Positions 1 through 64,000 of a stretch of DNA of 64,000 bases are shown here, in pieces (the first letter of the stretch is position 1; each line of letters begins with the position of its first letter). A model generated the notes under the pieces. The model was given only the letters and a program-made list of their open reading frames with translations. It was not told the DNA's origin and searched no databases. The DNA lies in contig NZ_JACHMI010000001.1 of assembly GCF_014207985.1 (NCBI RefSeq), positions 6,059,001-6,123,000 on the forward strand, given 5' to 3'. The DNA comes from Nonomuraea rubra (GTDB taxonomy: Bacteria; Actinomycetota; Actinomycetes; Streptosporangiales; Streptosporangiaceae). The position numbers and the translations under genes were made by a program.

Positions 1-499
1 CGGCCGACAGGTACATGCCGAGGATGCCCCCGCCGCCGGCGACGCCGGTCCACACGCCGATCGCCTTGGAACGTTCCTCATCGGGGAAGGTGGAGGTGAT
101 GACGGCGAGCGTGACCGGCATGATCATCGCCGCGCCGGCGCCGCTGAGGAGCCGCGCGGCGAGCATGACCTGCGAGGAGGGGGCGAGGCCGGCCGCCGCG
201 CCGGCCACGCCGAAGACGAGCAGGCCCGCGATGAGCATCGGCCTGCGGCCCCACCGGTCGCCCAGCGCGCCGAGCGGCAGGAGCAGCGCGGCCAGCGTGA
301 GGGTGTAGACGTTGATGATCCACAGGACTTCGCTCTGGGAGGCGCCGAAGGCGGCGGTGAGCTGCGGCTGGGCGACGTTCAGGCCGGACACCGAGGCGAT
401 GACCGCCATGAGGGCGAGGCAGACGGTGATCAGGATGGTGCGGCGGTGGCGCGGGTCGTGGATGGTCGCATCGCGGGCCGCCACGGGCGAGGTGGTCAC
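1..499 (-). CDS. MFS transporter, DHA2-type drug exporter, N-terminal part
   Basis: This gene runs off the left edge; only the first 166 or so codons are present. It starts at a GTG at 499 preceded by an AAAGGAA ribosome site. The translated part has a short cytoplasmic tail, four to five hydrophobic segments and the family loop 2-3 motif GALGDRWGRRPMLIAG, followed by a segment rich in Gly/Ala like the antiporter motif C of 14-helix exporters (EmrB/QacA). Such proteins export drugs with proton exchange. It lies 81 bp after the methyltransferase gene on the same strand, so the two are probably co-transcribed and controlled by the divergent XRE regulator. Substrate unknown. Confidence 0.85.
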   Translation of the reverse strand, partial: MTTSPVAARDATIHDPRHRRTILITVCLALMAVIASVSGLNVAQPQLTAAFGASQSEVLWIINVYTLTLAALLLPLGALGDRWGRRPMLIAGLLVFGVAGAAAGLAPSSQVMLAARLLSGAGAAMIMPVTLAVITSTFPDEERSKAIGVWTGVAGGGGILGMYLSA

Positions 500-580
500 G
501 GGGTTCCTTTCGCGGGAGGGCAGGAGGGGTCGGCGCCGGAGCGGCGGGGCCCTGGCGCTGGTGGACGGGGGGGGTCGGGG

Positions 581-1309
581 CTACCGGTGGCGGGTGGCGC
601 GGACGACCACGTCGTGCAGGGGGACCGGGCGGCCTGGGAGGGTGCGCACGTGCTCTTGCGCGGTGACGATGTCCCACTGGGTGCGGGGCAGGCGGGCCGT
701 GATGGCGGCGGGGGTGGCCGACGCCTCGGCGGGCGGGTGGTGGCCGTGACCGGCGGCGGCGCCGCTGTGGGCCGCGCCGCTGTGAGCGTGGCCGGTGGCG
801 GCGCCCGGAGTGTGGGCGTGGCCGGCGGTGGGGCCGCCGGCGCCGGGGGCGTCGTGGGTATGGCCGAGGGTGTCGTGGGTGTGCAGGTGGCCGACGATGA
901 GCAGGGTGCCGCCGGGGGCGACCCAGCCGGCGATGCGGTCGTAGAAGTCCAGCTGCGGCATCGCGGGGTGGGCGTAGTGGGTCATGACCAGGTCGAACGG
1001 TGCGTCCGGGCGCCAGGTGGTGAGGTCGGCCCGCACCCAGTGCAGGCGTCCGGCGGCGTCGCCGGACGCCGGGCGCCTGGCGGCCGCGGCCAGGGCGTGG
1101 GAGGAGATGTCGGCCGCGGTGACGTGCCAGCCGCGCTCGGCGAGCCAGATCGCCTCGGCGCCGCTGCCGCACCCGGCGTCCAGGGCCGTGCCGGGTGCCA
1201 GGCCCACGGTTTCCGGGGCGAGGTACGGGTTCGGCGGGTGGCCGCCCATGGAGGCCTCTCCCCCGTGCCAGTGCTGCTCCCAGTAGTCCTTGTCGAAGGC
1301 GTGCGTCAT
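581..1309 (-). CDS. class I SAM-dependent methyltransferase with histidine-rich insert
   Basis: A 242-residue methyltransferase. The start chosen is ATG 1309, which has GAGGA upstream and begins MTHAFDKDYWEQHW, the usual opening of this TehB-like group. The SAM motif I is ALDAGCGSG at residues 42-50 and the acidic residue after strand 2 is AADIS near 66. Between the conserved VAPGGTLLIVGH segment and HHPPAEAS, residues 141-191 form a low-complexity insert with 13 histidines in HxH pairs. Family members usually have a short His-rich stretch here; this one is expanded and repetitive, possibly binding metal (inference). Its neighbours are the MFS exporter downstream and a divergent XRE/cupin regulator. 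Substrate unknown. Confidence 0.85.
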   Translation of the reverse strand: MTHAFDKDYWEQHWHGGEASMGGHPPNPYLAPETVGLAPGTALDAGCGSGAEAIWLAERGWHVTAADISSHALAAAARRPASGDAAGRLHWVRADLTTWRPDAPFDLVMTHYAHPAMPQLDFYDRIAGWVAPGGTLLIVGHLHTHDTLGHTHDAPGAGGPTAGHAHTPGAATGHAHSGAAHSGAAAGHGHHPPAEASATPAAITARLPRTQWDIVTAQEHVRTLPGRPVPLHDVVVRATRHR

Positions 1310-1390
1310 CGCTGGTGTTCCTCGTTCGCGGTGATGGGGTCGGGGTCGTTCCTCATGGTGGTGAACGACCCGGCGGATGCGCAAACCTTG

Positions 1391-1404
1391 TTGCCGAATG
1401 GCAA
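1391..1404. promoter_or_regulatory. palindromic operator candidate between methyltransferase and regulator
   Basis: TTGCC-GAAT-GGCAA is a perfect 5-bp inverted repeat, placed 10 bp before the regulator start and inside the divergent intergenic region. A partial second dyad (GCAA at 1381, TTGC at 1391) overlaps it. XRE/cupin regulators commonly repress themselves and a divergent neighbour, so this is the likely binding site. Inferred from position and symmetry only. Confidence 0.5.
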
Positions 1405-1413
1405 AATGGCGGG

Positions 1414-2010
1414 GTGGACGAAACCATTGACCGCACCCTCGACGCCGTCGGGCCGAGGCTGAAGCGCCTGCGGCTGCAGCGGGACGTGACGCTGGCCGAC
1501 CTCGCGACGCAGACCGGGATCTCCACCAGCACGCTGTCCCGGCTGGAGGCGGGCCTGCGGCGTCCCACGCTGGAGCAGCTGCTGCCGCTGGCGCGCGCCT
1601 ACGGGGTCACGCTGGACGAGCTCGTCGACGCGCCGCCGACCGGCGATCCCCGCATCAACCTGCGTCCCATCGCCTGCGGTGACGGCACGGTCGTCCTGCC
1701 GCTGACGCGCAGGCCGGGCGGGATCCAGGCCTACAAGTTCGTCCTGCCGGCCGGCGGGGACGACGCCGAGCCGGACCTGCGCACCCATGAGGGCTACGAC
1801 TGGGTGTACGTGCTCAACGGGACCCTCCGTCTCGTGCTCGGGGAGCACGACCTGCTGCTCGAGCCCGGGCAGGCGGCGGAGTTCGACACGCGTACGCCAC
1901 ACTGGTTCGGGGCCGCCGGCGCCGGTCCGGTGGAGTTCCTGAGTCTCATCGGCAAGCAGGGCGAGCGCGCGCACGTCCGTGCCGCGCCGAAGGGCGCGCC
2001 GGGCGGATGA
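1414..2010 (+). CDS. XRE-family regulator with C-terminal cupin
   Basis: A 198-residue regulator. Upstream codons are open, but the first sensible start is GTG 1414 (VDETIDRTLDAVGPRLKRLR). Residues about 10-65 form the helix-turn-helix (TLADLATQTGISTSTLSRLE, then RRPTLEQLLPLARAYGVTLDELV). Residues about 100-185 form a cupin barrel with HEGYDWVYVLNGTLRLVLGE, which in this family senses a small ligand. It is divergent from the methyltransferase-MFS pair, suggesting ligand-responsive control of that export/modification unit. Confident on family, not on ligand. Confidence 0.9.
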   Translation: MDETIDRTLDAVGPRLKRLRLQRDVTLADLATQTGISTSTLSRLEAGLRRPTLEQLLPLARAYGVTLDELVDAPPTGDPRINLRPIACGDGTVVLPLTRRPGGIQAYKFVLPAGGDDAEPDLRTHEGYDWVYVLNGTLRLVLGEHDLLLEPGQAAEFDTRTPHWFGAAGAGPVEFLSLIGKQGERAHVRAAPKGAPGG

Positions 2011-2036
2011 ACGGGCGGATGAACGGGCGGATGAAT
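2001..2036. repeat. three tandem copies of a 12-bp unit
   Basis: GGGCGGATGAAC occurs three times in a row (2001, 2013, 2025; the last copy ends in T). The first copy contains the stop codon of the XRE gene, so the array extends into the 3' untranslated region. Probably replication slippage; no function is evident. Confidence 0.85.
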
Positions 2037-2050
2037 CGGCACTCAGCGGG

Positions 2051-2096
2051 CGGTGGCCGCGCGGCGGCCCGATGGGGGACGCCCGCGCGGCCACCG
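2051..2096. terminator. hairpin, candidate terminator
   Basis: CGGTGGCCGCGCGG at 2051-2064 pairs perfectly with CCGCGCGGCCACCG at 2083-2096 around an 18-nt loop. It lies 41 bp after the XRE stop and between convergent genes, where a bidirectional terminator is expected. There is no U-tract, which is common in actinomycetes. Confidence 0.55.
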
Positions 2097-2239
2097 GTCA
2101 CCTGCCGCCCGTCGCCCGGCCGCTGGACATCAGGGTGACGATCGCGTCCAGGTCGTTGGTCTGGCAACGCCGATCACAGCATGGGCCGGGGCCGCCCGGC
2201 GAGCGACTTTCCCGGCCATGCTCAGAGTGGTGCGTGCGT

Positions 2240-2971
2240 TCAGTCGACGACGGCGCCGCCGGTGAGGTTGACCTCGGTGGCGGTCATCGTCGCGGCACGG
2301 CCGGAGGCGACGAAGGCCGCGGCGTTGGCGACGTCTTCCAGTCGCGGCCGGCGGTGGAGCAGGGTGAGGTTCGCCTCCGGGTCGTCGCCGGGCGGCTTGG
2401 ACGGGTCGGGTGAGCCGGGAGACAGCAGCCAGCAGACCCGGATGCCGTGCGGGCCGAGCTCGGCGGCAAGCTGGCGGCACAGGCCGGCGAGGGCGGACCA
2501 GGCGACGTGCGAGCCACCGAGGAGCGGGATGGCTTCCCGGCCCCCGCCCATGGCCAGGATCACGCCGGTGCGGCGGCCGATCATGTGGCGAGCGACGGCG
2601 GTGGCCACGGTCAGGTGGGTGGTGACGGCCTTGGTGACGGTGCGCAGCACGTCGTCGGCGGCCATGCCGATGAGCGGGGTGCCGTGCAGGTCGTCGTTGG
2701 ACGTGGCGTTGAAGGCGATGTCGATGCCCGCGCAGCGCTGGGCGACGGTGTCGGCGTGCTGCTCGACCGCGGCCCGGTCGGTCGCATCGAGCGGGGCGGC
2801 CTCGGCGCGTCCCCCGGTCTGGGAGATGGCGTGGGCCAGGTCCTCCAGAGGTTCGCGGGTGCGTCCGGTCAGGTGGACGGTGGCGCCTTCGCCGGCGAAG
2901 ACGCGGGCGACCGCGGAGCCGATCGCTCCGGCGCCGCCGTAGACGATGGCGGTCTTGTTCTCCAGCAGCAT
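2240..2971 (-). CDS. SDR-family protein lacking the catalytic Ser-Tyr-Lys
   Basis: A 243-residue short-chain dehydrogenase fold protein; ATG 2971 has GAAGGGA nine bases upstream. The nucleotide-binding motif GGAGAIG (residues 12-18) and an NNAG-like FNATS (88-92) are present. The catalytic part is not: where the family has Ser, then YxxxK, this protein has GGG (142-144), Ser154 and Trp158 in place of Tyr and Lys, although the following segment ([16 protein letters not shown]) aligns well. It may therefore bind NAD(P) without normal dehydrogenase chemistry, as a regulator or a different enzyme (inference). It stands alone, convergent with the XRE gene. Confidence 0.8.
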
Positions 2972-3464
2972 GACGATCCCTTCTCCGGCGCATGGGGGCG
3001 GTGATCGGTGGCCGCACAGGTACTCTTCGCTGAACCAGGCAGGGCTAAACGCCCGCTCAGGACGCCCGGCAGGTGACGTCACGCGCCGGCATCGTGCCGT
3101 CGGCCGGCCCACTCGTGGCGGATGGTGCCCGTGGTCCGCCGGACGCGGGAGGAGCATCCCTGGTGGAACGACCCGGTGGCGGATTCGCCGCTGGGGCGGA
3201 GCGGGCCAGGAACGTGATGGCCCACGCGGTGGTGGAGTTCTACAATCCCGCGCAGCTACGCGGCCTGCAGCGGCTGAACGTCCTCCACCAGCAGGAAGCG
3301 GACACCGGCGATCCGGCGGAACGATGAACCGGCCCGATCCGCGGCACCTGCCGCCGCAAGCCGAACAAGCAGCTCACCGTGCGCGTGTCCCGGCTGCCGC
3401 GAACGCGAGTGGTCAAACGGCCGGTTTCAGGTATCCGCCGGCCGTCAGGCCCGCGAAGGCGGCA
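2972..3464. other. 493-bp stretch without a clear gene
   Basis: This holds the promoter region of the SDR gene and a GTGACGTCAC palindrome at 3073-3082. An open frame runs from 3073 to 3327 on the + strand, but its translation resembles nothing I recognise and its first half looks non-coding. It directly precedes the Tn3 transposase remnant and may be debris from the same element. Confidence 0.4.
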
Positions 3465-3830
3465 TCGGCGTCGGTCAGCTGGGATGTGATCGGCCGCCAC
3501 TACGATCAGATGATCAAGTGCGCGACCGCGTTGCGGCTCAAGACCGCCGAGGCCCGCCAGATGCTGCGCCGCTTCACCCGCGGCTGCCCCGAGCATCCCA
3601 CCTACCAGGCCATCGAAGAGCTGGGCCGCGTGGTCCGTACGGTATTCATCTGCGAGTACCTCGCGGACGAGGCGCTGCGTCAGGATCCAGACCGTCGTGC
3701 GCGATGCGAAGTGGCGCAAGAGACTGACCCCGATCGTTCTGCGCGGCCTTTCCGTAACTGTTTGGACCCCACCTGAACCTGTACGGCAGGCTGGAACTGG
3801 ACCTGAATCTAGGCGGCGCCGAGCAACGGC
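3465..3830 (+). pseudogene. tnpA: Tn3-family transposase, C-terminal remnant
   Basis: The segment [20 protein letters not shown] and then [39 protein letters not shown] matches the C-terminal catalytic part of Tn3-family DDE transposases. The frame then jumps: the next recognisable piece, [13 protein letters not shown], comes about 60 residues later in the intact family, so there is an internal deletion. A further frameshift leads to [13 protein letters not shown] near 3772-3810, matching the family's extreme C-terminus (…NPYGRFxLDM…). Everything upstream of about residue 800 of a normal transposase is missing. Non-functional. It lies just ahead of the ABC exporter operon. Confidence 0.8.
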
Positions 3831-3954
3831 AAGGCGACGGCGATGCCGCGGCCGCCGGCGAAGGCCGGCGAAGTCTTCCGCAGGAGGTGACTGTGACTGC
3901 TGCGCGGTCCAGGGACTGTGAAGCGGAAGTTCTCCAAGGGAGAGGGGGTTTCTG

Positions 3955-4113
3955 ATGCCCGGCAGAGGCCTACCCCGGTGGAGCAGCGTGCCGGCCGCCA
4001 TCCTCGCCGCGGCGGTGCTCGCTACAGTGGAGGCACTCCGATCATGGCGCCAGCCGGCTCTGGCATCGGATGTTCGTCAATTGACTGCCACAACCCCATC
4101 GGTGGCCATATGA
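3955..4113 (+). CDS. small predicted membrane protein, coupled to ABC ATPase
   Basis: A 52-codon frame opens at ATG 3955 behind a purine-rich GGAGAGG site and ends in TGA at 4111-4113, overlapping the ATG of the ABC ATPase (ATGA). The translation has one hydrophobic stretch, VPAAILAAAVLATVEAL, followed by a hydrophilic tail. I do not recognise a family. The stop-start overlap supports both this frame being translated and the ATPase start at 4110. It could be a small accessory subunit, or a leader frame needed only for coupling. Not proven to be a protein. Confidence 0.45.
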   Translation: MPGRGLPRWSSVPAAILAAAVLATVEALRSWRQPALASDVRQLTATTPSVAI

Positions 4114-4913
4114 CTGAAGAGCGTAGTGAGAATGCCCAACCGCCAGCGGGCGATGAGCGGTTACCCGCGTTGGAGGTTCGGGGCCTGAGAAAGGCGTTCG
4201 GTGACGTGGTCGCCGTGGAGCGGGTGGACCTGACGGTGCCGAGTGGTTCGTTCTTCGGGCTGGTCGGGCCGAACGGGGCGGGCAAGACCACCTCTTTGTC
4301 CATGGCGGTCGGGCTCCTGCGCCCCGACGCCGGGGCGGCACGGGTGTTCGGCGTGGATGTCTGGGCCGAGCCCGTGCGGGCCAAGACGATGCTCGGCGTG
4401 CTGCCGGACGGCCTGGCGATGCCCGAACGGCTGACCGGCCGGGAGATGCTCACGTATCTGGGGCTGTTGCACGGTCTGGAGGCCACCGTGGTCGCCGCGC
4501 GCGCCGAGGAGCTGTTGACGGTGATGGAGCTGGACGGCGCCGAGCGGACGCTGGTCGGCAACTACTCCGCCGGCATGCGCAAGAAGATCGGCCTGGCCAC
4601 CGCACTGCTGCACGGTCCTCGGCTGCTGGTCCTGGACGAGCCGTTCGAGGCGGTGGACCCGGTCTCGTCGATGACGATCAAGGCGATCCTCCAGCAGTTC
4701 GTCCGCCGAGGCGGCTCCGTGGTGGTCTCCAGTCACTCCATGGCGTTGGTCGAGCTGCTCTGCGACCAGGTAGCGGTGATCGCCGCGGGCAGAACGGTCG
4801 CCGAGGGCACCCTTGACGAGGTGCGCGACGGCGCCAGCCTGGAGGACACCTTCGTGCGACTGGTCGGCGCGTCGAGCCCGGGTGAGCAAGGACTCTCGTG
4901 GTTGGCGTTCTGA
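4110..4913 (+). CDS. ABC transporter ATP-binding protein
   Basis: A 267-residue ATPase of the ABC-2 exporter type. Walker A GPNGAGKT is at residues 53-60, the signature is NYSAGMRKK (151-159, diverged from LSGGQ but usual for this subclass), Walker B LLVLDEPF is at 172-179 and the switch His lies in SSHSM. The start at ATG 4110 is chosen because it overlaps the stop of the preceding small ORF. The last 16 bases overlap the permease start, so both are made together. It powers export through the neighbouring membrane protein; substrate unknown. Confidence 0.9.
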   Translation: MTEERSENAQPPAGDERLPALEVRGLRKAFGDVVAVERVDLTVPSGSFFGLVGPNGAGKTTSLSMAVGLLRPDAGAARVFGVDVWAEPVRAKTMLGVLPDGLAMPERLTGREMLTYLGLLHGLEATVVAARAEELLTVMELDGAERTLVGNYSAGMRKKIGLATALLHGPRLLVLDEPFEAVDPVSSMTIKAILQQFVRRGGSVVVSSHSMALVELLCDQVAVIAAGRTVAEGTLDEVRDGASLEDTFVRLVGASSPGEQGLSWLAF

Positions 4914-6817
4914 TCCGGATGAAGCTCGCGATGCTCCGGAACTCGATGACCGCAGGACACGCGGCAGAGATGACCCTGGGCGCCGTGCTCGGCCTGCTGA
5001 CCGCGTCGGGCACGATCATGGTGGCGGTGAACGACGCGGCCATCTCCGCCGATGTGCTCGCGGCCGTGTTCGCCGGGTGGGCGCTCGGCTGGGTCCTCGG
5101 CCCGCTGTTCGCCGGCGGCGAGAAGAACGACCTGCGGCCCGAACACCTCACCCGCGTTCCGATGACGTCCAGGACGATGGCGAGCGGCCTGTTCGGCGTG
5201 TCGTTGTTCAGCATCGGGGCCGCGGTCACGCTGCTCGCGCTGCTCGCCCTCGTCGTGTTCGGCGCCCGGCTCGGTCCCGGGCCGGCGCTGGTCGCGGTGG
5301 TTACGGTGCCGGCCATGCTCGCGACGCTGGTGCTCTGCTCACGGATCACGGTCGCGCTGGTCGGCGAGACGATGCGCTCCCGGCTCGGCGCGGCGATGAT
5401 CGCCATGCCGTGGGCGGTGATCGTGGCGTGCGCCTCGAACATCGGCATCCTGCTCGTCGTGCTCGGCCAGTCCCAGCTGCTGCGTGGCGGCTGGCCGGCC
5501 TGGCTGCCGATCACCCTGCGGGTGCTGCCCTCCGGCTGGGGCATCGCGGCCGTCGAGGCGTCGAGCCGATCCGACTGGCTGGTGGCGGGCGGCGCCCTGG
5601 TCGCGCTCATCGCGCTGGTCGGCGGCCTGCTGGCGTTGTGGTCGAGGCTGCTGCACCGCCGCATCACGGGTGCGCTTGGCGCGCCGGCCGTCCGGCCGAA
5701 GGCGTCCACCCGATCCCTGCTCGGACGGTTGCCCTCGACCAGGCTCGGCGCCGTCATCGGCAAGGAGCTGCGGACGTGGCCGAGGGACATGCTGCGGACC
5801 TACTTCTGGTTCTTCGCCCTGTGGTTCAGCATCGCCTACACCGCGCTGCCGCTGCTCGCGGGCGTCACGGCCTACCTGCCCTGGGCAGGCATCGCGCTGG
5901 TGGTCATCGCCGCGGCGTGCTCGGCGAACCTCTACAGCGCCGACGGCAGCGCGCTGTGGCTGACGCTGATGACCCCGGGCGTCGAGCGGGCGGACGTGCG
6001 GGGCCGCCAGACGGCGTGGCTGCTGGTCACCGTGCCGGTGGCCGTGGCGCTCACCGTGATCGGAGTCCTGATCAACGGGCAGAGCCGGCTCTGGCCGTGG
6101 ACACTCGGCATCCTCGCCAGCTCGATCGGGACCGGAGCCGGCCTGCTGGCGCTGCTGTCGGTCATGGTACCCATCCGGATGCCCGACGCCCACCGCCGCA
6201 GCGCGAACCCCGCCACCGACAGCGGCAACCTCACCGGGCTGGTCTGGACGATGATCGGCGCCTCGGTCGCGGCCGCGCTGCCCGTCGCCGCGCTCGTGCT
6301 CGTGGGCACGTTACGCGACGACCCGCTGCTGCGGTGGTCCGGTCTCCCCCTCGGCCTGGCCATCGGCGGACTGTGCATGTGGTTGTTCGGGCGGCTGGCC
6401 TACCGCAGGCTCGAGACGAACGGACCCGAACTGCTGGAGAAGCTGCGTGGCGGGAACCCGAACCTCCGCCCGCGGCCCGGGGAGCCCAAGGTCGTCCTGG
6501 TCGAGCCGCCAGGCGGGACCGGTATGCGCCTCACCGCCAGCCTGTGTCTCGGCGGCGGGTGGGTTCCGATGGCCTCCGGCGTGATCTCGTTGATCCTGAT
6601 CTCCCAAGGCGGTACCTCGCAGACGCTGTGGACCTTCGCGACGCGGCTGCCCGAGCCGCTGCCCGTTCCGGTCGCGATCCTGCTGATCGGGCTGAGCGTG
6701 CTCATCTACGCCACCGGCGTGCGCACCCTGCTGACGCTGCGCAGACGCCGGCGTGAACCGACGCGGATCCCGGCGTCCGGCGCACCAGCAGGACAGTTGC
6801 CGCGCCCGCGGTCATGA
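4898..6817 (+). CDS. ABC transporter membrane protein
   Basis: A 639-residue integral membrane protein beginning at GTG 4898 with AAGGA six bases upstream, inside the end of the ATPase gene. About twelve hydrophobic segments are visible, in two halves separated by a cytoplasmic stretch near residues 255-290 (RRITGALGAPAVRPKAST). The size and the partner ATPase fit a one-chain ABC-2 type exporter permease. It is the last gene of the three-ORF operon starting at 3955. Downstream lies a recombinase remnant, so the operon sits between decayed mobile-element pieces. Confidence 0.85.
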   Translation: MVGVLIRMKLAMLRNSMTAGHAAEMTLGAVLGLLTASGTIMVAVNDAAISADVLAAVFAGWALGWVLGPLFAGGEKNDLRPEHLTRVPMTSRTMASGLFGVSLFSIGAAVTLLALLALVVFGARLGPGPALVAVVTVPAMLATLVLCSRITVALVGETMRSRLGAAMIAMPWAVIVACASNIGILLVVLGQSQLLRGGWPAWLPITLRVLPSGWGIAAVEASSRSDWLVAGGALVALIALVGGLLALWSRLLHRRITGALGAPAVRPKASTRSLLGRLPSTRLGAVIGKELRTWPRDMLRTYFWFFALWFSIAYTALPLLAGVTAYLPWAGIALVVIAAACSANLYSADGSALWLTLMTPGVERADVRGRQTAWLLVTVPVAVALTVIGVLINGQSRLWPWTLGILASSIGTGAGLLALLSVMVPIRMPDAHRRSANPATDSGNLTGLVWTMIGASVAAALPVAALVLVGTLRDDPLLRWSGLPLGLAIGGLCMWLFGRLAYRRLETNGPELLEKLRGGNPNLRPRPGEPKVVLVEPPGGTGMRLTASLCLGGGWVPMASGVISLILISQGGTSQTLWTFATRLPEPLPVPVAILLIGLSVLIYATGVRTLLTLRRRRREPTRIPASGAPAGQLPRPRS

Positions 6818-6914
6818 AGGCGGGGGATGTGAACCGCAAGACCTTCATCCGCACTGAGCGGGGTGCCGCCGCCTCCATCCCCCGGCGGGCCTCGCCCAGC
6901 TCGGGCGCCCGTAG

Positions 6915-7146
6915 CGGTCCCCACGGTGGTGTACGCCGCCGGCAGGTTCTACGACATGACCGCCTGCGCGAGGGCCCTGCGGATCGCGGTGTGGCGGTGC
7001 CTGAGATCGCAGCCGAGCTGATCATCCCCACCGGCAAGAACAACGGCAGCAACCCCTCCGTGGCCAGCGTCTATCGCGCGCTGGCCGATACCGGCGCCAC
7101 CCCCGCGCATGACGACGATGGCCCGAACTCTGCCCTGCGCCGCTGA
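6915..7146 (+). pseudogene. serine recombinase (Tn3-type resolvase) C-terminal remnant
   Basis: VYAAGRFYDMTACARALR, then after a one-frame shift GVAVPEIAAELIIPTGKN and PSVASVYRALAD, match the C-terminal helix-turn-helix end of resolvase/invertase-type recombinases found beside actinobacterial Tn3 transposases. The catalytic N-terminal domain is missing and the frame is broken near 6985. Non-functional. With the transposase remnant at 3465 on the same strand, it suggests that the ABC exporter once lay inside, or was captured between, parts of a Tn3-type transposon. Confidence 0.7.
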
Positions 7147-7386
7147 AGTCGGTTACTGAGGGGGTTACTTTTCCTCTGGTGGCATCAACCCGGGCGCCGG
7201 GCCTCTACCGGCTCGTCACCGCCGGCGTTTCCGCCCGGCAGCTCCAGCAGGACCCACCGGCCCGTCCGTCTCACTCAGCTGTGTCCACGCGCCGGCCCCG
7301 GCCTCATCCATGAGCGCTTGCGCCGACATGATGGGGGGCCGCCCGGTAGCCGTGCAGGCGGAACGCCGGCCGACATGCGGTACATT

Positions 7387-7400
7387 GTTACCATGGTAAC
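7387..7400. promoter_or_regulatory. perfect 14-bp palindrome over a start codon
   Basis: GTTACCATGGTAAC is its own reverse complement and contains the ATG (7393) of the next gene. TACATT at 7381-7386 is a plausible -10 element seven bases before that ATG, which would give a leaderless transcript. A repressor bound here would block both RNA polymerase and translation. Palindrome seen directly; function inferred. Confidence 0.5.
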
Positions 7401-7635
7401 AGTGGAGCGTACTCAGACGGGCCTCCGGCTCGAGAAGAACGTGCTCAAGGTGCTCAAGGGACTGGCCGAGTACCTGGACATCTCGCTCGGTGACCTGGTG
7501 GAGGGCATCGCGCTGCACTCCTTCGACGGCAAGGCGCCGTTCACGCCCGAAACCCTGGTCAAGATCGAGCAGCTCAAGGCCGTGTACGGCCTGACGCTGA
7601 CCTCCGCCGACGCGCACCGGCTGACCGAGCGATGA
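7393..7635 (+). CDS. small protein resembling ribbon-helix-helix regulators
   Basis: An 80-residue protein (an in-frame ATG at 7375 is the alternative start). I do not recognise a named family, but residues 4-40 (TERT-like strand followed by GLRLEKNVLKVLKGLAEYLD and ISLGDLVEGIALHSF) have the strand-helix-helix pattern of CopG/Arc-type DNA-binding proteins. The ATG lies in a perfect palindrome and has no ribosome site, favouring leaderless translation. Its stop overlaps the start of the SRPBCC gene (ATGA), so the two are an operon. Autoregulation through the palindrome is a reasonable guess. Confidence 0.7.
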   Translation: MVTVERTQTGLRLEKNVLKVLKGLAEYLDISLGDLVEGIALHSFDGKAPFTPETLVKIEQLKAVYGLTLTSADAHRLTER

Positions 7636-8099
7636 GCGGCGCGCAGTACACCCTCACCGGAAGGCTGGCGGTCGCGCTGCCGCCCGAGGCGGCGTTCACG
7701 CTGTTCACGCCGCGCGGCGAGGAGCTCTGGGTGGCCGGATGGCGGCCCCGTTTCCCGATGGGGACCAGCGATGACTCCGCCCCCGGCACCGTCTTCGAGA
7801 CCGGCACGGACGACGAGCTGACCATCTGGGTGGTGGCCGCGCGCGAGCCTGGACGGCGCGTCTCGTACGCCAGGGTGACGCCCGGTTCCCGGGCCGGGAC
7901 CGTCACGGTCGAGGTGGACGCGGACGGGCAGGGCGGCAGCACCGTACGGGTCACCTACGAACTGACCGCACTCACGCCGCAGAGCCAGGGACCTCTGCGC
8001 GAGTTCGCCGGGAGCTATCGGGACTTCCTGCGGTCGTGGGAGGTGGACATCGCCCGCCATCTCGGGTCCCCGCCGCCGGCCCCGACCGTCCGGACGTAA
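7632..8099 (+). CDS. SRPBCC (START-like) domain protein
   Basis: A 155-residue protein with the pattern of polyketide cyclase/START-like ligand-binding folds: an N-terminal beta strand (YTLTGRLAVALPPEAAFTLF), the WVAGWRPRFP turn, alternating strands, and a long C-terminal helix (LREFAGSYRDFLRSWEVDIARHL). It is translationally coupled to the preceding small protein through an ATGA overlap. Such proteins bind hydrophobic small molecules in a cavity; the ligand here is unknown. Confidence 0.8.
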   Translation: MSGAQYTLTGRLAVALPPEAAFTLFTPRGEELWVAGWRPRFPMGTSDDSAPGTVFETGTDDELTIWVVAAREPGRRVSYARVTPGSRAGTVTVEVDADGQGGSTVRVTYELTALTPQSQGPLREFAGSYRDFLRSWEVDIARHLGSPPPAPTVRT

Positions 8100-8112
8100 A
8101 CGTGGACTCAGG

Positions 8113-8479
8113 TCATCCGGTGCCGCCGGGAGAGACCAGGCCGGTCTCGTAGGCGAGCACCACCGCCTGGACACGGTCGCGCAGGCCGAGCTTGGACGGG
8201 ATGCCGGCGACGTGGGTCTTCACCGTGGCCACGCTGAGCGACAACTGCCCGGCGAGTTCGGCGTTGCTCAGGCCGGTGGGCCGGCAGGCGCAGCACGTCC
8301 AGCTCGCGAGGCGTCCGGCCCGGCAGGCCGCGATGCAGGGCGGGCTTCAGGTCGTCGCGGCGGGCGACGCGCTCGACCGGGCGGCGGGTGATGGTCGGCG
8401 CGAGCAGGGCGTCGCCGGAGCGCACCCGGCGCCGCGTGTGCCGCCGGTGTCGGTCACCTCGATCTCCAGCCACTCGCCG
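8113..8479 (-). pseudogene. two-component locus remnant: kinase fragment fused to LuxR-type regulator end
   Basis: Read on the minus strand from 8479, the sequence gives GEWLEIEVTDTGG, the strand and G-box region of a DesK-type kinase ATPase domain. It then passes by deletion into SGDALLAPTITRRPVERVAR, the receiver/linker end of a NarL-type response regulator, and the regulator helix-turn-helix [13 protein letters not shown] frameshift near 8285 precedes [20 protein letters not shown], followed by a normal C-terminus. The upstream half of the kinase is at 14055-14175, on the other side of the inserted element. The kinase C-terminus and the receiver domain are lost, so the locus is dead. Confidence 0.8.
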
Positions 8480-8516
8480 GGGCTCGACGAGCAACGGAAC
8501 GAAAGTCTCGGTTTCC
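8480..8516 (+). repeat. left terminal inverted repeat of the cassette
   Basis: Begins GGGCTCGACGAGCAACGGAA and continues CGAAAGTCTCGGTTTCC. It is preceded directly by the 7-bp target duplicate CTCGCCG (8473-8479). Compared with the right end it lacks one A in the A-run and has T for C near its inner limit. Confidence 0.9.
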
Positions 8517-8641
8517 AAGGTTTCTGAGGGCTGAACCCGAGACTGGTCTATCCGATCACGGCAGACCCGCAACGCTCGCCCACACAACCGACTTTTCAAG
8601 ATCGCGAAGATGGCCGAAGTCGAGCTCGGATTGCGGCCTGA

Positions 8642-8671
8642 GTTAAAGGTGGGTTAAGCAAATCTGGTTAG
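8642..8671. promoter_or_regulatory. GTTAA direct repeats, candidate OmpR-type regulator site
   Basis: GTTAA occurs at 8642 and 8653, exactly 11 bp apart, with a related GTTAG at 8667, just upstream of the six-gene cassette operon. OmpR/PhoB-type response regulators bind 11-bp-spaced direct repeats, and the operon encodes such a regulator. This is the best candidate autoregulatory promoter region. Spacing seen; binding inferred. Confidence 0.45.
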
Positions 8672-8686
8672 CTTCTTTTAAGCCCC

Positions 8687-8707
8687 TGACCTGCATGCTG
8701 CAGGTCA
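8687..8707. promoter_or_regulatory. 9-bp-arm inverted repeat at the lipoprotein start
   Basis: TGACCTGCA (8687-8695) and TGCAGGTCA (8699-8707) form a perfect dyad with a 3-nt spacer, directly ahead of the lipoprotein start at 8716. It could be an operator, or an mRNA hairpin that hides the ribosome site. Confidence 0.45.
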
Positions 8708-8715
8708 TGGCGAAC

Positions 8716-9165
8716 ATGAAGAGTGCCCTGAAGATCGCAGCCTTCCTCGCTACCTCAGTCGTCCTCGCCTCTTGTGGCGGCGGCTCCGGGGGGCAGGGAG
8801 ATTCCGGTGATCAGGCGAAGTACGCGGCGTGCCTACGGGATCAGGGTCTCACCGTCACGGAGCGGAGCGACGGGCTGGACATCAAGGCGGACTCCCCGGA
8901 GAAGAGCAACGCGGCCAAGGCGGCCTGTAAGCAGTACGCCCCGGCCGGTGAGGAGGTGTCGCCCGAGGACAAGAAGAAGGCGATGGACACCGCGCTCAAG
9001 TACGTCGAGTGCATGCGCAAGGCGGGAGTCGACATGCCGGACCCGAAGCAGGATCCCGACGGCGGTGTCGCTCTGAAGCTGCCGGACGGGATGACCGAGG
9101 ACACGCCGGTGGTTCAGCAGGCGCAGAAGGCGTGCCAGGAGCTCTCTCCTGGGAACTCCGAGTGA
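8716..9165 (+). CDS. small secreted lipoprotein of the efflux cassette
   Basis: The chosen start, ATG 8716, gives MKSALKIAAFLATSVVLASC, a 20-residue lipoprotein signal ending in the lipobox LASC (ATGs at 8695 and 8707 are alternatives). The mature part is about 130 residues, acidic and soluble, with conserved-looking cysteines in the pattern YAACLRDQG…AACKQYAP…YVECMRKAG…ACQEL, probably two disulfides. Similar lipoproteins often precede adaptor/MacB-type ABC operons in actinomycetes. It would sit on the outer face of the membrane. Its GTGA overlap with the adaptor gene shows coupling. Role unknown, perhaps ligand sensing or chaperoning. Confidence 0.8.
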   Translation: MKSALKIAAFLATSVVLASCGGGSGGQGDSGDQAKYAACLRDQGLTVTERSDGLDIKADSPEKSNAAKAACKQYAPAGEEVSPEDKKKAMDTALKYVECMRKAGVDMPDPKQDPDGGVALKLPDGMTEDTPVVQQAQKACQELSPGNSE

Positions 9166-10202
9166 GGCGCACGGCGGTGCTGCTGAGCGGCGTAGCGGTG
9201 ATCGGAAGCGGGGCTGTGGTGGGGTTCATGAACCTCCCCGGTCGTACGGCAGCGCCGGCAGCGAGCCCCAACGGTGCACAGGCGTCGTCTGTGCCGATCA
9301 CCCGTTCCGACATGGTGGACACCAAGCAGGTCAGCGGCACCCTCGGATATGCGGGCCGCCGCAGCCAGCCGAACCGGGCCGGCGGGGTGGTCACGGCCAC
9401 CCGCGCCGAGGGAACGGTGGTGCGCCGTGGCGGCTGGCTGTACAAGGTGGCGGGCAAGCCGGTGTTCCTGATGTATGGCGCCGTCCCGATGTATCGCCGC
9501 CTTGGTGTCGGCACCACGGGTCCGGATGTCCGTCAGCTGGAGCTGAACCTGGTCAAGCTGGGATACAAGCCCGGCACGGTCGACAAGACCTTTACCGCGG
9601 TGACCGCCCGGGCGGTGTGGGCCTGGCAGCGCGATGAAGGGCTGGTGGCGACGGGCAGGGCGGAGGTAAGCCAAGTGATCTTCTCGGGGGGTTCGCTTCG
9701 GATCGCGGAGAACTCCAAGCAGGCTGGGGATGCCGCTGAAGGTTCGGTGGTGACAACGACCGGGACGGAACGAGCTATCACCATCAAATTGGAGACCTCC
9801 CACCAGCAATTCGCCCGTAAGGGCGCCAGGGTGAAGGTACAGCTGCCCGACGGCAAGAAGGTCGCTGGAACGATCTCCTCTGTCGGAACCGTCGCACGGC
9901 CCGGGAAGGATGCGGACAGTCCGGCGACGATCGAGGTCAGGGTCAAGGTCGGCGGCGAACTGGGCAGACTTGATCAGGCGCCGGTCACGGTCGAGCTACG
10001 AACCGGGCGCCGCAAGGACGTGCTGTCGGTGCCGGTCGAGGCACTGATCGCGCGGGCAGGCGGCCAGTACGGCGTGCGGGTGGTGCAAGGCGGGGCACGC
10101 CGGGTGGTGCCGGTCGAGACGGGCCTGTTCATGGGAAGCCGCGTGGAGATCTCCGGTGCTGGCTTGTCGGAGGGCGTGAGAGTCGAGGTGCCCGCGCTAT
10201 GA
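9162..10202 (+). CDS. membrane-fusion-type adaptor with peptidoglycan-binding domain
   Basis: A 346-residue protein that starts at GTG 9162, overlapping the lipoprotein stop. Residues 1-22 are a membrane anchor (VRRTAVLLSGVAVIGSGAVVG). Around residues 115-170 is a PG_binding_1-like domain (LGVGTTGPDVRQLELNLVKLG…TARAVWAWQRDEGL). The rest (ITIKLETSHQQFARKGARVKV, and VLSVPVEALIARAGGQYGVRVV near the C-terminus) matches the barrel of HlyD/RND-type adaptors. In Gram-positive cells such adaptors link a MacB-type ABC pump to the cell wall. It overlaps the ATPase gene by 4 bp. Confidence 0.87.
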   Translation: MRRTAVLLSGVAVIGSGAVVGFMNLPGRTAAPAASPNGAQASSVPITRSDMVDTKQVSGTLGYAGRRSQPNRAGGVVTATRAEGTVVRRGGWLYKVAGKPVFLMYGAVPMYRRLGVGTTGPDVRQLELNLVKLGYKPGTVDKTFTAVTARAVWAWQRDEGLVATGRAEVSQVIFSGGSLRIAENSKQAGDAAEGSVVTTTGTERAITIKLETSHQQFARKGARVKVQLPDGKKVAGTISSVGTVARPGKDADSPATIEVRVKVGGELGRLDQAPVTVELRTGRRKDVLSVPVEALIARAGGQYGVRVVQGGARRVVPVETGLFMGSRVEISGAGLSEGVRVEVPAL

Positions 10203-10900
10203 CCGTCGTCGTCGAGCTGAGCAGGGTGACCAAGGAGTTTCCCGGTGGCGTTCAGGCGCTGCGAGGAGTGGATCTGCGCGTGGATAGCGGAGAGCTGGTC
10301 GCCATGGTCGGCCCTTCCGGGTCGGGCAAATCGACCCTGCTCAACATGATCGGAACTTTGGACCGGCCAACGCGAGGTCAGGTGCGCATCGCGGGCTACG
10401 ACGTGGCGCAGCTGAACGATCGCGAGCTGTCGGCGCTGCGCGCCCAGCACATCGGATTCGTCTTCCAGCAGTTCCATCTCGCGGAGGGAGTTTCCGCTCT
10501 CGACAACGTCGCTGACGGTTTGCTGTATGCCGGAGTGGGGCGGCGTGAACGTCGGCGGCGGGCGGGTGAGGCATTGGAGCGTGTCGGTCTGGCGGATCGG
10601 CTGGAGCACCGGTCGAATCAGATGTCGGGCGGGGAGCGGCAGCGGGTCGCCGTGGCGCGCGCCGTGGTCGGTGAGCCGTCGCTGGTGTTGGCCGATGAGC
10701 CGACCGGCAACCTTGACACCGCTTCGGGGGCAGAGGTTCTCGCGACGTTGCGGAATCTGAACGCGGCCGGCGCCACCGTGGTGATCATCACGCACGACCT
10801 GGAGGTCGCGGCCGCCGCGCCCCGCAGGATCCACATCCGTGATGGCCTGGTCGTCGCGGATGAGGTCTCCGAGGTCGGCGAGATGGGAGCTCTCCGATGA
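10199..10900 (+). CDS. MacB/LolD-type ABC ATPase
   Basis: A 233-residue ATPase. Walker A GPSGSGKST is near residue 40, the Q-loop region FVFQQFHLAEGVSALDNV near 92, the signature MSGGERQRVAVARA near 140, Walker B LVLADEPTGNLD near 160 and the H-loop IITHD near 195. The LDxxTG motif is typical of the MacB/FtsE class, which drives mechanotransmission pumps instead of moving substrate through the membrane. It overlaps both its neighbours by 4 bp, as expected for an obligate operon. Confidence 0.95.
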   Translation: MTVVVELSRVTKEFPGGVQALRGVDLRVDSGELVAMVGPSGSGKSTLLNMIGTLDRPTRGQVRIAGYDVAQLNDRELSALRAQHIGFVFQQFHLAEGVSALDNVADGLLYAGVGRRERRRRAGEALERVGLADRLEHRSNQMSGGERQRVAVARAVVGEPSLVLADEPTGNLDTASGAEVLATLRNLNAAGATVVIITHDLEVAAAAPRRIHIRDGLVVADEVSEVGEMGALR

Positions 10901-12099
10901 CGGATCGGATCGGCAAAGCACGGCTGACCCCTGCCCGGATGAACCTGGAGGATGTGGCGCGAGTGGGTGTGGCGGGGCTGCGGGCCCGGCCCACGCGGGC
11001 CGTGCTGTCCGCGTTGGGGATCGCCATCGGCATCGCGACCATGGTGGCGGTGCTGGGCATCTCCTCCTCCAGCCAGGCTCGCGTGATGGAGACCCTGGAC
11101 GCGTTGGGGACGAACATGTTGACCGTCGCCCCCGGCAAGCAGTTCTCCGCGCAGAAGGCCAGGCTGCCGAAGAACGCGGGCCGGATGATCCGGGGCGTGG
11201 AGCATGTCGCCATGGCCGGCCAGACCGGTGACACCGGAAAAGCCATCTACCGCAACGATCGCATCCCTTCCACACGCACCGGCGGCCTTCAGGTCCGCGC
11301 CACCTCCCTGGATCTGCTGGAGGTCCTGCAGACCCCGGTCCGCAGCGGAAGGTGGCACGATGTGGCCACCGCGGCGCAACGCACCGTGGTGCTGGGATCC
11401 ACGGCCGCCACACGGCTGGCCGCCACCGCCGGAGACGCGGTCTGGATCAACGGCCAGTGGTGGACGGTGATCGGGGTCCTGGCCGAATCGCCACTGGCAG
11501 AGGACGTCGACGTGGCCGCGCTGGTCGGTTTCGCCGCGGCGGATACCTTCCTCGGTTTCGATGGACACCCGACCTTGGTCTATACGAAGATCGCTGAGGA
11601 GAAGGTCACAGAGGTCAGGGCGCTGCTGAATCACGCGGCGAACCCCGAGCATCCGGAGGAGGTCACGGTCAGCCGCCCCTCCGACGCCCTGGCGGCGAAG
11701 GCCGCGGTGGCGGGGGCGTTCACCAGCCTGTTGCTCGGTGTCGGTGGCGTGGCCCTGCTGGTGGGCGGGGTCGGCATCGCCAACACGATGATCATCTCGG
11801 TGCTGGAGCGGCGGCGTGAGATCGGCCTGCGTCGCGCGCTCGGGGCCACCACCGGCCAGGTTCGCGTCCAGTTTCTCGCCGAATCCCTGATTCTGGCCGG
11901 TGTGGGCGGGCTCACCGGCTCGGTGCTAGGAGTGGTCGCCACCATCGGGTTCGCGCTGACGCAAGGGTTGCCGCCGGTCGTGCCGGCGTGGGTGATCGGC
12001 GGCGGGCTCGGCGCCACGCTCGTCGTCGGCACCATCGCCGGGCTCTACCCGGCGATGCGGGCCGCTCGGATGTCGCCGACGCTGGCCCTGTCCGCCTGA
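10897..12099 (+). CDS. MacB/FtsX-type ABC permease
   Basis: A 400-residue permease with the MacB layout: a first membrane helix (LSALGIAIGIATMVAVLGIS), a large extracytoplasmic domain (residues about 60-265), and three C-terminal helices within residues about 270-385, with the family motif ANTMIISVLERRREIGLRRALGAT between them. It pairs with the preceding ATPase. Together with the adaptor and lipoprotein this forms a tripartite-like pump acting at the cell wall, of the kind linked to export of, or resistance to, peptides and lipid-like antibiotics (family knowledge; substrate here unknown). Confidence 0.93.
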   Translation: MTDRIGKARLTPARMNLEDVARVGVAGLRARPTRAVLSALGIAIGIATMVAVLGISSSSQARVMETLDALGTNMLTVAPGKQFSAQKARLPKNAGRMIRGVEHVAMAGQTGDTGKAIYRNDRIPSTRTGGLQVRATSLDLLEVLQTPVRSGRWHDVATAAQRTVVLGSTAATRLAATAGDAVWINGQWWTVIGVLAESPLAEDVDVAALVGFAAADTFLGFDGHPTLVYTKIAEEKVTEVRALLNHAANPEHPEEVTVSRPSDALAAKAAVAGAFTSLLLGVGGVALLVGGVGIANTMIISVLERRREIGLRRALGATTGQVRVQFLAESLILAGVGGLTGSVLGVVATIGFALTQGLPPVVPAWVIGGGLGATLVVGTIAGLYPAMRAARMSPTLALSA

Positions 12100-12136
12100 G
12101 ACGTACCATGATGACCGACAGCTGGGAGCAGCGAAC

Positions 12137-12826
12137 ATGCGCGTGCTGGTTGCCGAGGATGAGAAAGGCTTGGCCGACATCATCGGCACCGGGCTGCGCA
12201 AGGCCCGGATGGCGGTGGACGTCGTCTATGACGGGGACGCGGCTCTGGAACGGGCGATGACCCATGAATACGACGTGATCGTGCTCGATCGGGACTTACC
12301 CGAGATCCACGGTGACGACGTCTGCCGGAGGCTGATGGAGGCGCAGGTCCCGGCACGGATCATCATGCTCACCGCCGCGGGTGACCTGTGGTCGAAGGTG
12401 GAGGGGCTGGGCCTGGGATCTGATGATTACCTGGCCAAGCCCTTCGACTTTCCCGAGCTCGTCGCCCGGATCCGGGCCCTGGCCCGGCGGGTGCCGACCC
12501 GGCTCCAGCCGGTTCTGGAGATGGCGGGCATCACCCTGGACCCGGCCTACCACGAGGTGCATCGTAACGGGCGTTATGTGGCTCTGAGCCCCAAGGAGTT
12601 CACGGTGCTGGAGGTCTTCATGCGGTCGGGGGGAAGTGTGGTCAGTGTCGAGGATCTCCTGGAGAAGGCATGGGACGAGAACGTCGACTACTTCACCAAC
12701 TCCGTGCGGGTAACGGTGGCGACGCTGCGCAAGAAGCTGGGACCGCCACCGGTGATTCACACCGTGATCGGAGCGGGCTACCGTCTCGTCGACCCTGGCC
12801 ACGGAGCACCGTCAGGGTCCGGCTGA
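12137..12826 (+). CDS. OmpR-family response regulator of the cassette
   Basis: A 229-residue regulator. The receiver domain has the acidic pocket EDE (7-9), phosphoacceptor Asp51 in VLDRDLP, and Lys in LAKPFDFPEL. The C-terminal winged helix (residues about 128-220) has the pattern LSPKEFTVLEVFM…VRVTVATLRKKLG…IGAGYRL. It closely resembles the regulator at 43256-43918, so these are paralogous systems. Its stop overlaps the proposed kinase start. It probably controls its own operon through the 11-bp repeats at 8642. Confidence 0.93.
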   Translation: MRVLVAEDEKGLADIIGTGLRKARMAVDVVYDGDAALERAMTHEYDVIVLDRDLPEIHGDDVCRRLMEAQVPARIIMLTAAGDLWSKVEGLGLGSDDYLAKPFDFPELVARIRALARRVPTRLQPVLEMAGITLDPAYHEVHRNGRYVALSPKEFTVLEVFMRSGGSVVSVEDLLEKAWDENVDYFTNSVRVTVATLRKKLGPPPVIHTVIGAGYRLVDPGHGAPSGSG

Positions 12827-13950
12827 CCGCGCTCTATGCCAGCCCGTTCCTCATCATGGCCGTGGTCATGCTTCTCGCGGTGAACCTGCTGCTCAGCAGC
12901 GCGCTTGGGGTGAGCGTCTCCGTCTCGGGGCGAGCACCTCAGCCCACGGCCGCCGGGGCGCCGACCCGGGGCGAAGTCGACGAGGAAGCGGTGTTCGAAG
13001 GCGACCTTCAGCTGCAGTATGAGGTCCTGAGATATCAATGGGCCGCCACCGCGATCATTATCGCTGTCCTGACGGTGGTCTCGGTGATCCTGGGCTGGTG
13101 GCTAGCCGGGCGCGTCCTGCGCCCGATTCGCGGCGTCACCTCCACGGCCCGCCGACTGTCCCTGTCCAACCTCCATGAACGGATCGCGATGCAGGGCCCC
13201 GACGATGAGCTCAAGGAGCTCGCCGACACCTTCGATGACATGCTCGACCGGCTGGAGCGCTCGACCGATGCTCAGCGGCGATTCGCCGCCAACGCCTCCC
13301 ATGAGCTCAAGACACCCTTGGCGCTGGACCGGGCGCTGCTGCAGGTGGCGTTCGGCGAACTCCCCGAGGAACTGTTGGAGGCCCGGGATGAACTCCTCGC
13401 CTCCAACAGCCGCCAACATCGGCTCATCGACGGACTCCTGATGCTGGCTGCGGCAGAACACACGCTGACCAGCGTAGAGCCCGTCGATCTGGCCGACCTG
13501 GCCCGGCGTGTCATCTACGGGCACCCCGGCGCGACGGTGGACCTGTCACCGGCCCTCACCTCCGGCGATCCCGTTCTGGTCGAGCGGTTGATCGCGAATC
13601 TCGTGGAGAACGCCGAGAAGTACAACGACCAGCGTAGGTTCATCGCCGTCCGGACCGGAACGGGCAATGAAGGCGCGGTCCTCACCGTGGAGAACACCGG
13701 GCAGGAGATCGCCCACGAGGTGGTGTCATCGCTGTTCGAGCCGTTCCGGCGCCTCACCGGCGACCGTACCGAGTCGGTGTCCGGCGCGGGCCTCGGCCTG
13801 TCGATCGTGGCCGCCATCACACGCGTCCACGGAGGCACGATCGACGCCGTCCCCCGCGTCGGCGGCGGCCTCGCCGTGACGGTACGCCTCCCGGACATGG
13901 GGTCAGTGGTGAAAGCGCAGCCAAGGCTCTCAACGGGCGGGCGGAGGTAA
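12823..13950 (+). CDS. sensor histidine kinase of the cassette
   Basis: A kinase of about 375 residues with a two-helix sensor: helix one near residues 5-28, a short extracellular loop (about 45 residues), helix two near 72-95, HAMP (97-150), the HisKA His in ASHELKTP (His160), N-box LVENAEKYN, and G-boxes ending GAGLGLSIVAAI. Start uncertain: coding-like sequence begins before the first in-frame ATG (12856) but no ATG/GTG/TTG occurs between 12670 and 12856. CTG 12823 overlaps the regulator stop as CTGA, mimicking ATGA coupling, and is preferred here; ATG 12670, deep inside the regulator gene, is the alternative. The short loop suggests sensing within the membrane. Confidence 0.88.
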   Translation: MTALYASPFLIMAVVMLLAVNLLLSSALGVSVSVSGRAPQPTAAGAPTRGEVDEEAVFEGDLQLQYEVLRYQWAATAIIIAVLTVVSVILGWWLAGRVLRPIRGVTSTARRLSLSNLHERIAMQGPDDELKELADTFDDMLDRLERSTDAQRRFAANASHELKTPLALDRALLQVAFGELPEELLEARDELLASNSRQHRLIDGLLMLAAAEHTLTSVEPVDLADLARRVIYGHPGATVDLSPALTSGDPVLVERLIANLVENAEKYNDQRRFIAVRTGTGNEGAVLTVENTGQEIAHEVVSSLFEPFRRLTGDRTESVSGAGLGLSIVAAITRVHGGTIDAVPRVGGGLAVTVRLPDMGSVVKAQPRLSTGGRR

Positions 13951-14016
13951 AGCAACGCAGCGACTCCACCCATGTGATCAGTGGCCGTGCGGAGCCTGAA
14001 TCGGCTCGAGCTGGCC

Positions 14017-14054
14017 GGGAACCGAGACTTTTCGTTCCGTTGCTCGTCGAGCCC
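14017..14054 (-). repeat. right terminal inverted repeat of the cassette
   Basis: Read on the minus strand from 14054 it gives GGGCTCGACGAGCAACGGAA, then CGAAAAGTCTCGGTTCCC, matching the left end. The second copy of the 7-bp target duplicate CTCGCCG follows at 14055-14061. Confidence 0.9.
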
Positions 14055-14175
14055 CTCGCCGTCCTGGCCGATCGTCACGGTCGCGGCGGCCCCGGGCGCG
14101 TGCTTGATCGTGTTGGTGAGGGCTTCCTGTACGACGCGGTGGGCGGCGAGGTCGAGCCCGCCGGACGGCCCCGTC
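14055..14175 (-). pseudogene. DesK-type kinase remnant interrupted by the cassette
   Basis: The minus strand gives GGLDLAAHRVVQEALTNTIK then HAPGAAATVTIGQDGE, the dimerisation-to-N-box region of a NarL-partner kinase. At 14055-14061 it meets the 7-bp target duplicate and the cassette end. The continuation WLEIEVTDTGG is at 8479 downward. Sequence before about 14175 is lost, so only some 40 residues survive on this side. Confidence 0.85.
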
Positions 14176-14239
14176 GAGGCGGCCACCGCCCGCGCCGGCC
14201 AGCAGGCCCATGACATGCGTAAAGGATCAGGTCGCAGCC

Positions 14240-14623
14240 TCAGGGGGTCGTCGCGGCCCGCTCGGCCTCACTGCGCAGGACACAGAACTCGTTACCCTCG
14301 GGGTCGGCGAGAACGGCCCAGCCCGCGCCATCGGTGTTGCGGCGGTCGGCGACGAAGGTGGCGCCCAGCCCCAGCAGGCGGCCGACCTCCTCATCCCGCG
14401 AGGTCTCCGGACGCAGGCACAGGTGGAACCGGTTCTTGACCGTCTTGGGCTCCGGCACCTGGTTGAAGTGCAGCAGCGGTCCCTGCGGAAGCAGGACCTG
14501 CGTCTCGTCATCCCCGGGCCTGTCCTCGGGATGCATGGGGCAACCGGTGACCTCGCTCCAGAACCGGGCGAGCTCGTAGGCGTTCGCACAGTCGATCGCC
14601 ACGTTCTGCACTACCGAAACCAT
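14240..14623 (-). CDS. VOC-family (glyoxalase-like) protein
   Basis: A 127-residue vicinal-oxygen-chelate fold protein. ATG 14623 is preceded by AGGGGGT. It has the two beta-alpha-beta halves: NVAIDCANAYELARFWSEVTG…LHFNQVPEPKTVKNRFHLCL and then EVGRLLGLGATFVADRR…WAVLADPEGNEFCVL. This subgroup (glyoxalase-like/antibiotic-resistance-like) is common in actinomycetes with mostly unknown substrates. It lies just right of the disrupted kinase and is not part of the cassette. Confidence 0.85.
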   Translation of the reverse strand: MVSVVQNVAIDCANAYELARFWSEVTGCPMHPEDRPGDDETQVLLPQGPLLHFNQVPEPKTVKNRFHLCLRPETSRDEEVGRLLGLGATFVADRRNTDGAGWAVLADPEGNEFCVLRSEAERAATTP

Positions 14624-14681
14624 GCGGGCAACGACCCCCTTCCATCTCATCGTGCTGATCGTCTGGTCCGGCGACACCCGC

Positions 14682-15212
14682 TCACAGGCGGCGTTGCAGG
14701 AGCATGCCTGGCCACTCCCCCACGGTGAAGGGGGCGACGCGGGTGAAGCCGCAGCTTTCGTAGTAGGCCACCAGGCGGCCGTCGTGGCCGGCGTAGCAGT
14801 CGACGCGCAGCAGGCGCACGCCGCGGCGGGCGGCTTCGTCGGCGGCCCAGCCGAGCAGGGCGCGGCCGATGCCGTGGCCGGCGTGGCGGCGGCCGGTGAC
14901 CAGGGCCTGCACGTAGAGCTCCGGTTCGGCCGCCGGGGTGACGTAGTCGTGGGCGGGGCCGACGCAGATGCAGCCGGCGGGCTCGCCGTCGTGCTCGGCG
15001 ATGCGCATGCCGCCGCCGGCCAGCCAGGAGGTGACCTGCTCGGTGCGCTTGGCGTCGCCGGTGAAGGGCCGGGTGCCCCACTGGCCGGTACGGCCCTGGG
15101 CGGTGAGCCAGGTGACGGCCGAGTCGAACATGGCCAGGACGGCGGGCACGTCCTCCTCCCGGGCCGGCCGGATGGTGACGGGCCGGGCAGGGGTGGCGGG
15201 GCCGCGGGTCAC
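14682..15212 (-). CDS. GNAT-family N-acetyltransferase
   Basis: A 176-residue acetyltransferase starting at GTG 15212, whose GTGA overlaps the stop of the L,D-transpeptidase gene. The N-terminal VTIRPAREEDVPAVLAMF opening, the acetyl-CoA loop GRRHAGHGIGRALLGWAADEAARRG and the closing YYESCGFTRV segment are typical. Coupling with a cell-wall crosslinking enzyme may be incidental or may reflect modification of a wall or toxin substrate (inference). Substrate unknown. Confidence 0.9.
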   Translation of the reverse strand: MTRGPATPARPVTIRPAREEDVPAVLAMFDSAVTWLTAQGRTGQWGTRPFTGDAKRTEQVTSWLAGGGMRIAEHDGEPAGCICVGPAHDYVTPAAEPELYVQALVTGRRHAGHGIGRALLGWAADEAARRGVRLLRVDCYAGHDGRLVAYYESCGFTRVAPFTVGEWPGMLLQRRL

Positions 15213-16405
15213 GACTTGCTGCTCTTGTTCAGGGCGCTGCCCTTCTTCCACTGGGAGAACGACATCTGCCAGTATCCCCAGCCGTTGTTCCACTCCAGCT
15301 CCCGGTCGGTGCCGGTGATGTCGACGACGTCGCCGCGCTGCACGTTGTCGTAGAACCACTTGGCCTGGTCGGGGCGGGCGTTGATGCAGCCGTGGCTGAC
15401 GTTGCGCACGCCCTGCGCCCAGACGTTGTTCTTGGCGTGGACGTACTCGCCGGAGTTGGAGATGCGCACGGCGTGGTCGATCATGACGTCGTAGTAGCCG
15501 GGGTCGCCCTTCTTGCGGCCCGGGGAGATCATGCGGACCGGGCTGCCACGTTCCATGGTGAGGTGGACGCCCGAGGTGGTGGTGTATTCGCGGGTGGTGG
15601 CCATGCCGGCGCTGATGCGCATGGTCTGGACGCGCTTGCCGTCCTTGTAGACGTACATCATCTTCTTGCGCGTGTCGATCTTGCTGATCTGCTTGGCGCC
15701 GATCTTGAGGTTGGCGGTGTAGTCCTTGACCCCGTACAGGCCCTTGCCGCCCTTGATGCCGGTGATGTTGGCGTTGAAGGTGACCTTCTGGTGGGCCGGC
15801 CAGTACTTGGCGGTGCGGTAGATGACGACGGTGTCGTTGATCCAGCGCCAGGCGCCCTCGACGGGCTTTTCCGCCTCGATCTCCAGGGCGCGCTCGATGG
15901 TCGCCTTGCTGGTGACGGGCTGGTTGAAGGTGACGATGATGGGGGCGCCGACGCCGAGGGTCTCGCCCTTGGCGTTGGGGGTGACGTCGGCGACCTGCAG
16001 CGCGCGTTCGGGCTTGGCGGTGGTGAACGTGCTGGTGGCGGTGGTGACGCCGGCGGTGGCCGAGACGTTGTAGCTGGTGGACGGCTTCAGCGCGGTCCTG
16101 GAGATCCAGCGGGTCTTGTCGGCGTTGAACTTGCCTTCGAGCTGCTCGCCGTCGGCTTCGACGGTGACGTTGTCGAGCGGGGCGCCGGCGGCGGCCACGA
16201 CGACCTTCTTCTCGGGGCTGACCTTGCTCGCGCCCTCGTCAGGGGTGATCTTGACGGTGGGGGCCTGGGGGGTGGCACTGGTGCTCGGCTGGGAGGCGTC
16301 CGGTGGCTGCGCGGCCGGGGCGCTGGAGCATGAGGCCGTCAGCGCCGCCGCCGCGAGCAGCGCGAACGCGGTGGCGGATCTCCTCCGAACGGGCGCAACG
16401 TTCAA
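15209..16405 (-). CDS. lipoprotein L,D-transpeptidase (Ig-like domains plus YkuD)
   Basis: A 398-residue cell-wall enzyme. The start is TTG 16405 with GAGAGGA ahead. The signal ends in a lipobox ALTASC (Cys about 26), followed by a Ser/Thr/Pro-rich linker, two Ig-like modules (about 50-250) and the YkuD catalytic domain with His and Cys in VSHGCINARP (Cys about 340). Ldt enzymes make 3-3 crosslinks in peptidoglycan and resist most beta-lactams. The architecture matches the LdtMt2-like class of actinobacteria. A C-terminal Trp/Asn-rich tail is also typical. Expected anchored on the outer face of the membrane. Confidence 0.93.
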   Translation of the reverse strand: MNVAPVRRRSATAFALLAAAALTASCSSAPAAQPPDASQPSTSATPQAPTVKITPDEGASKVSPEKKVVVAAAGAPLDNVTVEADGEQLEGKFNADKTRWISRTALKPSTSYNVSATAGVTTATSTFTTAKPERALQVADVTPNAKGETLGVGAPIIVTFNQPVTSKATIERALEIEAEKPVEGAWRWINDTVVIYRTAKYWPAHQKVTFNANITGIKGGKGLYGVKDYTANLKIGAKQISKIDTRKKMMYVYKDGKRVQTMRISAGMATTREYTTTSGVHLTMERGSPVRMISPGRKKGDPGYYDVMIDHAVRISNSGEYVHAKNNVWAQGVRNVSHGCINARPDQAKWFYDNVQRGDVVDITGTDRELEWNNGWGYWQMSFSQWKKGSALNKSSKS

Positions 16406-16547
16406 CTTCGTCCTCTCCCCACGGCACCACAATGGCACCCCAAAAACTTTAATGCTCCCGCATGTAAGACGCGGAATCCTTTGGGAGAGTTCGATCACAT
16501 TTCAATCACTTCTGAGCGAAGTGGGTGGCGGCCGGCGACTGGCCTGG

Positions 16548-18761
16548 TCAGCGGGTGGTCAGGCGGTGCGTCAGGCCGGTGTGGCGGCGGCCCGCCCCCT
16601 TGGTGCGGACGGCCTGCGCCAGCGCGCGGCGCGAGCCCACGATCACCACGAGCTTCTTGGCCCGCGTGATGGCGGTGTAGAGCAGGTTGCGCTGCAGCAT
16701 CATCCAGGCGCTGGTGGCCAGCGGGATGACCACGGCCGGGTACTCGCTGCCCTGCGAGCGGTGGATGGACACGGCGTAGGCGTGGGCGAGCTCGTCCAGC
16801 TCGTCGAAGGCGTACTCGACCGCCTCGTCCTCGTCGGTCAGGACCGTGAGCTTGTGCTCGTCGGGACGGATGTCGGTGACGATGCCGACGGTGCCGTTGA
16901 ACACCCCGGCCGCGCCCTTGTCGTAGTTGTTGCGCAGCTGGGTGACCTTGTCGCCGACGCGGAAGACGCGCCCGCCGTACCGCCGCTCCGGCATGCCCTC
17001 GCGGGCCGGGGTCAGCGCCTCCTGAAGGGCGATGTTGAGCGCGCCGGCGCCGGCGGCGCCGCGGTGCATGGGCGCCAGCACCTGGACGTCGCGGCGCGGG
17101 TCGAGCCGGAAACGGCGCGGGATGCGGCGGGCGACGACGTCCACGGTCAGCTCGGCGATCTCCTCGGGCTCCTCGCAGGGGAACAGGAAGAAGTCCTTCA
17201 TGCCCTCCAGGACGGGATGACGGCCGGTGTTGACGCGGTGGGCGTTGACGACGACGCCCGACTCCTGCGCCTGGCGGAAGATCTGCGTCAGCCGCACCCG
17301 CGGAATGTCCTCGGCGGCCAGGAGATCCTTGAGCACCTCGCCGGCGCCCACGGACGGCAGCTGGTCCACATCCCCCACGAACAACAGGTGCGCGCCCGGG
17401 GCCACCGCCTTGACCAGCTTGTTGGCCAGCAACAGGTCCAGCATGGACGCCTCGTCCACGACGACCAGGTCGGCGTCCAGCGGGTTGTCGCGGTCGAAGG
17501 TGGCCTCGCCGCCGGGACGCAGCTGCAGCAGCCGGTGCACCGTGGTCGCCTCGTGGCCGGTCAGCTCGGCCAGGCGCTTGGCCGCGCGCCCGGTGGGCGC
17601 GGCCAGGATGACCCGGGCGCGCTTGGCGCGGGCCAGCAGCACGATGGAGCGCACGGTGAAGCTCTTGCCGCAGCCCGGCCCGCCGGTCAGGACGGAGACC
17701 TTCTCGGTGAGGGCCAGGCGGACGGCCTGGCGCTGCTCGGTGGCCAGCTCGGCGCCGGTCTGGCCGTGCAGCCAGGTCTCGGCGCGTTCCCAGTCGACGT
17801 CGGCGAAGGCCTTGAGCCGGTCGTGGCCGCCCCGCAGCAGCGTGAGCAGCCCGCCGGCCAGGGCGGTCTCGGCACGGTGGAAGGGCGGCAGGTAGACGGC
17901 CGGGACGTCGTTCTCGCCGGCCGGGATCGTCTCCCGCACGACGCCCTCCTCGGCGACGAGCTCCTCCAGGCAGCCGGTGACGAGCGGGGCGGGCACGTCG
18001 AGGATCTTGACGGCGTCGGCGACCAGGTTGGGAGCGGGCAGGTAGCAGTGGCCGTCGTCGGCGGCCTGCGACAGCGTGTAGCGCAGGCCGGCTTTGACGC
18101 GTTCCGGGCTGTCGTGCGGGATGCCGACGGCCTGGGCGATGGTGTCGGCGGTCTTGAAGCCGATGCCCCACACGTCGTCGGCCAGCTTGTACGGCTGGCT
18201 CTTGACGACGGAGATGGAGGTGTCGCCGTACTGCTTGAAGATGCGCACCGCGATGGAGGTGGACACGCCGACCCCCTGCAGGAAGATCATCACCTCTTTG
18301 ATGATCTTCTGTTCCTCCCAGGCGGCGGCGATCATCTTCGTCCGCTTGGGGCCCAGCCCGGGCACCTCGACCAGGCGCTCGGGCTGCTGCTCGATGACGT
18401 CCAGGGTGCCGGTGCCGAAGTGGTCGACGATGCGCTCGGCCATCTTGGGGCCGATGCCCTTGATCAGGCCCGAGCCGAGATAGCGGCGGATGCCCTGCAC
18501 GGTGGCCGGCAGCACGGTGCTGTAGGACCACACCTCGAACTGGCGGCCGTAACGCGGATGCGACGTCCAGCGGCCGCGCAGCCGCAGCGACTCGCCGACC
18601 TGCGCGCCGAGCAGGGGGCCGACGACGGTCAGCAGGTCGGCGCCGGAGCGTTCGGTGGCGACGCGGGCGATCGTGTAGCCCGTCTCCTCATTGGCGTAGG
18701 TGACACGTTCGAGTACGGCGTCCAAGATCGCGGCTGCCGGACCGTCCTGAACCTGCGCCAC
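16548..18761 (-). CDS. recD2: RecD2-like ATP-dependent DNA helicase
   Basis: A 737-residue helicase starting at GTG 18761 after a GGAGG site. An OB-like N-terminal region is followed by helix-hairpin-helix motifs (GIGPKMAERIV, VPGLGPKRTKMI, VWGIGFKTADTIAQ), Walker A TGGPGCGKSF near residue 360, Walker B VVVDEASMLD, the motif FVGDVDQLPSVG, and the C-terminal UvrD-like end (VSIHRSQGSEYPAVVIPL, LLYTAITRAKK). RecD2 proteins are 5'-3' helicases that act in repair without RecBC. No neighbours suggest a special complex. Complete and apparently functional. Confidence 0.95.
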   Translation of the reverse strand: MAQVQDGPAAAILDAVLERVTYANEETGYTIARVATERSGADLLTVVGPLLGAQVGESLRLRGRWTSHPRYGRQFEVWSYSTVLPATVQGIRRYLGSGLIKGIGPKMAERIVDHFGTGTLDVIEQQPERLVEVPGLGPKRTKMIAAAWEEQKIIKEVMIFLQGVGVSTSIAVRIFKQYGDTSISVVKSQPYKLADDVWGIGFKTADTIAQAVGIPHDSPERVKAGLRYTLSQAADDGHCYLPAPNLVADAVKILDVPAPLVTGCLEELVAEEGVVRETIPAGENDVPAVYLPPFHRAETALAGGLLTLLRGGHDRLKAFADVDWERAETWLHGQTGAELATEQRQAVRLALTEKVSVLTGGPGCGKSFTVRSIVLLARAKRARVILAAPTGRAAKRLAELTGHEATTVHRLLQLRPGGEATFDRDNPLDADLVVVDEASMLDLLLANKLVKAVAPGAHLLFVGDVDQLPSVGAGEVLKDLLAAEDIPRVRLTQIFRQAQESGVVVNAHRVNTGRHPVLEGMKDFFLFPCEEPEEIAELTVDVVARRIPRRFRLDPRRDVQVLAPMHRGAAGAGALNIALQEALTPAREGMPERRYGGRVFRVGDKVTQLRNNYDKGAAGVFNGTVGIVTDIRPDEHKLTVLTDEDEAVEYAFDELDELAHAYAVSIHRSQGSEYPAVVIPLATSAWMMLQRNLLYTAITRAKKLVVIVGSRRALAQAVRTKGAGRRHTGLTHRLTTR

Positions 18762-18862
18762 CCCGAGCCTCCCCTCCGTCACGGGCCAGATTAGAGCAGG
18801 AACCACCCGCGGCTGTCGATCACCGGGCAGAGCGGGCCCCGCCGGTTCGCTAGCGTGAAGGC

Positions 18863-19249
18863 ATGAGGTTCAGGCATCTGGGGCTTCCGGTACGGGATCG
18901 GGAGCTGTCGCGCGCCTTCTACGAGAAGTACTTCGGCTTCGCCGAAGGGGTGGCCACGGAGTACCCGGACGGGACGCTGATCATCCGGAGCGCCGACGGG
19001 TTCGACCTGGCACTCCACCCCGATCCGGAGCACGGGCAGGTGCCGGAGTTCCTGCACTTCGGGTTCGCCCGCGACAGCCGGGGCGAGGTCGGGGAGCTGC
19101 TGGAGCGGGTGCGGGGCGACGGGGTCGAGATCGTGGAGGAGTGGGACGAGCCGGGGCTGGCCAGCTTCAAGTGTCTCGATCCGGACGGCTATCGGGTCGA
19201 GGTGTACTGGGAACCTCCGCAGGAAGGGCCGCCGCCGGCGGGGAGCTGA
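18863..19249 (+). CDS. VOC-family (glyoxalase/bleomycin-resistance-like) protein
   Basis: A 128-residue protein with GAAGG four bases before the ATG. It has the paired VOC modules: FRHLGLPVRDRELSRAFYEKYFGF, then FLHFGFARDSRGEVGELLERVRGDG with a closing CLDPDGYRVEVYWE. His5, Glu and His residues sit at the usual metal positions of glyoxalase-like proteins. It is divergent from the helicase gene. Function cannot be assigned beyond the family. Confidence 0.88.
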   Translation: MRFRHLGLPVRDRELSRAFYEKYFGFAEGVATEYPDGTLIIRSADGFDLALHPDPEHGQVPEFLHFGFARDSRGEVGELLERVRGDGVEIVEEWDEPGLASFKCLDPDGYRVEVYWEPPQEGPPPAGS

Positions 19250-19441
19250 GGGGCGCTTCCGTCCTGACGGTGTTCGGTGATGGAGGCGTCGCGTCCCTGG
19301 GACCCGGTCTGGTACATCGACGTCTGCTGACGTCGTCACCGCACGGCGGCACGGCCGTTACGGCGGCTTTAATCAACCCGATATATCGCGCCATGTTCGG
19401 GTAGTCGGGAGCTTTCCGCGACATTCAACGGAGGAAGCGAT

Positions 19442-19627
19442 ATGGGCTTGAGCTACCGGAAGTCGATCAAGATCGGTCCGTTCCGGCTGAACCTGTCCAA
19501 CCGCGGCGTCGGCCACAGCTGGGGCAACCGGCTGTTCCGGGTGACGCGCGGCGCCGACGGCCGCCGTACGGTGTCGGTGAACCTTCCCGGCGGCTTCACC
19601 TGGCGCAAGACCCGCGCCCGCCGCTGA
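19442..19627 (+). CDS. DUF4236 protein
   Basis: A 61-residue protein, MGLSYRKSIKIGPFRLNLSN then RGVGHSWGN, matching the conserved opening of DUF4236 proteins (basic, Gly-rich, unknown function). GGAGGAAG lies shortly before the ATG. It is followed at once by a very strong hairpin terminator, showing a self-contained transcription unit. Confidence 0.85.
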   Translation: MGLSYRKSIKIGPFRLNLSNRGVGHSWGNRLFRVTRGADGRRTVSVNLPGGFTWRKTRARR

Positions 19628-19632
19628 GGGCC

Positions 19633-19683
19633 GCCGCAAGAGCGGGGCGCGGGCCGCATCGGCCCGCGCCCCGCTCTTGCGGC
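19633..19683. terminator. strong hairpin terminator
   Basis: A perfect 23-bp stem (19633-19655 with 19661-19683; arms begin GCCGCAAGAGCGGGGCGCGG) closes a 5-nt loop, starting six bases after the DUF4236 stop. The stem is almost all GC with no U-run, a usual actinomycete terminator form. Confidence 0.85.
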
Positions 19684-19784
19684 ACGGGGACTCGCGCACG
19701 GCCCCGCCGTCCAGCACACTGCCAGTAGGCACTGCCCGCGGGCGTTCCTGGCGGGCACGGGCGGCGGCGGGAGGCACGACGGCG

Positions 19785-20744
19785 ATGCCCACACGTACGA
19801 CCCTCCTGCTCGCCACCCTGCTGCTGGCCGTCCGCTGCGGCGGCGCGCCACCCCCGCCGCCGATCCCGCAGGACGCCGCCACGCAGGCAGGCTCCAGCGG
19901 CTGCCGCGCCACCGCGCGCCCCCTGGAGCCCGGCACCCACCGGCTGCGCTCCGGCGGGCTCGAACGCCGCTTCCTGCTGTCGCTGCCCGACGGCGACGGC
20001 CCCCACCCCGTCCTGCTCGACCTGCACGGCCTCGGCTCCAACGCCGCCCAGCAGTCCGCCTACGGCCGCCTGCCCGAGGAGGGCTCGCGCCGCGGCTACA
20101 TCGTGGCCACCCCGCAGGCAGCCGAGGGCCGCATGGGCTGGACGCTGCCGCACACCACAGGACCCGACGACACCGCGTTCCTGACCGCCCTGCTCGGCCA
20201 CCTGGAGCAGGGCCTGTGCGTCGACGAGCGGCGCGAGTTCGCCGCCGGCCTGTCCTACGGCGCCGCGATGGCCACCGCGCTCGTCTGCGCGCTGGACGGC
20301 CGCCTGAGCGGCGTGGCCGCCGTCGCCGGGCTCAACATCGTGCGCCCCTGCGAGCGGCGCCCGCCCCCGACCACCATCGTGGCCTTCCACGGCACCGCCG
20401 ACCGCATCGTCCCCTACCGCGGCGGCCACCCCTTCCAGGACGCCACCGGCGAGCTGCGCACGCTCGCCGACCTGGTCGTACTCGACCCCGTCGAGCAGGC
20501 GGCGGCCGGCTGGGCGAACCTGCTCGGCTGCACCGGCCGCACCACCACCCCCCTGTCGGCGCGGATCCGGGTGCGTGACTGGAAATCCTGCCCGGACGGC
20601 ACCACACTGCGCCTGTACACGATCGACGGAGGCGGGCACACCTGGCCCGGCCCCATCGAAGTGCCCCGGCTCGGTACCACCGCCCGCGAGCTGGACGCCA
20701 CCCGGCTCATCCTCGACGCCTTCGACCGCGCCCCCTCCCGCTGA
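19785..20744 (+). CDS. secreted PHB-depolymerase/LpqC-like esterase
   Basis: A 319-residue alpha/beta hydrolase; the ATG at 19785 begins a signal MPTRTTLLLATLLLAVRC with a lipobox-like LAVRC. The oxyanion segment LLDLHGLGSNAAQQSAYG, nucleophile elbow AGLSYGAAM, acid region FHGTADRIVPYRGG and catalytic His in GGGHTWPG are all present. The order matches secreted polyhydroxybutyrate depolymerase-type esterases (LpqC family). Likely a lipoprotein acting outside the cell on esters or polyesters. The next gene follows 22 bp later on the same strand. Confidence 0.88.
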   Translation: MPTRTTLLLATLLLAVRCGGAPPPPPIPQDAATQAGSSGCRATARPLEPGTHRLRSGGLERRFLLSLPDGDGPHPVLLDLHGLGSNAAQQSAYGRLPEEGSRRGYIVATPQAAEGRMGWTLPHTTGPDDTAFLTALLGHLEQGLCVDERREFAAGLSYGAAMATALVCALDGRLSGVAAVAGLNIVRPCERRPPPTTIVAFHGTADRIVPYRGGHPFQDATGELRTLADLVVLDPVEQAAAGWANLLGCTGRTTTPLSARIRVRDWKSCPDGTTLRLYTIDGGGHTWPGPIEVPRLGTTARELDATRLILDAFDRAPSR

Positions 20745-20766
20745 CCCCCTGCACAAGGAGTCCGGC

Positions 20767-22320
20767 ATGACCGACGACGTACGCGTCACCCTCGAAGCCG
20801 TCCCCCGCACCGGGCTGAGCGAGCAGCGGCTGCGCCAGGCCGTGGCCGAGCACCCCGAGGCGCTGGCCGCGCTGGAGGTCGCCGACCCCGGGCGGCTCAC
20901 CGTCGCCTTCGCCCCCGGGCTGGGCCACGACCCGGGAGAGAACGCCCCGTTCCAGGCCACCGTGTTCGACCCGGTCGGCAACCGCGCCGTCGAGCTGCGC
21001 GGCACCCTCGACCGCCCCGAACGCGCCGAGCTGCGGCCCAGCGCCTTCCGCCCGCCGCCCAGCCGCGAGGAGCTCGTCGCCGCCGCGGCGATCCTGCGCG
21101 CCGACCCCCGCTTCCCCGCCGGGGACGACGTCGTCGTCTACCGGCCCATGCCGCCCCTGGCCGACGCAGAGAACCCCGACGGCACCACCGTGCGCCGCCC
21201 CACCCTCGGCCTGTACACGCCGGGCGAGCCCACCGGGCTGCGGCACCGCATCGTGGCCGTCGACCTGGCCGCCCGCTCGGTCGACTGGACGCCCGCCGGC
21301 ATCAACGTGCGCATGCACCACGACTGCGAGGACGGCGTCCCGGTCGGCGTGGACGCGCTGGCCGACCGCGGCGGCCCCGACCAGGTCCGGGTACGCGTCC
21401 ACCGCGGCGGCACCGAGCTGTGGAACCTGCTGGTGGCCCGCCCGCGCGCCTCGGCCCCCCGCAGCCCCGGCCTGGGCGGCGGCGTGGAGCTGCGCCAGGT
21501 CCGCTACCGCGGCCGGCTCGTGCTGCGGCAGGCGCACGTGCCCATCCTCAACGTCGAGTACGACGAGGGCACCACCTTCCGCGACGACGTCAACCTCGAG
21601 ACCCGCTTCAGCGCCACCGGCAGCGACCCCGTCGGCTGGGGCTGGCGGCTGTGCACCCGCCCGCCCCGCACGATCCTGGAACGCCCGTCCACCGACGCCG
21701 GCAACTTCCAGGGCGTCGCCTTCCACCACGACGGCGAGCGGCTGCGCATCGTCAGCGAGCTGGAAGCCGGCTGGTACCGCTACGCCAGCGACTGGCGGCT
21801 GGCCGACGACGGCGAGATCCTGCCGCGCTTCGGGTTCGCCGCCACCCGCAACCCGATGACGTGCCTGGTGCACCGCCACCACTGTTACTGGCGGCTCGAC
21901 TTCGACATCGAGGGCGCCGGCAACGACGTCGTCGAGCAGATCGACGACACCGGCTCCCTCATCCCCGAACCGGTCGCGATCATCCGCGAGACCTCCCGGC
22001 GCCGCCGCCCGCCCGCCCGCTACTGGCAGGTGCGCGACAAGGCCTCCGGCCGCGGCCTGCAGATCCATCCCGGCCCGTTCGACGGCACCGCCGACGCCTA
22101 CGGCGTGTCCGACCTGTGGTTCCTGCGCCACCACCCGCGCGAGCTGGACGACGGCAACCCCGGCCCGCGCAACCGCGCCGCGATCAACCGCTTCCTCGAC
22201 GGCGAGAACATCAACGGCGCCAACGTCGTCGTCTGGTACGCCGGCCACTACTTCCACGACCAGGCCCACCCCCAGCCCCACCAGGGCGAGCTCATCGGGC
22301 CGCGGCTGATCCCGATCTGA
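20767..22320 (+). CDS. copper-amine-oxidase-like protein with altered cofactor motif
   Basis: A 517-residue protein with AAGGAG eight bases before the ATG. Its C-terminal half lines up with the catalytic domain of copper amine oxidases: RLVLRQAHVPILNVEYDEG (the family's RPVLxxxSLAEMVVPYG), copper ligands H369 and H371 in VHRHHCYWRLDFDIEG, and H497 in VVWYAGHYFHD. The topaquinone site, normally VGNY(D/E)Y, reads AGWYRY (335-339): Tyr337 is kept but Asn is Trp and Asp/Glu is Arg. No signal peptide. It may be a divergent oxidase or a non-oxidase relative. Family call from motif alignment only. Confidence 0.65.
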   Translation: MTDDVRVTLEAVPRTGLSEQRLRQAVAEHPEALAALEVADPGRLTVAFAPGLGHDPGENAPFQATVFDPVGNRAVELRGTLDRPERAELRPSAFRPPPSREELVAAAAILRADPRFPAGDDVVVYRPMPPLADAENPDGTTVRRPTLGLYTPGEPTGLRHRIVAVDLAARSVDWTPAGINVRMHHDCEDGVPVGVDALADRGGPDQVRVRVHRGGTELWNLLVARPRASAPRSPGLGGGVELRQVRYRGRLVLRQAHVPILNVEYDEGTTFRDDVNLETRFSATGSDPVGWGWRLCTRPPRTILERPSTDAGNFQGVAFHHDGERLRIVSELEAGWYRYASDWRLADDGEILPRFGFAATRNPMTCLVHRHHCYWRLDFDIEGAGNDVVEQIDDTGSLIPEPVAIIRETSRRRRPPARYWQVRDKASGRGLQIHPGPFDGTADAYGVSDLWFLRHHPRELDDGNPGPRNRAAINRFLDGENINGANVVVWYAGHYFHDQAHPQPHQGELIGPRLIPI

Positions 22321-22338
22321 ACGTTATTCTTGTCGCCC

Positions 22339-23670
22339 ATGACGCAGGTGGGACATGAGGCGGCGCGCGCACTGCTGCGCAGGCTCGCCGTCGAGCAGGC
22401 CGAATGCAGGATCCCGTCGCTGGCGGCGGCGATCGTCCGCGACGGGCGGCTGGCGTGGTTCGCCGGGCGCGGCAGCGTGGACGGCGCCGCGCCGACGGCC
22501 GCCACGCAGTACCGCATCGGCTCGATCACCAAGAGCATGGTCGCGGTGGTGGTGATGCGGCTGCGCGACGAGGGCGCCCTCGACCTGACCGACCCGCTCG
22601 AACGGCACCTGCCGGACACCCGGCTGGGCCACCTGACCATCGCCCAGCTGCTGTCGCACACCGCCGGCCTGACCGCAGAACCGCCCACCGCCTGGTGGGA
22701 ACGCACCCCCGGCATCCCCGCCGCCGACCTGCTGGAACGCCTCGGGCCCGGCGAGCTCAAGCACCGGCCAGGGCGGCGCTTCCACTACTCCAACGTCGGC
22801 TTCGCCGTCCTCGGCGAGCTGGTGGCCCGCCTGCGCGGCACCACCTGGCTCAAGGCGCTGCGCGCCGAGGTGCTCGACCCGCTCGGCATGAACGCCACCA
22901 CCCCCCGCCCCCGCGCCCCGCACGCCACCGGCTACGCCGTGCACCCGTGGGCCGACGTGGTGCAGGCCGAGCCCGAGCACGACGCCGACGCCATGAGCCC
23001 GGCCGGGCAGCTGTGGTCCACCGCCCACGACCTGGCCCGCTGGGCGGCGTTCCTGGGCGGCGAGACCCGCGGCGTGCTCTGCCCCGGCACTCTCGCCGAG
23101 ATGCGCGAGCCGATCGGCGTCGACGACGGCGACGCCTGGACCGGCGGCTTCGGCCTGGGGCTGCAACTGGCCAGGATCGGCGGGCGCCGCCTGGCCGGGC
23201 ACACCGGCTCGATGCCCGGCTTCCTGGCCACCGTGTGGACCGACGCCGCCGACGGCGTCGGGGCGCTGTTCCTGGCCAACACCACCAGCGGCATGAGCGG
23301 CACCCTGCTGCCCGATCTGCTCGACCTGCTCGACCGGTACGAGCCGCGCCTGCCCGACGAGTGGCGGCCCGCCGCCGCCGACCCGGCCCTGCTCGCGCTG
23401 ACCGGGCTGTGGCACTGGGGGCCCAAGGCGTACACGCTGCGGCTGCTGCCCGAGCGGGGGCTGTCGCTGGAGCCGGTCGGCGGGGCCGGGCGGGCCTCGC
23501 GGTTCGTGCCGCAGGACGACGGGACGTGGCTGGGGCTGGACGGCTACTACGCCGGGGAGACGCTGCGCGTGGCGGCCGACCATCTCGACCTCAACACCTT
23601 CATCTTCACCCGCACGCCCTACGACCCGGACGCGCCCGTGCCGGGCGGGGCAGGCGACTGGCACGCCTGA
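22339..23670 (+). CDS. serine hydrolase, class C beta-lactamase fold
   Basis: A 443-residue enzyme (a TTG nine bases upstream is an alternative start). The SxxK motif is SITK near residue 61, YxN is YSN near 153, and the third motif is GHTGSMPG near 292. A C-terminal lipocalin-like region (about 345-440) is typical of the D-aminopeptidase/EstB branch. No signal peptide is evident, so it is likely cytoplasmic and acts as an esterase or peptidase, with no reason to expect beta-lactam resistance. It lies 18 bp downstream of the amine-oxidase-like gene. Confidence 0.9.
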   Translation: MTQVGHEAARALLRRLAVEQAECRIPSLAAAIVRDGRLAWFAGRGSVDGAAPTAATQYRIGSITKSMVAVVVMRLRDEGALDLTDPLERHLPDTRLGHLTIAQLLSHTAGLTAEPPTAWWERTPGIPAADLLERLGPGELKHRPGRRFHYSNVGFAVLGELVARLRGTTWLKALRAEVLDPLGMNATTPRPRAPHATGYAVHPWADVVQAEPEHDADAMSPAGQLWSTAHDLARWAAFLGGETRGVLCPGTLAEMREPIGVDDGDAWTGGFGLGLQLARIGGRRLAGHTGSMPGFLATVWTDAADGVGALFLANTTSGMSGTLLPDLLDLLDRYEPRLPDEWRPAAADPALLALTGLWHWGPKAYTLRLLPERGLSLEPVGGAGRASRFVPQDDGTWLGLDGYYAGETLRVAADHLDLNTFIFTRTPYDPDAPVPGGAGDWHA

Positions 23671-23698
23671 AAGCCCTGCCCGGCCGGGCCGCCGGGTC

Positions 23699-24661
23699 TC
23701 AGCCGAGCGGGATGACAGGCTCCGCCGAGCGGGTGGCGTAGGAGCAGCCCGTGGTGGGCAGGCTGCTCGCCGCCGGCGGCGTGACGCCGTCGTAGAGGGC
23801 CAGCAGGAAGTTCTGCGGGCAGCGGCGGGTGCTGCCGGTGCGGATGCCGAAGTGCAGGTGCGGGCCGGTCGAGTTGCCGGTGTTGCCGGTCAGCCCGATC
23901 TGCTGCCCGGCGCCGACCGACGCGCCGTTGGAGACCGACCACGAGGAGAAGTGGCAGTAGGTGTAGATGGCGCCGTCGGTCCCGGTCAGGTTGATGCCGC
24001 GGCCGCACAGGCTGTCGTCGATGACCGTCACCGTGCCGGCGCGCACCGCGTACGCGGGGGTGCCGGTGCCGACCGGGAGGTCGATCGCGGGGTAGTCGTG
24101 GTGGGGGTCGTCGTACTCGCTGCGCGGCAGTGCGGTGCGCGGCAGGGGCAGGGAGAAGGACGGGGTTCCGGTGGAGGTGGTGATCCGGACGGCGTCGGCG
24201 ACGACGTAGCCGGGCTGGCTGGTCCAGCGGCTGACGCCGACGACGTTGTAGTCGCCCGCGGCCAGGGTGAACGTGCCGAGGCTGACCCAGCGGCCGCCGT
24301 TGGCGCGCTGGTCGACGAGGACGCTGCGGGTCCCGTCGGCGGTGGCGACCATGAACGGGGCGGCGCTGTTGTAGCCGGGGTCGGCCGGATACCAGATCTC
24401 GACGAGGTGGGGGCCGGCCGCGGGGATCGACGCCTTGAACCAGGCGACGTCGCTGGCGGTGGTGTCGGGGGTCGCGAACCGGTAGTCGGCGCCGTACCGT
24501 TGCGCGGACCAGGCCGAGGTGCCCCAGCCGGCACTGGCGATGAACTGCCCGGCGGTGGCGTTGTCGACCGTGATGGTCGCGGCCGCCGCGGGGGTGACGG
24601 GCCCGAGCAGGGCCAGGCAGGCCGCCACGACGGTGGCCGATAAGCGAGTGATGATTTTCAC
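23699..24661 (-). CDS. secreted M23 (LytM) peptidase with golvesin-like domain
   Basis: A 320-residue secreted protein; GTG 24661 has GGAGGGA upstream and opens a signal peptide ending TPAAAA. Residues about 30-155 form a golvesin C-terminal-like beta domain (VDNATAGQFIASAGWGTSAW…VEIWYPADPGYNSAAPFMV…). The C-terminal part is an M23 peptidase with HDYPAIDLP and HLHFGIR metal/catalytic motifs and TGNTGNSTGPH between. Such enzymes cut peptidoglycan bridges or related peptides outside the cell; the golvesin-type domain probably binds wall sugars. Confidence 0.88.
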   Translation of the reverse strand: MKIITRLSATVVAACLALLGPVTPAAAATITVDNATAGQFIASAGWGTSAWSAQRYGADYRFATPDTTASDVAWFKASIPAAGPHLVEIWYPADPGYNSAAPFMVATADGTRSVLVDQRANGGRWVSLGTFTLAAGDYNVVGVSRWTSQPGYVVADAVRITTSTGTPSFSLPLPRTALPRSEYDDPHHDYPAIDLPVGTGTPAYAVRAGTVTVIDDSLCGRGINLTGTDGAIYTYCHFSSWSVSNGASVGAGQQIGLTGNTGNSTGPHLHFGIRTGSTRRCPQNFLLALYDGVTPPAASSLPTTGCSYATRSAEPVIPLG

Positions 24662-24785
24662 GAGCTGTTCCCTCCGGGGGGTTGAGGGGAAGCAGAGGTG
24701 AAAGTAGTCAACCAACGCGACGGCGCGAATGAAAGATATCTACATAGATCAGTCTTTTATGTAACGCTCCAGGCTTTTCCTGCGG

Positions 24786-25658
24786 TCAGCCGGTGAGGGC
24801 GGCGGCCAGGTCGGCGGCCGCGCCCGGGGGCAGGGCGGCGTGCAGCAGCTCCACCCGGTGCACCAGCCGGGGCGCCGCCACCGGCACCGCGTGCACCCCG
24901 CCGCCGGCGGGCACGGCCGAGGCGGGCAGGAGGGTCAGGCCGTGGCCGGCCGCCGCCAGGGTGAGGACGGTGTGCACGTCGTCCCCCTCGTACTCCAGGC
25001 CCGCCGCGAACCCGTCGCCCACCAGGTCCCGCAGCCGGGCCAGCGGGCACAGCGGGGTCTGCAGCCAGCGGGCGTCGACCAGGTCCGCCAGCCGCAGCGA
25101 CGCCCGCCCCGCCAGGGGATGGCCGGGCGGCAGCACCACGACCAGGCTCTCCTCCGTCACGCCCGCCGTCGTCATGGGGCCGGCGTCGGGCAGCCGCAGC
25201 GGGTCGCTCGGGGCGGCGATCCCGCCGGCCAGGCCCAGGTCGGCGTGGCCCTCGGCGACCAGGGCCGCCAGCCGGTCGGGCCGGCAGGTGCGCAGGGCCA
25301 CCTCCAGGCGCGGCAGGCGGGCGCCGGCCCCGGCCAGGCGGGCGGCCACGGCCGGGTTGACGGCCAGCGGGGTGGCGGCCAGGCGCAGCAGGTGGCGGGG
25401 CTCGGCAGCGGTGCGCAGCACGTCGGCGCGGGCGGCGCGCAGGCGCAGCAGCAGCGGCTCGGCGTGCTCCAGCAGCCGCCGCCCCGCCGCGGTGGGCTCG
25501 ACCGGGCGGCGGCGCAGCAGCGGCAGCCCCAGGTCGGCCTCGAGGGCGGCGATCTGCTGGGAGATCGCCGACTGGGTGTAGCCGAGCTCGGCGGCCGCGG
25601 CGGAGAACGAGCCGTGCCGGGCGACGGTCACGAACGTGGTCAGCAGGTGCGGGTCCAT
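24786..25658 (-). CDS. LysR-family transcriptional regulator
   Basis: A 290-residue LysR regulator. The N-terminal winged helix is LLTTFVTVARHGSFSAAAAE then LGYTQSAISQQIAALEADLG; the effector-binding domain follows from residue 90. It is divergent from the amidotransferase-like gene (70 bp apart), its likely target. A dyad TGCT…AGCA at 25665-25681 in this gap has the T-N11-A form of LysR boxes. Confidence 0.92.
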   Translation of the reverse strand: MDPHLLTTFVTVARHGSFSAAAAELGYTQSAISQQIAALEADLGLPLLRRRPVEPTAAGRRLLEHAEPLLLRLRAARADVLRTAAEPRHLLRLAATPLAVNPAVAARLAGAGARLPRLEVALRTCRPDRLAALVAEGHADLGLAGGIAAPSDPLRLPDAGPMTTAGVTEESLVVVLPPGHPLAGRASLRLADLVDARWLQTPLCPLARLRDLVGDGFAAGLEYEGDDVHTVLTLAAAGHGLTLLPASAVPAGGGVHAVPVAAPRLVHRVELLHAALPPGAAADLAAALTG

Positions 25659-25728
25659 CAGCGTTGCTTATCTGGTGAGCAGGAATCATCGTTGGCGCTT
25701 AACGGGGGGCGCCGGTCACGATGGTGCC

Positions 25729-26436
25729 ATGAGAATCGCTCTTGTGGGGGATCGCTCCCCCGGTGTCCGTTCCCACGCCCGGATCCCGCTGCTGATGGAG
25801 GCGCTGCGCGAGCGGGACGGGATCGTGCTGGACGCGTACTGGATGCCCACCGACGACGTGAGCGGGGTGGCCGGGTTCGACGGGATCTGGCTGGTGCCCG
25901 GCAGCCCGTACCGGGACGAGGCCGGCGCGGTGGAGGCCGTGCGGGTGGCGCGGGAGCGGGAGATCCCGTTCCTGGGCACGTGCGCGGGGTTCCAGCACAT
26001 GCTGCTGGAGTTCGCCAGGAACGTGTGCGGGCTGCCCGTCGCGCACGCCGAGAACGAGCCCGGCGCGGACGGTCTCCTGCTGACGCCGCTGGCGTGCTCG
26101 CTGGCCGGGCACGAGGGGCGGGTGCGGCTGGTGGCCGGCACGCGGATCGAGCAGATCGTCGGGGCGCCGTCGACGATGGAGTCCTACGTCTGCTCCTACG
26201 GGTTCAACGAGGACTACAAGCAGACGCTGGCCGGGCACGGGATGGTGTTCTCCGGGCACGCCGACGACGGGACGGCGCGGGTGGCCGAGCTGCCCGGGCA
26301 TCCGTTCTTCCTGGGCACGTTGTTCCAGCCCGAGTTGGCCGGGGACGGGCGGCGGCCGCATCCGGTGATCTCGGCGTTCGCCTCGGCCGTCGCCCGCCGC
26401 CACACGGGCCGCGACCTGCCCGCGCCCGTGGGCTGA
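25729..26436 (+). CDS. CTP-synthase C-terminal-region-related amidotransferase-like protein
   Basis: A 235-residue class I glutamine-amidotransferase fold. The nucleophile elbow is FLGTCAGFQHMLLEF (Cys about 85), but the usual His-Pro-Glu is replaced: GTLFQPEL has Gln where the catalytic His belongs. This matches the group annotated as CTP synthase C-terminal region-related proteins, some members of which carry selenocysteine at the Cys. They lack the synthase domain and their role is unknown. It is divergent from the LysR gene, probably its regulator. Confidence 0.82.
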   Translation: MRIALVGDRSPGVRSHARIPLLMEALRERDGIVLDAYWMPTDDVSGVAGFDGIWLVPGSPYRDEAGAVEAVRVAREREIPFLGTCAGFQHMLLEFARNVCGLPVAHAENEPGADGLLLTPLACSLAGHEGRVRLVAGTRIEQIVGAPSTMESYVCSYGFNEDYKQTLAGHGMVFSGHADDGTARVAELPGHPFFLGTLFQPELAGDGRRPHPVISAFASAVARRHTGRDLPAPVG

Positions 26437-26461
26437 CCCTTGTGTGCCGGCCCTCTCGCCG

Positions 26462-26953
26462 TCACCGTTCCCGCTCGCCGCCCAGCTCGCGCAGCCGCCG
26501 CAGCAGCGCCGCCCGCCGGCCGTGGGCGCGGACGACCAGCGCCAGCGCCGCCGCGACGAACAACCCGCCGACCGCCAGAACCGGCCAGGGAACGGCGGCG
26601 CCGCGCTGGACGGCGGCCACGACCGCCAGGACGGTGGTGGCGGCGGAGGCGGCCAGGCCGATCCAGGCGGCGATCACCCGGTCCGTGGCGAACAGCGGCA
26701 CCCGCCGCCGCACCAGCCAGCCCCCGTAACAGGCCCAGACCAGGCAGAACGCGGTGAACATCCCGAAGGCCACCTGCGTACGGCCGGGCAGCGGACCCGG
26801 CTCGCTCCACCACAGCGCCACCACGAACAACGCCCCCGCCACCCCGGCCACCAGCGCCGCCACCGCCCGCACCCGCCGGCCGATCCCCAGCGACGGCTCC
26901 AGCCGCTCGACCATCTCCCGCGCGGACAGGCGCGGCTCCTCGCGTTCGTTCAT
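26462..26953 (-). CDS. membrane protein partnered with ECF sigma factor
   Basis: A 163-residue protein with four hydrophobic helices (residues about 32-48, 62-80, 96-114, 120-140) and a short cytoplasmic N-terminus containing LSAREMVERLEP. Its ATG (26953) overlaps the sigma-factor stop as ATGA. Position and coupling suggest an anti-sigma factor or membrane sensor, but there is no zinc-binding HxxxCxxC motif, so this remains inference. Confidence 0.75.
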   Translation of the reverse strand: MNEREEPRLSAREMVERLEPSLGIGRRVRAVAALVAGVAGALFVVALWWSEPGPLPGRTQVAFGMFTAFCLVWACYGGWLVRRRVPLFATDRVIAAWIGLAASAATTVLAVVAAVQRGAAVPWPVLAVGGLFVAAALALVVRAHGRRAALLRRLRELGGERER

Positions 26954-27471
26954 GACCGGTCTCCCTCCTCCAGATGCGCCCGCAGCAGCCGGCGGGCCCG
27001 GCTGAGCCGCGACTTGACCGTCCCGGCCGGGACCTGGCAGACCTGCGCGCAGTCCTCCACCGAAAGGTCCTCCAGGTAGTGCAGGACGAGCACCTCCCGC
27101 TCCAGGAGCGGCAGCCGCGCCAGGGCGCTGATCAGCCCGGCGCGATCCACCATGGCCTCCACCGGGTCCTCGGCGGTGGCCTCGCCGGCCGTGAGCGTCT
27201 CGGGCTCGCGGGCGTACTGGCCGCGCAGCCGGTCGGTGACCGAGCGGCGCGCGATGGTGAACAGCCAGGGCGCGAACCGTCCCGGCTCCCGCAGCCGCGG
27301 CAGGCCGCGCACCACCGCCAGCCAGATCTCCTGGCTCACGTCGTCGGCCCGCTCGGCGTCCAGCATGCGCCGCACGTACGTCCACACCGGCACCCGCCAG
27401 CGGGCCACCAGCTCGGCCAGTGCCGCCCGCTCGCCCAGCTGGGCGCGGACCACCAGCACCTCATCGGTCAT
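26950..27471 (-). CDS. ECF RNA polymerase sigma factor
   Basis: A 173-residue sigma factor. Region 2 is ADDVSQEIWLAVVRGLPRL then PWLFTIARRSVTDRLR; region 4 is LPLLEREVLVLHYLEDLSVE then VPAGTVKSRLSRARRLLR. The acidic linker between them is short, as in classic ECF proteins. It is coupled to the downstream four-helix membrane protein, a likely regulator. No ECF promoter is obvious upstream. Confidence 0.93.
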   Translation of the reverse strand: MTDEVLVVRAQLGERAALAELVARWRVPVWTYVRRMLDAERADDVSQEIWLAVVRGLPRLREPGRFAPWLFTIARRSVTDRLRGQYAREPETLTAGEATAEDPVEAMVDRAGLISALARLPLLEREVLVLHYLEDLSVEDCAQVCQVPAGTVKSRLSRARRLLRAHLEEGDRS

Positions 27472-27555
27472 CTCGTCCTCCCGTCACCCTGCACAGTCGG
27501 ACGGCGGGCCGTTCAGGTTCACGGTCGGGGCAGGAAGCCCTCCAGGTTCGGGGAT

Positions 27556-27981
27556 TCAGGCGGGCGCGACGAGTCTGGCGAGCCGGCGCAGGCAGAGGCG
27601 GACCAGCGCGGCCGCGAACGGCTGGGCCAGCGGCCACGCGGCCCTGCCCAGCGCGCCGAACGGCAGGTCCAGCTCCTCGGCCCAGATCACCCGGCTGCCG
27701 CCCCGCTGCGGCCGGACGCTGAACGCCCCGCGCCCGCGCACGAAGCGGCCGGTGTGCGTGACGCGCACCAGCACCGGCGGCTCCCAGTGGGTGATCGTCA
27801 TCGTGTCGAGGATGCCGAACGGCCACACCCCCGTGTACGCCTCCAGCCCGTCCTCGCCCACCCGCCGGGCGTGGGTCAGGAGCATCCACTCCTGATGCCT
27901 GGGCCAGTCGGTCATCACCGCGAACACCTGCTCGGGCGGCGCGGGCACGTGCACGGCGGCGGCCGCGTACACGGGTTTCAC
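27556..27981 (-). CDS. SRPBCC-family protein
   Basis: A 141-residue START-like protein, GTG 27981 after GGGGAG. The opening YAAAAVHVPAPPEQVFAVMTDWPRHQEW, strand pairs (VLVRVTHTGRFVRGRGAFSV) and C-terminal helix (FAAALVRLCLRRLARLV) are typical of polyketide-cyclase-like coenzyme Q-binding proteins. Divergent from the YCII/ECF remnants. Ligand unknown. Confidence 0.8.
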   Translation of the reverse strand: MKPVYAAAAVHVPAPPEQVFAVMTDWPRHQEWMLLTHARRVGEDGLEAYTGVWPFGILDTMTITHWEPPVLVRVTHTGRFVRGRGAFSVRPQRGGSRVIWAEELDLPFGALGRAAWPLAQPFAAALVRLCLRRLARLVAPA

Positions 27982-28060
27982 CAGGAAGCTCCCCTCGTCA
28001 GGTCCCTCACCGACATTTTCGCCCGGGAACGGTCGGACCCGCTGGCTATCCTCGGCTCCC

Positions 28061-28275
28061 ATGAAGTACCTGCTCATGATCGGGCTGGACGAATCCGACG
28101 TGCCCGACGAGATCGCCCGCCACGGGTGCGGCGGCTGGGGCGAGGAAATAAGGACCAGATCGGCGGGTTCAGCCTGATCGAGGCCGCCGACCTCGACGAG
28201 GCCGTCGCGATCGCCGCCGCCCACCCCGTGGCACGGTACGGATCGATCGAGGTCCGGCCCGTCCTGGAACCATGA
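28061..28275 (+). pseudogene. YCII-family protein, internally deleted
   Basis: MKYLLMIGLDESDVPDEIA, the family start, runs into unrelated frame after about 35 codons. The family's C-terminus, [20 protein letters not shown] then [14 protein letters not shown], appears in another frame from about 28160. Roughly 50 middle residues are missing. YCII/DGPF proteins are the standard partner of ECF42-type sigma factors, which is what follows. The stop overlaps the remnant sigma start as ATGA, showing that the original operon layout is preserved. Confidence 0.8.
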
Positions 28276-29302
28276 TCGACCTCGAGCCCGTCTTCCGCCG
28301 CGAATGCGCCGCGCCGCCACCGGTGAGGCCAAGCTGCGCGAGCTGGCCCGGCTGCCCGCCGGGGAGCCGGAGCCGGTGGACGGCTTTCCCGACGACCGGC
28401 TGCGGCTGATGTTCGCCTGCTGCCATCCGGCGCTGGCGCCGCAGGCACGGGTCGCCCTCACGCTGCGTACGCTGGCCGGGCTGAGCACCGCCGAGATCGG
28501 CCGGGCCTTCCTGGTGCCGGAGCAGACCATGTCGCAGCGTCTCGTCCGTGCCAAGCGCCGCATCCGCCAGGAGCGCATCCCGTTCGCCGTGCCGCCGCCG
28601 CACGAGCTGCCCGGACGCCTGCGTGCCGTGCTGGCCGTGCTGTACCTGCTGTTCAACCAGGGGTACGACGGCGGCGACGGGCTGCGGGCCGAGGCGATCC
28701 GCCTGGCCCGGCTGCTGGCGGCCATGCTGCCGGGCGAGCCGGAGACCGGCGGGCTGCTGGCGCTCATGCTGCTGCACGAGGCCCGCCACGCCGCCAGGAC
28801 CGGCCCCGACGGCACGCTCGTCCCGCTGGAGGAGCAGGATCGGGCGCGCTGGGACCGCGCCGCGATCGACGAGGGCGTACGGGTGCTCGAACGGGCGCTG
28901 TCACGCAAGGCCGCAGGGCCGTACCAGGTGCAGGCCGCCATCGCCGCCTGCCACGCGACCGCCCCCGACGCGGCCGCCACCGACTGGCCGCAGATCGCCG
29001 CCCTGTACGACCGCCTGGCCCGCCTGCTGCCCACCCCCGTGGTGCAGCTGAACCGGGCGGTGGCCGTCGCCATGGCCCACGGCCCGCAGGCCGGGCTGCA
29101 CCTGGTGGAGCGGCTGGCCGGGCACCAGGCGCTACGCGACTACCACCTGCTGCCCGCCACCCGCGCCGACCTGCTGCGCCGGCTCGGGCGCCGGCAGGAG
29201 GCGGCCGAGGCCTACCGGCAGGCGCTCGGCCTGACCCCGTCCGAGCCGGAGCGCCGCTACCTGACCCGCCGCCTGACGGAGGTCAACGGGCTCCACGGGT
29301 GA
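28272..29302 (+). pseudogene. ECF42-type sigma factor lacking region 2
   Basis: ATG 28272 gives [12 protein letters not shown], the family N-terminus, then the frame is lost. From 28304 another frame reads [12 protein letters not shown]…[40 protein letters not shown] and the long C-terminal TPR-like tail, all normal for ECF42 sigma factors. The whole of region 2, needed to bind core polymerase and the -10 element, is deleted. A truncated protein could still be made from 28304. It is broken in the same manner as its YCII partner. Confidence 0.8.
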
Positions 29303-29320
29303 CGGGACAGCGGCGGGGGC

Positions 29321-30307
29321 TCAGGGGGTCGGTTGCGATGCCCGCTCGTCGAGGAGCCCCGCTGCCGCCAGGTCGCCCCACAGCCCCTCCGGCACGTGCC
29401 TGGCGAACGCGGCCAGGTTGCGCCGTACCTCCTCGGCCGAACGCATGCCGACCACGACCCCCGCGACCGCCGGATGCCGCAGGGGGAAGGCCATCGCGGC
29501 CTCGGGCAGCGTCACGCCGTGGGCCTCGCAGACGTCGGCGATGCGGTGCACGCGTTCCAGCACCTCCCCGGAGGCGGGCCGGTACTCGAAGCGCGCGTCC
29601 GGGGCGGGGCGCGGCGCGGCCAGGACGCCGGAGTTGAAGACGGAGGCCGCCAGCACCGAGACGCCCCGTTCGGCACAGGCGGGCAGCAGGTCGTCGAGGG
29701 CCGAGTGCTGCAGCAGGGTGTAGTAGCCGGACAACATGACGGCGTCGACGTCGCTCTCCCGCACGAGCCGGGTGAGCAGGCCGGTGTCGTACATGCCCGC
29801 CCCGATGGCGCCGACCACGCCCTCGGCCCGCAGTTCCGCGAGCGCGGGGTAACCGTCGCGCAGGGCGGCCTCGAAGTGTTCCTCGGCGTCGTGCAGGAAG
29901 AGCACGTCGAAGCGGTCGACGCCCATGCGGGTGAGGGAGTCCTCGACGCTGCGCCGGATGCCGTCGCGGGAGAAGTCCCACACCCGGCGGTGGGTCGCCG
30001 GCACCTGGAAGAACTCGTCCGTCCGGCCCGCCGCCTCCTGTTCGACCAGCAGCCTGCCGACCTTGGTGGACAGCACGTACTGCTCGCGCGGCACCCGGCG
30101 CAGGAACTCGCCGATCAGGCGCTCGGAGTGCCCGATCCCGTAGTGCGGCGAGGTGTCGAAGTAGCGGATCCCGCCCTCCCAGGCCGCGGCCAGCGCCTCG
30201 GCCGCCACCTCGTCGGGCAGCGGCGTGAACAGCCCGCCCAGCGGGCCGCCGCCGAAGCCCAGTTCCGTGACCTCCACCGTGCTGTGCCCGAGCCGCTTGG
30301 TCTTCAT
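29321..30307 (-). CDS. aldo/keto reductase
   Basis: A 328-residue TIM-barrel oxidoreductase. ATG 30307 follows GAGGAG. The Asp-Tyr-Lys-His set is visible: FDTSPHYG (Asp and Tyr), LSTKVGRLL (Lys) and FLHD (His). It resembles the L-fucose/D-threo-aldose dehydrogenase branch (ELGFGGGPLGGLF opening; SGYYTLL and AASVFNSGVLA segments). Uses NAD(P)H on aldehydes or sugars; true substrate unknown. Divergent regulator absent; the ArsR-type gene upstream is on the same strand. Confidence 0.9.
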   Translation of the reverse strand: MKTKRLGHSTVEVTELGFGGGPLGGLFTPLPDEVAAEALAAAWEGGIRYFDTSPHYGIGHSERLIGEFLRRVPREQYVLSTKVGRLLVEQEAAGRTDEFFQVPATHRRVWDFSRDGIRRSVEDSLTRMGVDRFDVLFLHDAEEHFEAALRDGYPALAELRAEGVVGAIGAGMYDTGLLTRLVRESDVDAVMLSGYYTLLQHSALDDLLPACAERGVSVLAASVFNSGVLAAPRPAPDARFEYRPASGEVLERVHRIADVCEAHGVTLPEAAMAFPLRHPAVAGVVVGMRSAEEVRRNLAAFARHVPEGLWGDLAAAGLLDERASQPTP

Positions 30308-30386
30308 CCCGCTCCTCGTCCGGTGATCGTGAGGTCTCCAGCTCACAACCTGGGGCGCGGACGGCCAAACGATTTAGCGCGGGGCT

Positions 30387-31343
30387 TCATGGTGGGCCGG
30401 AGAGGCGGTCGCCGAGTTCGGTGCGGCGGTACAGCACCTGCCGGCCGTCCCGGGCCCGGGTGACCAGGCCCGTGCCGTACAGGACCCGCAGGTGCTGGGA
30501 GACGGCGCTGGGAGTGACGCGCAGGCGGCGGGCGAGCTCGACCGTCGGCAGCGGCTCCGCCAGCAGGTGGAGCAGCCGGGCGCGGGGCGCGCCGAGCAGG
30601 GCGGTCAGCGCGGTCGCGTCCGGGGCCGGCGGCGGCGTCCACAGCGTGGCCACGGCGCGGCTGGGGTAGACGAGGCTCGGCGGTTCCTCCGCGCTGACCG
30701 GCGGGGCGGGCTTGTGGGCGAACACCGACGGCATCAGCAGCAGCCCCTGCCCGGCCGCGGCCACGTGGTGGTGGCCGATCATCTTGGAGATGTACAGCAC
30801 CCCGTCCTGCCAGCGCAGGTTCGGGTGCATGTCGGCGAACAGCAGGCGGGCGCCGCCCAGGGCCAGCCGGCGCGCCCGGTAGGTCATGTCGGCTTCCAGC
30901 ACCCGCCGCATCTGGGGCCAGACCGGCTCGACGGCCAGCTTCCAGTAGCGGCGCAGCAGCTCGCAGGCCGCGTCGCGGAACGCGGCGGCGGCCTCGTCGT
31001 CGGCGGGGATCGGCCCGGAGACGAGCGCGGCCGGCAGGTCGCGGCGGACCAGCTGCGGGGCCGCCTGCCGGACGAGGGACAGCTCTTCGTCGAACGCCGG
31101 CGCGAACGTCGCCGGCCTGGGGGTCAGGAAGTCCGGCAGGGCGAGCTTCTCGCCCACCAGGGACACCAGCAGCTCCGCCTCGGCCGCGCCAAGTTTCGCG
31201 AGCACCTCCCTGCGCCACGGCAGGTGTGCCGCGTGCAGCCCCGGCTCACGCAGGATCCGCAGGCTGAAGACCGTCTCGGACAGGGGTGAGATCGCGAACC
31301 GGGTGTCGGCGAGGTCCTCGACGCCGAGCTCATAGCTGATCAT
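30387..31343 (-). CDS. DUF5937 / ArsR-type transcriptional regulator
   Basis: A 318-residue protein from ATG 31343 (MISYELGVEDLADTRFAISP). The first 230 residues match the DUF5937 sensor region found in actinomycete regulators. The last 80 carry an ArsR winged helix (LTALLGAPRARLLHLLAEPL, VELARRLRVTPSAVSQHLRV then LYGTGLVTRARDGRQVLYRR). Such proteins repress nearby genes; the aldo/keto reductase 80 bp downstream on the same strand is the obvious candidate. Confidence 0.88.
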   Translation of the reverse strand: MISYELGVEDLADTRFAISPLSETVFSLRILREPGLHAAHLPWRREVLAKLGAAEAELLVSLVGEKLALPDFLTPRPATFAPAFDEELSLVRQAAPQLVRRDLPAALVSGPIPADDEAAAAFRDAACELLRRYWKLAVEPVWPQMRRVLEADMTYRARRLALGGARLLFADMHPNLRWQDGVLYISKMIGHHHVAAAGQGLLLMPSVFAHKPAPPVSAEEPPSLVYPSRAVATLWTPPPAPDATALTALLGAPRARLLHLLAEPLPTVELARRLRVTPSAVSQHLRVLYGTGLVTRARDGRQVLYRRTELGDRLSGPP

Positions 31344-31383
31344 TAAGCTGCAGGCTACATCAATTGGCGGTGCCCGCTCACCA

Positions 31384-31715
31384 GCGGCTGGCGAGATCGA
31401 GACCGGGTACCTCGTCGGCGACGATCCTGGTGGAGAAGTGGGACGAGCCGCGGCGGCGCGCCTGGAGGCGGTCGAGCGCGGCCTGATCACGTCCCTGGGT
31501 CAGGTCCAGCATGGCCAGCGCCCACGTCGCGAGCAGGCCCACGGCCCGGCCGCTGTGCGTGAGCGCGAACCTGACGCCGTCCTCGGCCACGGCGCGGCAT
31601 CGGGCGGCCAGGGAGGTGGACAGGTCAAGGGCCTGGTCGAGGCGCCCGGCGACGAAGACGGGGTGGGCGGTGGTCAGCTGTTCCTCGATGCTGGACGGCG
31701 ACGCCTGCCGGAGGT
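31384..31715 (-). pseudogene. LAL-type LuxR regulator, inverted middle piece
   Basis: The minus strand encodes VFVAGRLDQALDLSTSLAAR, RAVGLLATWALAMLDLTQGR and DQAALDRLQ, resembling the TPR-rich middle of large ATP-binding LuxR (LAL) regulators. The matching C-terminal part of such a protein lies just to the right on the opposite strand. The ATPase N-terminus is absent. It appears to be a segment of one gene that was inverted. Confidence 0.5.
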
Positions 31716-31720
31716 AGTCA

Positions 31721-32290
31721 CGAGGCCGCGGTACGGCTCGGCCTGCCGGAACGGGTGCTGGAGCCGCTGGCGCTCTTCCAGCGGTGGACGGAGCTGTCGG
31801 GCGCGGCCTGGGCGGGCGCCCTGGCCGCACGCTGCCACGCGCTGATCCACGACTCCGAAGAGCGCTTCACCCGGGCACTGGACCTGCACAAGCTGGCGGA
31901 GCAGCCGTACGAGCAGGCCAGAACGCACCTGGCCTACGGCGAGTGGCTACGCCGCCGTCGCCGCAAGGCCGAAGCGCGCCCGCACCTGCGCCACGCCCAG
32001 GAGGCCTTCGAACGCCTGGGCGGCAGGCCCTGGGCAGATCGGGCGGCCGCCGAGCTGAGCGCCGCCGGCGAGGCGGCGCTCACCCGCCGCCGCGCCGCCC
32101 CGGCGCCCGGCTGACCGCCCAGGAACTACAGGTTCTGCGGCTGGCCGCGACCGGAGCCACCAACCGCGACATCGCCGCCCACCTGATCCTCAGCCCGCGC
32201 ACCGTCGGGCAGCACCTCTACAAGGCCTTCCCCAAGCTGGGCGTCTCCTCCCGGACGGAGCTGGCCCGGCTGGATCTCGACCAGCTCTAA
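31721..32290 (+). pseudogene. LAL-type LuxR regulator, C-terminal piece with frameshift
   Basis: The + strand reads EAAVRLGLPERVLEPLALFQ, FTRALDLHKLAEQPYEQART and LAYGEWLRRRRRKAEARPHL, the standard end of LAL regulators, then hits a frameshift near 32100. The neighbouring frame continues LTAQELQVLRLAATGATNRD and VGQHLYKAFPKLGVSSRTEL, a good LuxR helix-turn-helix. About 800 N-terminal residues are missing. Dead as a regulator, although the DNA-binding end alone could be expressed. Confidence 0.75.
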
Positions 32291-32432
32291 CCTTGCGCAG
32301 GGCCACGCGCCACCTCCGGGCATGCCAAGATCGGCTAAGCCCCCGCCCATCCCTCCAGCAAGATCGTGCCGGTGTGCCCGCCGGCTTCATGAGTTCGAGC
32401 GGGCCGGCGCTCCGGCTGCCCCTGCCGGCGGA

Positions 32433-33413
32433 TCAGTGCGCGTGCACGTCCGGGAAGCCGAACGTCGCGACCAGCGCGGGATCGTGAAACTTGATCACGC
32501 GGGAGACGCCGGTGGCGGTGGGGGCCAGCACCACGGCGCCGTCGGCTCGGAGCGCGCCGTCCGCATCCCGGTGGTACACGACGGCGGCGGGCTGGCCGTT
32601 GGCTGTGGTGGCGATCATCCGCCAATCGCCCGGCGTGCCCAGCACGTACGCGTCGAGCATGTGGATGCACCTCGCCCTGCCCGCCTGCCATTCGCGGAAC
32701 GGCGTCGCCTCCAGCGTGGCGTCCGCGCGCAGTACTCGTTCCAGCAGGCCGGCATCAGAGCGCTCGAACGCTGCGATGTAGCCGTCGAGCAGCGCGCGTG
32801 CCCGTTGGTCGGTCGGTTCGAGCAGGTTCTCTGGCTTCGGCTCCAATTCGTCCAGCCGGGCTCGGGCGCGCTGCAGACCGCTCTTGACCGCTGCCGTGGT
32901 GGTGTCCAGGATCTCCGCGGTCTCGGCCGTCGAGAACTCCAGCACCTCGCGCAGGATGAGGATCGCACGCTGGCGGGCGGGCAGGTGCTGCAGGCCGGCG
33001 ATGAGCGCCAGCCGCAGCGACTCGCGTTCGACCACCACCGCAGCCGGATCGTCGGCGGGCGGGGCGATCCACGCGTCCGGCAGCGGCTCCAGCCACGAGA
33101 CCTCGCCCGGCGCAACGGGACTCGGCGGGCCATCGGGGTGGTCGCACGGGCCTGCCAGACCTGAGGGCAGGACCCGGATCGGGCGCGGCTTCAACGCCGT
33201 CAGGCAGACGTTGGTGGCGATCTTGTAGAGCCAGGACCGCATCGACGCCCGGCCCTCGAATCCCGAGTAGGACCGCCACGCCCGCAGATAGCTCTCCTGT
33301 ACCAGGTCCTCGGCGTCGTGCGCTGAGCCGACCATGCGGTAGCAGTGCGCCAGCAGCTCCCGGCGGAACCGCTCGGTCTCGGCGGTGAACCGGTCTCGAT
33401 GATCAGATCTCAT
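32433..33413 (-). CDS. ECF sigma factor with SnoaL-like C-terminal domain
   Basis: A 326-residue sigma factor of the SigJ/SigG-like type. Region 2 is FRRELLAHCYRMVGSAHDAEDLV…SYLRAW (begins near residue 16), region 4 is LPARQRAILILREVLEFSTA, AVKSGLQRARARLDEL, and residues about 205-326 form an NTF2/SnoaL-like domain that in this class modulates activity in place of a separate anti-sigma factor. It overlaps a tiny upstream ORF. It is likely to control its own operon or the quinone oxidoreductase nearby (inference). Confidence 0.9.
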   Translation of the reverse strand: MRSDHRDRFTAETERFRRELLAHCYRMVGSAHDAEDLVQESYLRAWRSYSGFEGRASMRSWLYKIATNVCLTALKPRPIRVLPSGLAGPCDHPDGPPSPVAPGEVSWLEPLPDAWIAPPADDPAAVVVERESLRLALIAGLQHLPARQRAILILREVLEFSTAETAEILDTTTAAVKSGLQRARARLDELEPKPENLLEPTDQRARALLDGYIAAFERSDAGLLERVLRADATLEATPFREWQAGRARCIHMLDAYVLGTPGDWRMIATTANGQPAAVVYHRDADGALRADGAVVLAPTATGVSRVIKFHDPALVATFGFPDVHAH

Positions 33414-33489
33414 CGAGCTGCAGGATCATGTCGCGGAACGTGGCGTAGCGGGCCATCTGTGTAGCGGCCGGGTCCACGGTCGCGGTCAT
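33405..33489 (-). CDS. 28-codon ORF overlapping the sigma factor start
   Basis: ATG 33489, eight bases after an AGGAG site, opens MTATVDPAATQMARYATFRD then MILQLDEI and stops inside the start of the sigma gene. An in-frame ATG at 33507 could add six residues. The ribosome site here is better than any for the sigma gene, so ribosomes finishing this frame could re-initiate on the sigma factor. Either a regulatory leader peptide or the stub of a lost gene. No family recognised. Confidence 0.45.
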
Positions 33490-33553
33490 CTGTTCAACTC
33501 CTGTCATGGAAGCTCCGGTGCGCGCCGTCACCGGCTCGGTACCAGGGGGGTTC

Positions 33554-34546
33554 TCAGGGCAGCAGGGCGAGTTTGCCGACGGTGGCCCTGGCTTCGAGTT
33601 CCGTCAGCGCCTTCGGGCCGTCGGCCAGTTCGTATGCGGTCGGCAGAGTGGGGGCGAGCACGCCGGCCGCGATCAGCGCGGACAGCTCTCCCATCAGCTC
33701 GCCGAACATCTGCGGCGCGGCCTGGATCAGCACGCCGATATTGAGGCCGATGACGTGAACCTGGTGCTTGTACACCAGCTCCCAGTTGGTGATCGGGGCC
33801 TCTCCGCCTGCCACGCCGTAGACGATGACCCGGCCGGTGACCCGCTTGGCCGCGGCCAGGCTGGCGGCGAAGGTGGCGCCGCCGGCCGACTCCAGAACCA
33901 CATCGACGCCGGACCCGCCGGTCAGCTCCGTCACCTCGGCGGCGAGGTCGCCGCCGAGAGAGTCCAGGACATGATCGGCTCCCAGAGCCAGCACTGTCTC
34001 GTGCTTGCCCGGCGAGGCGGTGGCGATCACCGTAGCACCGTAGTGCTTGGCCATCCTCACCGCAGCCTGGCCGGTCCCGCCCGCCGCGGCGTGAATCAGC
34101 ACGACCTGCCCGGCGGTGATGCCGCCCAGAGGCTTGAGTGCGGCCAGCGCGGTGGGCCAGTTCACCACCAGACCCAGCGCCTGCTGCTCCGTCCAGCCCG
34201 CGGGCACCGGCATCGCCGCAGCCGCTGGCATGACCATGTACTCGGCGAAGGCGCCGGTTCCGACGCCGACGACGCGGGCCCCCGGTTGCGGGCTGGTCAC
34301 CGCCTCGCCCACCGCGACGACCTCACCGGCGGCCTCGAAACCCGCCAGGTACGGTGGCCGCGGGCCGTCCAGGAACGTGCCGCGGGCCTTGGAGACGTCG
34401 GCGAAGTTGACCCCGGCGGCGGTGACGCGGATCAGGACTTCGCCCTGGCCGGGGCTCGGCACCGGCGCGTCGATGATCAGGCGCATGTCGTGCGGTCCAT
34501 TGAGGGACGTCTGCTGCAGCGCGCGCATGGTCGCGGGAATGGACAT
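33554..34546 (-). CDS. zinc-independent MDR/quinone oxidoreductase
   Basis: A 330-residue medium-chain reductase. The GroES-like N-terminus (GQGEVLIRVTAAGVNFADVS, YLAGFEAAGEVVAVG) lacks the zinc ligands, and the Rossmann part has VVLIHAAAGGTGQAAVRMAK followed by GATVIATASPGKHE. This is the NADPH:quinone reductase/crotonyl-CoA-like branch. Cytoplasmic, NADPH-dependent; natural substrate unknown. Same strand as the sigma gene downstream, 65 bp from the leader ORF. Confidence 0.9.
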   Translation of the reverse strand: MSIPATMRALQQTSLNGPHDMRLIIDAPVPSPGQGEVLIRVTAAGVNFADVSKARGTFLDGPRPPYLAGFEAAGEVVAVGEAVTSPQPGARVVGVGTGAFAEYMVMPAAAAMPVPAGWTEQQALGLVVNWPTALAALKPLGGITAGQVVLIHAAAGGTGQAAVRMAKHYGATVIATASPGKHETVLALGADHVLDSLGGDLAAEVTELTGGSGVDVVLESAGGATFAASLAAAKRVTGRVIVYGVAGGEAPITNWELVYKHQVHVIGLNIGVLIQAAPQMFGELMGELSALIAAGVLAPTLPTAYELADGPKALTELEARATVGKLALLP

Positions 34547-35003
34547 GGGCGATCAGCCTTTCCTGCTCGGTGTACATGAGAGATCGGCCCGTCGCCGCGC
34601 CTCCCACCATGTAGACCCCGGCCACCACAAGAAGGAATCGACGCTTTCGAACCGTCCAGCCCGGTCGCGCGGCCACGGGCAGATGAACCAGATGTTCCTG
34701 CCGCCCCTGCCCGGCGTCCTAAGGCACTCGTCGGCCTGGTGCGGTCGGCACCGACAAGCAGAACGGCCCGCGGCGGCACGACGCCCTCGACCTCTGGCTG
34801 AAGCACTACAACACCGCTGGACCAGACAGGGCCGGTTCAACTACCGCGGCGGCAAGGCCGCCATAGCCGGAGTTGGAGCAGGCGTGCTACGAGCGCTGAC
34901 GATGCCCGAGTCAGGGCGACGGTTGCGTCCGAAACGTGCCAGTGCCTGCTACTTCATCACTGCTTGGCTGGGTGCCTGCACGCCACCTGCCTGAACGGGA
35001 ATC
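34547..35003. other. 457-bp stretch with no recognised gene
   Basis: This should contain the promoters of the two divergent genes. An open + frame crosses part of it, but its translation is arginine- and proline-rich with no motif, as expected of non-coding GC-rich DNA. A short piece around 34745-34830 (…RRHDALDLWLKHYNTA…) looks more protein-like, perhaps a fragment of a lost gene. Nothing else was seen. Confidence 0.4.
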
Positions 35004-36179
35004 ATGTCCACCACCACCCTCGCCCGGCCCCGCTCGCCCTTCGTCAGCCGGCTCGCGGTCACCGCGCTCATGCTGGGTATCTTCGCCATCGTCACCAGCG
35101 AGATCCTGCCCATCGGCCTGCTGACCGCCATCGGCGGCGACTTCGGCATCTCCGACGGCATCACGGGGCTGACCATGACCCTGCCCGGCGTCGTCGCCGC
35201 GGTCGCCGCGCCTGCCGTCACCCTGACCACCGCCCGCCTGGACCGCCGCGCGATGTTGTGCGTCCTGATGGCGGTGCTCGCCGTGGCCGACGTGCTGGCC
35301 GCGGTGGCGACCTCCTACTGGGTCATGCTGATCTCCAGGGTGCTCGTCGGGCTCACCATCGGCGGTTTCTGGTCCATCGGGGCCGGGCTGGCCGGCCGCC
35401 TGGTGCCGCCGCACGCCGTCGGCACCGCCACCGCCGTGATCTTCTCCGCCGTGCCGCTGGGCTCCGTGCTCGGCGTGCCGGCAGGCACCCTCATCGGCGA
35501 CCTCGCCGGGTGGCGGACCGCCTTCCTGGCCCTGGCCGTGCTGGCCGTCCTGGTCCTGGCCGCCCTGCTGGTGCTGCTGCCGCCGCTGCCCGCCCGCCAG
35601 GTCACCAGCCCTCGCGTCCTGCTCGGCCTGCTGCGCACTCGGGGAGCCGCCATCGCCCTGGCGGCCACCTTTCTCATCGTCCTGGCCCACTTCGGCACCT
35701 ACACCTACGTCACCCCCTTCCTCCAGGACGTCACCGGCCTGCCTCCCGCGGCCGTCAGCGCCGTCCTGCTGGCGTACGGCGTCGCCGGAATCGCCGGGAA
35801 CTTCCTGGCGGGCAAGGCCACCGCCACCCGCCTGCGAGCCGCTTTCGCGACCTGCGGCTGCCTGATCGCGGCCACCACCCTGCTGCTGCCCTCGGCAGGC
35901 GGCACGACCGCCGGAGCCGTGGTGTTGCTCGTGGTCTGGGGGCTGGCCTACGGAGGTGTGCCCGTCTGTTCGCAGGCGTCGTTCCTCGCCGCCGCCCCGC
36001 ACGCCCCCGAGGCCGCGACGGTCGTCTTCACCTCCTCCTTCCAGGCGACCTTCGCGCTCGGCGCGTTCCTCGGCGGCCGCATCGTCGACGCCTTCTCGGT
36101 CTCCACCGTCATGATCTGCGGCGGGCTGGCCGCTCTGCTCATGGCGGTATCCCTTGGGTCACTCGCCAGACCCCGCTGA
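35004..36179 (+). CDS. MFS transporter, DHA1-type
   Basis: A 391-residue, twelve-helix transporter. Motifs: FAIVTSEILPIGLLTAIGGD in helix 1, RLDRRAMLCVLMAV in loop 2-3, SRVLVGLTIGGFWSIGAGLA in helix 4 (the DHA1 AraJ/YdhP-like pattern), and PLGSVLGVPAGTLIGDLAGW in helix 5. Members export sugars, drugs or arabinose-like compounds by proton antiport. Separate promoter; a hairpin 220 bp downstream probably ends the transcript. Confidence 0.92.
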   Translation: MSTTTLARPRSPFVSRLAVTALMLGIFAIVTSEILPIGLLTAIGGDFGISDGITGLTMTLPGVVAAVAAPAVTLTTARLDRRAMLCVLMAVLAVADVLAAVATSYWVMLISRVLVGLTIGGFWSIGAGLAGRLVPPHAVGTATAVIFSAVPLGSVLGVPAGTLIGDLAGWRTAFLALAVLAVLVLAALLVLLPPLPARQVTSPRVLLGLLRTRGAAIALAATFLIVLAHFGTYTYVTPFLQDVTGLPPAAVSAVLLAYGVAGIAGNFLAGKATATRLRAAFATCGCLIAATTLLLPSAGGTTAGAVVLLVVWGLAYGGVPVCSQASFLAAAPHAPEAATVVFTSSFQATFALGAFLGGRIVDAFSVSTVMICGGLAALLMAVSLGSLARPR

Positions 36180-36387
36180 ACCGGCGCCTTGCATCCGCAC
36201 AGCCGACAGGAGCCACGGCCAAGCAGTTCAGACTGACTCGTGAGCACCCCCGACTGCCCGCTGCCGTTTTGCCGGCCTGGCCACGAGCCGTACCCCGAGG
36301 AGACCGCCGTGAGCGCCCACCATGACGGCTGTTTGCACTGGTCGAGCGCCCTAGCGTTCTTGCTCGTGCCTGTGGATTTCCTCTCTG

Positions 36388-36558
36388 ATGAGCAAGGAGC
36401 CCGCCCCGACCGGCCGGTACCGGCCGGTCGGGGCGGTTGTGCATCTGCTGGCCACCGCTATCGAGGAGGTCCGGGGCTTGTCCTCGATGAGCGGCGTGCT
36501 GGCCGGCGCCGCCTACCCCCTGCTGCTGGCCTGGCGGCGGGCCCTGGCCTGCGGCTAG
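36388..36558 (+). CDS. possible 56-residue protein
   Basis: ATG 36388 to TAG 36558 gives MSKEPAPTGRYRPVGAVVHL then LATAIEEVRGLSSMSGVLAG and AAYPLLLAWRRALACG, with a plausible hydrophobic segment and codon use. However, its first half overlaps a perfect palindrome that better explains that DNA, and it has no clear ribosome site. It overlaps the end of the convergent hydrolase by 4 bp. Not recognised; low confidence. Confidence 0.25.
   Translation: MSKEPAPTGRYRPVGAVVHLLATAIEEVRGLSSMSGVLAGAAYPLLLAWRRALACG
36401..36436. terminator. 36-bp perfect palindrome, candidate terminator
   Basis: CCGCCCCGACCGGCCGGT and its reverse complement meet without a spacer, centred at 36418/36419. The long GC stem lies between the MFS gene and the convergent hydrolase. 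Likely a bidirectional transcription stop; a regulatory site is the alternative. Confidence 0.5.
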
Positions 36559-37289
36559 CGCAGATGCCGGGCGAAGAACCCGGCCGCATCCTCCCCTGCG
36601 AACTGCGGGACACCGGTGTGCCCGCCCATGTTGGCGTGCAGCGTTTTCTCCTTGGAGCCGAAGGCGTCGAACAGGTCCAGGGCCGCCTGCCTGTCGTTCC
36701 CTTCGTCATCCCACTGCAGCAGGACATGCAGCGGAATGGTGACCTGCCGGGCTTCCTCGAACATGGTGCGAGGCACGAAACTCCCGGCGAAGAGGCCGGC
36801 GGCCACGATGCGCGGCTCGACCACCGCAAGCCGGATGCCGATGGAGATCACTCCCCCCGAGTACCCGACCGGGCCGCCGATCTCGGGCAGCGACAGGAGG
36901 ACGTCCAAGGCGGCCTGCCATTCCGGGACCGCCTTGTCGACCAGCGGGAGGACGAGGGCGTCGATGATCTCGTCGCTGACCGGCTCGCCGGCCTCCAAAG
37001 CCCGGCGCAGGTCGGCGCCGGCCTGCTCGGCGCCGGCCAGACGGGGCCGGTCACCGCTCCCGGGGAGCTCGATGGTCGCGGCGGCGAAGCCATGCGCCGC
37101 GGCCTGCCGGGCCCGCGCCACCAGCCGGGGGTACATCTTGCGCAGCCCGAGCGGGGGGTGGCCGAGCAGGATCAGCGGGACCGGTGCGGACGCGAATGAG
37201 GGCGTCCACAGGATGCCGGGGATCTCACCGAGGGTGAATTCGCGTTCGACGACGCCGTCGTCGAGGCGCTGTTCAGAAGTGAATCGCAA
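36555..37289 (-). CDS. alpha/beta hydrolase (dienelactone-hydrolase-like)
   Basis: A 244-residue hydrolase. HPPLGLRKMYPRLVAR follows the oxyanion strand LILLGH; the nucleophile elbow is VGYSGGVISIG (Ser about 144); the acid/His end reads LLQWDDEGNDRQAALDLFDA and GGHTGVPQFAGE. Size and order fit the DLH family, cytoplasmic enzymes that open lactones or esters. No partner genes nearby. Confidence 0.85.
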   Translation of the reverse strand: MRFTSEQRLDDGVVEREFTLGEIPGILWTPSFASAPVPLILLGHPPLGLRKMYPRLVARARQAAAHGFAAATIELPGSGDRPRLAGAEQAGADLRRALEAGEPVSDEIIDALVLPLVDKAVPEWQAALDVLLSLPEIGGPVGYSGGVISIGIRLAVVEPRIVAAGLFAGSFVPRTMFEEARQVTIPLHVLLQWDDEGNDRQAALDLFDAFGSKEKTLHANMGGHTGVPQFAGEDAAGFFARHLR

Positions 37290-37538
37290 GGTCGTGCCTT
37301 TCGGGAGTGCGCTTGAACGGCGCTCCCGGACGACCTATCGCCCGACCGTGGCCCCAGAGGGGAGCACCCATGTCGATACTGCGTTCACGGGTACCACCTC
37401 CTCGTTCTCTGGCACGGCCTCCAGAAAGCTAGCAGTGGTCGCCATGGTCCGCCAACGGGTTTTCGCGAAGGCCGTGTAGTAAAGGCTTCGCTGTGTCGTG
37501 ATCGCAGCGTGACGAGGTCGGAACACTGCGTAAGGCGA

Positions 37539-38459
37539 TCAGAACACCATCGTGAGCAGGTCGGCGAACAGCTCCTGTTCGTCGATCTCGAGCCCGCGGT
37601 TCGTGAACCAGGTGGCCATGTTGTGGCAGTCGCGCATCAGGAAGTCCATGCCCTTCGGGTTGCCGACGATGTCGACGACCTGGGGCAGGTCGATCATCAC
37701 GATCCTCTCGTCCTGCGCGAGGACGTTGTACGGCGAAAGGTCGCCGTGCGCCAGCCCCGCGCGGGCCAGTTCACGCATGCCGTCGCGGAGCTGCTCGAAA
37801 TACACGCCGAGCAGCTCCTTCGACGGCCGGACCTGGGCGAGCCGGGGCGCGGCACCGCCCTCGCCGTCGTCGATGAACTCCATCAGCAACTCGGTGCCGT
37901 CCACCTGCACGGGATACGGCACCGGGACGCCGGCCTTCCACAATCGGTTGAGGGCGTCCCATTCGGCGTAGGCCCACTGACCGGCCGCGACGCTGCGGCC
38001 GTGCGAGGTCTTCTTCGCCATCGCCCGGCCGTCGCGGCTGTTGCGGGTACGGCGGCCTTCGACGTACGACGTGCTGCGGTGGAAGGACCGGTGCTCCTCG
38101 GTGCAGTACCGTTTCGCCGCCAGCAGCGAGGACTTCGCCGGGTTGTCGCCGATGGCTTCGACGGCCCGTTCGAGCAGGAAGACGTCGGCTTCCTTGCCGG
38201 TTTTGAGGATGCCGAGCTCGGTGTCGATCGCAGCCTGTTCCGTCACCACCCACGAGGGGCGGGGTTCCGGGCCGCGAGAACCGCGCTCGACGTCCAGCCA
38301 GGTGGACCACCGCTGATCGGGGCCCAGCTCCTCGTCGACCGCATGGAACTCGAAGACGAAGGCTGCGGCCGGGTCCGGCTGGAACTCGTCACGGGTGAAT
38401 CCGGGCCGGGGGGAGCGGAGGTCGGGGTAGGTGTCAGAGGGTTCGTACTCGGAAGACAA
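37539..38459 (-). CDS. RIO-type serine protein kinase
   Basis: A 306-residue kinase. The start is TTG 38459, nine bases after AGGAG; the upstream open frame is Tn3 debris. ATP-binding Lys lies in LLAAKRYC (after GILKTGKEADVFLLERA), the catalytic loop is LAHGDLSPYNVLA (Asp and Asn) and the metal site is VMIDLPQVVD. This is the RIO1-like lineage found in many actinomycetes, whose targets are unknown. Upstream lies a transposase remnant, so its promoter may have been replaced. Confidence 0.9.
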   Translation of the reverse strand: MSSEYEPSDTYPDLRSPRPGFTRDEFQPDPAAAFVFEFHAVDEELGPDQRWSTWLDVERGSRGPEPRPSWVVTEQAAIDTELGILKTGKEADVFLLERAVEAIGDNPAKSSLLAAKRYCTEEHRSFHRSTSYVEGRRTRNSRDGRAMAKKTSHGRSVAAGQWAYAEWDALNRLWKAGVPVPYPVQVDGTELLMEFIDDGEGGAAPRLAQVRPSKELLGVYFEQLRDGMRELARAGLAHGDLSPYNVLAQDERIVMIDLPQVVDIVGNPKGMDFLMRDCHNMATWFTNRGLEIDEQELFADLLTMVF

Positions 38460-38632
38460 CGGGTGTGCTCCTGAACAAAGAGGTGGGACTGATGCGGACA
38501 TGCCGCAGCGCAGTGATGGCCATCCGTCAGCCCTCCTTAGTCCAGGCAGCGCTCTCCGCCGCTCGATCGACCCAGCATGCCCCGCCCGTTTCGGACCCCG
38601 CAACGTATTTACCGCGCGGGGACCGTGCGTCT

Positions 38633-39020
38633 TCACCTCGCGCCGCCGGATCTGTCCCTGCTGATCGCCTCCCCGCACGCCGCCATCGAGGAGCGCATCG
38701 CCTCCTTCAGCGTCTCGATGAACACGGTGGCATGCAGCGGCTGCCGCAGGTTCTCGTAGCGGACGTCCCGGTTGTCCTCGTAAGCCGGTCGGCAGGTCCT
38801 CTTCGGGGTTGCGCCGGCGGCGGGCGCCGGCGACGAAGATGTCGCGGCGGCGCCGCGCGTCCTGCAACGACACGATCACGCACAGCTCGTTGGAAGCCCG
38901 CTCGACCTTCCGCTCCGCCCGAGTGTTGATCTTCGACACCAGGCCGCCGAACAGATCCGCCGCAAGCCCGAGCGCCTTGGCCCGCCGCAGCTTCCGCATC
39001 TCCTCCGGCAACGTCTCCAG
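38633..39020 (-). pseudogene. tnpA: Tn3-family transposase remnant
   Basis: The minus strand reads LRRAKALGLAADLFGGLVSK and INTRAERKVE, then after an internal deletion ELCVIVSLQDARRRRDIFVA and GARRRRNPEEDLP, and after a frameshift RDVRYENLRQPLHATVFIET and LKEAMRSSM. All are in order in the middle of Tn3-family transposases. The rest is missing. A second, separate remnant of the same family (C-terminus, opposite strand) is at 3465. No terminal repeats were found. Confidence 0.82.
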
Positions 39021-39079
39021 GCCCGGCCAGCCTTGGGCACCTCGCCCGCGTGCCTCTGCCCCCGGGATTGCGTTCGCCG

Positions 39080-39260
39080 ACACCTCATTGCAATTAGCTT
39101 CCCTTATTTTGCATTCGCTCACATTCTCATTGCAAATCAAATGGCCAAACCGCCTGAATAAGTGCCTGATTCGTGAGTTCTATGTTGCGGATTCTGTGAA
39201 TGCAATATAGCTTTTTGTCCGTACTGAATGAGTACTATCGCGAGTGAGGCGATCGGTGTC
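39080..39260. other. AT-rich patch upstream of the serine hydrolase
   Basis: About 180 bp of distinctly lower GC than anything around it, between the transposase remnant and the hydrolase at 39293. It contains CATTGCAA twice (about 39087 and 39130, 43 bp apart) and TTGCATTC/GAATGCAA as a distant inverted pair. It may be a foreign-DNA junction or a dense promoter/operator region. Confidence 0.5.
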
Positions 39261-39292
39261 GCGCTGGTGTCCATCGCCTGGAAGGAATCGAC

Positions 39293-40495
39293 ATGACCAG
39301 AGCTCTCCCCTCGATGACAGGGTTACTCATCACCGCCGTCGCGTTGACGCAGGCCCTGGCTTCGGTCTCCGCGGCGGACGCCTCAGCCCACACCCAGGTC
39401 CAGAAGGCGCTCGACCGGGCCGTGGCCGACGGCGGTGCGCCCGGCATGGTCGCCGAGGTCCGCGACCGTCGTGGGCGGTGGTTCGGCTCGGCAGGGGTGG
39501 CCGACACCCGGACCGGCCGCAAGCGTCAACCGCATGAGCGGTTCCGGATCGGCAGCGCCGCCAAGCCGTTCACGGCCACGGTGGTCCTGCAACTGGCGGC
39601 CGAAGGACGGCTGAGCCTCGACGACACCGTGCAGAAGTGGCTGCCCGGCCTGGTCAAGGGCAACGGCAACGACGGCGGCACGATCACCATCAGGCACCTG
39701 CTCAACCACACCAGCGGGATCTTCAACTACGGCAACGACAAGGAGGAGTTCGCCAAGCTCTCCGGCCCCGCGTGGCTCGAGCACCGCTACGACACCTACA
39801 CGCCCGAGCAACTCGTGAAGATCGGCCTGCGCAATCCACGCTCCTTCGAGGCGCCGGGTGACGGCTTCGTGTACTCCAACACCGGCTACATCCTGGCCGG
39901 GATGATCGTCGAGAAGATCACCGGCAGGACGCTCGCCGGCGAGATCCAGCGGCGGATCGTCCGCCCCCTGGGCCTGACCGGGACGTACCTGCCGGGCAGG
40001 GAAACCAAGATCCGCGGCCCCCATCCCCGGCACTACTCGACGTTGTTCGCCACCGAAGCCGACGCCAAGGTCTACGACGTGACCGACCAGAGCGCCACCA
40101 CCGGCTGGGCGGCCGGCGGCATGGTCTCCACGCTCGGCGACCTCCACCGGTTCACCGGCGCGCTGCTGCGCGGCAAGCTCCTCCCTCCCGCCCAGCAGCG
40201 GGAGATGTTCACCCTGGTCAAGACCGGGATCAGGACGCCGGACGGCACCTGGAGGGACACGTGGATCTCCGACACCATGTACGGAACCGGCGTCTTCTCG
40301 TGGGAGCTGTCGTGCGGTGTGAAGGTCTGGGGCATCGGCGGCGCCATCACCGGCGGGTTCTCCTTCGCCATGGGCAGCCGGGACGCCGAGCGTATGATCG
40401 CCACCAACGTGACCATCGACCGATATGGCCGGCACAACTCGCTCGACCTGTCCAAGACCGTGCTGGAGGCCGAGTTCTGCCCGTCCGGTTCATGA
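39293..40495 (+). CDS. secreted serine hydrolase / D-Ala-D-Ala carboxypeptidase-like
   Basis: A 400-residue beta-lactamase-fold protein with a signal peptide (MTRALPSMTGLLITAVALTQ, cleavage after ASVSAADASA). SxxK is SAAK in RIGSAAKPF, YxN is YSN in FVYSNTGYILAG, and the third motif region is WGIGGAITGG. LLNHTSGIFNY is the family's signature loop. This class includes D,D-carboxypeptidases and esterases. Exported; likely acts on the cell wall. Its promoter lies in the AT-rich patch. Confidence 0.9.
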   Translation: MTRALPSMTGLLITAVALTQALASVSAADASAHTQVQKALDRAVADGGAPGMVAEVRDRRGRWFGSAGVADTRTGRKRQPHERFRIGSAAKPFTATVVLQLAAEGRLSLDDTVQKWLPGLVKGNGNDGGTITIRHLLNHTSGIFNYGNDKEEFAKLSGPAWLEHRYDTYTPEQLVKIGLRNPRSFEAPGDGFVYSNTGYILAGMIVEKITGRTLAGEIQRRIVRPLGLTGTYLPGRETKIRGPHPRHYSTLFATEADAKVYDVTDQSATTGWAAGGMVSTLGDLHRFTGALLRGKLLPPAQQREMFTLVKTGIRTPDGTWRDTWISDTMYGTGVFSWELSCGVKVWGIGGAITGGFSFAMGSRDAERMIATNVTIDRYGRHNSLDLSKTVLEAEFCPSGS

Positions 40496-40523
40496 CCTAG
40501 ACGGGCTCGACAGGGACGCGGCG

Positions 40524-41054
40524 TCAAGCCGCGCCACAGCCCAGGGGATGCCGCACGAACTCCACAGGGGGCTCGCCGAGCTCGATGCTGTTCTCATCGA
40601 GAGCGTTGGCGACGTGGAAGCGACCCGTGTCGAAGACGAACTCCACAGCGATGGTGCCGCCCGCGATGTCATGAGGCTGCGAGGGATGCCACTCCAGCAG
40701 AGCGACCTCGCGGAGCTCCTGGCCGACGAACGGCTCGAGCCGTTCGTCGGCGCTGGACCACGCCGGGGTGAGCTCGTCATCCTCCTCCCAGCCGCTGATC
40801 GCCGCCGTCGTGTCGATGGTGTTCCAGCCGATCGACAGCTCATCGAACTTCCAGTGGCTCAGCTCCACCTGGACACCCTCGAAGTTCAGGACGACGGGGC
40901 ACTCGGCATACCAGTCCCCGTCCTCGACGAACCGTACGAGCGCGAACCCCGTCAGGCGCCGGCCGCCAAGTGCGGCCAGGCTCGGTCCGTGTGCCTCGCG
41001 GACGGCTTCGAGTCCGACGAGAGAGGTCGGCTCGAAGCCGGAGATGCCCATCAT
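40524..41054 (-). CDS. hypothetical protein
   Basis: A 176-residue protein from ATG 41054 (MMGISGFEPTSLVGLEAVRE). I do not recognise it. It is acidic and soluble, with many Trp and no membrane segment (WYAECPVVLNFEGVQVELSH, WNTIDTTAAISGWEEDDELT). Codon use is normal. It is convergent with the serine hydrolase and 60 bp downstream of the BtrH-like gene on the same strand. It could be an immunity or ligand-binding protein, but nothing proves it. Confidence 0.65.
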   Translation of the reverse strand: MMGISGFEPTSLVGLEAVREAHGPSLAALGGRRLTGFALVRFVEDGDWYAECPVVLNFEGVQVELSHWKFDELSIGWNTIDTTAAISGWEEDDELTPAWSSADERLEPFVGQELREVALLEWHPSQPHDIAGGTIAVEFVFDTGRFHVANALDENSIELGEPPVEFVRHPLGCGAA

Positions 41055-41114
41055 GCTTGCCGATTGTCCAGTTCCTGGCACCGAGCTGTCGAGCCGATGA
41101 CGGCGCCTCACCGG

Positions 41115-42098
41115 CTACAGCGCGCGCAGAGCCTGCATGGCGTCGTGCTCGATGCGCGACAGCTCGTGCAGAACGGCGCCGGCCTGCTCCAGGCAGGTCG
41201 CGTCACCGCTCTCCCCTGCCTTGGCGATCAGCGTGGACACCTCCGTCCACAGGGGGACGGCCTCGGCGTACAGCCGGTGGCCGGTGCGCAGGTGGTCGGA
41301 GTCGATCAGCCGGGCGCACTCGCCGAGGAAGTCGCGGTAGAAGGCCCGGAACAGGGCGCCGCCGGTGCCGGCCCGCTCCATGAGCATGGCCGCCTGCGGC
41401 AGGTCCCGCTCCGGCTCGGCGGTGCGGGCCAGCCAGCCGGGCACCTGCTTGCCGGCCTTGGCGATACCGCGGTGGCCCAGGTTCGCGATGGGGGCGGCCA
41501 GGAAGGACTCGGCGCACGCCCTGATGGCCGGGACGAGCCGGCCCTGCCAGGCGGGCAGGCGCGGCGGCAGGGTGAGGGTGAAGGACCGGTGCCTGGCGGT
41601 CATCGGGCCGCGCTCGGCCCGCGCCCTCGCCAGGCCGGTCAGGCTGGTACGCACGGCACCGCCCTGCTGATCGGTGTCCACCAGGAAGGCGTCATGCTCG
41701 TCGTAGCCGTACATGGCCACGACGTGACCGCCGAAGTGCACCTTGGACCGGAAGTAGTCCAGGTGGTAGGAGTCGAGCTGCAGGCCGACCGGCCGGCCCG
41801 CGTCGATGGTCGCGGCCACGTTCTCCCACGCCCTGCGCGGTGAGGTGGTCTCGGCGACCGTCAACGTCAGCCCCAGCCTGGCGGCCAGGTTCCTGGTGAG
41901 CTCGAACGGCTTGACGCGGCCGCCCAGGAAGGGGAACGGCATGCCCTTGCTGTCCCAGTAGACGAAGGACAGGCCGGAGCCGAGCCCGAACAGCATGGGC
42001 TCGGACAGTTCGAGACCCTCGTGCCGCAGCAGCACGTCCAGCGCCGTCGTCTCGCAGTGCTGCATGCCGCGGGCCTCGATGCCCTGCACGATGGTCAT
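41115..42098 (-). CDS. BtrH-like / DUF4872 protein
   Basis: A 327-residue protein. The N-terminal half matches the BtrH domain: HCETTALDVLLRHEG (Cys15), LFGLGSGLSFVYWDSKG, SYHLDYF and HFGGHVVAMYGYDEHDAFLV, a papain/C39-like fold in which BtrH moves an acyl group in butirosin synthesis. The second half is a helical DUF4872 domain (WLARTAEPERDLPQAAMLME…LFRAFYRDFLGECARLID). Not accompanied by butirosin genes, so it probably has another acyltransferase or peptidase role. Confidence 0.85.
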   Translation of the reverse strand: MTIVQGIEARGMQHCETTALDVLLRHEGLELSEPMLFGLGSGLSFVYWDSKGMPFPFLGGRVKPFELTRNLAARLGLTLTVAETTSPRRAWENVAATIDAGRPVGLQLDSYHLDYFRSKVHFGGHVVAMYGYDEHDAFLVDTDQQGGAVRTSLTGLARARAERGPMTARHRSFTLTLPPRLPAWQGRLVPAIRACAESFLAAPIANLGHRGIAKAGKQVPGWLARTAEPERDLPQAAMLMERAGTGGALFRAFYRDFLGECARLIDSDHLRTGHRLYAEAVPLWTEVSTLIAKAGESGDATCLEQAGAVLHELSRIEHDAMQALRAL

Positions 42099-42161
42099 AC
42101 GCCTGTCCTCCCTGTTTCCGGCAGTGCCATGATGGGGTCTCCCACAGGGGGAGAGTCCAGG

Positions 42162-43259
42162 TCAGGGTCCCTGCGCGAACAGCACGGTGATCGACAGCCC
42201 CCCTTCCGGGCGTGCGTCGGCGGTGAGGATGGCGCGGTGAGCGCGCGTAACGGCATGGACGATCGCGAGGCCGAGCCCGTAACCGTCGCCTCCGTGCCGG
42301 TCGGGCGACAGCTTCTGGAACGGTTGCAGGAGGCGCTGGATCTGGTCGCCGGGGATGACGGGCCCGCTGTTGGTGACCGTGAGGGCCGCCTGTGTGCCGT
42401 GGACGCGCGTGGTGATCTCGATGTGCCCGTTCGCGTGGTTGTGGCGGACGGCGTTGTCGATGAGGTTGGCGATCAGGCTCTCGATCAGTCTCGGGTCGCC
42501 GGACGTCACCGCGGGCGCGAGCTGTTCCGCGAGGTCCAGGCCGGCCTGCTTCGCCTGGTCGCGGCGGGTGGCGAGGACGTTCCCCGCGAGGTGGGCGAGG
42601 TCGAGGGGGTCCCAGCGGGTGACGCCGCGCTCGCTGGTGGCCAGGGTGAGCAGGGCCTGCACCAGCCGCTCCTGATGCCCGCCCAGTGCCAGGGCCTCCT
42701 CGCAGGCCGCGCGCAGAGTGCCGGTGTCGGCGTCGGGGTCGGCGAGGGCGACTTCGAGCAGGGTACGCAGGCCGGCCAGGGGGGTGCGCAGCTCGTGGGA
42801 GGCGTTGGCGACGAAGTGGCGCTGGGCGTCGAAGGAGGCCTGCAGCCGGGCGAACAGGTCGTCGAGGGTGTGGCCGAGCTCGGTCAGCTCGTCGGCGGGG
42901 CCGCCGAGGTCCAGGCGCCGGTGGAGGTTCCCGGCGGAGATGACCTTGGCGGTGGCGGTGATGGCGCGCAGCGGTCGCAGGAACCGTCCGGCGACGTACC
43001 AGCCGAGGGCCAGGGAGACGGGGACCAGGACGGTCAGGGCGACGGCGGACCCGATGAGGAGCTGGGGCAGGCTGATGCCGGGCCCTGCGCCGGTGACCGC
43101 GCCCGGTGCGGCGAGGCCCCTGGGGACGCTCGCGTCGATGCTGGCGAGCGGGACGTCGACCATGACGACCACCAGGACGCCGGCGGCGTAGATGCCCGCC
43201 GCGTAGGCGAGCGCGAGCCGCGTCCGCAGGGACCTCCTGACCGGCCGCCGCGAGGTCAT
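42162..43259 (-). CDS. sensor histidine kinase
   Basis: A 365-residue kinase, ATG 43259 overlapping the regulator stop (ATGA). Two membrane helices (about 15-35 and 65-88) flank a short extracellular loop, then HAMP, the His site ASHELRTP, N-box NLIDNAVRHNHANG and G-boxes GYGLGLAIVHAV. Sequence and layout resemble the cassette kinase at 12823. With its regulator it probably responds to envelope stress and controls the divergent permease-like gene. Confidence 0.93.
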   Translation of the reverse strand: MTSRRPVRRSLRTRLALAYAAGIYAAGVLVVVMVDVPLASIDASVPRGLAAPGAVTGAGPGISLPQLLIGSAVALTVLVPVSLALGWYVAGRFLRPLRAITATAKVISAGNLHRRLDLGGPADELTELGHTLDDLFARLQASFDAQRHFVANASHELRTPLAGLRTLLEVALADPDADTGTLRAACEEALALGGHQERLVQALLTLATSERGVTRWDPLDLAHLAGNVLATRRDQAKQAGLDLAEQLAPAVTSGDPRLIESLIANLIDNAVRHNHANGHIEITTRVHGTQAALTVTNSGPVIPGDQIQRLLQPFQKLSPDRHGGDGYGLGLAIVHAVTRAHRAILTADARPEGGLSITVLFAQGP

Positions 43260-43918
43260 GCCGGTCCGATGCGGTAGCCGCCCTCGCGGACGGTCTCGAT
43301 CACGGGCGGGTCGCCGAGCTTGGCCCGCAACCGGTGCACGGTGTGCTTGACGGCGCTGCTGAACGGGTCGGCGGCCTCGTCCCAGACCCGTTCGAGCAGC
43401 TCCTCGGCGGAGACGACCACGCCGGGCACGGCCAGCAGGCATTCCAGCAGGGCGAACTCCCTGGGGCTCAGGTCGAGCCGCCGCCCGGCCCGCAGCACGA
43501 CCCGGCGGGCCGGATCGAGGGTGAGGTCGCCGCACGCCAGGGTGGGCGGCAGCGGCGGGGCGGCGCGCCGGGCCAGGGCGCGCACGCGGGCGACCAGCTC
43601 GGCGAACGCGAACGGCTTGGGCAGGTAGTCGTCGGCGCCGAGGCCGAGCCCGTCCACGCGATCCTCGATCGTGCCGGAGGCGGTGAGCATCAGCACGCGG
43701 GTCTCGCAGCGGCCGTGGGCCAGCCGCCGGCAGATCTCGTCGCCGTGCACGCCGGGCAGGTCGCGGTCGAGGATCACCACGTCGTAGCGGGTGGCGGCCA
43801 GCCGTTCGACGGCCGCCGTACCGTCCAGGACGACGTCCACGGCCATGCCCTCGCGGCGCAGCCCGGTCCCGATGGAGCGGGCGAGGACCTCGAAGTCCTC
43901 GACGACGAGAACCCTCAC
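43256..43918 (-). CDS. OmpR-family response regulator
   Basis: A 220-residue regulator. Receiver with EDF acidic site, Asp51 in ILDRDLPGVHGDE, Lys in LPKPFAFAEL; winged helix SPREFALLECLLAVPG, VKHTVHRLRAKLGDPP, REGGYRIGP. It is clearly a paralogue of the cassette regulator at 12137 (shared MAVDVV, DRDLP, LVARxRALARR). A pair of 11-bp-spaced repeats stands in the divergent promoter region at 43995. Confidence 0.94.
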   Translation of the reverse strand: MRVLVVEDFEVLARSIGTGLRREGMAVDVVLDGTAAVERLAATRYDVVILDRDLPGVHGDEICRRLAHGRCETRVLMLTASGTIEDRVDGLGLGADDYLPKPFAFAELVARVRALARRAAPPLPPTLACGDLTLDPARRVVLRAGRRLDLSPREFALLECLLAVPGVVVSAEELLERVWDEAADPFSSAVKHTVHRLRAKLGDPPVIETVREGGYRIGPA

Positions 43919-43994
43919 CGCCGCCTGCCACCGGTGCTCGTGCGGGCGGGGCCGCCGGGTCGGGATGCCATGCGTCCCACGATGCCAGATCCCC

Positions 43995-44015
43995 GGTCGC
44001 AGCCAGGTCGCAGCC
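43995..44015. promoter_or_regulatory. 11-bp-spaced direct repeat, candidate regulator site
   Basis: GGTCGCAGCC occurs at 43995-44004 and again at 44006-44015, an 11-bp period typical of OmpR-type regulator sites, between the regulator gene and the divergent permease-like gene. It fits control of that gene by the adjacent system. Repeat seen; binding inferred. Confidence 0.5.
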
Positions 44016-44058
44016 GCCGCGACCGGGCCGGAACCGGATGCCGCCTACAACGGTCGGC

Positions 44059-45660
44059 ATGACTTCATCAACGCCGCGCCGATCCGGCCGGCAGGACGGA
44101 TTCCTCCGGTTGCTGCGCGCGCAGTGGGCCGCGTTCCGCTCCTCGAGGGGCCGGATGCTCGCCCTGGCTGCCTCGGTGCTCGTCACCGTGTCGATCGGGC
44201 TGCTGATCGCCGGGGGTGCCCGCACCAGCTGCGTGACAGGGAAAGGCGAGGGCCCCTGCCCCGCGCCGCTGGTGGGGCCCGACGGCACGGCGGTCAGGGA
44301 CAAGTACTACTTCGTGCACCAGCCGCTCACCGGGAACGGCAGCATCACCGCCCGGGTGTCGGACCTGATCGGGCAGCTGCGGATGCCGGACGCCGTACCC
44401 GGGGTGCGCAACGTCAAGCAGGGGGTGGTGCCGTGGGCCAAGGCGGGGCTCCTGGTCAGGCAGAGCCTCAGGCAGGGCACGCCGTACGCCGCCGTCATGC
44501 TCACCGGGGAACACGGCGTGCGGATGCAGTACAACTACGTCCACGACGTGCCCGGCGGGCCGCACAACGGCCCGCAGTGGCTGCGGCTGACCAGGTCGGG
44601 CGATCTCGTCACCGGCTACGAGTCGGACGACGGCGCGCGGTGGACGCAAATCGGGGCGGTCAGGCTCGGCGATCTGCCGGAGACGGTCGAGATCGGGCTG
44701 TTCGCCACCTCCCCCGGCGTGCTGTGGGACACGGCCGCCGCGTTCTCCCAGGTCACCGCCACCTTCGATCGGATCGGGCTGGAGGGTGCGAACGGGTCGT
44801 GGCGGTACGACGACGTCGGCGTGTCCATGGAGTCGGACGGTACGACCCCGCATCATCCGGGCCGGGCCGTCGCGTCCGGTGACAAGCTCATCGTGACCGG
44901 AGGCGGTGACATCGGGCCCGCCACGGCGGAGGGCGGGCTGCGCGCCGACCTCATGCTGATCGGCGGGGCGGTGGGGCTGATCCCGGTGCTGATGGCGTCG
45001 GTCACGTTCGTCACGGCGGGCAACCGGCGCGGGCTGTCTGGGGCAGGGCTGTCCGGAGCAGGGGCGGCCGGTGACGGGTTGTCGGCACGCCCGATCGGGG
45101 CCGAGCCGGCGGGCAGGGCGGAGGTTGCGCGGCTGCTGGTGGCCAAGGCCGTGGTGGCCGGTGCGGTGGCGTTCGTGGTGGGGCTGGTGGCCGCGGGGGT
45201 GGTGGTTCCGGTCGGTCTGGCGCTGTTGCGTGCCAACCACAACCCGATCCAGCCGATCACCCTGGGCACCGGGCTGCGGGTGATCGCGGGCTACGCGGCA
45301 CTCAGCGCCGCCGCTGCCGTACTGGCGCTCGGCCTGGCCGCGCTGCTCAAGCGGGCCGTCGTCGCCGGCGGGCTGGCCATCGCGCTGGTCGTCGTACCCC
45401 ACCTGCTGACCGGCGCGGGCCTGGCGCCATGGCTGCTGATGGTCACCCCTGCCGCCGGGTTCGCGATCACGCAGAGCGTTCCTGCGTTCGCGCACGTGGA
45501 CGTCGTCCCGTCGCTGCTCGGCGGCTACTACCCGCTCCCGCCATGGGCGGGTCTGGCAGTGACGTGCGGATATGCCGTCTTCGCCCTGGGGGCGGCCACC
45601 CAGGTCATACCCGGGGGCCGGCGTGCCCGGCCAGGCACTGCCAGCGCCCCTCCTGCTTGA
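44059..45660 (+). CDS. ABC-2-like permease with an embedded DUF1349-like domain, no ATPase beside it
   Basis: A 533-residue membrane protein. One helix (LALAASVLVTVSIGLLIAGG) is followed by an extracellular domain of about 220 residues resembling the DUF1349/concanavalin-like fold (GNGSITARVSDLIGQ, WAKAGLLVRQSLRQGTPYAA, WLRLTRSGDLVTGYESDDGA), then five to six C-terminal helices like an ABC-2 permease. Relatives normally follow an ABC ATPase gene; here there is none, only the divergent two-component system. Its 3' end overlaps the convergent NTF2-like gene by 56 bp. It may use an ATPase encoded elsewhere. Confidence 0.78.
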   Translation: MTSSTPRRSGRQDGFLRLLRAQWAAFRSSRGRMLALAASVLVTVSIGLLIAGGARTSCVTGKGEGPCPAPLVGPDGTAVRDKYYFVHQPLTGNGSITARVSDLIGQLRMPDAVPGVRNVKQGVVPWAKAGLLVRQSLRQGTPYAAVMLTGEHGVRMQYNYVHDVPGGPHNGPQWLRLTRSGDLVTGYESDDGARWTQIGAVRLGDLPETVEIGLFATSPGVLWDTAAAFSQVTATFDRIGLEGANGSWRYDDVGVSMESDGTTPHHPGRAVASGDKLIVTGGGDIGPATAEGGLRADLMLIGGAVGLIPVLMASVTFVTAGNRRGLSGAGLSGAGAAGDGLSARPIGAEPAGRAEVARLLVAKAVVAGAVAFVVGLVAAGVVVPVGLALLRANHNPIQPITLGTGLRVIAGYAALSAAAAVLALGLAALLKRAVVAGGLAIALVVVPHLLTGAGLAPWLLMVTPAAGFAITQSVPAFAHVDVVPSLLGGYYPLPPWAGLAVTCGYAVFALGAATQVIPGGRRARPGTASAPPA

Positions 45661-46003
45661 CCCAGGTCTGCGTCACCGGCATCCGGAACGTCACGCGATC
45701 GCCCTCCCCGGTGATCACGTCGTCGGCCACCACGCACCGCAGCACCGCGGCCTGCCCGCACACCACCACCTCGACCTCGGTCAGGGTCTGGCCCTGCCAC
45801 GCGATGGCCGCGGCCGTGTTCGCGGTCACGTAGCCGTCCCGGTCGAAGCGCTCGCCGGTGTGCGACGTCCAGTGGAAGCCCGGATGCAGCGACCGGCGCA
45901 GCCGTTCGGGGTCCCGCGCCGCCAGGGCGGCGGCGCGCTCCCGCGCCGCGGCGATGACCTCCTGCTCGGGGGTCACGGCGGCGTCCGGCCAGGCCCCGCT
46001 CAT
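45605..46003 (-). CDS. NTF2/SnoaL-like protein
   Basis: A 132-residue protein with the NTF2-like cone fold pattern: a helix EVIAAARERAAALAARDPER, LRRSLHPGFHWTSHTG, RDGYVTANTAAAIAWQG and strands ending VTQTWVKQEGRWQCLAGHAG. This is the DUF4440 branch. Its ATG overlaps the methyltransferase stop (ATGA), so the two form an operon. Substrate or partner unknown. Confidence 0.85.
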   Translation of the reverse strand: MSGAWPDAAVTPEQEVIAAARERAAALAARDPERLRRSLHPGFHWTSHTGERFDRDGYVTANTAAAIAWQGQTLTEVEVVVCGQAAVLRCVVADDVITGEGDRVTFRMPVTQTWVKQEGRWQCLAGHAGPRV

Positions 46004-46818
46004 TCCGCCCGTACGCCGGAGGTGGACAGCAGCGGGATGCCCAGCATCACCACGCGCGGATCGAGGGAGATCCCGGCCAGGAGCCGCAGCTCCTCGGCGG
46101 CCATTCCGGCCTGGACGAGCTGGGGAGCCAGCTCCCTGCTGCCGAAGTGCGCCAGCAGGCCGACCCCGGTGCCGCCGTGCCAGGAACGCTGCCACGCCTC
46201 GGTCTCGACCCGCGTCAGGCCGGACGCGGCCATGGCGGCGTGCACCTGGCGGCCCCAGTAGGGGTCGTTGCCGTTGGCGCGCAGAACGGCGCGGATCCCG
46301 TCCTCGTAGGCGGCGAACACCTCGTGGGCACGCGGGTCGGGAGTGTCGAGCACGGCCCCGGCCCAGCGGGCCTCCAGTTCCTCCACCAGCAGCACCCCGC
46401 CGGGGGCGAGCGAGCCCGCCAGCCGGGCCAGCACCTCGCGGCGCTGCGGCAGGTGCTGCAGCACGGCCCGCGCGTGGATGAGGTCGAAGCTGCCCGCCGG
46501 CATCGGGTCGACGGCCACGTTGTGACGCATGACCGTGAGCCGGGGGTGCGGGCGTACGTGCTGGGGTTTGACGTCGGTGGCGATCACCTCGCCCTGCGGG
46601 CCGACGCGGTCGGCGAGCCAGGCGGCGATCGTGCCCGCGCCCGCGCCCACCTCCAGGCAGCGGGCGCCCTCGGCGACGCCGAGGCGGTCGAGCCTGGCCG
46701 TGGTGTACTCGTCGCACATCTCCCCCAGCGAGCCGAGCAGCTCGTCGGCGTGGGGCGCGTCGTTGTCGAAGGCGTACGGGGTGACCGGGTCGTGGCTGTG
46801 CCCAGTGGCCGCGCTCAT
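46000..46818 (-). CDS. class I SAM-dependent methyltransferase
   Basis: A 272-residue methyltransferase, ATG 46818 after GAGGAGG. Motif I is ARCLEVGAGAGTIAAWLA, motif II region GEVIATDVKPQHV, motif III-like SFDLIHARAVLQHLPQRREV then LAPGGVLLVEE. The C-terminal half has no other domain. It is coupled to the NTF2-like gene that follows. Likely small-molecule methylation; substrate unknown. Confidence 0.88.
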   Translation of the reverse strand: MSAATGHSHDPVTPYAFDNDAPHADELLGSLGEMCDEYTTARLDRLGVAEGARCLEVGAGAGTIAAWLADRVGPQGEVIATDVKPQHVRPHPRLTVMRHNVAVDPMPAGSFDLIHARAVLQHLPQRREVLARLAGSLAPGGVLLVEELEARWAGAVLDTPDPRAHEVFAAYEDGIRAVLRANGNDPYWGRQVHAAMAASGLTRVETEAWQRSWHGGTGVGLLAHFGSRELAPQLVQAGMAAEELRLLAGISLDPRVVMLGIPLLSTSGVRAE

Positions 46819-46928
46819 CGGCCCTCCTCGCTGGCGTGCTCCCATGGCCGGACCTGGCCGGAGTGTCGCAGGTCTGGGCGAGCGGGGCAAGACGCCGGGG
46901 CAGGAAGGCCAGGCATCCCGGTGACGGC

Positions 46929-47330
46929 TCAGCCGCGGCCGCCGGTGAACGGGGGCTCGCCCTCCTTCAGCGGCCGGAAGCGCAGCGCCGACCAGGTCTC
47001 GTCCACCGCCACCTGGCCGTTGGGGCGCAGGCCGTACTCCCCCACGATCGGCCAGAGCGTGTCGCGGTTGATGTCCGACTTGTTGCCCTTGGGGTAGGCG
47101 ACCCAGACGATGGCGGGCTCGGTGAGCAGGGCGCGCTGCTCGTCGAGCAGCCGGCGGGCGGCCGCGGCGTCGGCGGCGAAGAACACCGCCACGTCAGCCT
47201 CCTTCAGGTCCCCGGCGTAGCGGGCGTCCTCGGGCAGCGGCTCGACCAGCGGGCGGTGGACGTCCTCGGAGATCCACACGGCGGTGCCGGCCTTGATCAG
47301 CAGTTTCTCGGCGATGGTCTTGGCAGGCAT
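46929..47330 (-). CDS. DUF3052 protein
   Basis: A 133-residue protein (MPAKTIAEKLLIKAGTAVWI). The segments ADVAVFFAADAAAARRLLDE, PAIVWVAYPKGNKSDINRDT and VDETWSALRFRPLKEGEPPF match DUF3052, a small cytoplasmic family of unknown function. It lies two bases after the DHFR-like gene, so the two are co-transcribed. Confidence 0.85.
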   Translation of the reverse strand: MPAKTIAEKLLIKAGTAVWISEDVHRPLVEPLPEDARYAGDLKEADVAVFFAADAAAARRLLDEQRALLTEPAIVWVAYPKGNKSDINRDTLWPIVGEYGLRPNGQVAVDETWSALRFRPLKEGEPPFTGGRG

Positions 47331-47332
47331 GG

Positions 47333-47875
47333 TCAGGCCCTCGTGTACGTCAGGTTCAGCACGCCGGTGCTGAAGGTGTCGGATCGGGTGAGCGTCAGGG
47401 GGATCTGGCCGATGCCCTCGTCGAACAGGCGGCGGCCGCGGCCCAGCACGATGGGGTGCACCATCAGGTTGAGCTGGTCGAGCAGGCCCTCGCGCAGCAG
47501 CCACGCCACCAGGGTAGGGCTGCCGCTCATGCCGATGTCCTTGCCGGGGGCCTCCTTGAGCCGGAGCAGCTCCTTGCGCGGGTCGCCGGCGATGATGGTG
47601 GTGTTCGCCCAGGTGGGGGTGGTCAGGGTGGTGGAGACGACGTACTTGGGCACCGCGTTCAGGGTGGCGGCCATGGGGTCGGCGGCGTCCTGGTGCGGCC
47701 AGTGGGCGGCGAAGACGTCGTAGGTGTGCCGGCCGAGCAGCAGGGCGTCGGCGGCCTGCATCTGGGCGGCGACGGCCTGGCCCATCTCGTCGTTGAGGTA
47801 GGGGAAGTGCCAGGTCTCGGGCGCCTCGACGACGCCGTCGAGCGACATGAACAGCCCCGCGACGATCTTTCTCAT
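47333..47875 (-). CDS. dihydrofolate-reductase-family (RibD-like) protein
   Basis: A 180-residue protein: MRKIVAGLFMSLDGVVEAPE, LLGRHTYDVFAAHWP, KYVVSTTLTTPTWANTTIIA and LVAWLLREGLLDQLNLMVHP. These match the YyaP/RibD C-terminal-like dihydrofolate-reductase family, common small reductases of unknown substrate. It starts an operon with the DUF3052 gene and is divergent from the LD-carboxypeptidase; a dyad-rich region lies between. Confidence 0.88.
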   Translation of the reverse strand: MRKIVAGLFMSLDGVVEAPETWHFPYLNDEMGQAVAAQMQAADALLLGRHTYDVFAAHWPHQDAADPMAATLNAVPKYVVSTTLTTPTWANTTIIAGDPRKELLRLKEAPGKDIGMSGSPTLVAWLLREGLLDQLNLMVHPIVLGRGRRLFDEGIGQIPLTLTRSDTFSTGVLNLTYTRA

Positions 47876-47919
47876 GACTTGCGGCTCCTTGGTCTCTCCG
47901 AAGTGGCTCCAGCCTTCCA

Positions 47920-47957
47920 CCGACAAATAGAATTGTCAAGGCAGGCAAGATTGTCGG
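47920..47957. promoter_or_regulatory. nested inverted repeats in a divergent promoter
   Basis: CCGACAA (47920-47926) pairs with TTGTCGG (47951-47957), and its inner part GACAA also pairs with TTGTC at 47933-47937. On the minus strand TTGACA occurs here as a -35-like element for the DHFR-like operon. The nested dyads suggest a repressor site controlling both directions. No regulator gene is adjacent. Confidence 0.45.
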
Positions 47958-47993
47958 TGCGAGCCGGGCGCAAGCTCGATAAGGTCCGTGGAC

Positions 47994-48977
47994 ATGACCT
48001 TTCCCCGCAAGCTGACCAGGGGCGATGTGGTACGCGTGGTGGCCCCGTCCGCCTCCCGCGCCATGGTGACCGAGCACGACCACACCCCGCTCATCGACGC
48101 CCGCTTCGCCGAGCTCGGCCTCACCCTCACCTACGGCCGCCACGTCGACGAGCGCGACGCCTTCGACTCCTCCGCCGTCGCCTCCCGGGTCGCCGACCTG
48201 CACGACGCCTTCGCCGACCCCTCGGTCGCGGCGATCATCACGGTCATCGGGGGGTACAACAGCAACGAGCTGCTGCCGTACCTCGACTGGGAGCTGATCC
48301 GCGCCAACCCCAAGGTCTTCTGCGGCTACTCCGACATCAGCGCCCTGCAGAACGCGATCCTCGCCCGCACCGGGCTGGTGACCTACTCCGGGCCGCACTG
48401 GTCGACGTTCGGGATGCGCGATCACCTCGAGCAGACGCTGCGCTGGTTCACCGAGGTCCTGTTCGGCTCGGCCCCGGTCAGCCTGGCGCCCGCCGACAGC
48501 TGGAGCGACGACCTGTGGTTCCTCGACCAGGACAAGCGCGAGCTCGTCCCCAACGAGGGCTGGTGGCGGCTGCGGCCGGGCTCCGCCGAGGGGCGCGTCG
48601 TCGGCGGCAACCTCGCCACGCTGAGCCTGCTCCAGGGCACCCCGTACATGCCGTCACTCGACGGCGCGATCCTGCTCCTGGAGGACGACTTCGAGTCGCA
48701 CCCGGCGATCTTCGCCCGGAACCTGACGTCGCTGCTGCAGCTGCCCGACGCCGCCGGGGTGCGCGGGCTGGCCATCGGGCGCTTCCAGAAGGCGGCCCGG
48801 ATGACGCGCCCGCTGCTGGAGCAGATCATCGCCACCCAGCCGCGGCTGGAGGGGGTGCCGGTGCTGGCCAACCTGGACGTCGGCCACACCCACCCGTTGG
48901 CGACGATCCCGATCGGCGGCCTGGCCGAGCTAGCGGTCGGCGACGGCGAGGCGAGCCTCGTCCTGTGCCGCCACTGA
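47994..48977 (+). CDS. S66-family LD-carboxypeptidase (MccF-like)
   Basis: A 327-residue peptidase (GTG 47988 is an alternative start). The nucleophile is in VFCGYSDISALQNAI (Ser about 112), the Glu in LLLEDDFE, the His in LDVGHTHPLATIPIGG, matching the Ser-Glu-His triad of family S66. Members trim wall tetrapeptides during recycling; the MccF subgroup cuts microcin C-type toxins. The sequence alone cannot separate these roles. Confidence 0.88.
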   Translation: MTFPRKLTRGDVVRVVAPSASRAMVTEHDHTPLIDARFAELGLTLTYGRHVDERDAFDSSAVASRVADLHDAFADPSVAAIITVIGGYNSNELLPYLDWELIRANPKVFCGYSDISALQNAILARTGLVTYSGPHWSTFGMRDHLEQTLRWFTEVLFGSAPVSLAPADSWSDDLWFLDQDKRELVPNEGWWRLRPGSAEGRVVGGNLATLSLLQGTPYMPSLDGAILLLEDDFESHPAIFARNLTSLLQLPDAAGVRGLAIGRFQKAARMTRPLLEQIIATQPRLEGVPVLANLDVGHTHPLATIPIGGLAELAVGDGEASLVLCRH

Positions 48978-48985
48978 GGCCCGGC

Positions 48986-49630
48986 TCAGGACTCCAGGAA
49001 GTGCAGCACCGCCAGCACGCGGCGGCTGTAGCCGGTGGTGTGCGACAGGTTCAGCTTGTCGAACAGTGAATTGACGTGCTTCTCCACGGCGCTCTGCGAC
49101 ACGTGCAGCTCCTGGGCGATCGAGGCGTTGGTCAGCCCCTGCGCCATCCGCTCCAGCACCTCGCGCTCGCGCGCCGTCAGCTTGGCCAGCGGGTCCACCT
49201 GCGTGGTGCGGGCCAGGAGCTGCCGCACCACCTCGGGGTCGAACGCCGCGCCGCCCGCGGCGACCCGCTCCAGCGCGTCGAGGAAGTCGCCGACCTGCCC
49301 GACGCGGTCCTTCAGCAGGTAGCCCACGCCTTCGACGTCGGAGCTCATCAGCTCGGTGGCGTAGCGCTTCTCCACGTACTGCGACAGGACCAGCACCTTG
49401 ACCTCCGGCCGGCGGCGGCGGATCTCCAGCGCCGCCCGCAGGCCCTCGTCGGTGTGGGTGGGCGGCATGCGGACGTCCACCACGACGATGTCGGGGCGGT
49501 GCTCGTCCACGGCCGCCACGAGCGCCTGGCCGTCGCTGACGGCCGCGGGCACCTCGTGGCCCTCCTCCAGGAGCAGGCGCACCAGACCCTCGCGCAGCAG
49601 CGTGGAGTCCTCGGCGAGGATCACCCGCAC
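48986..49630 (-). CDS. NarL-family response regulator
   Basis: A 214-residue regulator. Receiver: EDSTLLREGL, phosphoacceptor in VVVDVRMPP, Lys in YLLKDRVG. Helix-turn-helix: LTAREREVLERMAQGLTNAS, VSQSAVEKHVNSLFDKLNLS. It overlaps the kinase gene by 10 bp. This is an intact pair of the kind that was destroyed at 8113/14055. Confidence 0.94.
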   Translation of the reverse strand: MRVILAEDSTLLREGLVRLLLEEGHEVPAAVSDGQALVAAVDEHRPDIVVVDVRMPPTHTDEGLRAALEIRRRRPEVKVLVLSQYVEKRYATELMSSDVEGVGYLLKDRVGQVGDFLDALERVAAGGAAFDPEVVRQLLARTTQVDPLAKLTAREREVLERMAQGLTNASIAQELHVSQSAVEKHVNSLFDKLNLSHTTGYSRRVLAVLHFLES

Positions 49631-50724
49631 GGCAGCACCGCCGTGATCGTCGTGGGGCCGCCCGCCGGGCTGGTCACCTCGAACCGGCCGTCGAGCGCCG
49701 CCACCCGCCTGGCCAGCCCCGACAGGCCGCCTCCCGACGCCTGCGCGCCGCCCGAGCCGTCGTCACGCACCCGTACGACCACCGCCGGCCCCTCCTCGTG
49801 CACCTCGACCGTGATGAGCGTGGCACCGGCGTGCTTGGCCGCGTTCGTCACCGCCTCGCAGACCACGAAGTACGCCGCCGTCTCCACCGCCATCGGCGGC
49901 CGCTCTTCCAGCCGGCAATCTACCTTGACCGGGACGCTGGAGCGTTCCGCCACCCCTGCCAGCGCCTCGCCCAGCCCGAGCGAGTCCAGCCCGCTCGGGT
50001 AGACCCGCCAGGCCACCTCGCGCAGCTCGGCGAGCGCCTGCTGGGCCTCCTGGTGCGCCTGGTGCATCAGCTCCGTCCGGCCCCGCAGGGAGCGGCCGAT
50101 CAGCATCGACAGCGCCACCAGCCGCTGCTGCAGCCCGTCGTGCAGGTCGCGCTCGATCCTGCGCCGCTCGGAGTCGACCGCCGCCACGATGCCGGCCCGG
50201 CTCTCGGCCAGCTCGGCGATCCGGCGCTGCAGCGCCTGCGTGGGGTCGGGGCCGAGCATCCGCCTGGCCAGCCGGCGCTCCAGCGCGTGCACGCCGGCCA
50301 CCCCCGACAGCACCAGGAACAGCCCCAGGAACCCGGCCACGCCGAGGTAGGTCACCAGGGGCACCGAGGGCACCATCCCGTCGAACGGCTCGCCCCGCCC
50401 CCAGGCGGCTGCCAGGCGCACCCCCGTTGACAGCCCGAACCACAGCAGCCAGAGCACCAGGCCACCCAGGATCCCGACCGGCACCCGCGTGGCCAGGTAC
50501 CCGCCGGCCCGCTTGCCCCGGCCCTCCGTCAGCGCGTCGAGCTCGCTCAGGTCCAGGCGCAGGCGGCGGGCCTCCAGCCGGGCCAGCCGCCGGGCCGTGG
50601 CCCACACGTTGGGGTTGCCCAGGAACGGCAGCGTGAACAGCAGGAACAGCAGCTCGGCGAGCGCGGTGACGGTGCCCAGCACGACGGCGGCGCCCAGGCG
50701 TAGCCCCTCAACGGCGGCTCGCAT
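49621..50724 (-). CDS. DesK-type sensor histidine kinase
   Basis: A 367-residue kinase. Four hydrophobic helices fall within residues 10-165, then the HisKA_3 His in RRIERDLHDGLQQRLVALSM, N-box CEAVTNAAKHAGA and the G-box VRDDGSGG followed by GGLSGLARRVAALDG. It precedes and overlaps its NarL-type regulator. Its start overlaps the DedA-gene end by 17 bp, so all three are probably one transcript. Confidence 0.93.
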   Translation of the reverse strand: MRAAVEGLRLGAAVVLGTVTALAELLFLLFTLPFLGNPNVWATARRLARLEARRLRLDLSELDALTEGRGKRAGGYLATRVPVGILGGLVLWLLWFGLSTGVRLAAAWGRGEPFDGMVPSVPLVTYLGVAGFLGLFLVLSGVAGVHALERRLARRMLGPDPTQALQRRIAELAESRAGIVAAVDSERRRIERDLHDGLQQRLVALSMLIGRSLRGRTELMHQAHQEAQQALAELREVAWRVYPSGLDSLGLGEALAGVAERSSVPVKVDCRLEERPPMAVETAAYFVVCEAVTNAAKHAGATLITVEVHEEGPAVVVRVRDDGSGGAQASGGGLSGLARRVAALDGRFEVTSPAGGPTTITAVLPCG

Positions 50725-51325
50725 GCCTCCCCTTCGCCCGTTCGGTCAGCCGGACCACGACGAAGACCACGACCGCGAGGGCGACCAGGCCGAGCACGAT
50801 CTTGCTGCCGATGCCGGCGTAGGTCTCCACCAGGTGCCAGTTGTCGCCCAGCAGGTAGCCGGCCATCACGAAGACGGTGTTCCAGATGAGGCTGCCCAGC
50901 GTAGTGAGCAGCGTGAACATCGGCAGCGGCATGCGCTCCACGCCGGCCGGGACGGAGATGAGGCTGCGGAAGATGGGGATCATCCTGCCGAAGAACACCG
51001 CCTTGCGGCCGTGGCGCTGGAAGAACGCCTCGGTCTTCTCGATGTCGGTGATCTTGACGAGGGGCAGCTTGGCCGCGATGGCCAGCGTGCGCTCGCGGCC
51101 CAGCAACGCCCCCACCGCGTACAAGGCCAGGGCGCCCACCACCGAGCCGAGCGTCGTGCACACCAGGACGTCGACCAGGTCCATGTTCCCCTTGCTCGCG
51201 GTGAAACCGGCGAGCGGCAGGATCACCTCGCTGGGCAGGGGCGGGAACAGGTTTTCCAGTGCGATGGCCAGCCCCGCCCCCACGGCACCAAGGCTCTCCA
51301 TCAATCCGATCAGCCAGTCAGTCAT
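50708..51325 (-). CDS. DedA-family membrane protein
   Basis: A 205-residue protein. The DedA/SNARE-associated motif is clear: LENLFPPLPSEVILPLAGF, GRERTLAIAAKLPLVK, FFQRHGRKAVFFGRMIPIFR then SLISVPAGVERMPLPMF, with four to five helices. DedA proteins act as lipid-carrier (undecaprenyl phosphate and similar) flippases and affect envelope homeostasis. Translated ahead of the kinase-regulator pair, suggesting a link between envelope state and that system. Confidence 0.92.
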   Translation of the reverse strand: MTDWLIGLMESLGAVGAGLAIALENLFPPLPSEVILPLAGFTASKGNMDLVDVLVCTTLGSVVGALALYAVGALLGRERTLAIAAKLPLVKITDIEKTEAFFQRHGRKAVFFGRMIPIFRSLISVPAGVERMPLPMFTLLTTLGSLIWNTVFVMAGYLLGDNWHLVETYAGIGSKIVLGLVALAVVVFVVVRLTERAKGRHASRR

Positions 51326-51410
51326 GAGATCAAGGCTATGGAAGATCTGGAAAAACGCGGAATGAAGAGCATGCCCGATCCTAGCTGAGGTAAACCCCAC
51401 CCCTGTCGTA

Positions 51411-51425
51411 CCGTACACTGTACGG
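51411..51425. promoter_or_regulatory. 15-bp dyad at the SNF2 gene start
   Basis: CCGTACACTGTACGG is a perfect dyad (7-bp arms, 1-nt centre) ending two bases before the GTG start. TACACT inside it resembles a -10 element, so a leaderless or very short-leader transcript under repressor control is possible. Confidence 0.5.
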
Positions 51426-51427
51426 CC

Positions 51428-54226
51428 GTGAGCACTTCGACGGATCTGGCCCGGCACCCGGCAGTCTTCCAACCCGGCGACCCACCCAGGACAGGACAGG
51501 TCGCCTTCCTCGACCCCGCCGGGGACAGCCGGGTCACCGTCGCCGAGGAGCACGACGGCCAGGTCACGACCAGGTCCGCCGCGGCCACCCTCGTGCCCGT
51601 CGGGGAGGCGGTGGCCACGCTGGCCAGGGCCCGAATGGACCCCGGCGCTCACCCGGCCGCCCGCTTCTGGGGCGCCGCCGCGCTCGTCGCGCTGCAGCTC
51701 GTCACCCGGGGCCGCATCCTGCCCGGCGTGACGGCCGGCGAGCACGACTCCTGGCGAGCGGGGCCGCTGGACGCCGACGACCTGCGGCGCGTCCGCGAGC
51801 TGGCCGCCGCCATGCCCGCCGCCGCCCGCGCCATCCCCCTCGACACCCCGCCGACCGCCGCCGCCCGGGCTGACGCCCTGCCGCACGCGGAGGACCCGCC
51901 AGAGAGCCGGCCGGAGGTCCCGACGGAGGGGCCGCTGCTGCCGGACGCCGAACCTCTCGTGCGGGCCTTTCTCGACGCGGTCGCCGACGCCATGCCGCGC
52001 TCGCCCGGCGCCGTACGCGCCACCGGCACCACCGCCTTCGCCGCCGCCAGGCCCGTCAAGGTCCCCCACCTGCGCCGCTGGTCCGAGGAGGTCTCGGCGG
52101 GCCTGGACGCGGGCGTACGGCTGTCGCTGCGCGTCGAGGCCGACGACCCGGCCGAGGCCGAGTTCCGCGCCGTCGTCCAGCTCCACAGCCTGGCCGACCC
52201 GTCGCTCGTCGTGGACGCCGCCGACCTGTGGCAGGGCCGCGACCCCGGCTTCGGCGCCCGCGCCAGGATCGAGGCCACCCTCGCCGTACGCCGCGCCGCC
52301 CGCGCCTGGCCCCGCCTGGAACGCCTGCTGGACAGCGCCGTCCCGGACGAGCTCATCCTCACCGACGGCGACGTCGAGGACCTCCTGGCCGGAGCCGCCG
52401 ACCGGCTGGCCGCCGCCGGCGTGGACGTGCACTGGCCCAGGTCGCTCGTGCGCGGCCTCAGCGCCCGCGCCGTGCTCGGCGATCGTGACGCCGCCCCCTC
52501 CGACCTGCCCTCCTTCCTCGGCGGCCAGCACCTGACCAGCTTCGACTGGCAGCTCGCCCTCGGCGGCGAACGCCTGACCGCCGCCGAGATGGACCGGCTC
52601 GCCGAGGCCCACCGCCCCGTCGTGCGGCTGCGCGACCAGTGGGTGCTCATCGACCCCGACCTGGCCCGCAAGGCCCGCCAGCGCGACCTCAAGCCGCTGA
52701 CCGGCATCGAGGCGCTCGGTGCCGCCCTGACCGGGACGGTCGAGGTCGAGGGCGAGCAGGTGCCCGTCGAGCCCACCGCCTGGCTGAACGAGCTGCGCGA
52801 GCGCCTGGCCGAGCCCGCCGCCGTCGACCCGCCCCAGGGCCTGGCCGCGACCCTGCGCGACTACCAGCTCGCCGGGCTGCGCTGGCTGGCCAGGATGACC
52901 TCGCTCGGCCTCGGCGCCTGCCTGGCCGACGACATGGGCCTGGGCAAGACGATCACGCTCATCGCGCTGCACCTGCACCGCGCCGCCGAGGGCGCGGGCC
53001 CCACGCTCGTGGTCTGCCCCGCCTCGCTGCTGGGCAACTGGGAGCGCGAGATCTCCAGGTTCGCGCCGGGCGTGCCCGTACGCCGCTTCCACGGCAGCAA
53101 CCGCGCCCTCGCCGAGGAGGGATTCGTGCTGACCACGTACGCCACCATGCGCCTGGACGCGGCCCGGCTGGCGGCCCACCGCTGGGGCCTGCTCGTCGCC
53201 GACGAGGCCCAGCACGTCAAGAACCCCGCCTCCGGCACCGCCAAGGCCCTGCGCGAGATCCCCGCCGCCGCCCGCGTCGCGCTCACCGGCACCCCCGTCG
53301 AGAACAACCTGTCGGAGCTGTGGGCCATCCTCGACTGGACCACGCCCGGGCTGCTCGGCCCGCTCGGCCGGTTCAGGGCGCGCTGGGCCAAGCCCGTCGA
53401 GTCCGGCGACACGGAGGCGGCCGAGCGGCTGTCCAGGCTCGTCGGGGCATTCCTGCTGCGCCGCCGCAAGAGCGACCCCGGCATCGCGCCCGAGCTGCCG
53501 CCCAAGACCGAGACCGACCGTCCCGTCGCGCTCACGGTCGAGCAGGCCGGCCTGTACGAGGCCGTCGTCCGCGAGATCATGACCCAGATCGCCGACGCCC
53601 AGGGCATGGCCAGGCGCGGCCTCATCGTCAAGCTGCTCACCGGCCTCAAGCAGATCTGCAACCACCCCGCGCAGTACCTGCACGAGGCGAGCCCGCGCCT
53701 GCCCGGCCGCTCCGGCAAGCTGGAGCTGCTCGACGAGCTCGTCGACACCATCGTCGCCGAGGACGGCGCCGTGCTCGTCTTCACCCAGTACGTCGCCATG
53801 GCCCGCCTGCTGGAACGCCACCTGTCCGGCCGCGGCGTGCCCACCCAGCTCCTGCACGGCGGCACCCCCGTCGCCCGCCGCGAGGAGATGGTCCAGCGCT
53901 TCCAGGACGGCAGCGCCCCGGTGTTCCTGCTGTCGCTCAAGGCCGCCGGCACCGGCCTGAACCTCACCCGTGCCGACCACGTCATCCACTACGACCGCTG
54001 GTGGAACCCCGCCGTCGAGGACCAGGCCACCGACCGCGCCTACCGCATCGGCCAGACCAGGCCCGTCCAGGTGCACCGCCTCATCGCCGAAGGCACGATC
54101 GAGGACCGCATCGCCCAGATGCTCACCGCCAAGCGCTCGCTCGCCGACGCCGTCCTGGCCGCCGGCGAGGCCGCCTTCACCGAGCTGACCGACGCCGAAC
54201 TCGCCGCCCTGGTGGAGCTGAGATGA
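51428..54226 (+). CDS. SNF2-family (HepA/RapA-like) helicase
   Basis: A 932-residue ATPase, GTG 51428. The N-terminal 450 residues are actinobacterial-type, mostly uncharacterised. The motor has LADDMGLGKTITLIALHLHR (near 500), motif II VADEAQHVKNP (near 590), LTGTPVENNLSELWAILDW, and the C-terminal helicase end LLHGGTPVARREEMVQRFQD and TDRAYRIGQTRPVQVHRLIA. Such proteins remodel nucleoprotein or RNA polymerase complexes. A SWIM zinc-finger gene follows through a duplicated coupling sequence, and that pairing is common in actinomycetes. Confidence 0.94.
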   Translation: MSTSTDLARHPAVFQPGDPPRTGQVAFLDPAGDSRVTVAEEHDGQVTTRSAAATLVPVGEAVATLARARMDPGAHPAARFWGAAALVALQLVTRGRILPGVTAGEHDSWRAGPLDADDLRRVRELAAAMPAAARAIPLDTPPTAAARADALPHAEDPPESRPEVPTEGPLLPDAEPLVRAFLDAVADAMPRSPGAVRATGTTAFAAARPVKVPHLRRWSEEVSAGLDAGVRLSLRVEADDPAEAEFRAVVQLHSLADPSLVVDAADLWQGRDPGFGARARIEATLAVRRAARAWPRLERLLDSAVPDELILTDGDVEDLLAGAADRLAAAGVDVHWPRSLVRGLSARAVLGDRDAAPSDLPSFLGGQHLTSFDWQLALGGERLTAAEMDRLAEAHRPVVRLRDQWVLIDPDLARKARQRDLKPLTGIEALGAALTGTVEVEGEQVPVEPTAWLNELRERLAEPAAVDPPQGLAATLRDYQLAGLRWLARMTSLGLGACLADDMGLGKTITLIALHLHRAAEGAGPTLVVCPASLLGNWEREISRFAPGVPVRRFHGSNRALAEEGFVLTTYATMRLDAARLAAHRWGLLVADEAQHVKNPASGTAKALREIPAAARVALTGTPVENNLSELWAILDWTTPGLLGPLGRFRARWAKPVESGDTEAAERLSRLVGAFLLRRRKSDPGIAPELPPKTETDRPVALTVEQAGLYEAVVREIMTQIADAQGMARRGLIVKLLTGLKQICNHPAQYLHEASPRLPGRSGKLELLDELVDTIVAEDGAVLVFTQYVAMARLLERHLSGRGVPTQLLHGGTPVARREEMVQRFQDGSAPVFLLSLKAAGTGLNLTRADHVIHYDRWWNPAVEDQATDRAYRIGQTRPVQVHRLIAEGTIEDRIAQMLTAKRSLADAVLAAGEAAFTELTDAELAALVELR

Positions 54227-54264
54227 CCGCCACCGAACTCGCCGCCCTCGTGGAGCTGAGATGA
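54187..54264 (+). repeat. 38-bp tandem duplication creating a 13-codon mini-ORF
   Basis: Units 54187-54224 and 54225-54262 differ at 3 of 38 positions. Each ends in the helicase tail and ATGA junction. As a result a mini-ORF (54223-54264, MTATELAALVELR) starts in the helicase stop and ends in the SWIM gene start, repeating the helicase's last nine residues. Translation coupling is kept on both sides. Confidence 0.85.
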
Positions 54265-55367
54265 CCACCGCCCGCGGATTCGCCGCCTTCCCCCCGCAAC
54301 GCGCCGGCGCCCGCTTCGCCACCTCCTGGTGGGGCCGCGCCTGGATCCAGGCCATGGAGGACACCTCCCTGGACCACGGCCTGCTGCGCAAGGGCCGCGC
54401 GTACGCCAAGCACGGCCGGCTCGGCCCCATCACCGTCAGCCCCGGCAGGATCGCCGCCGTCGCCGAGAGCGAGTACGACGTCGTCGTCCGCGTCGAGCAG
54501 CTCACCGACGCCGCCTGGGAACGCTTCCTCGACCAGGTCGCCGCCAAGTCGGGGCACATCGCGGCGCTGCTCGACCGCGACATGCCGCACGACCTGGTCG
54601 AGGCCGCCGAGGACGCCGCCGTGCCGCTGCTGCCGGCCGTCGGCGACCTGGAGCCCGAGTGTTCCTGCCCCGACTGGGGGCACCCCTGCAAGCACGCCGC
54701 CGCCCTGTGCTACCAGGTGTCCTGGCTGCTGGACGCCGATCCGTTCGTGCTGCTGCTGATGCGTGGGCGCGGCGAGCGTGACCTCATCGGGGCGTTGCAG
54801 GAGCGCGAGGCGCCCGTCCAGGAGCCGTCCGGGGTGCCGGCCGCGCGGGCGTACGGGGCGGGGGTGCCGCCGCTGCCGGAGCCGCCGCCGTACGACGTGG
54901 CCTACACCCCGCCCGCCCTGGAACCGGCCCCGGGCGTGGACGTGGCGGCGCTGCGGGTGCTGGCGGCCTCGGCCGCCGGGCGGGCCCGCGAGCTGCTGCG
55001 GCGCGGGCGGCTGCCGGAGCTGAGCGAGTACCAGGACCGGGTCCGGCTGGCCGCCCAGCACGACCTCGACCTCGGGCTCGGCGCGGCCGTCCAGGCGTGG
55101 CGGTACGGCGGCGCCGACGGCCTGGACGTCCTGGACGGCACGTGGACGCCGCCCCGGCGGGAGCTGGCCAGGGCGCAGGCGCTGCTGGAGTCGGGCTGGG
55201 AGGGCGAGCGCCCGCCCCAGGTGGAGGCGTGGCGCAACCGCTGGACCATCGGCCCGGTGCAGCTGCGCTACGGCCGTGACGGGCGCTGGTACCCGTTCAC
55301 CCGGCGGGAGGACGAGTGGTGGCCCGCGGGCCCGCCGGAACGCGACCCGTCCGTGCTCCTCGGCTGA
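54261..55367 (+). CDS. SWIM zinc-finger protein
   Basis: A 368-residue protein with the SWIM motif CSCPDWGHPCKH near residues 134-145 (CxCx7CxH). The opening FATSWWGRAWIQAMEDTSLD, AYAKHGRLGPITVSPGRIAA and VAAKSGHIAALLDRDMPHDL is the standard lead-in; the C-terminal third is rich in Pro and Arg. SWIM proteins of this group are regularly encoded next to SNF2 helicases and are thought to act with them on DNA. Start by ATGA coupling at 54261. Confidence 0.92.
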   Translation: MTTARGFAAFPPQRAGARFATSWWGRAWIQAMEDTSLDHGLLRKGRAYAKHGRLGPITVSPGRIAAVAESEYDVVVRVEQLTDAAWERFLDQVAAKSGHIAALLDRDMPHDLVEAAEDAAVPLLPAVGDLEPECSCPDWGHPCKHAAALCYQVSWLLDADPFVLLLMRGRGERDLIGALQEREAPVQEPSGVPAARAYGAGVPPLPEPPPYDVAYTPPALEPAPGVDVAALRVLAASAAGRARELLRRGRLPELSEYQDRVRLAAQHDLDLGLGAAVQAWRYGGADGLDVLDGTWTPPRRELARAQALLESGWEGERPPQVEAWRNRWTIGPVQLRYGRDGRWYPFTRREDEWWPAGPPERDPSVLLG

Positions 55368-55439
55368 CAGCGCGGCCCGTCCGTGCTCCTCGCATGGCAG
55401 CGCGGCCTGCGCGGCCGGTCGCCACGACGCCCGCGACCG

Positions 55440-56081
55440 TCAGGAGGCCACCGAGATGACGTGGCCGATCGAGGCGCGGTCGCCGACCAGCCGCAGCATG
55501 CAGTCCGCCACGTCGGCGCGGGTGGTCTTGAAGCCGCCCCGGATGCTGAGGTCGTAGGCCGTGCGATAGGCGTTCGTGCGGCCGTCGTCGGTCAGGCGGG
55601 CGGGGCGGACGATCGTCCAGTCCAGGTCGGTGGTGGCCCGCAGCAGGCGTTCGGCGTTGGCCAGGTCGGCGTAGGAGTGGCGGAACAGCCGCTGGATGAC
55701 GAGCGGCTTGAGCACGTACCGGGTGAACGGGCCGTCGCCGGCGTCGGCCTCCAGTCCGGCGGCGCTGACCATGAGCAGGCGGCGGGCGCCCTCCTGGCGC
55801 ATGGCGGCGGTGATGGCGGTGATGCTGCCGGCCTGGACGGTGGTGGGGCCGCGCTCGCGCGAGCCCATCGCGCTCAGCACGGCGTCGCGGCCCTTGATCG
55901 CGGGGGCGATGGCGGCAGGGTTCATGATGTCGGCCTCGGCGACGTCGAGCCGCTCGCGCAGGCCGGCCGGGAGGCGGCCGGCGTCGCGGACGACGGCCGT
56001 CAGGTCGTGGCCCTGCTCCAGGCCCTGACGCAGGAGCTCCAGACCGGTGCCGCCGGTGGCTCCGAAGACGGTGATCTTCAT
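55440..56081 (-). CDS. NAD(P)-binding protein, atypical SDR (NmrA/SDR_a5-like)
   Basis: A 213-residue protein from ATG 56081. GATGGTGLELL is the nucleotide site, then AEADIMNPAAIAPAIKGRDA, MVSAAGLEAD, and DLDWTIVRPARLTDD near the C-terminus. It belongs to the flavin-reductase/NmrA-like branch of extended SDRs, often involved in redox sensing. The TetR gene lies just upstream on the same strand (81 bp), so the two are likely co-transcribed. Confidence 0.87.
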   Translation of the reverse strand: MKITVFGATGGTGLELLRQGLEQGHDLTAVVRDAGRLPAGLRERLDVAEADIMNPAAIAPAIKGRDAVLSAMGSRERGPTTVQAGSITAITAAMRQEGARRLLMVSAAGLEADAGDGPFTRYVLKPLVIQRLFRHSYADLANAERLLRATTDLDWTIVRPARLTDDGRTNAYRTAYDLSIRGGFKTTRADVADCMLRLVGDRASIGHVISVAS

Positions 56082-56161
56082 GCGGGTTCGCCCCTCGGTC
56101 GTGGTTGGTAAGCATTCACTCACCACGATAGCCGCAGAGGGCGCCGGGTGTCCGGCCGGGC

Positions 56162-56752
56162 TCAGGTGCTGGACCTCGCCTCGGCCATGCGCTCGGCCAG
56201 TACCCCGGCCAGTTCCACGACGACCTCGCGGCGGCGCGCGACGGCCCGTCCGGGGTCGGACTCGTCCAGGATGAGGCCGCGCACCTGGGGCACCGCGAAG
56301 TTCCACGCCACCAGGCCCAGGACGGTGAACAGCCAGTCCTGTGCCGTCGCCCTGTCCGGCAGGCCGGCGTCCAGCAGGCCGTCCACGTGGCCGCGGTAGG
56401 ACTCCTTGCGCTCCTCCTCGCCCTCGACCTGGCCGCCGGCCTCCAGCGACTCCCACAGCAGCAGACGGATCAGCTCGGGATGCTCGTGGTACCAGTCGTA
56501 GAGCTGCCCCACCGCCTCGGGCAGGATGCGCGGGTCGAGGGTCACCGTGTGGCAGATCTCGTCCAGTTTGGCCCGCACCACCGCCCCGAACAGCTTCTCC
56601 TTGCCGCCGAAGTACAGGTAGATGGCCTGCTTGTTGGCGCGGGCGGCGGCGGCGATGCGGTCGATCCTGCCGCCGGCCAGCCCGTGCTCGGCGAACTCCG
56701 CCGTCGCGGCCTGGAAGATCCGCTGCCGGGTGGCCTCCGAGTCGTACGTCAT
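56162..56752 (-). CDS. TetR-family repressor
   Basis: A 196-residue TetR regulator: TRQRIFQAATAEFAEHGLAG then GRIDRIAAAARANKQAIYLYFGGKEKLFGAVV is the DNA-binding helix-turn-helix; the rest is the ligand domain (LPEAVGQLYDWYHEHPELIR, WNFAVPQVRGLILDES). It is divergent from an SDR gene. Two matching dyads in the gap (56762 and 56816) are clear candidate operators, so it should repress itself, the NmrA-like gene and the SDR. Confidence 0.93.
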   Translation of the reverse strand: MTYDSEATRQRIFQAATAEFAEHGLAGGRIDRIAAAARANKQAIYLYFGGKEKLFGAVVRAKLDEICHTVTLDPRILPEAVGQLYDWYHEHPELIRLLLWESLEAGGQVEGEEERKESYRGHVDGLLDAGLPDRATAQDWLFTVLGLVAWNFAVPQVRGLILDESDPGRAVARRREVVVELAGVLAERMAEARSST

Positions 56753-56761
56753 GCCACAGAT

Positions 56762-56835
56762 TAAACCATCCAGTTGACTTATTCGCCGACCATGCGCCAT
56801 GGTGGTCCCACCACTTAAACCAACCAGATGGTTTA
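56762..56835. promoter_or_regulatory. pair of TetR operator candidates
   Basis: TAAACCA-N6-TGGTTTA (56816-56835 region, perfect 7-bp arms) and TAAACCA-N6-TGACTTA (56762-56781, two mismatches) lie on either side of the divergent promoter between the TetR and SDR genes. The same arm sequence and the same 6-bp spacer twice make a shared repressor very likely. Confidence 0.7.
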
Positions 56836-56860
56836 TTTCCTTGATCGAGGAGTTGCCTTC

Positions 56861-57643
56861 ATGTCCACGACCACCCTTGCCCCGATGCCCGTCACCTCCC
56901 CGCTGCCCTCCGCCCTGGAGGGCCGCACGGTGCTGATCGTCGGCGGCAGCTCCGGCATCGGCCTGGCCGCCGGCGCCCTGCTGACCTCCGTGGGCGCCCG
57001 CGTAGCCCTCCTGGCCCGCGACCCCGCCCGCCTGGCGGCCGCGGTGGACCGGCTCCGTACGACGCCCGGTGCCTCCGTGACGGGCGTCGCCGGCGACGGT
57101 ACGGCGGAGGACGTCCTGGAGCAGGCGCTCGACCAGGCGGCCCCGGTCGACCACGTCCTGGTGACGGCGGGCGCGCTCAGCACGGGAGCGCTGCTGGACA
57201 CCCCGCGCGACCAGGTGCGCGAGGCCGTGGAAGGCCGGATCTGGGGCGCGTACGCCACCGCCAGGGCCGCCGCCCGCCGCCTGCCCGCCGGCGGCTCGAT
57301 CACCTTCAGCTCCGGCCACTACCTGACCCGCCCGATCCCCGGCGCCTCCGCGGCCATCGCGAGCATCGGCGCCATCGAGGGGCTCACCCGCGCGCTGGCG
57401 GTGGAGCTGGCGCCGCGCAGGCTGCGGGTCAACGCCATCAGGTTCGGGGTCGTGGACACCCCCCTGGCCCGTGGCGCGCTGGGCCTGGCCGACGACACGG
57501 CCGTGGCCGCGGCCGGGCAGGGCACGCCGCTGGGACGTTTCGCCACGGCGGAGGAGGCGGCCTCGGCGGCGCTGTTCCTCATGGCCAACAACATCATGAC
57601 CGGGACGGTGGTCACGGTGGACGGCGGCCAGGCCCTGGCCTGA
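56861..57643 (+). CDS. SDR-family protein without the Tyr-Lys pair
   Basis: A 260-residue SDR, ATG 56861 after GAGGAG. GGSSGIGLAAG (28-38) binds NAD(P), and a Ser (FSSGHY) is present. The catalytic YxxxK position reads Ala165 and Ile169 in ASAAIASIGAIEGLTRALAV, although the flanking LTRALAVELAPRRLRVNAIR aligns with active SDRs. The C-terminus (FLMANNIMTGTVVTVDGG) is normal. The same loss occurs in some uncharacterised SDR subfamilies. It is the likely target of the divergent TetR. Confidence 0.88.
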   Translation: MSTTTLAPMPVTSPLPSALEGRTVLIVGGSSGIGLAAGALLTSVGARVALLARDPARLAAAVDRLRTTPGASVTGVAGDGTAEDVLEQALDQAAPVDHVLVTAGALSTGALLDTPRDQVREAVEGRIWGAYATARAAARRLPAGGSITFSSGHYLTRPIPGASAAIASIGAIEGLTRALAVELAPRRLRVNAIRFGVVDTPLARGALGLADDTAVAAAGQGTPLGRFATAEEAASAALFLMANNIMTGTVVTVDGGQALA

Positions 57644-57647
57644 CGGG

Positions 57648-57706
57648 GGGCTTCAGGGCAGGCCGAGCTGCCAGGACGGGCTTCAGGGCAGGTTGAGCTG
57701 CCAGGA
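57648..57706. repeat. 29-bp direct repeat at the 3' end of the VOC gene
   Basis: GGGCTTCAGGGCAGG-NN-GAGCTGCCAGGA occurs at 57648-57676 and 57678-57706 (two mismatches). The second copy holds the last codons and stop of the VOC gene; the first is a downstream duplicate that would encode the same seven codons and stop. Confidence 0.8.
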
Positions 57707-58075
57707 GACGCCGAAGCGGTCGTTGACCCAGCCGAACTTCGTGCCGAACCCGTACGAGTCCAGCGGCATCAGCGCCTGCCTGCCCTCGCCCAGCGCGTCG
57801 TACAGGCGCTGGATCTGCTCCTCGCTGTCGCACTCGACGAACAGCGACATCGACGGCGTGAAGGTGAAGTCGTGCTTGGGCACGCTGTCGATGCACATGT
57901 ACTCGCGGCCCGCCAGCGTGAAGAGGGCGTGCTTGACGGTGCCCTCGGGGCCGGGCTCGCCGGGGCCGTAGCGCTCGACCGCGAGCACCTTGCCGTCGTC
58001 GAACAGCGACACGTAGAAGTTCATCGCCTCCTCGGCGTCGCGGTTCTGGAACATCAGGAACGTGGTGACCTTCAT
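57683..58075 (-). CDS. VOC-family PhnB-like protein
   Basis: A 130-residue protein, MKVTTFLMFQNRDAEEAMNF then YVSLFDDGKVLAVERYGPGE, GREYMCIDSVPKHDFTFTPS and WVNDRFGVSWQLNLP, matching the PhnB/3-demethylubiquinone-methyltransferase-like VOC branch. It is the last gene of an ArsR-SRPBCC-VOC operon, with a TGATGA-type junction to the SRPBCC gene. Role unknown. Confidence 0.9.
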   Translation of the reverse strand: MKVTTFLMFQNRDAEEAMNFYVSLFDDGKVLAVERYGPGEPGPEGTVKHALFTLAGREYMCIDSVPKHDFTFTPSMSLFVECDSEEQIQRLYDALGEGRQALMPLDSYGFGTKFGWVNDRFGVSWQLNLP

Positions 58076-58689
58076 CAGGAGCCCTCCTCGGGGGCGTAGA
58101 ACGCGGTGAGCGCGGCGACCATGGCGGCGGCCACGTCGTCAGGGGCGCCCGCCGCCCGGTAGGCCTCGCCCCACGACGCGGCGCTGCCGGTGATGTAGGC
58201 ACGGCCCTCGTCGGTGAGGTGGAAGGTGGCCTCCTCGACCTTCTCGCCGCCCGACAGGTGCAGGCCCAGGCCGAGCAGGGCCAGGTCCCAGCCCACGCCG
58301 ACGGCGCCGGGGCCGTACTGCGCCCAGAACTCCTCCGGCGGCTCGGCCGTGTGGGTCAGCTCGAACAGCGTGCCGCCGTCCTTGGCGGCCAGGCGCACCT
58401 CGACCTCGGAGAAGCCGGGGTCGGGGCCGAACAGCCAGGAGACCTTGAGCAGGCTCGGCGGCTCGCAGCGCAGGATCTCCCCGCCCGCGTTGCCCTCGAG
58501 CTGGTACTTGCCGCCCAGCCGGAGGTCTCCGCTGATGGGCAGGAACCAGCGGCTGAGCCGGTCGGCGTCGGTGCAGGCCTGCCAGACGTCCTCCACCTCG
58601 GCGTCGTAGTGACGGCGCAGCACCACGGTCTTGCGGGTGCCGTCGGTCAGCTCGCGATGGGTCCGCGTGAGGTGGTCGATCATCTTCAT
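58075..58689 (-). CDS. SRPBCC protein (AHSA1-like)
   Basis: A 204-residue START-like protein: VVLRRHYDAEVEDVWQACTD, ADRLSRWFLPISGDLRLGGK, GGTLFELTHTAEPPEEFWAQ, and a long C-terminal tail. This AHSA1-type protein is commonly encoded beside an ArsR regulator, as here (4-bp overlap), and with a VOC gene after it. Ligand unknown. Confidence 0.9.
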   Translation of the reverse strand: MKMIDHLTRTHRELTDGTRKTVVLRRHYDAEVEDVWQACTDADRLSRWFLPISGDLRLGGKYQLEGNAGGEILRCEPPSLLKVSWLFGPDPGFSEVEVRLAAKDGGTLFELTHTAEPPEEFWAQYGPGAVGVGWDLALLGLGLHLSGGEKVEEATFHLTDEGRAYITGSAASWGEAYRAAGAPDDVAAAMVAALTAFYAPEEGS

Positions 58690-59039
58690 GGGGTGTCCTC
58701 TTTCTCGGTGTTCAGACGGCGTTCGCGCTTGCCCCGGGCCAGCTCCGTGGCCAGCGCGTCCAGGCGCTGATCCCAGAAACCCCGGAAGCGTTCCAGCCAG
58801 AGGTCGACCTCCTGCAGCGGCCCGGGCTCGACGGCGTACAACCGCCGGGTGCCTTCGGCCCGTACGCTGGCGAACCCGTTGTCCCGCAGCACCCGCAGGT
58901 GCTGGGAGACCGCCGGCTGGGAGATGCCGAACTCTTGCTGGATGACGGCGGTGACCTCTCCGGAGCTGCGCTCACCGCCTGCGAGCAGCTCCAGGATCCG
59001 GCGGCGGACCGGATCGCCGAGGACGTCGAATGCGTGCAC
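58686..59039 (-). CDS. ArsR-family regulator
   Basis: A 117-residue winged-helix repressor from GTG 59039: DVLGDPVRRRILELLAGGER, then VIQQEFGISQPAVSQHLRVL and VRAEGTRRLYAVEPG. There is no metal-binding ELCVCDL motif, so it belongs to the metal-free ArsR group usually paired with AHSA1 proteins. It heads the three-gene operon. CTTATATAAG at 59063 is a likely operator or promoter core. Confidence 0.92.
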   Translation of the reverse strand: MHAFDVLGDPVRRRILELLAGGERSSGEVTAVIQQEFGISQPAVSQHLRVLRDNGFASVRAEGTRRLYAVEPGPLQEVDLWLERFRGFWDQRLDALATELARGKRERRLNTEKEDTP

Positions 59040-59062
59040 GACCTGAAGTGTTTCAGCTCAAG

Positions 59063-59072
59063 CTTATATAAG
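59063..59072. promoter_or_regulatory. CTTATATAAG palindrome before the ArsR gene
   Basis: A perfect 10-bp palindrome, AT-rich in a GC-rich setting, 23 bases before the ArsR start. Partial outer symmetry (TCAAG… on both sides) extends it. A promoter core overlapped by an ArsR operator is the simplest reading. Confidence 0.5.
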
Positions 59073-59092
59073 TCAAGGCTGGCATTAAGGGG

Positions 59093-59698
59093 TTAGTCGT
59101 CGAGGCCGCGCGCGCTCAGCGCCTCGCCCAGCGCGTCGGCGTGCCGCAGCGAGCTGACCACCAGCGGCACCGCGAACGCCCGCAGGCTGCGCTCGACGCC
59201 CCTGGCCCGCTGCGCCTCCCGCACCCGGCCGGCCAGCGAGGCCACCACCGGCACGCTGCGCACGGTCAGCGACAGCAGCAACGACAGCCGGAACGGGTCC
59301 AGCCCCACGAACCTGGCCGGCGACAGGCACCGCTCCAGCGTGCGCATCATGGCCGCGGTGCGGGTGGTGAGCGTGACCAGCCCGGCCAGCGCCACCGCCA
59401 GCACCACCCGCAGCGTCGTCGAGACCGCCCCGTCCAGGTCGGCGAAGACGAGCTGCATCCCGAACAGCGCCACCGCGAACCAGCGCACCGGCCGCACCTG
59501 CGCCCACGCCGCCGCCACACCCACCCGCGACAGCGCGTACAGGGCCGCGACCAGCACTCCCGCCACGGCCAGGGCCGCCGGCGAGCGCAGCAGCACCAGA
59601 GCGGTGCAGGCGGCGGCGAGAACGGCCAGCTTGGCGCCGGCGGGCAGGCGGTGCAGGACGGACGAGCCGGGGACGTAGGCGCCCGTCAGGCCGTTCAC
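59093..59698 (-). CDS. bioN: ECF transporter transmembrane (T) subunit, BioN-like
   Basis: A 201-residue protein from GTG 59698, coupled to the ATPase gene (GTGA). Five or so helices, with the T-component helical motif in LERCLSPARFVGLDPFRLSL and VREAQRARGVERSLRAFAVP (Ala-Arg-Gly box that docks the ATPase). CbiQ/BioN proteins link the substrate subunit to the ATPase in energy-coupling-factor transporters. Being in an operon with bioY makes biotin the likely cargo. Confidence 0.87.
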   Translation of the reverse strand: MNGLTGAYVPGSSVLHRLPAGAKLAVLAAACTALVLLRSPAALAVAGVLVAALYALSRVGVAAAWAQVRPVRWFAVALFGMQLVFADLDGAVSTTLRVVLAVALAGLVTLTTRTAAMMRTLERCLSPARFVGLDPFRLSLLLSLTVRSVPVVASLAGRVREAQRARGVERSLRAFAVPLVVSSLRHADALGEALSARGLDD

Positions 59699-60372
59699 GC
59701 CATGAGCTTCCTGTAGTGGCCGATGGCCTCCTGCGGGGTGCCGTCGGCGACGACGCGGCCCTCGTCGAGCACCAGCACCCGGTCGAAGCCGTCCAGCAGC
59801 GGCAGGTCGTGAGTGATCACCAGCACCTGCTGGGGCAGGTCGCGCACCAGGCCGGCGACCTGGCGGGAGTGGCGCAGGTCCAGCAGCGTGGTCGGCTCGT
59901 CCATGACCAGGATCTCCGGCTCCAGCACCATGATCGAGCACAGTGCCAGGAGCTGCTTCTGGCCGCCGGACAGGTGGTGGGCGGGATGGTCGGCGTGATC
60001 GGCCAGGCCGTAGCGGGAAAGGACCTCGGCCACGCGCCGATCGACCTCCTCGCGCGCCAGGCCCTTGCGGCGCAGCGAGAACGCCACGTCCTCGGCCACC
60101 GTGGGCATCACGATCTGCGCGTCGGGGTCGGTGAACAGGAAGCCGACGCCGCGCCTGATCCTGGCGGCGTGGCGGCGGGTGTCCAGGCCGAGCACGGTGA
60201 CGCTGCCCGAGGTGGGCAGCGCCAGGCCGTTGACCAGGCGGGCCAGGGTGCTCTTGCCGGAGCCGTTGGCGCCGACCACGCCGACGCGCCGCTCCGCCAG
60301 GCAGGCGGTGACGCCGCGCAGCACGTCGCGCTGCCCGAGCCGCACCTGCACGTCGGCGAACTCGATCGCCAT
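59695..60372 (-). CDS. bioM: ECF transporter ATPase, BioM-like
   Basis: A 225-residue ATPase. Walker A GANGSGKST (near 34), Q-loop region FTDPDAQIVMPTVAEDVAFS, signature HLSGGQKQLLALC, Walker B LVMDEPTTLLD, H-loop ITHDLP. The FxxPxxQIVxxTVxxDVAFxL pattern is typical of CbiO/BioM. Its ATG shares one base with the thiolase stop (TGATG), and it overlaps bioN by 4 bp. It powers biotin uptake together with BioN and BioY. Confidence 0.92.
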   Translation of the reverse strand: MAIEFADVQVRLGQRDVLRGVTACLAERRVGVVGANGSGKSTLARLVNGLALPTSGSVTVLGLDTRRHAARIRRGVGFLFTDPDAQIVMPTVAEDVAFSLRRKGLAREEVDRRVAEVLSRYGLADHADHPAHHLSGGQKQLLALCSIMVLEPEILVMDEPTTLLDLRHSRQVAGLVRDLPQQVLVITHDLPLLDGFDRVLVLDEGRVVADGTPQEAIGHYRKLMA

Positions 60373-61502
60373 CACACCACCTCGAACAGCGCGGCCACGC
60401 CGAGCCCGCCGCCGACCGCGGCGGCCGCCAGGCCCAGCGTCCCCGGCGGCGCGGCGGCCCGCACGAGCCTGCTGAACAGCCTCGTCACCACCACGGCCCC
60501 GGTGGCGCCCCACGGATGGCCCAGCGCTAGTGCCCCGCCGTCGGGGCAGACGCGGCCGTCGTCGCCGCCCAGCGGGTCGAGCCCGAGCGCGTCGGTCACG
60601 GCCAGCACCTGCGCCGCGAACGCCTCCACGATCTCCACCGCCGCGACCCGCTCCATGTCCACCCCCGTACGCGCCAGCACCCGGCGGATCGCCGGCACCG
60701 GCCCCCATCCGGGCAGCCCGGGATCGCATCCGACGACGGCCCCGGCCACCAGCCTCATCCCCGGCAGGCCCGCGCGCAGCTGCTCCGGCACGATGGCCAC
60801 GGCCGCCGCGCCGTCGCTGACCGGGGAGGAATTACCGGCCGTCACTGTACCTCCCGCGACGAACGCCGCAGGCAGGCGGGCCAGGGACGCCTCCCGCAGC
60901 GGGCGCGGGCGCTGGTCGTCGTGGCGGCCGCCGACGGGGACGATCTCCTGCTCGAAGCGCCCCGCCTGCCTGGCCGCCAGGGCGCGGGCGTGGCTGCGGC
61001 AGGCGTAGGCGTCCTGGCGGTCGCGGCCGATGCCGTACGCCGCCGCGAGCGCCTCCGCGGCCGGACCCATGTCGGGGTCGGGATGGCCGTCCGGGGTGAA
61101 CGGCGCCCGCTCGTACGGCTCCGCCGCCCCCCTGAACGTGCGCAGCGGCGCCGTCGAGGCGCTCTCCGCCCCGCCGGCGATCACCAGGTCCGCCTCCCCC
61201 GCGCGGACCGCCTGCCCGGCCACCAGGATCGCGGCCAGCCCGCTGCCGCACTGCCGGTCCACCGTCAGCCCGGGCACCTCGTGCCCCAGCCCGGCGGCCA
61301 GCGCCGACACCCTGGCCACGTTCCCGCCGGGGCCCATGCAGTTGCCCAGCACCACGTCGCCGGCCCGCCGCCCGGGCACGTCGGCGGCGACGGCGGCGAT
61401 CACGGGGGCGGCCAGCCGGTCGACGGTCAGCTCCTTGTAGGCGTGGCCGGCGGTGCCGATGGGCGTGCGCCGGGCCGCCACCACCACAGGGGTGTCGTCC
61501 AT
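60372..61502 (-). CDS. thiolase-like protein with two altered active-site residues
   Basis: A 376-residue thiolase-fold protein. The acyl-accepting Cys85 (RQCGSGLA) and His329 (ALGHPWGATGA) are present. The Asn of the NEAFA box is Val292 (EIVEAFAAQ) and the second active-site Cys (family CIGGGxG) is Ala362 (AAAAVGGGLG). A normal thiolase cycle needs that second Cys as acid/base, so the activity may be decarboxylative or otherwise changed. It lies between an acyl-CoA ligase and the biotin transporter genes in one operon. Confidence 0.88.
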   Translation of the reverse strand: MDDTPVVVAARRTPIGTAGHAYKELTVDRLAAPVIAAVAADVPGRRAGDVVLGNCMGPGGNVARVSALAAGLGHEVPGLTVDRQCGSGLAAILVAGQAVRAGEADLVIAGGAESASTAPLRTFRGAAEPYERAPFTPDGHPDPDMGPAAEALAAAYGIGRDRQDAYACRSHARALAARQAGRFEQEIVPVGGRHDDQRPRPLREASLARLPAAFVAGGTVTAGNSSPVSDGAAAVAIVPEQLRAGLPGMRLVAGAVVGCDPGLPGWGPVPAIRRVLARTGVDMERVAAVEIVEAFAAQVLAVTDALGLDPLGGDDGRVCPDGGALALGHPWGATGAVVVTRLFSRLVRAAAPPGTLGLAAAAVGGGLGVAALFEVV

Positions 61503-61503
61503 G

Positions 61504-62868
61504 TCAGGCCAGCCGCCGGATCTCGGGGTCGCCGCCGGCCAGCCGGGCCGCGACCAGCGCCCGGGCGGGCTTGCCCGTCGGGTTGCGCGGCAGGCTCGGC
61601 ACCACGAACCAGCGGCGGGGCCGCTGCGCCGCGTCCAGCCCGCCCCTGGCCGTGGCCTCCAGCAGGGCGCGCTGCGGCGTGGCCGCCCGCCCGGCCTCGA
61701 CGACGGCCGTCACCACCGAGCCCAGGGACGGGTGCGGCAGGCCGACCACCACGATGTCGTGCACGCCCGGCACGTTCCTGAGCACCTCCTCGACGTCCTC
61801 GGGCACGACGGTGGCGCCGCCGGTCTGGATCGCGCCGTCGCCGCGCCCGCGCAGCCGCAGCGGCTGCCCTTCCCGGTACGGCTCGGCGAGGTCGCCGACG
61901 GTCACCCAGCCGTCATCGTCGCGGCGCAGCGGCCCGGCCGCGCCGGCCAGGTAGCCCTCCGCCAGCCAGGGCGAGCGGGCCCACACCTCGCCGAGCGGCC
62001 CGTGGGCGCCGGTGCGCACCTCGATCCGCACGCCGGGAAAGGGCCGCAGCCCGCCCCCGTCGGTGTCCACGGCCACGAACGACAGCTCGGTGGCCCCGTA
62101 GTACGACACGACGCGCACGCCGGCCGCGGCGGCGTCCGCCCGCGAGCCAGGGGCGAGCGCCGCGCCGCCGACCACGGCCATGCGGAGCGAGCCGGGCTGC
62201 CGGAGCACGTCGGGCAGCCGGTGCGGCACCACGTGCACGACGCTCGCCCGCGCCAGGTGGCCGGCCAGGGAGCGGCCCGGCCACCTGCCGGGCAGGACGG
62301 CCGTCGCGCCGGTGGCCAGGGCGTGCAGGGCGGCGAAGGCGTACAGGGAGGAGACGAGCGGGCCCGGCACCAGCACGACGTCGTCGGGGCCGATCCCGGT
62401 CAGATCGCCGAGATGCGGGTAGGAGCCGGTCCACGAGGCGCGGGTGCGCACGATGGCGCGGGGGCGGCCGGTGCTGCCGGAGCTGAAGCACGCCCAGGCC
62501 AGGTCGTCCGGGCCGGCCTCGGTGCGTACGGGCGGGCCCGGCACGTACGGGAGCGGCGTGTCGAGGCGGGCGGCGAGGTGCTCGCCGGTGACCTGGTCCC
62601 ACCGCTCGCGGTCCCAGGCGTGGTCGCCCACCAGCGGAGTGGCCCCGGCCAGGTCGGCCGCCAGCACGGCGGTGATCAGCTCCACGGGGTCGGCCAGGGC
62701 GACGCCGACCAGGGCGCCGGGGCCGATGCCCCGGCCGCGCAGGTGACGGGCGGCGCCGTCGATCTTGCCGGCGAGCTGGGCGTAGGTGAGCTCGCCCTCG
62801 GGGCCGCACACGGCGAGCCGAGACGGGCGCCCGGCGGCGTGCGACAGGACGTCACGGGCTACGGGCAT
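61504..62868 (-). CDS. AMP-dependent acyl-CoA synthetase/ligase
   Basis: A 454-residue adenylating enzyme. P-loop ACFSSGSTGRPRAIVRTRAS (Arg for the more usual Lys), adenine motif VVSYYGATELSFVAV, WVTVGDLAE, and the A10 Lys in LPRNPTGKPARAL. It activates a carboxylic acid to an acyl-AMP and usually to the CoA ester. In the bioY operon the acid may be a biotin precursor such as a dicarboxylate, or a fatty acid (inference). One base separates it from the thiolase-like gene. Confidence 0.9.
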   Translation of the reverse strand: MPVARDVLSHAAGRPSRLAVCGPEGELTYAQLAGKIDGAARHLRGRGIGPGALVGVALADPVELITAVLAADLAGATPLVGDHAWDRERWDQVTGEHLAARLDTPLPYVPGPPVRTEAGPDDLAWACFSSGSTGRPRAIVRTRASWTGSYPHLGDLTGIGPDDVVLVPGPLVSSLYAFAALHALATGATAVLPGRWPGRSLAGHLARASVVHVVPHRLPDVLRQPGSLRMAVVGGAALAPGSRADAAAAGVRVVSYYGATELSFVAVDTDGGGLRPFPGVRIEVRTGAHGPLGEVWARSPWLAEGYLAGAAGPLRRDDDGWVTVGDLAEPYREGQPLRLRGRGDGAIQTGGATVVPEDVEEVLRNVPGVHDIVVVGLPHPSLGSVVTAVVEAGRAATPQRALLEATARGGLDAAQRPRRWFVVPSLPRNPTGKPARALVAARLAGGDPEIRRLA

Positions 62869-62875
62869 CGAAGGG

Positions 62876-63475
62876 TCAACGCCCCCCGTCCGAGCGCACG
62901 CGTTCGCGGTGCACGGCGGGCACCGCGTCGGGGTAGGCGCGCTGCGTGCCCCTGGCCACGACCGCGGTCAGCCCGGCCTTGATCAGGTCGCCGGGCAGGA
63001 AGAGGAGGGTGCTCCACGCCGCCGCGCCGAGCGTCATCCCGCTGACGAGCGCCCAGACGGGAATCCCGAACAGATAGATCACGCCGACGCAACCTACCAA
63101 GCAGGCCAGGAACAACCGCAGGGTGCTCGGGCTGCGGCCCGCCCGCTCCACCAGCCACCCGGTCACCGCGGCCCCCGGAAGCCAGCCGATCAGGAACCCT
63201 GCCGACGGCCCGGTGAACAACCCGAGCCCGCCCCGCCCGCCGGCCGCCAGCGGCAGCCCGGCGGCGATCAGCACGAGCAGCACCAGGACGGCCAGCGCGG
63301 CCCGCCACGAGCCCAGGATCACCCCCGCCAGCATCACGCCCATCGTCTGCAGCGTGATGGGAACGGCCGCACCGAAGACGTTCAGCGTGCCGGGCACGCC
63401 GAGTACGGCGATGAGTGCCGCGAACACGGCCACCCTCGCCAGGGTCTGCATCGCGAACCCGCGCTGTCTCTTCAT
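62876..63475 (-). CDS. bioY: biotin transporter substrate subunit BioY
   Basis: A 199-residue membrane protein (ATG 63451 is an alternative start). BioY hallmarks are present: VPITLQTMGVMLAGVILGSW, RGGLGLFTGPSAGFLIGWLP, and the last-loop LPGDLIKAGLTAVVA. BioY binds biotin with high affinity and works with BioM/BioN, both encoded at the end of this operon. It is the first gene of the operon. A direct repeat upstream may be regulatory. Confidence 0.94.
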   Translation of the reverse strand: MKRQRGFAMQTLARVAVFAALIAVLGVPGTLNVFGAAVPITLQTMGVMLAGVILGSWRAALAVLVLLVLIAAGLPLAAGGRGGLGLFTGPSAGFLIGWLPGAAVTGWLVERAGRSPSTLRLFLACLVGCVGVIYLFGIPVWALVSGMTLGAAAWSTLLFLPGDLIKAGLTAVVARGTQRAYPDAVPAVHRERVRSDGGR

Positions 63476-63481
63476 GCAGTC

Positions 63482-63527
63482 GATCCCACACCACGACGGT
63501 CACGGACGGGCATGGAGGGATCCCACA
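63482..63527. repeat. GATCCCACA direct repeat upstream of bioY
   Basis: GATCCCACA occurs at 63482-63490 and 63519-63527, 37 bp apart, overlapping the presumed bioY leader and the end of the nuclease gene. It may be a regulator site or chance. Confidence 0.3.
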
Positions 63528-64000
63528 ACATTGCGGCGGATCATCTGCTGGCGACCGATACCGTTCCCACAGAACTCCTGGAACGCCTTGGCGATCTCCT
63601 CCTGCCGGGTTCGCAGCTCCTTGGCGGTGAGCTCGCGGTTCGGCAGGGCGAACTCCAGCGTCCTGGAGGCCGACAGGGAGATCCGGATCTGGTCGGGCAC
63701 GAGGGCCGTGCGGCCGGGGTAACGCAGGCGGACCCGGTAGTCGGTGACGGCGCCGTCGCCCTCCAGGCAGGCGCGGGCGCCGTCCTCGACGCGTTTCATC
63801 AGGCCCTGGTTGATCTGCCTGCCCCGCATGGGGACGAGGTTGTAGCGCAGGCCGACGCCGTCGAAGGAGGCGGCGATGAGGTGGCCGCCGTTCCAGTCGC
63901 CGCGCCCGCCCCACTCGCCCACCGTGCTCTGGCACGCGGTGCGCGGGGCGGACCTGTCGACGAGCTTCCTGGCCAGGGCCTCGGCGGGGCGTCCGGCGTC
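63500..64000 (-). CDS. DNA/RNA non-specific endonuclease-domain protein, C-terminal part
   Basis: This gene continues past the right edge; 166 codons are visible and open to the boundary. The segment GDWNGGHLIAASFDGVGLRY then NLVPMRGRQINQGLMKRVED matches the catalytic core of the DNA/RNA non-specific endonuclease family (family form DRGHLIA…NLVPQ…N). The following VRLRYPGRTALVPDQIRISL strands fit too. Such domains end large secreted toxins and wall-associated proteins. No immunity gene follows directly (bioY does), so whether it is a toxin depends on the missing N-terminus. Confidence 0.8.
   Translation of the reverse strand, partial: DAGRPAEALARKLVDRSAPRTACQSTVGEWGGRGDWNGGHLIAASFDGVGLRYNLVPMRGRQINQGLMKRVEDGARACLEGDGAVTDYRVRLRYPGRTALVPDQIRISLSASRTLEFALPNRELTAKELRTRQEEIAKAFQEFCGNGIGRQQMIRRNVVGSLHARP

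Follow-up and report, generated by a model that had tools for sequence, protein, structure and literature searches.

How does a complete efflux operon, together with its own two-component system, come to lie between two pieces of a kinase gene in Nonomuraea rubra, and did it arrive there as a unit? The locus was examined in a 64,000-nucleotide stretch of contig NZ_JACHMI010000001.1 (positions 6,059,001 to 6,123,000), referred to below as the window, which is part of a 12.9-Mb genome. The reading we favor, with a probability of about 0.9, is that positions 8479-14055 are a mobile insertion cassette of the Tn3 family; that is, transposon ends surround the operon and its two-component system, while transposase and resolvase are absent. 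A first-pass annotation had proposed a mobile, transposase-free cassette with a complete efflux and two-component module, and this proposal is borne out by two complete insertions of six genes with no transposition gene.

Boundaries of the element and its target site

The element is non-autonomous and 5,577 bp long. Its left tip at 8479 reads GGGGCTCGACGAGCAACGGAACGAAA, and the right end at 14055 is the exact complement, so that 8479-8504 and 14030-14055 are complementary at 26 of 26 positions. The terminal inverted repeats reach about 38 bp (left, 8479-8516, plus strand; right, 14017-14055, minus strand). Both are of Tn3-family type, starting with GGGG and carrying a GGAACGAAAA-type core; the textbook Tn3 repeat is presumably similar. 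Relative to the right repeat, the left one has one mismatch and a 1-nt deletion in an A-run, the deletion being evident also against a second complete copy in another genome of the genus (G050). Further inward, 8517-8561 (plus strand) is what remains of the transposon-derived left end; it resembles the G050 copy as far as roughly element position 70-85, and its inner limit is approximate.

Directly outside both tips stands TCGCC, at 8474-8478 and, identically, at 14056-14060, which constitutes a 5-bp target duplication. The first-pass annotation had instead delimited a 5,575-bp block at 8480-14054, with repeats of about 37 bp and a perfect 7-bp duplication. The element itself is real, but it is one base wider on each side, because the GGGG...CCCC tips leave a 5-bp duplication. 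CTCGCCG is indeed present at 8473-8479 and 14055-14061; it consists of TCGCC, a left C identical to the element's last base and a right G identical to its first. A 7-bp duplication made by another IS family was rejected, since tips of this kind give 5 bp and the G050 copy (GGCTC) also has 5 bp. Both the repeats and the 5-bp duplications, in the window and in G050 as in most of the facing pairs described below, are those of the Tn3 family. An autonomous Tn3 transposon would have tnpA inside, but no match to tnpA or tnpR was found within window positions 7001-16000, and the Pfam families assigned to the six cargo proteins include no transposase. The element thus has passengers between Tn3 repeats and no transposition enzyme, as a mobile insertion cassette does. 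A search of Rfam gave no match at gathering scores within 8400-14200.

Joining the flanks of the element restores VTIGQDGE+WLEIEVTDTGG in frame, as first reported, but what is restored is only the remnant of a kinase. The left part of the target (8108-8478, minus strand, outer limit approximate) comprises a remnant LuxR-type response regulator and a kinase piece, and the right part (14061-14216, minus strand, outer limit approximate) a remnant of the kinase ATPase domain. When 54 genomes of the genus were queried with the joined flanks, 14 high-scoring relative loci (L108-L121) were fetched, which were compared without regard to synteny. Thirteen span the junction without an insert, providing uninterrupted sites of the sort that the first-pass annotation had proposed looking for, and L120 stops short of the junction. 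These 13 include the loci of G008 and G017, two genomes whose cassette copy lies at a different place. Set against the locus in G029 (L108), the window lacks the 5' part of its kinase, a further stretch of about 110 bp within that gene, and some 490 bp separating it from the regulator. The window pair is a deletion remnant, since L108 has those 490 bp more between its regulator and kinase parts.

The cargo operon

The interior of the element consists of six genes, all on the plus strand, with none for transposition. The first (8695-9165) encodes a small lipoprotein-like protein, with a lipobox LASC recognized by eye and no Pfam or NCBIfam family. It is followed by an adaptor-like protein (9162-10202) with a peptidoglycan-binding domain, PF01471 (PG_binding_1), and weak RND_mfp similarity below the cut-off; by a MacB/LolD-like ABC ATPase (10199-10900), identified by a profile match; and by a MacB-like FtsX permease (10897-12099) with PF12704 and PF02687 (MacB_PCD/FtsX), which matches MacB of PDB entry 5lil (E 7.5e-28). 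An OmpR-type response regulator (12137-12826) and a HAMP-HisKA-HATPase sensor kinase (12814-13950, start codon not fixed) complete the operon. Three of the five gene junctions are overlaps of 4 bases (at 9162, 10199 and 10897), the GTG start of the adaptor gene at 9162 overlapping the stop of the lipoprotein-like gene; permease and regulator genes are 37 bp apart. With its adaptor, ABC ATPase and MacB/FtsX permease, the operon resembles MacB-type efflux under VanRS-like regulation. The regulator and kinase score best against the NCBIfam models VanR-O and VanS-O, respectively, but these scores, like those against MacB, are far below the cut-offs, and the peptidoglycan-binding domain of the adaptor is a further difference from MacB/VanRS systems.

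Ahead of the operon, a direct repeat GTTAA-N6-GTTAA (8642-8657, plus strand) is a candidate response-regulator box. It is the sole exact occurrence within the window on both strands, and it is exact in five of the six cassette copies described below, the exception being G008. Among seven loci with diverged homologues of the operon, four carry the box with one mismatch (L020, L021, L105 and L106) and three have none with up to one mismatch, counting occurrences regardless of their place relative to the operon. The box may be the site of the cassette's own response regulator, which would make the operon autoregulated.

Selection on the cargo was assessed by comparing the window with the five other copies over their aligned parts. 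The dN/dS values are 0.06-0.08 for the regulator, 0.15-0.23 for the ATPase, 0.15-0.24 for the permease (four copies, the G077 permease being left unscored because of a 1-nt gap), 0.18-0.21 for the adaptor, 0.26-0.35 for the kinase and 0.44-0.65 for the lipoprotein gene; the scored alignments are free of stop codons. Purifying selection thus acts on five of the six cargo genes, the exception being the lipoprotein gene.

Ends of the same type and their transposases

To survey ends of this type, two patterns were searched, each with up to 3 mismatches, in 341 genomes of the host's family. The 27-position pattern of the window's end gave ends in 13 of these genomes, its own included, and the consensus of relatives' ends gave ends in 72; a reversed-pattern control gave 0 among the matches listed, for both searches. 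Facing pairs were defined as lying within 20 kb, and the window was included even though its left end escapes the pattern. Pairs 93 bp apart, which are one double end (G012:C113; G323:C45 69056/69106), and outward-facing pairs (G160 near 5.73 Mb; G278 157284/172354) were left out. This census comprises 14 facing pairs. The 5-bp duplication is perfect in ten (window, TCGCC; L046, GGCTC; L066, GATAC; L067, GACAG; L071, TTTAC; L122, GATAC; L124, TCAAC; L125, GATCC; L128, ATGTA; L129, GACAA) and imperfect in four (L068, 4/5; L123, 1/5; L126, 3/5; L127, 3/5). When ends of 13 pairs (without L129) were mismatched as a control, 5 of 156 pairings also agreed; GATAC and GGCTC are each found at more than one site.

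In relatives, the same end type bounds tnpA (PF01526), so that a transposase between such ends, as the first-pass annotation had suggested seeking, does exist. It is present, in some cases in pieces, in ten of the 14 facing pairs (L066, L068, L071, L122 and L124-L129), and absent from the window, L046, L067 and L123. Of the tnpA-flanking ends, the nearest match the window's right end at all but 2-3 of 27 positions. These ten autonomous-type transposons are like the cassette in their terminal repeats; seven have a perfect 5-bp duplication, and eight have a 93-bp double end. They are unlike it in that all ten carry tnpA (in pieces in some, such as L122 and L125) and seven a resolvase match. Same ends with other cargo, also anticipated, occur in L067, a second transposase-free cassette of 1,138 bp with a methyltransferase-like gene. 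The L123 pair spans 225 bp and is without a duplication.

Beyond this census, no such end was found at 16 other Tn3 transposase loci of relatives, taken from a longer list and in some cases cut by contig ends; one of the 16 has a match with 17/39 mismatches. Viral contigs gave zero matches to the exact 23-nt end pattern. On plasmids, 311 records match the element in part, none covering 80%. The 39-nt end was found on three Rhodococcus plasmid records (four places), the best place covering 59-77% of the query; two of these ends (L075, L076) were examined and rejected, with 11/34 mismatches in the full end. Three contig matches to the exact 20-nt end were likewise set aside as chance-like, each having 14/39 mismatches to the full end.

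In the genome that contains the window, PF01526 matches six times, at four loci. The fullest of these is 39-54% identical, in pieces, to the L068 transposase used as subgroup query; the PF01526 fragment in the window and the other two loci gave no match to it at 1e-5. No cognate transposase was found in this genome. The end search of the host assembly that had been proposed gave no further matching end with gapless patterns, which miss ends with indels such as the window's left end. One candidate, C1:370026 (22-nt pattern, 3 mismatches), was rejected, as the full end is absent there (L003, up to 14/39 mismatches allowed). Five transposase loci were compared in G050, of which four are 24-44% identical and one is without a match. 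The window cassette is probably now stranded, given the base missing from its left repeat and the failure to find a cognate transposase.

Copies in other genomes and the origin of the cassette

The cassette core was searched in 148 genomes, own included, and then in the order, where 287 of 345 genomes were scored and 58 were unscored. It is present at 93% identity or more in six of the 287, own included, with one copy each; the next match by score is 73% identical. The five other copies, 93-95% identical to the window core, are in G008, G017, G020 and G050, of the same genus, and in G077, of another genus. The G050 copy is a second complete element at another site, 5,630 bp long with both ends and its own duplication. 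The cassette has therefore inserted as a unit at least twice, at different sites, each time with a 5-bp duplication, and this second complete copy makes chance very unlikely. G017 and G020 retain the right end only, and G077 and G008 neither end, although a short remnant of the right subterminal region survives in G008; these four copies give no proof of end-to-end transposition. Diverged relatives of the operon are common, with some match in 146 of the 148 genomes (own included), many of them partial only. The suggestion that movement of such cassettes explains the multiplication of these operons in actinomycete genomes is not supported by these figures, a near-identical copy being found in just 6 of 287 scored genomes; in addition, for four diverged homologous operons (G039, G285, G148 and G085) the end listings show none of this type on the contig concerned.

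No common flank of more than 100 bp was found between the six copies in the compared stretches (the G017 right flank being only about 440 bp), or between the copies' flanks and window positions 1-30000. By eye, a short stretch upstream of the cassette is similar in G017 and G077. As a yardstick of vertical descent we used one RecD-like gene, which is a thin one, but the between-genus excess of core over RecD-like identity is large: 97.2% versus 78.2% for G050-G077 and 93.6% versus 79.0% for G000-G077. Within the genus, the values are 99.5% versus 94.9% (G050-G017), 94.8% versus 90.5% (G000-G050) and 93.3% versus 91.1% (G000-G008, where the two values are close). The RecD-like gene of the window matches Nonomuraea gerenzanensis at 92.2% identity, which fits a Nonomuraea-like host. 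Because between-genus core identity far exceeds that of the RecD-like gene, these comparisons indicate that the cassette has moved horizontally, between species and genera.

As the two insertions are without tnpA, we infer that the cassette was mobilized in trans, in that the transposase of another Tn3 element would act on its ends. Replicative transposition is the usual route for the Tn3 family, and the cointegrate would then be resolved by recombination or by a foreign resolvase.

The G050 left end bears on how the cassette arose. A perfect match to the motif GTAACGGTTTGATC lies in it, 126 nt from the tip. Versions with 1-2 mismatches are located 131-134 nt inward of the tip on the tnpA side of six of nine tnpA elements tested (L066, L068, L071, L122, L125 and L126; L129 was left out of this test) and in one further end, L074. 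The motif is absent at the usual place from the tnpA-side ends of L124, L127 and L128, and absent from all nine distal ends and from the window's left end; simple base shuffles of ends come within 2 mismatches of it in about 0.01%. The G050 left end is an end of this Tn3 transposon type. Since the motif is seen in tnpA-proximal ends, it points to the tnpA-proximal end of a transposon that lost its middle. However, at 93 bp from its tip the G050 left end also shows a repeat-like stretch that faces inward (11/39 mismatches), and scans located such a 93-bp double end on the tnpA-distal side in eight tnpA elements (L066, L068, L071, L124 and L126-L129), and also in L067. The signs thus conflict, the motif favoring a tnpA-proximal and the inward repeat a tnpA-distal origin. 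By eye, a weaker inward repeat can also be made out after the ends of L071 and L074 that bear the motif. Because the G050 left end retains the motif, the operon may have replaced the interior of an autonomous transposon.

A different history, which we consider possible but the less probable one, is that of a decayed autonomous transposon, in which the operon once travelled alongside tnpA, and each lineage later lost tnpA by a deletion of its own. The left junctions of the window (core position about 84) and G050 (about 150) do differ, as after separate deletions, and G050 retains more of the transposon end; yet tnpA was found in none of the six copies, and in G050 a complete copy lacking tnpA is flanked by a duplication of its own. 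It is unlikely that one-ended transposition gave rise to part of the copies, namely those in G017 and G020. Both have a fixed left edge, CCCGCAACGC, near core position 84, with differing sequence upstream, an edge that they have in common with G077 and the window, the sequence directly upstream differing in each. One-ended transposition is mentioned for Tn3-family elements in PMC4133298, but according to the same text it yields random, not fixed, far ends. Moreover, the 5 bp to the right of the end are not repeated at either left edge, occurring in G017 only at least 114 bp upstream and in G020 not at all within 400 bp. Very improbable is a composite of two TIMEs (TIME-COMP), each end being a miniature Tn3-derived element with the operon mobilized between them. 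The G050 inward repeat does lie 93 bp from the tip, as in a tiny miniature element, but the same double end in eight tnpA-bearing transposons marks it as normal end anatomy, and scans of the cassette's right end gave only a single repeat, so that a miniature element at each end was not found. Lastly, that chance repeats came to surround an operon inherited vertically in place is refuted, common as diverged relatives of the operon are, by the uninterrupted target loci in relatives, the six copies without common flanks in the compared stretches, the sharing of the end type with tnpA transposons, and core identity above that of the RecD-like gene.

The mobile insertion cassette that we favor is of a known kind, that of transposase-free cassettes between Tn3 repeats. 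Such cassettes have been described in Xanthomonas (PMC6304161), where they likewise have passengers between long Tn3 repeats and no transposition enzymes, a cognate transposase in trans being thought necessary for movement. Unlike those described there, the present cassette has an actinomycete host and carries a six-gene efflux operon that includes a two-component system, and its end type turned up in 72 of the 341 family genomes searched. With TIMEs and TIME-COMPs (PMC4133298, PMC13367494) it has in common Tn3-type repeats, 5-bp duplications and the lack of a transposase. TIMEs are miniature, however (262 bp in the 2014 paper, PMC4133298), and TIME-COMPs have one at each end, whereas the cassette has single ends and 5.6 kb in total. 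No actinomycete case of a transposase-free Tn3-repeat cassette was recognized among the literature matches listed.

The locus provides a clean natural case of a whole efflux operon moved, with its own sensor and regulator, as one transposase-free unit. Annotation keyed to transposition genes would miss it, because none is encoded inside; its ends are a search key for further such cassettes. A broader proposal, which we regard as speculative and rather improbable, is that a Tn3 subgroup common in the family supplies transposase in trans to cassettes with single adaptive genes or operons, such as the present operon and the methyltransferase-like gene of L067, some copies (G017, G020) perhaps having moved by one end alone, with a fixed second edge at core position 84. 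If true, this would be a route by which regulated envelope-defense operons pass between species and genera without transposition genes of their own.

A left edge common to four of the copies

At about position 84 of the core, the sequence shared by the six copies of the cassette, a common left edge, CCCGCAACGC, was found in four copies, namely those in the window (about 8562) and in three loci fetched from genomes, L044 (about 14063), L045 (about 9442) and L047 (about 8231). Directly upstream of this edge the sequence differs among the four; farther upstream, L044 (G017) and L047 (G077) are alike by eye.

A transposase fragment and a possible recombinase remnant near the cassette

The open frame at window 6814-7146, which lies beside the cassette, is possibly a recombinase remnant; its end (IIPTGK...SVYRAL) is similar by eye to a resolvase-like protein in the fetched locus L049. 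A fragment of a different Tn3 transposase (PF01526) lies at window 3459-3686, 4.8 kb to the left; when it was compared with the transposase from the subgroup whose ends are like those of the cassette, nothing matched at 1e-5.

Elements of other sizes in relatives

Related ends also bound a transposase-free element of 1,138 bp (L067 1938-3075; G334:C379), which carries a methyltransferase-like gene and is flanked by GACAG as its 5-bp duplication. A 225-bp pair of such ends without transposase (L123 1046-1270; G041:C611), at which a 5-bp duplication was sought and is absent, is possibly a decayed miniature element. An 18-kb Tn3 element (L128 537-18520; G211:C225) has a perfect 5-bp duplication, ATGTA, and carries about 13 kb of cargo.
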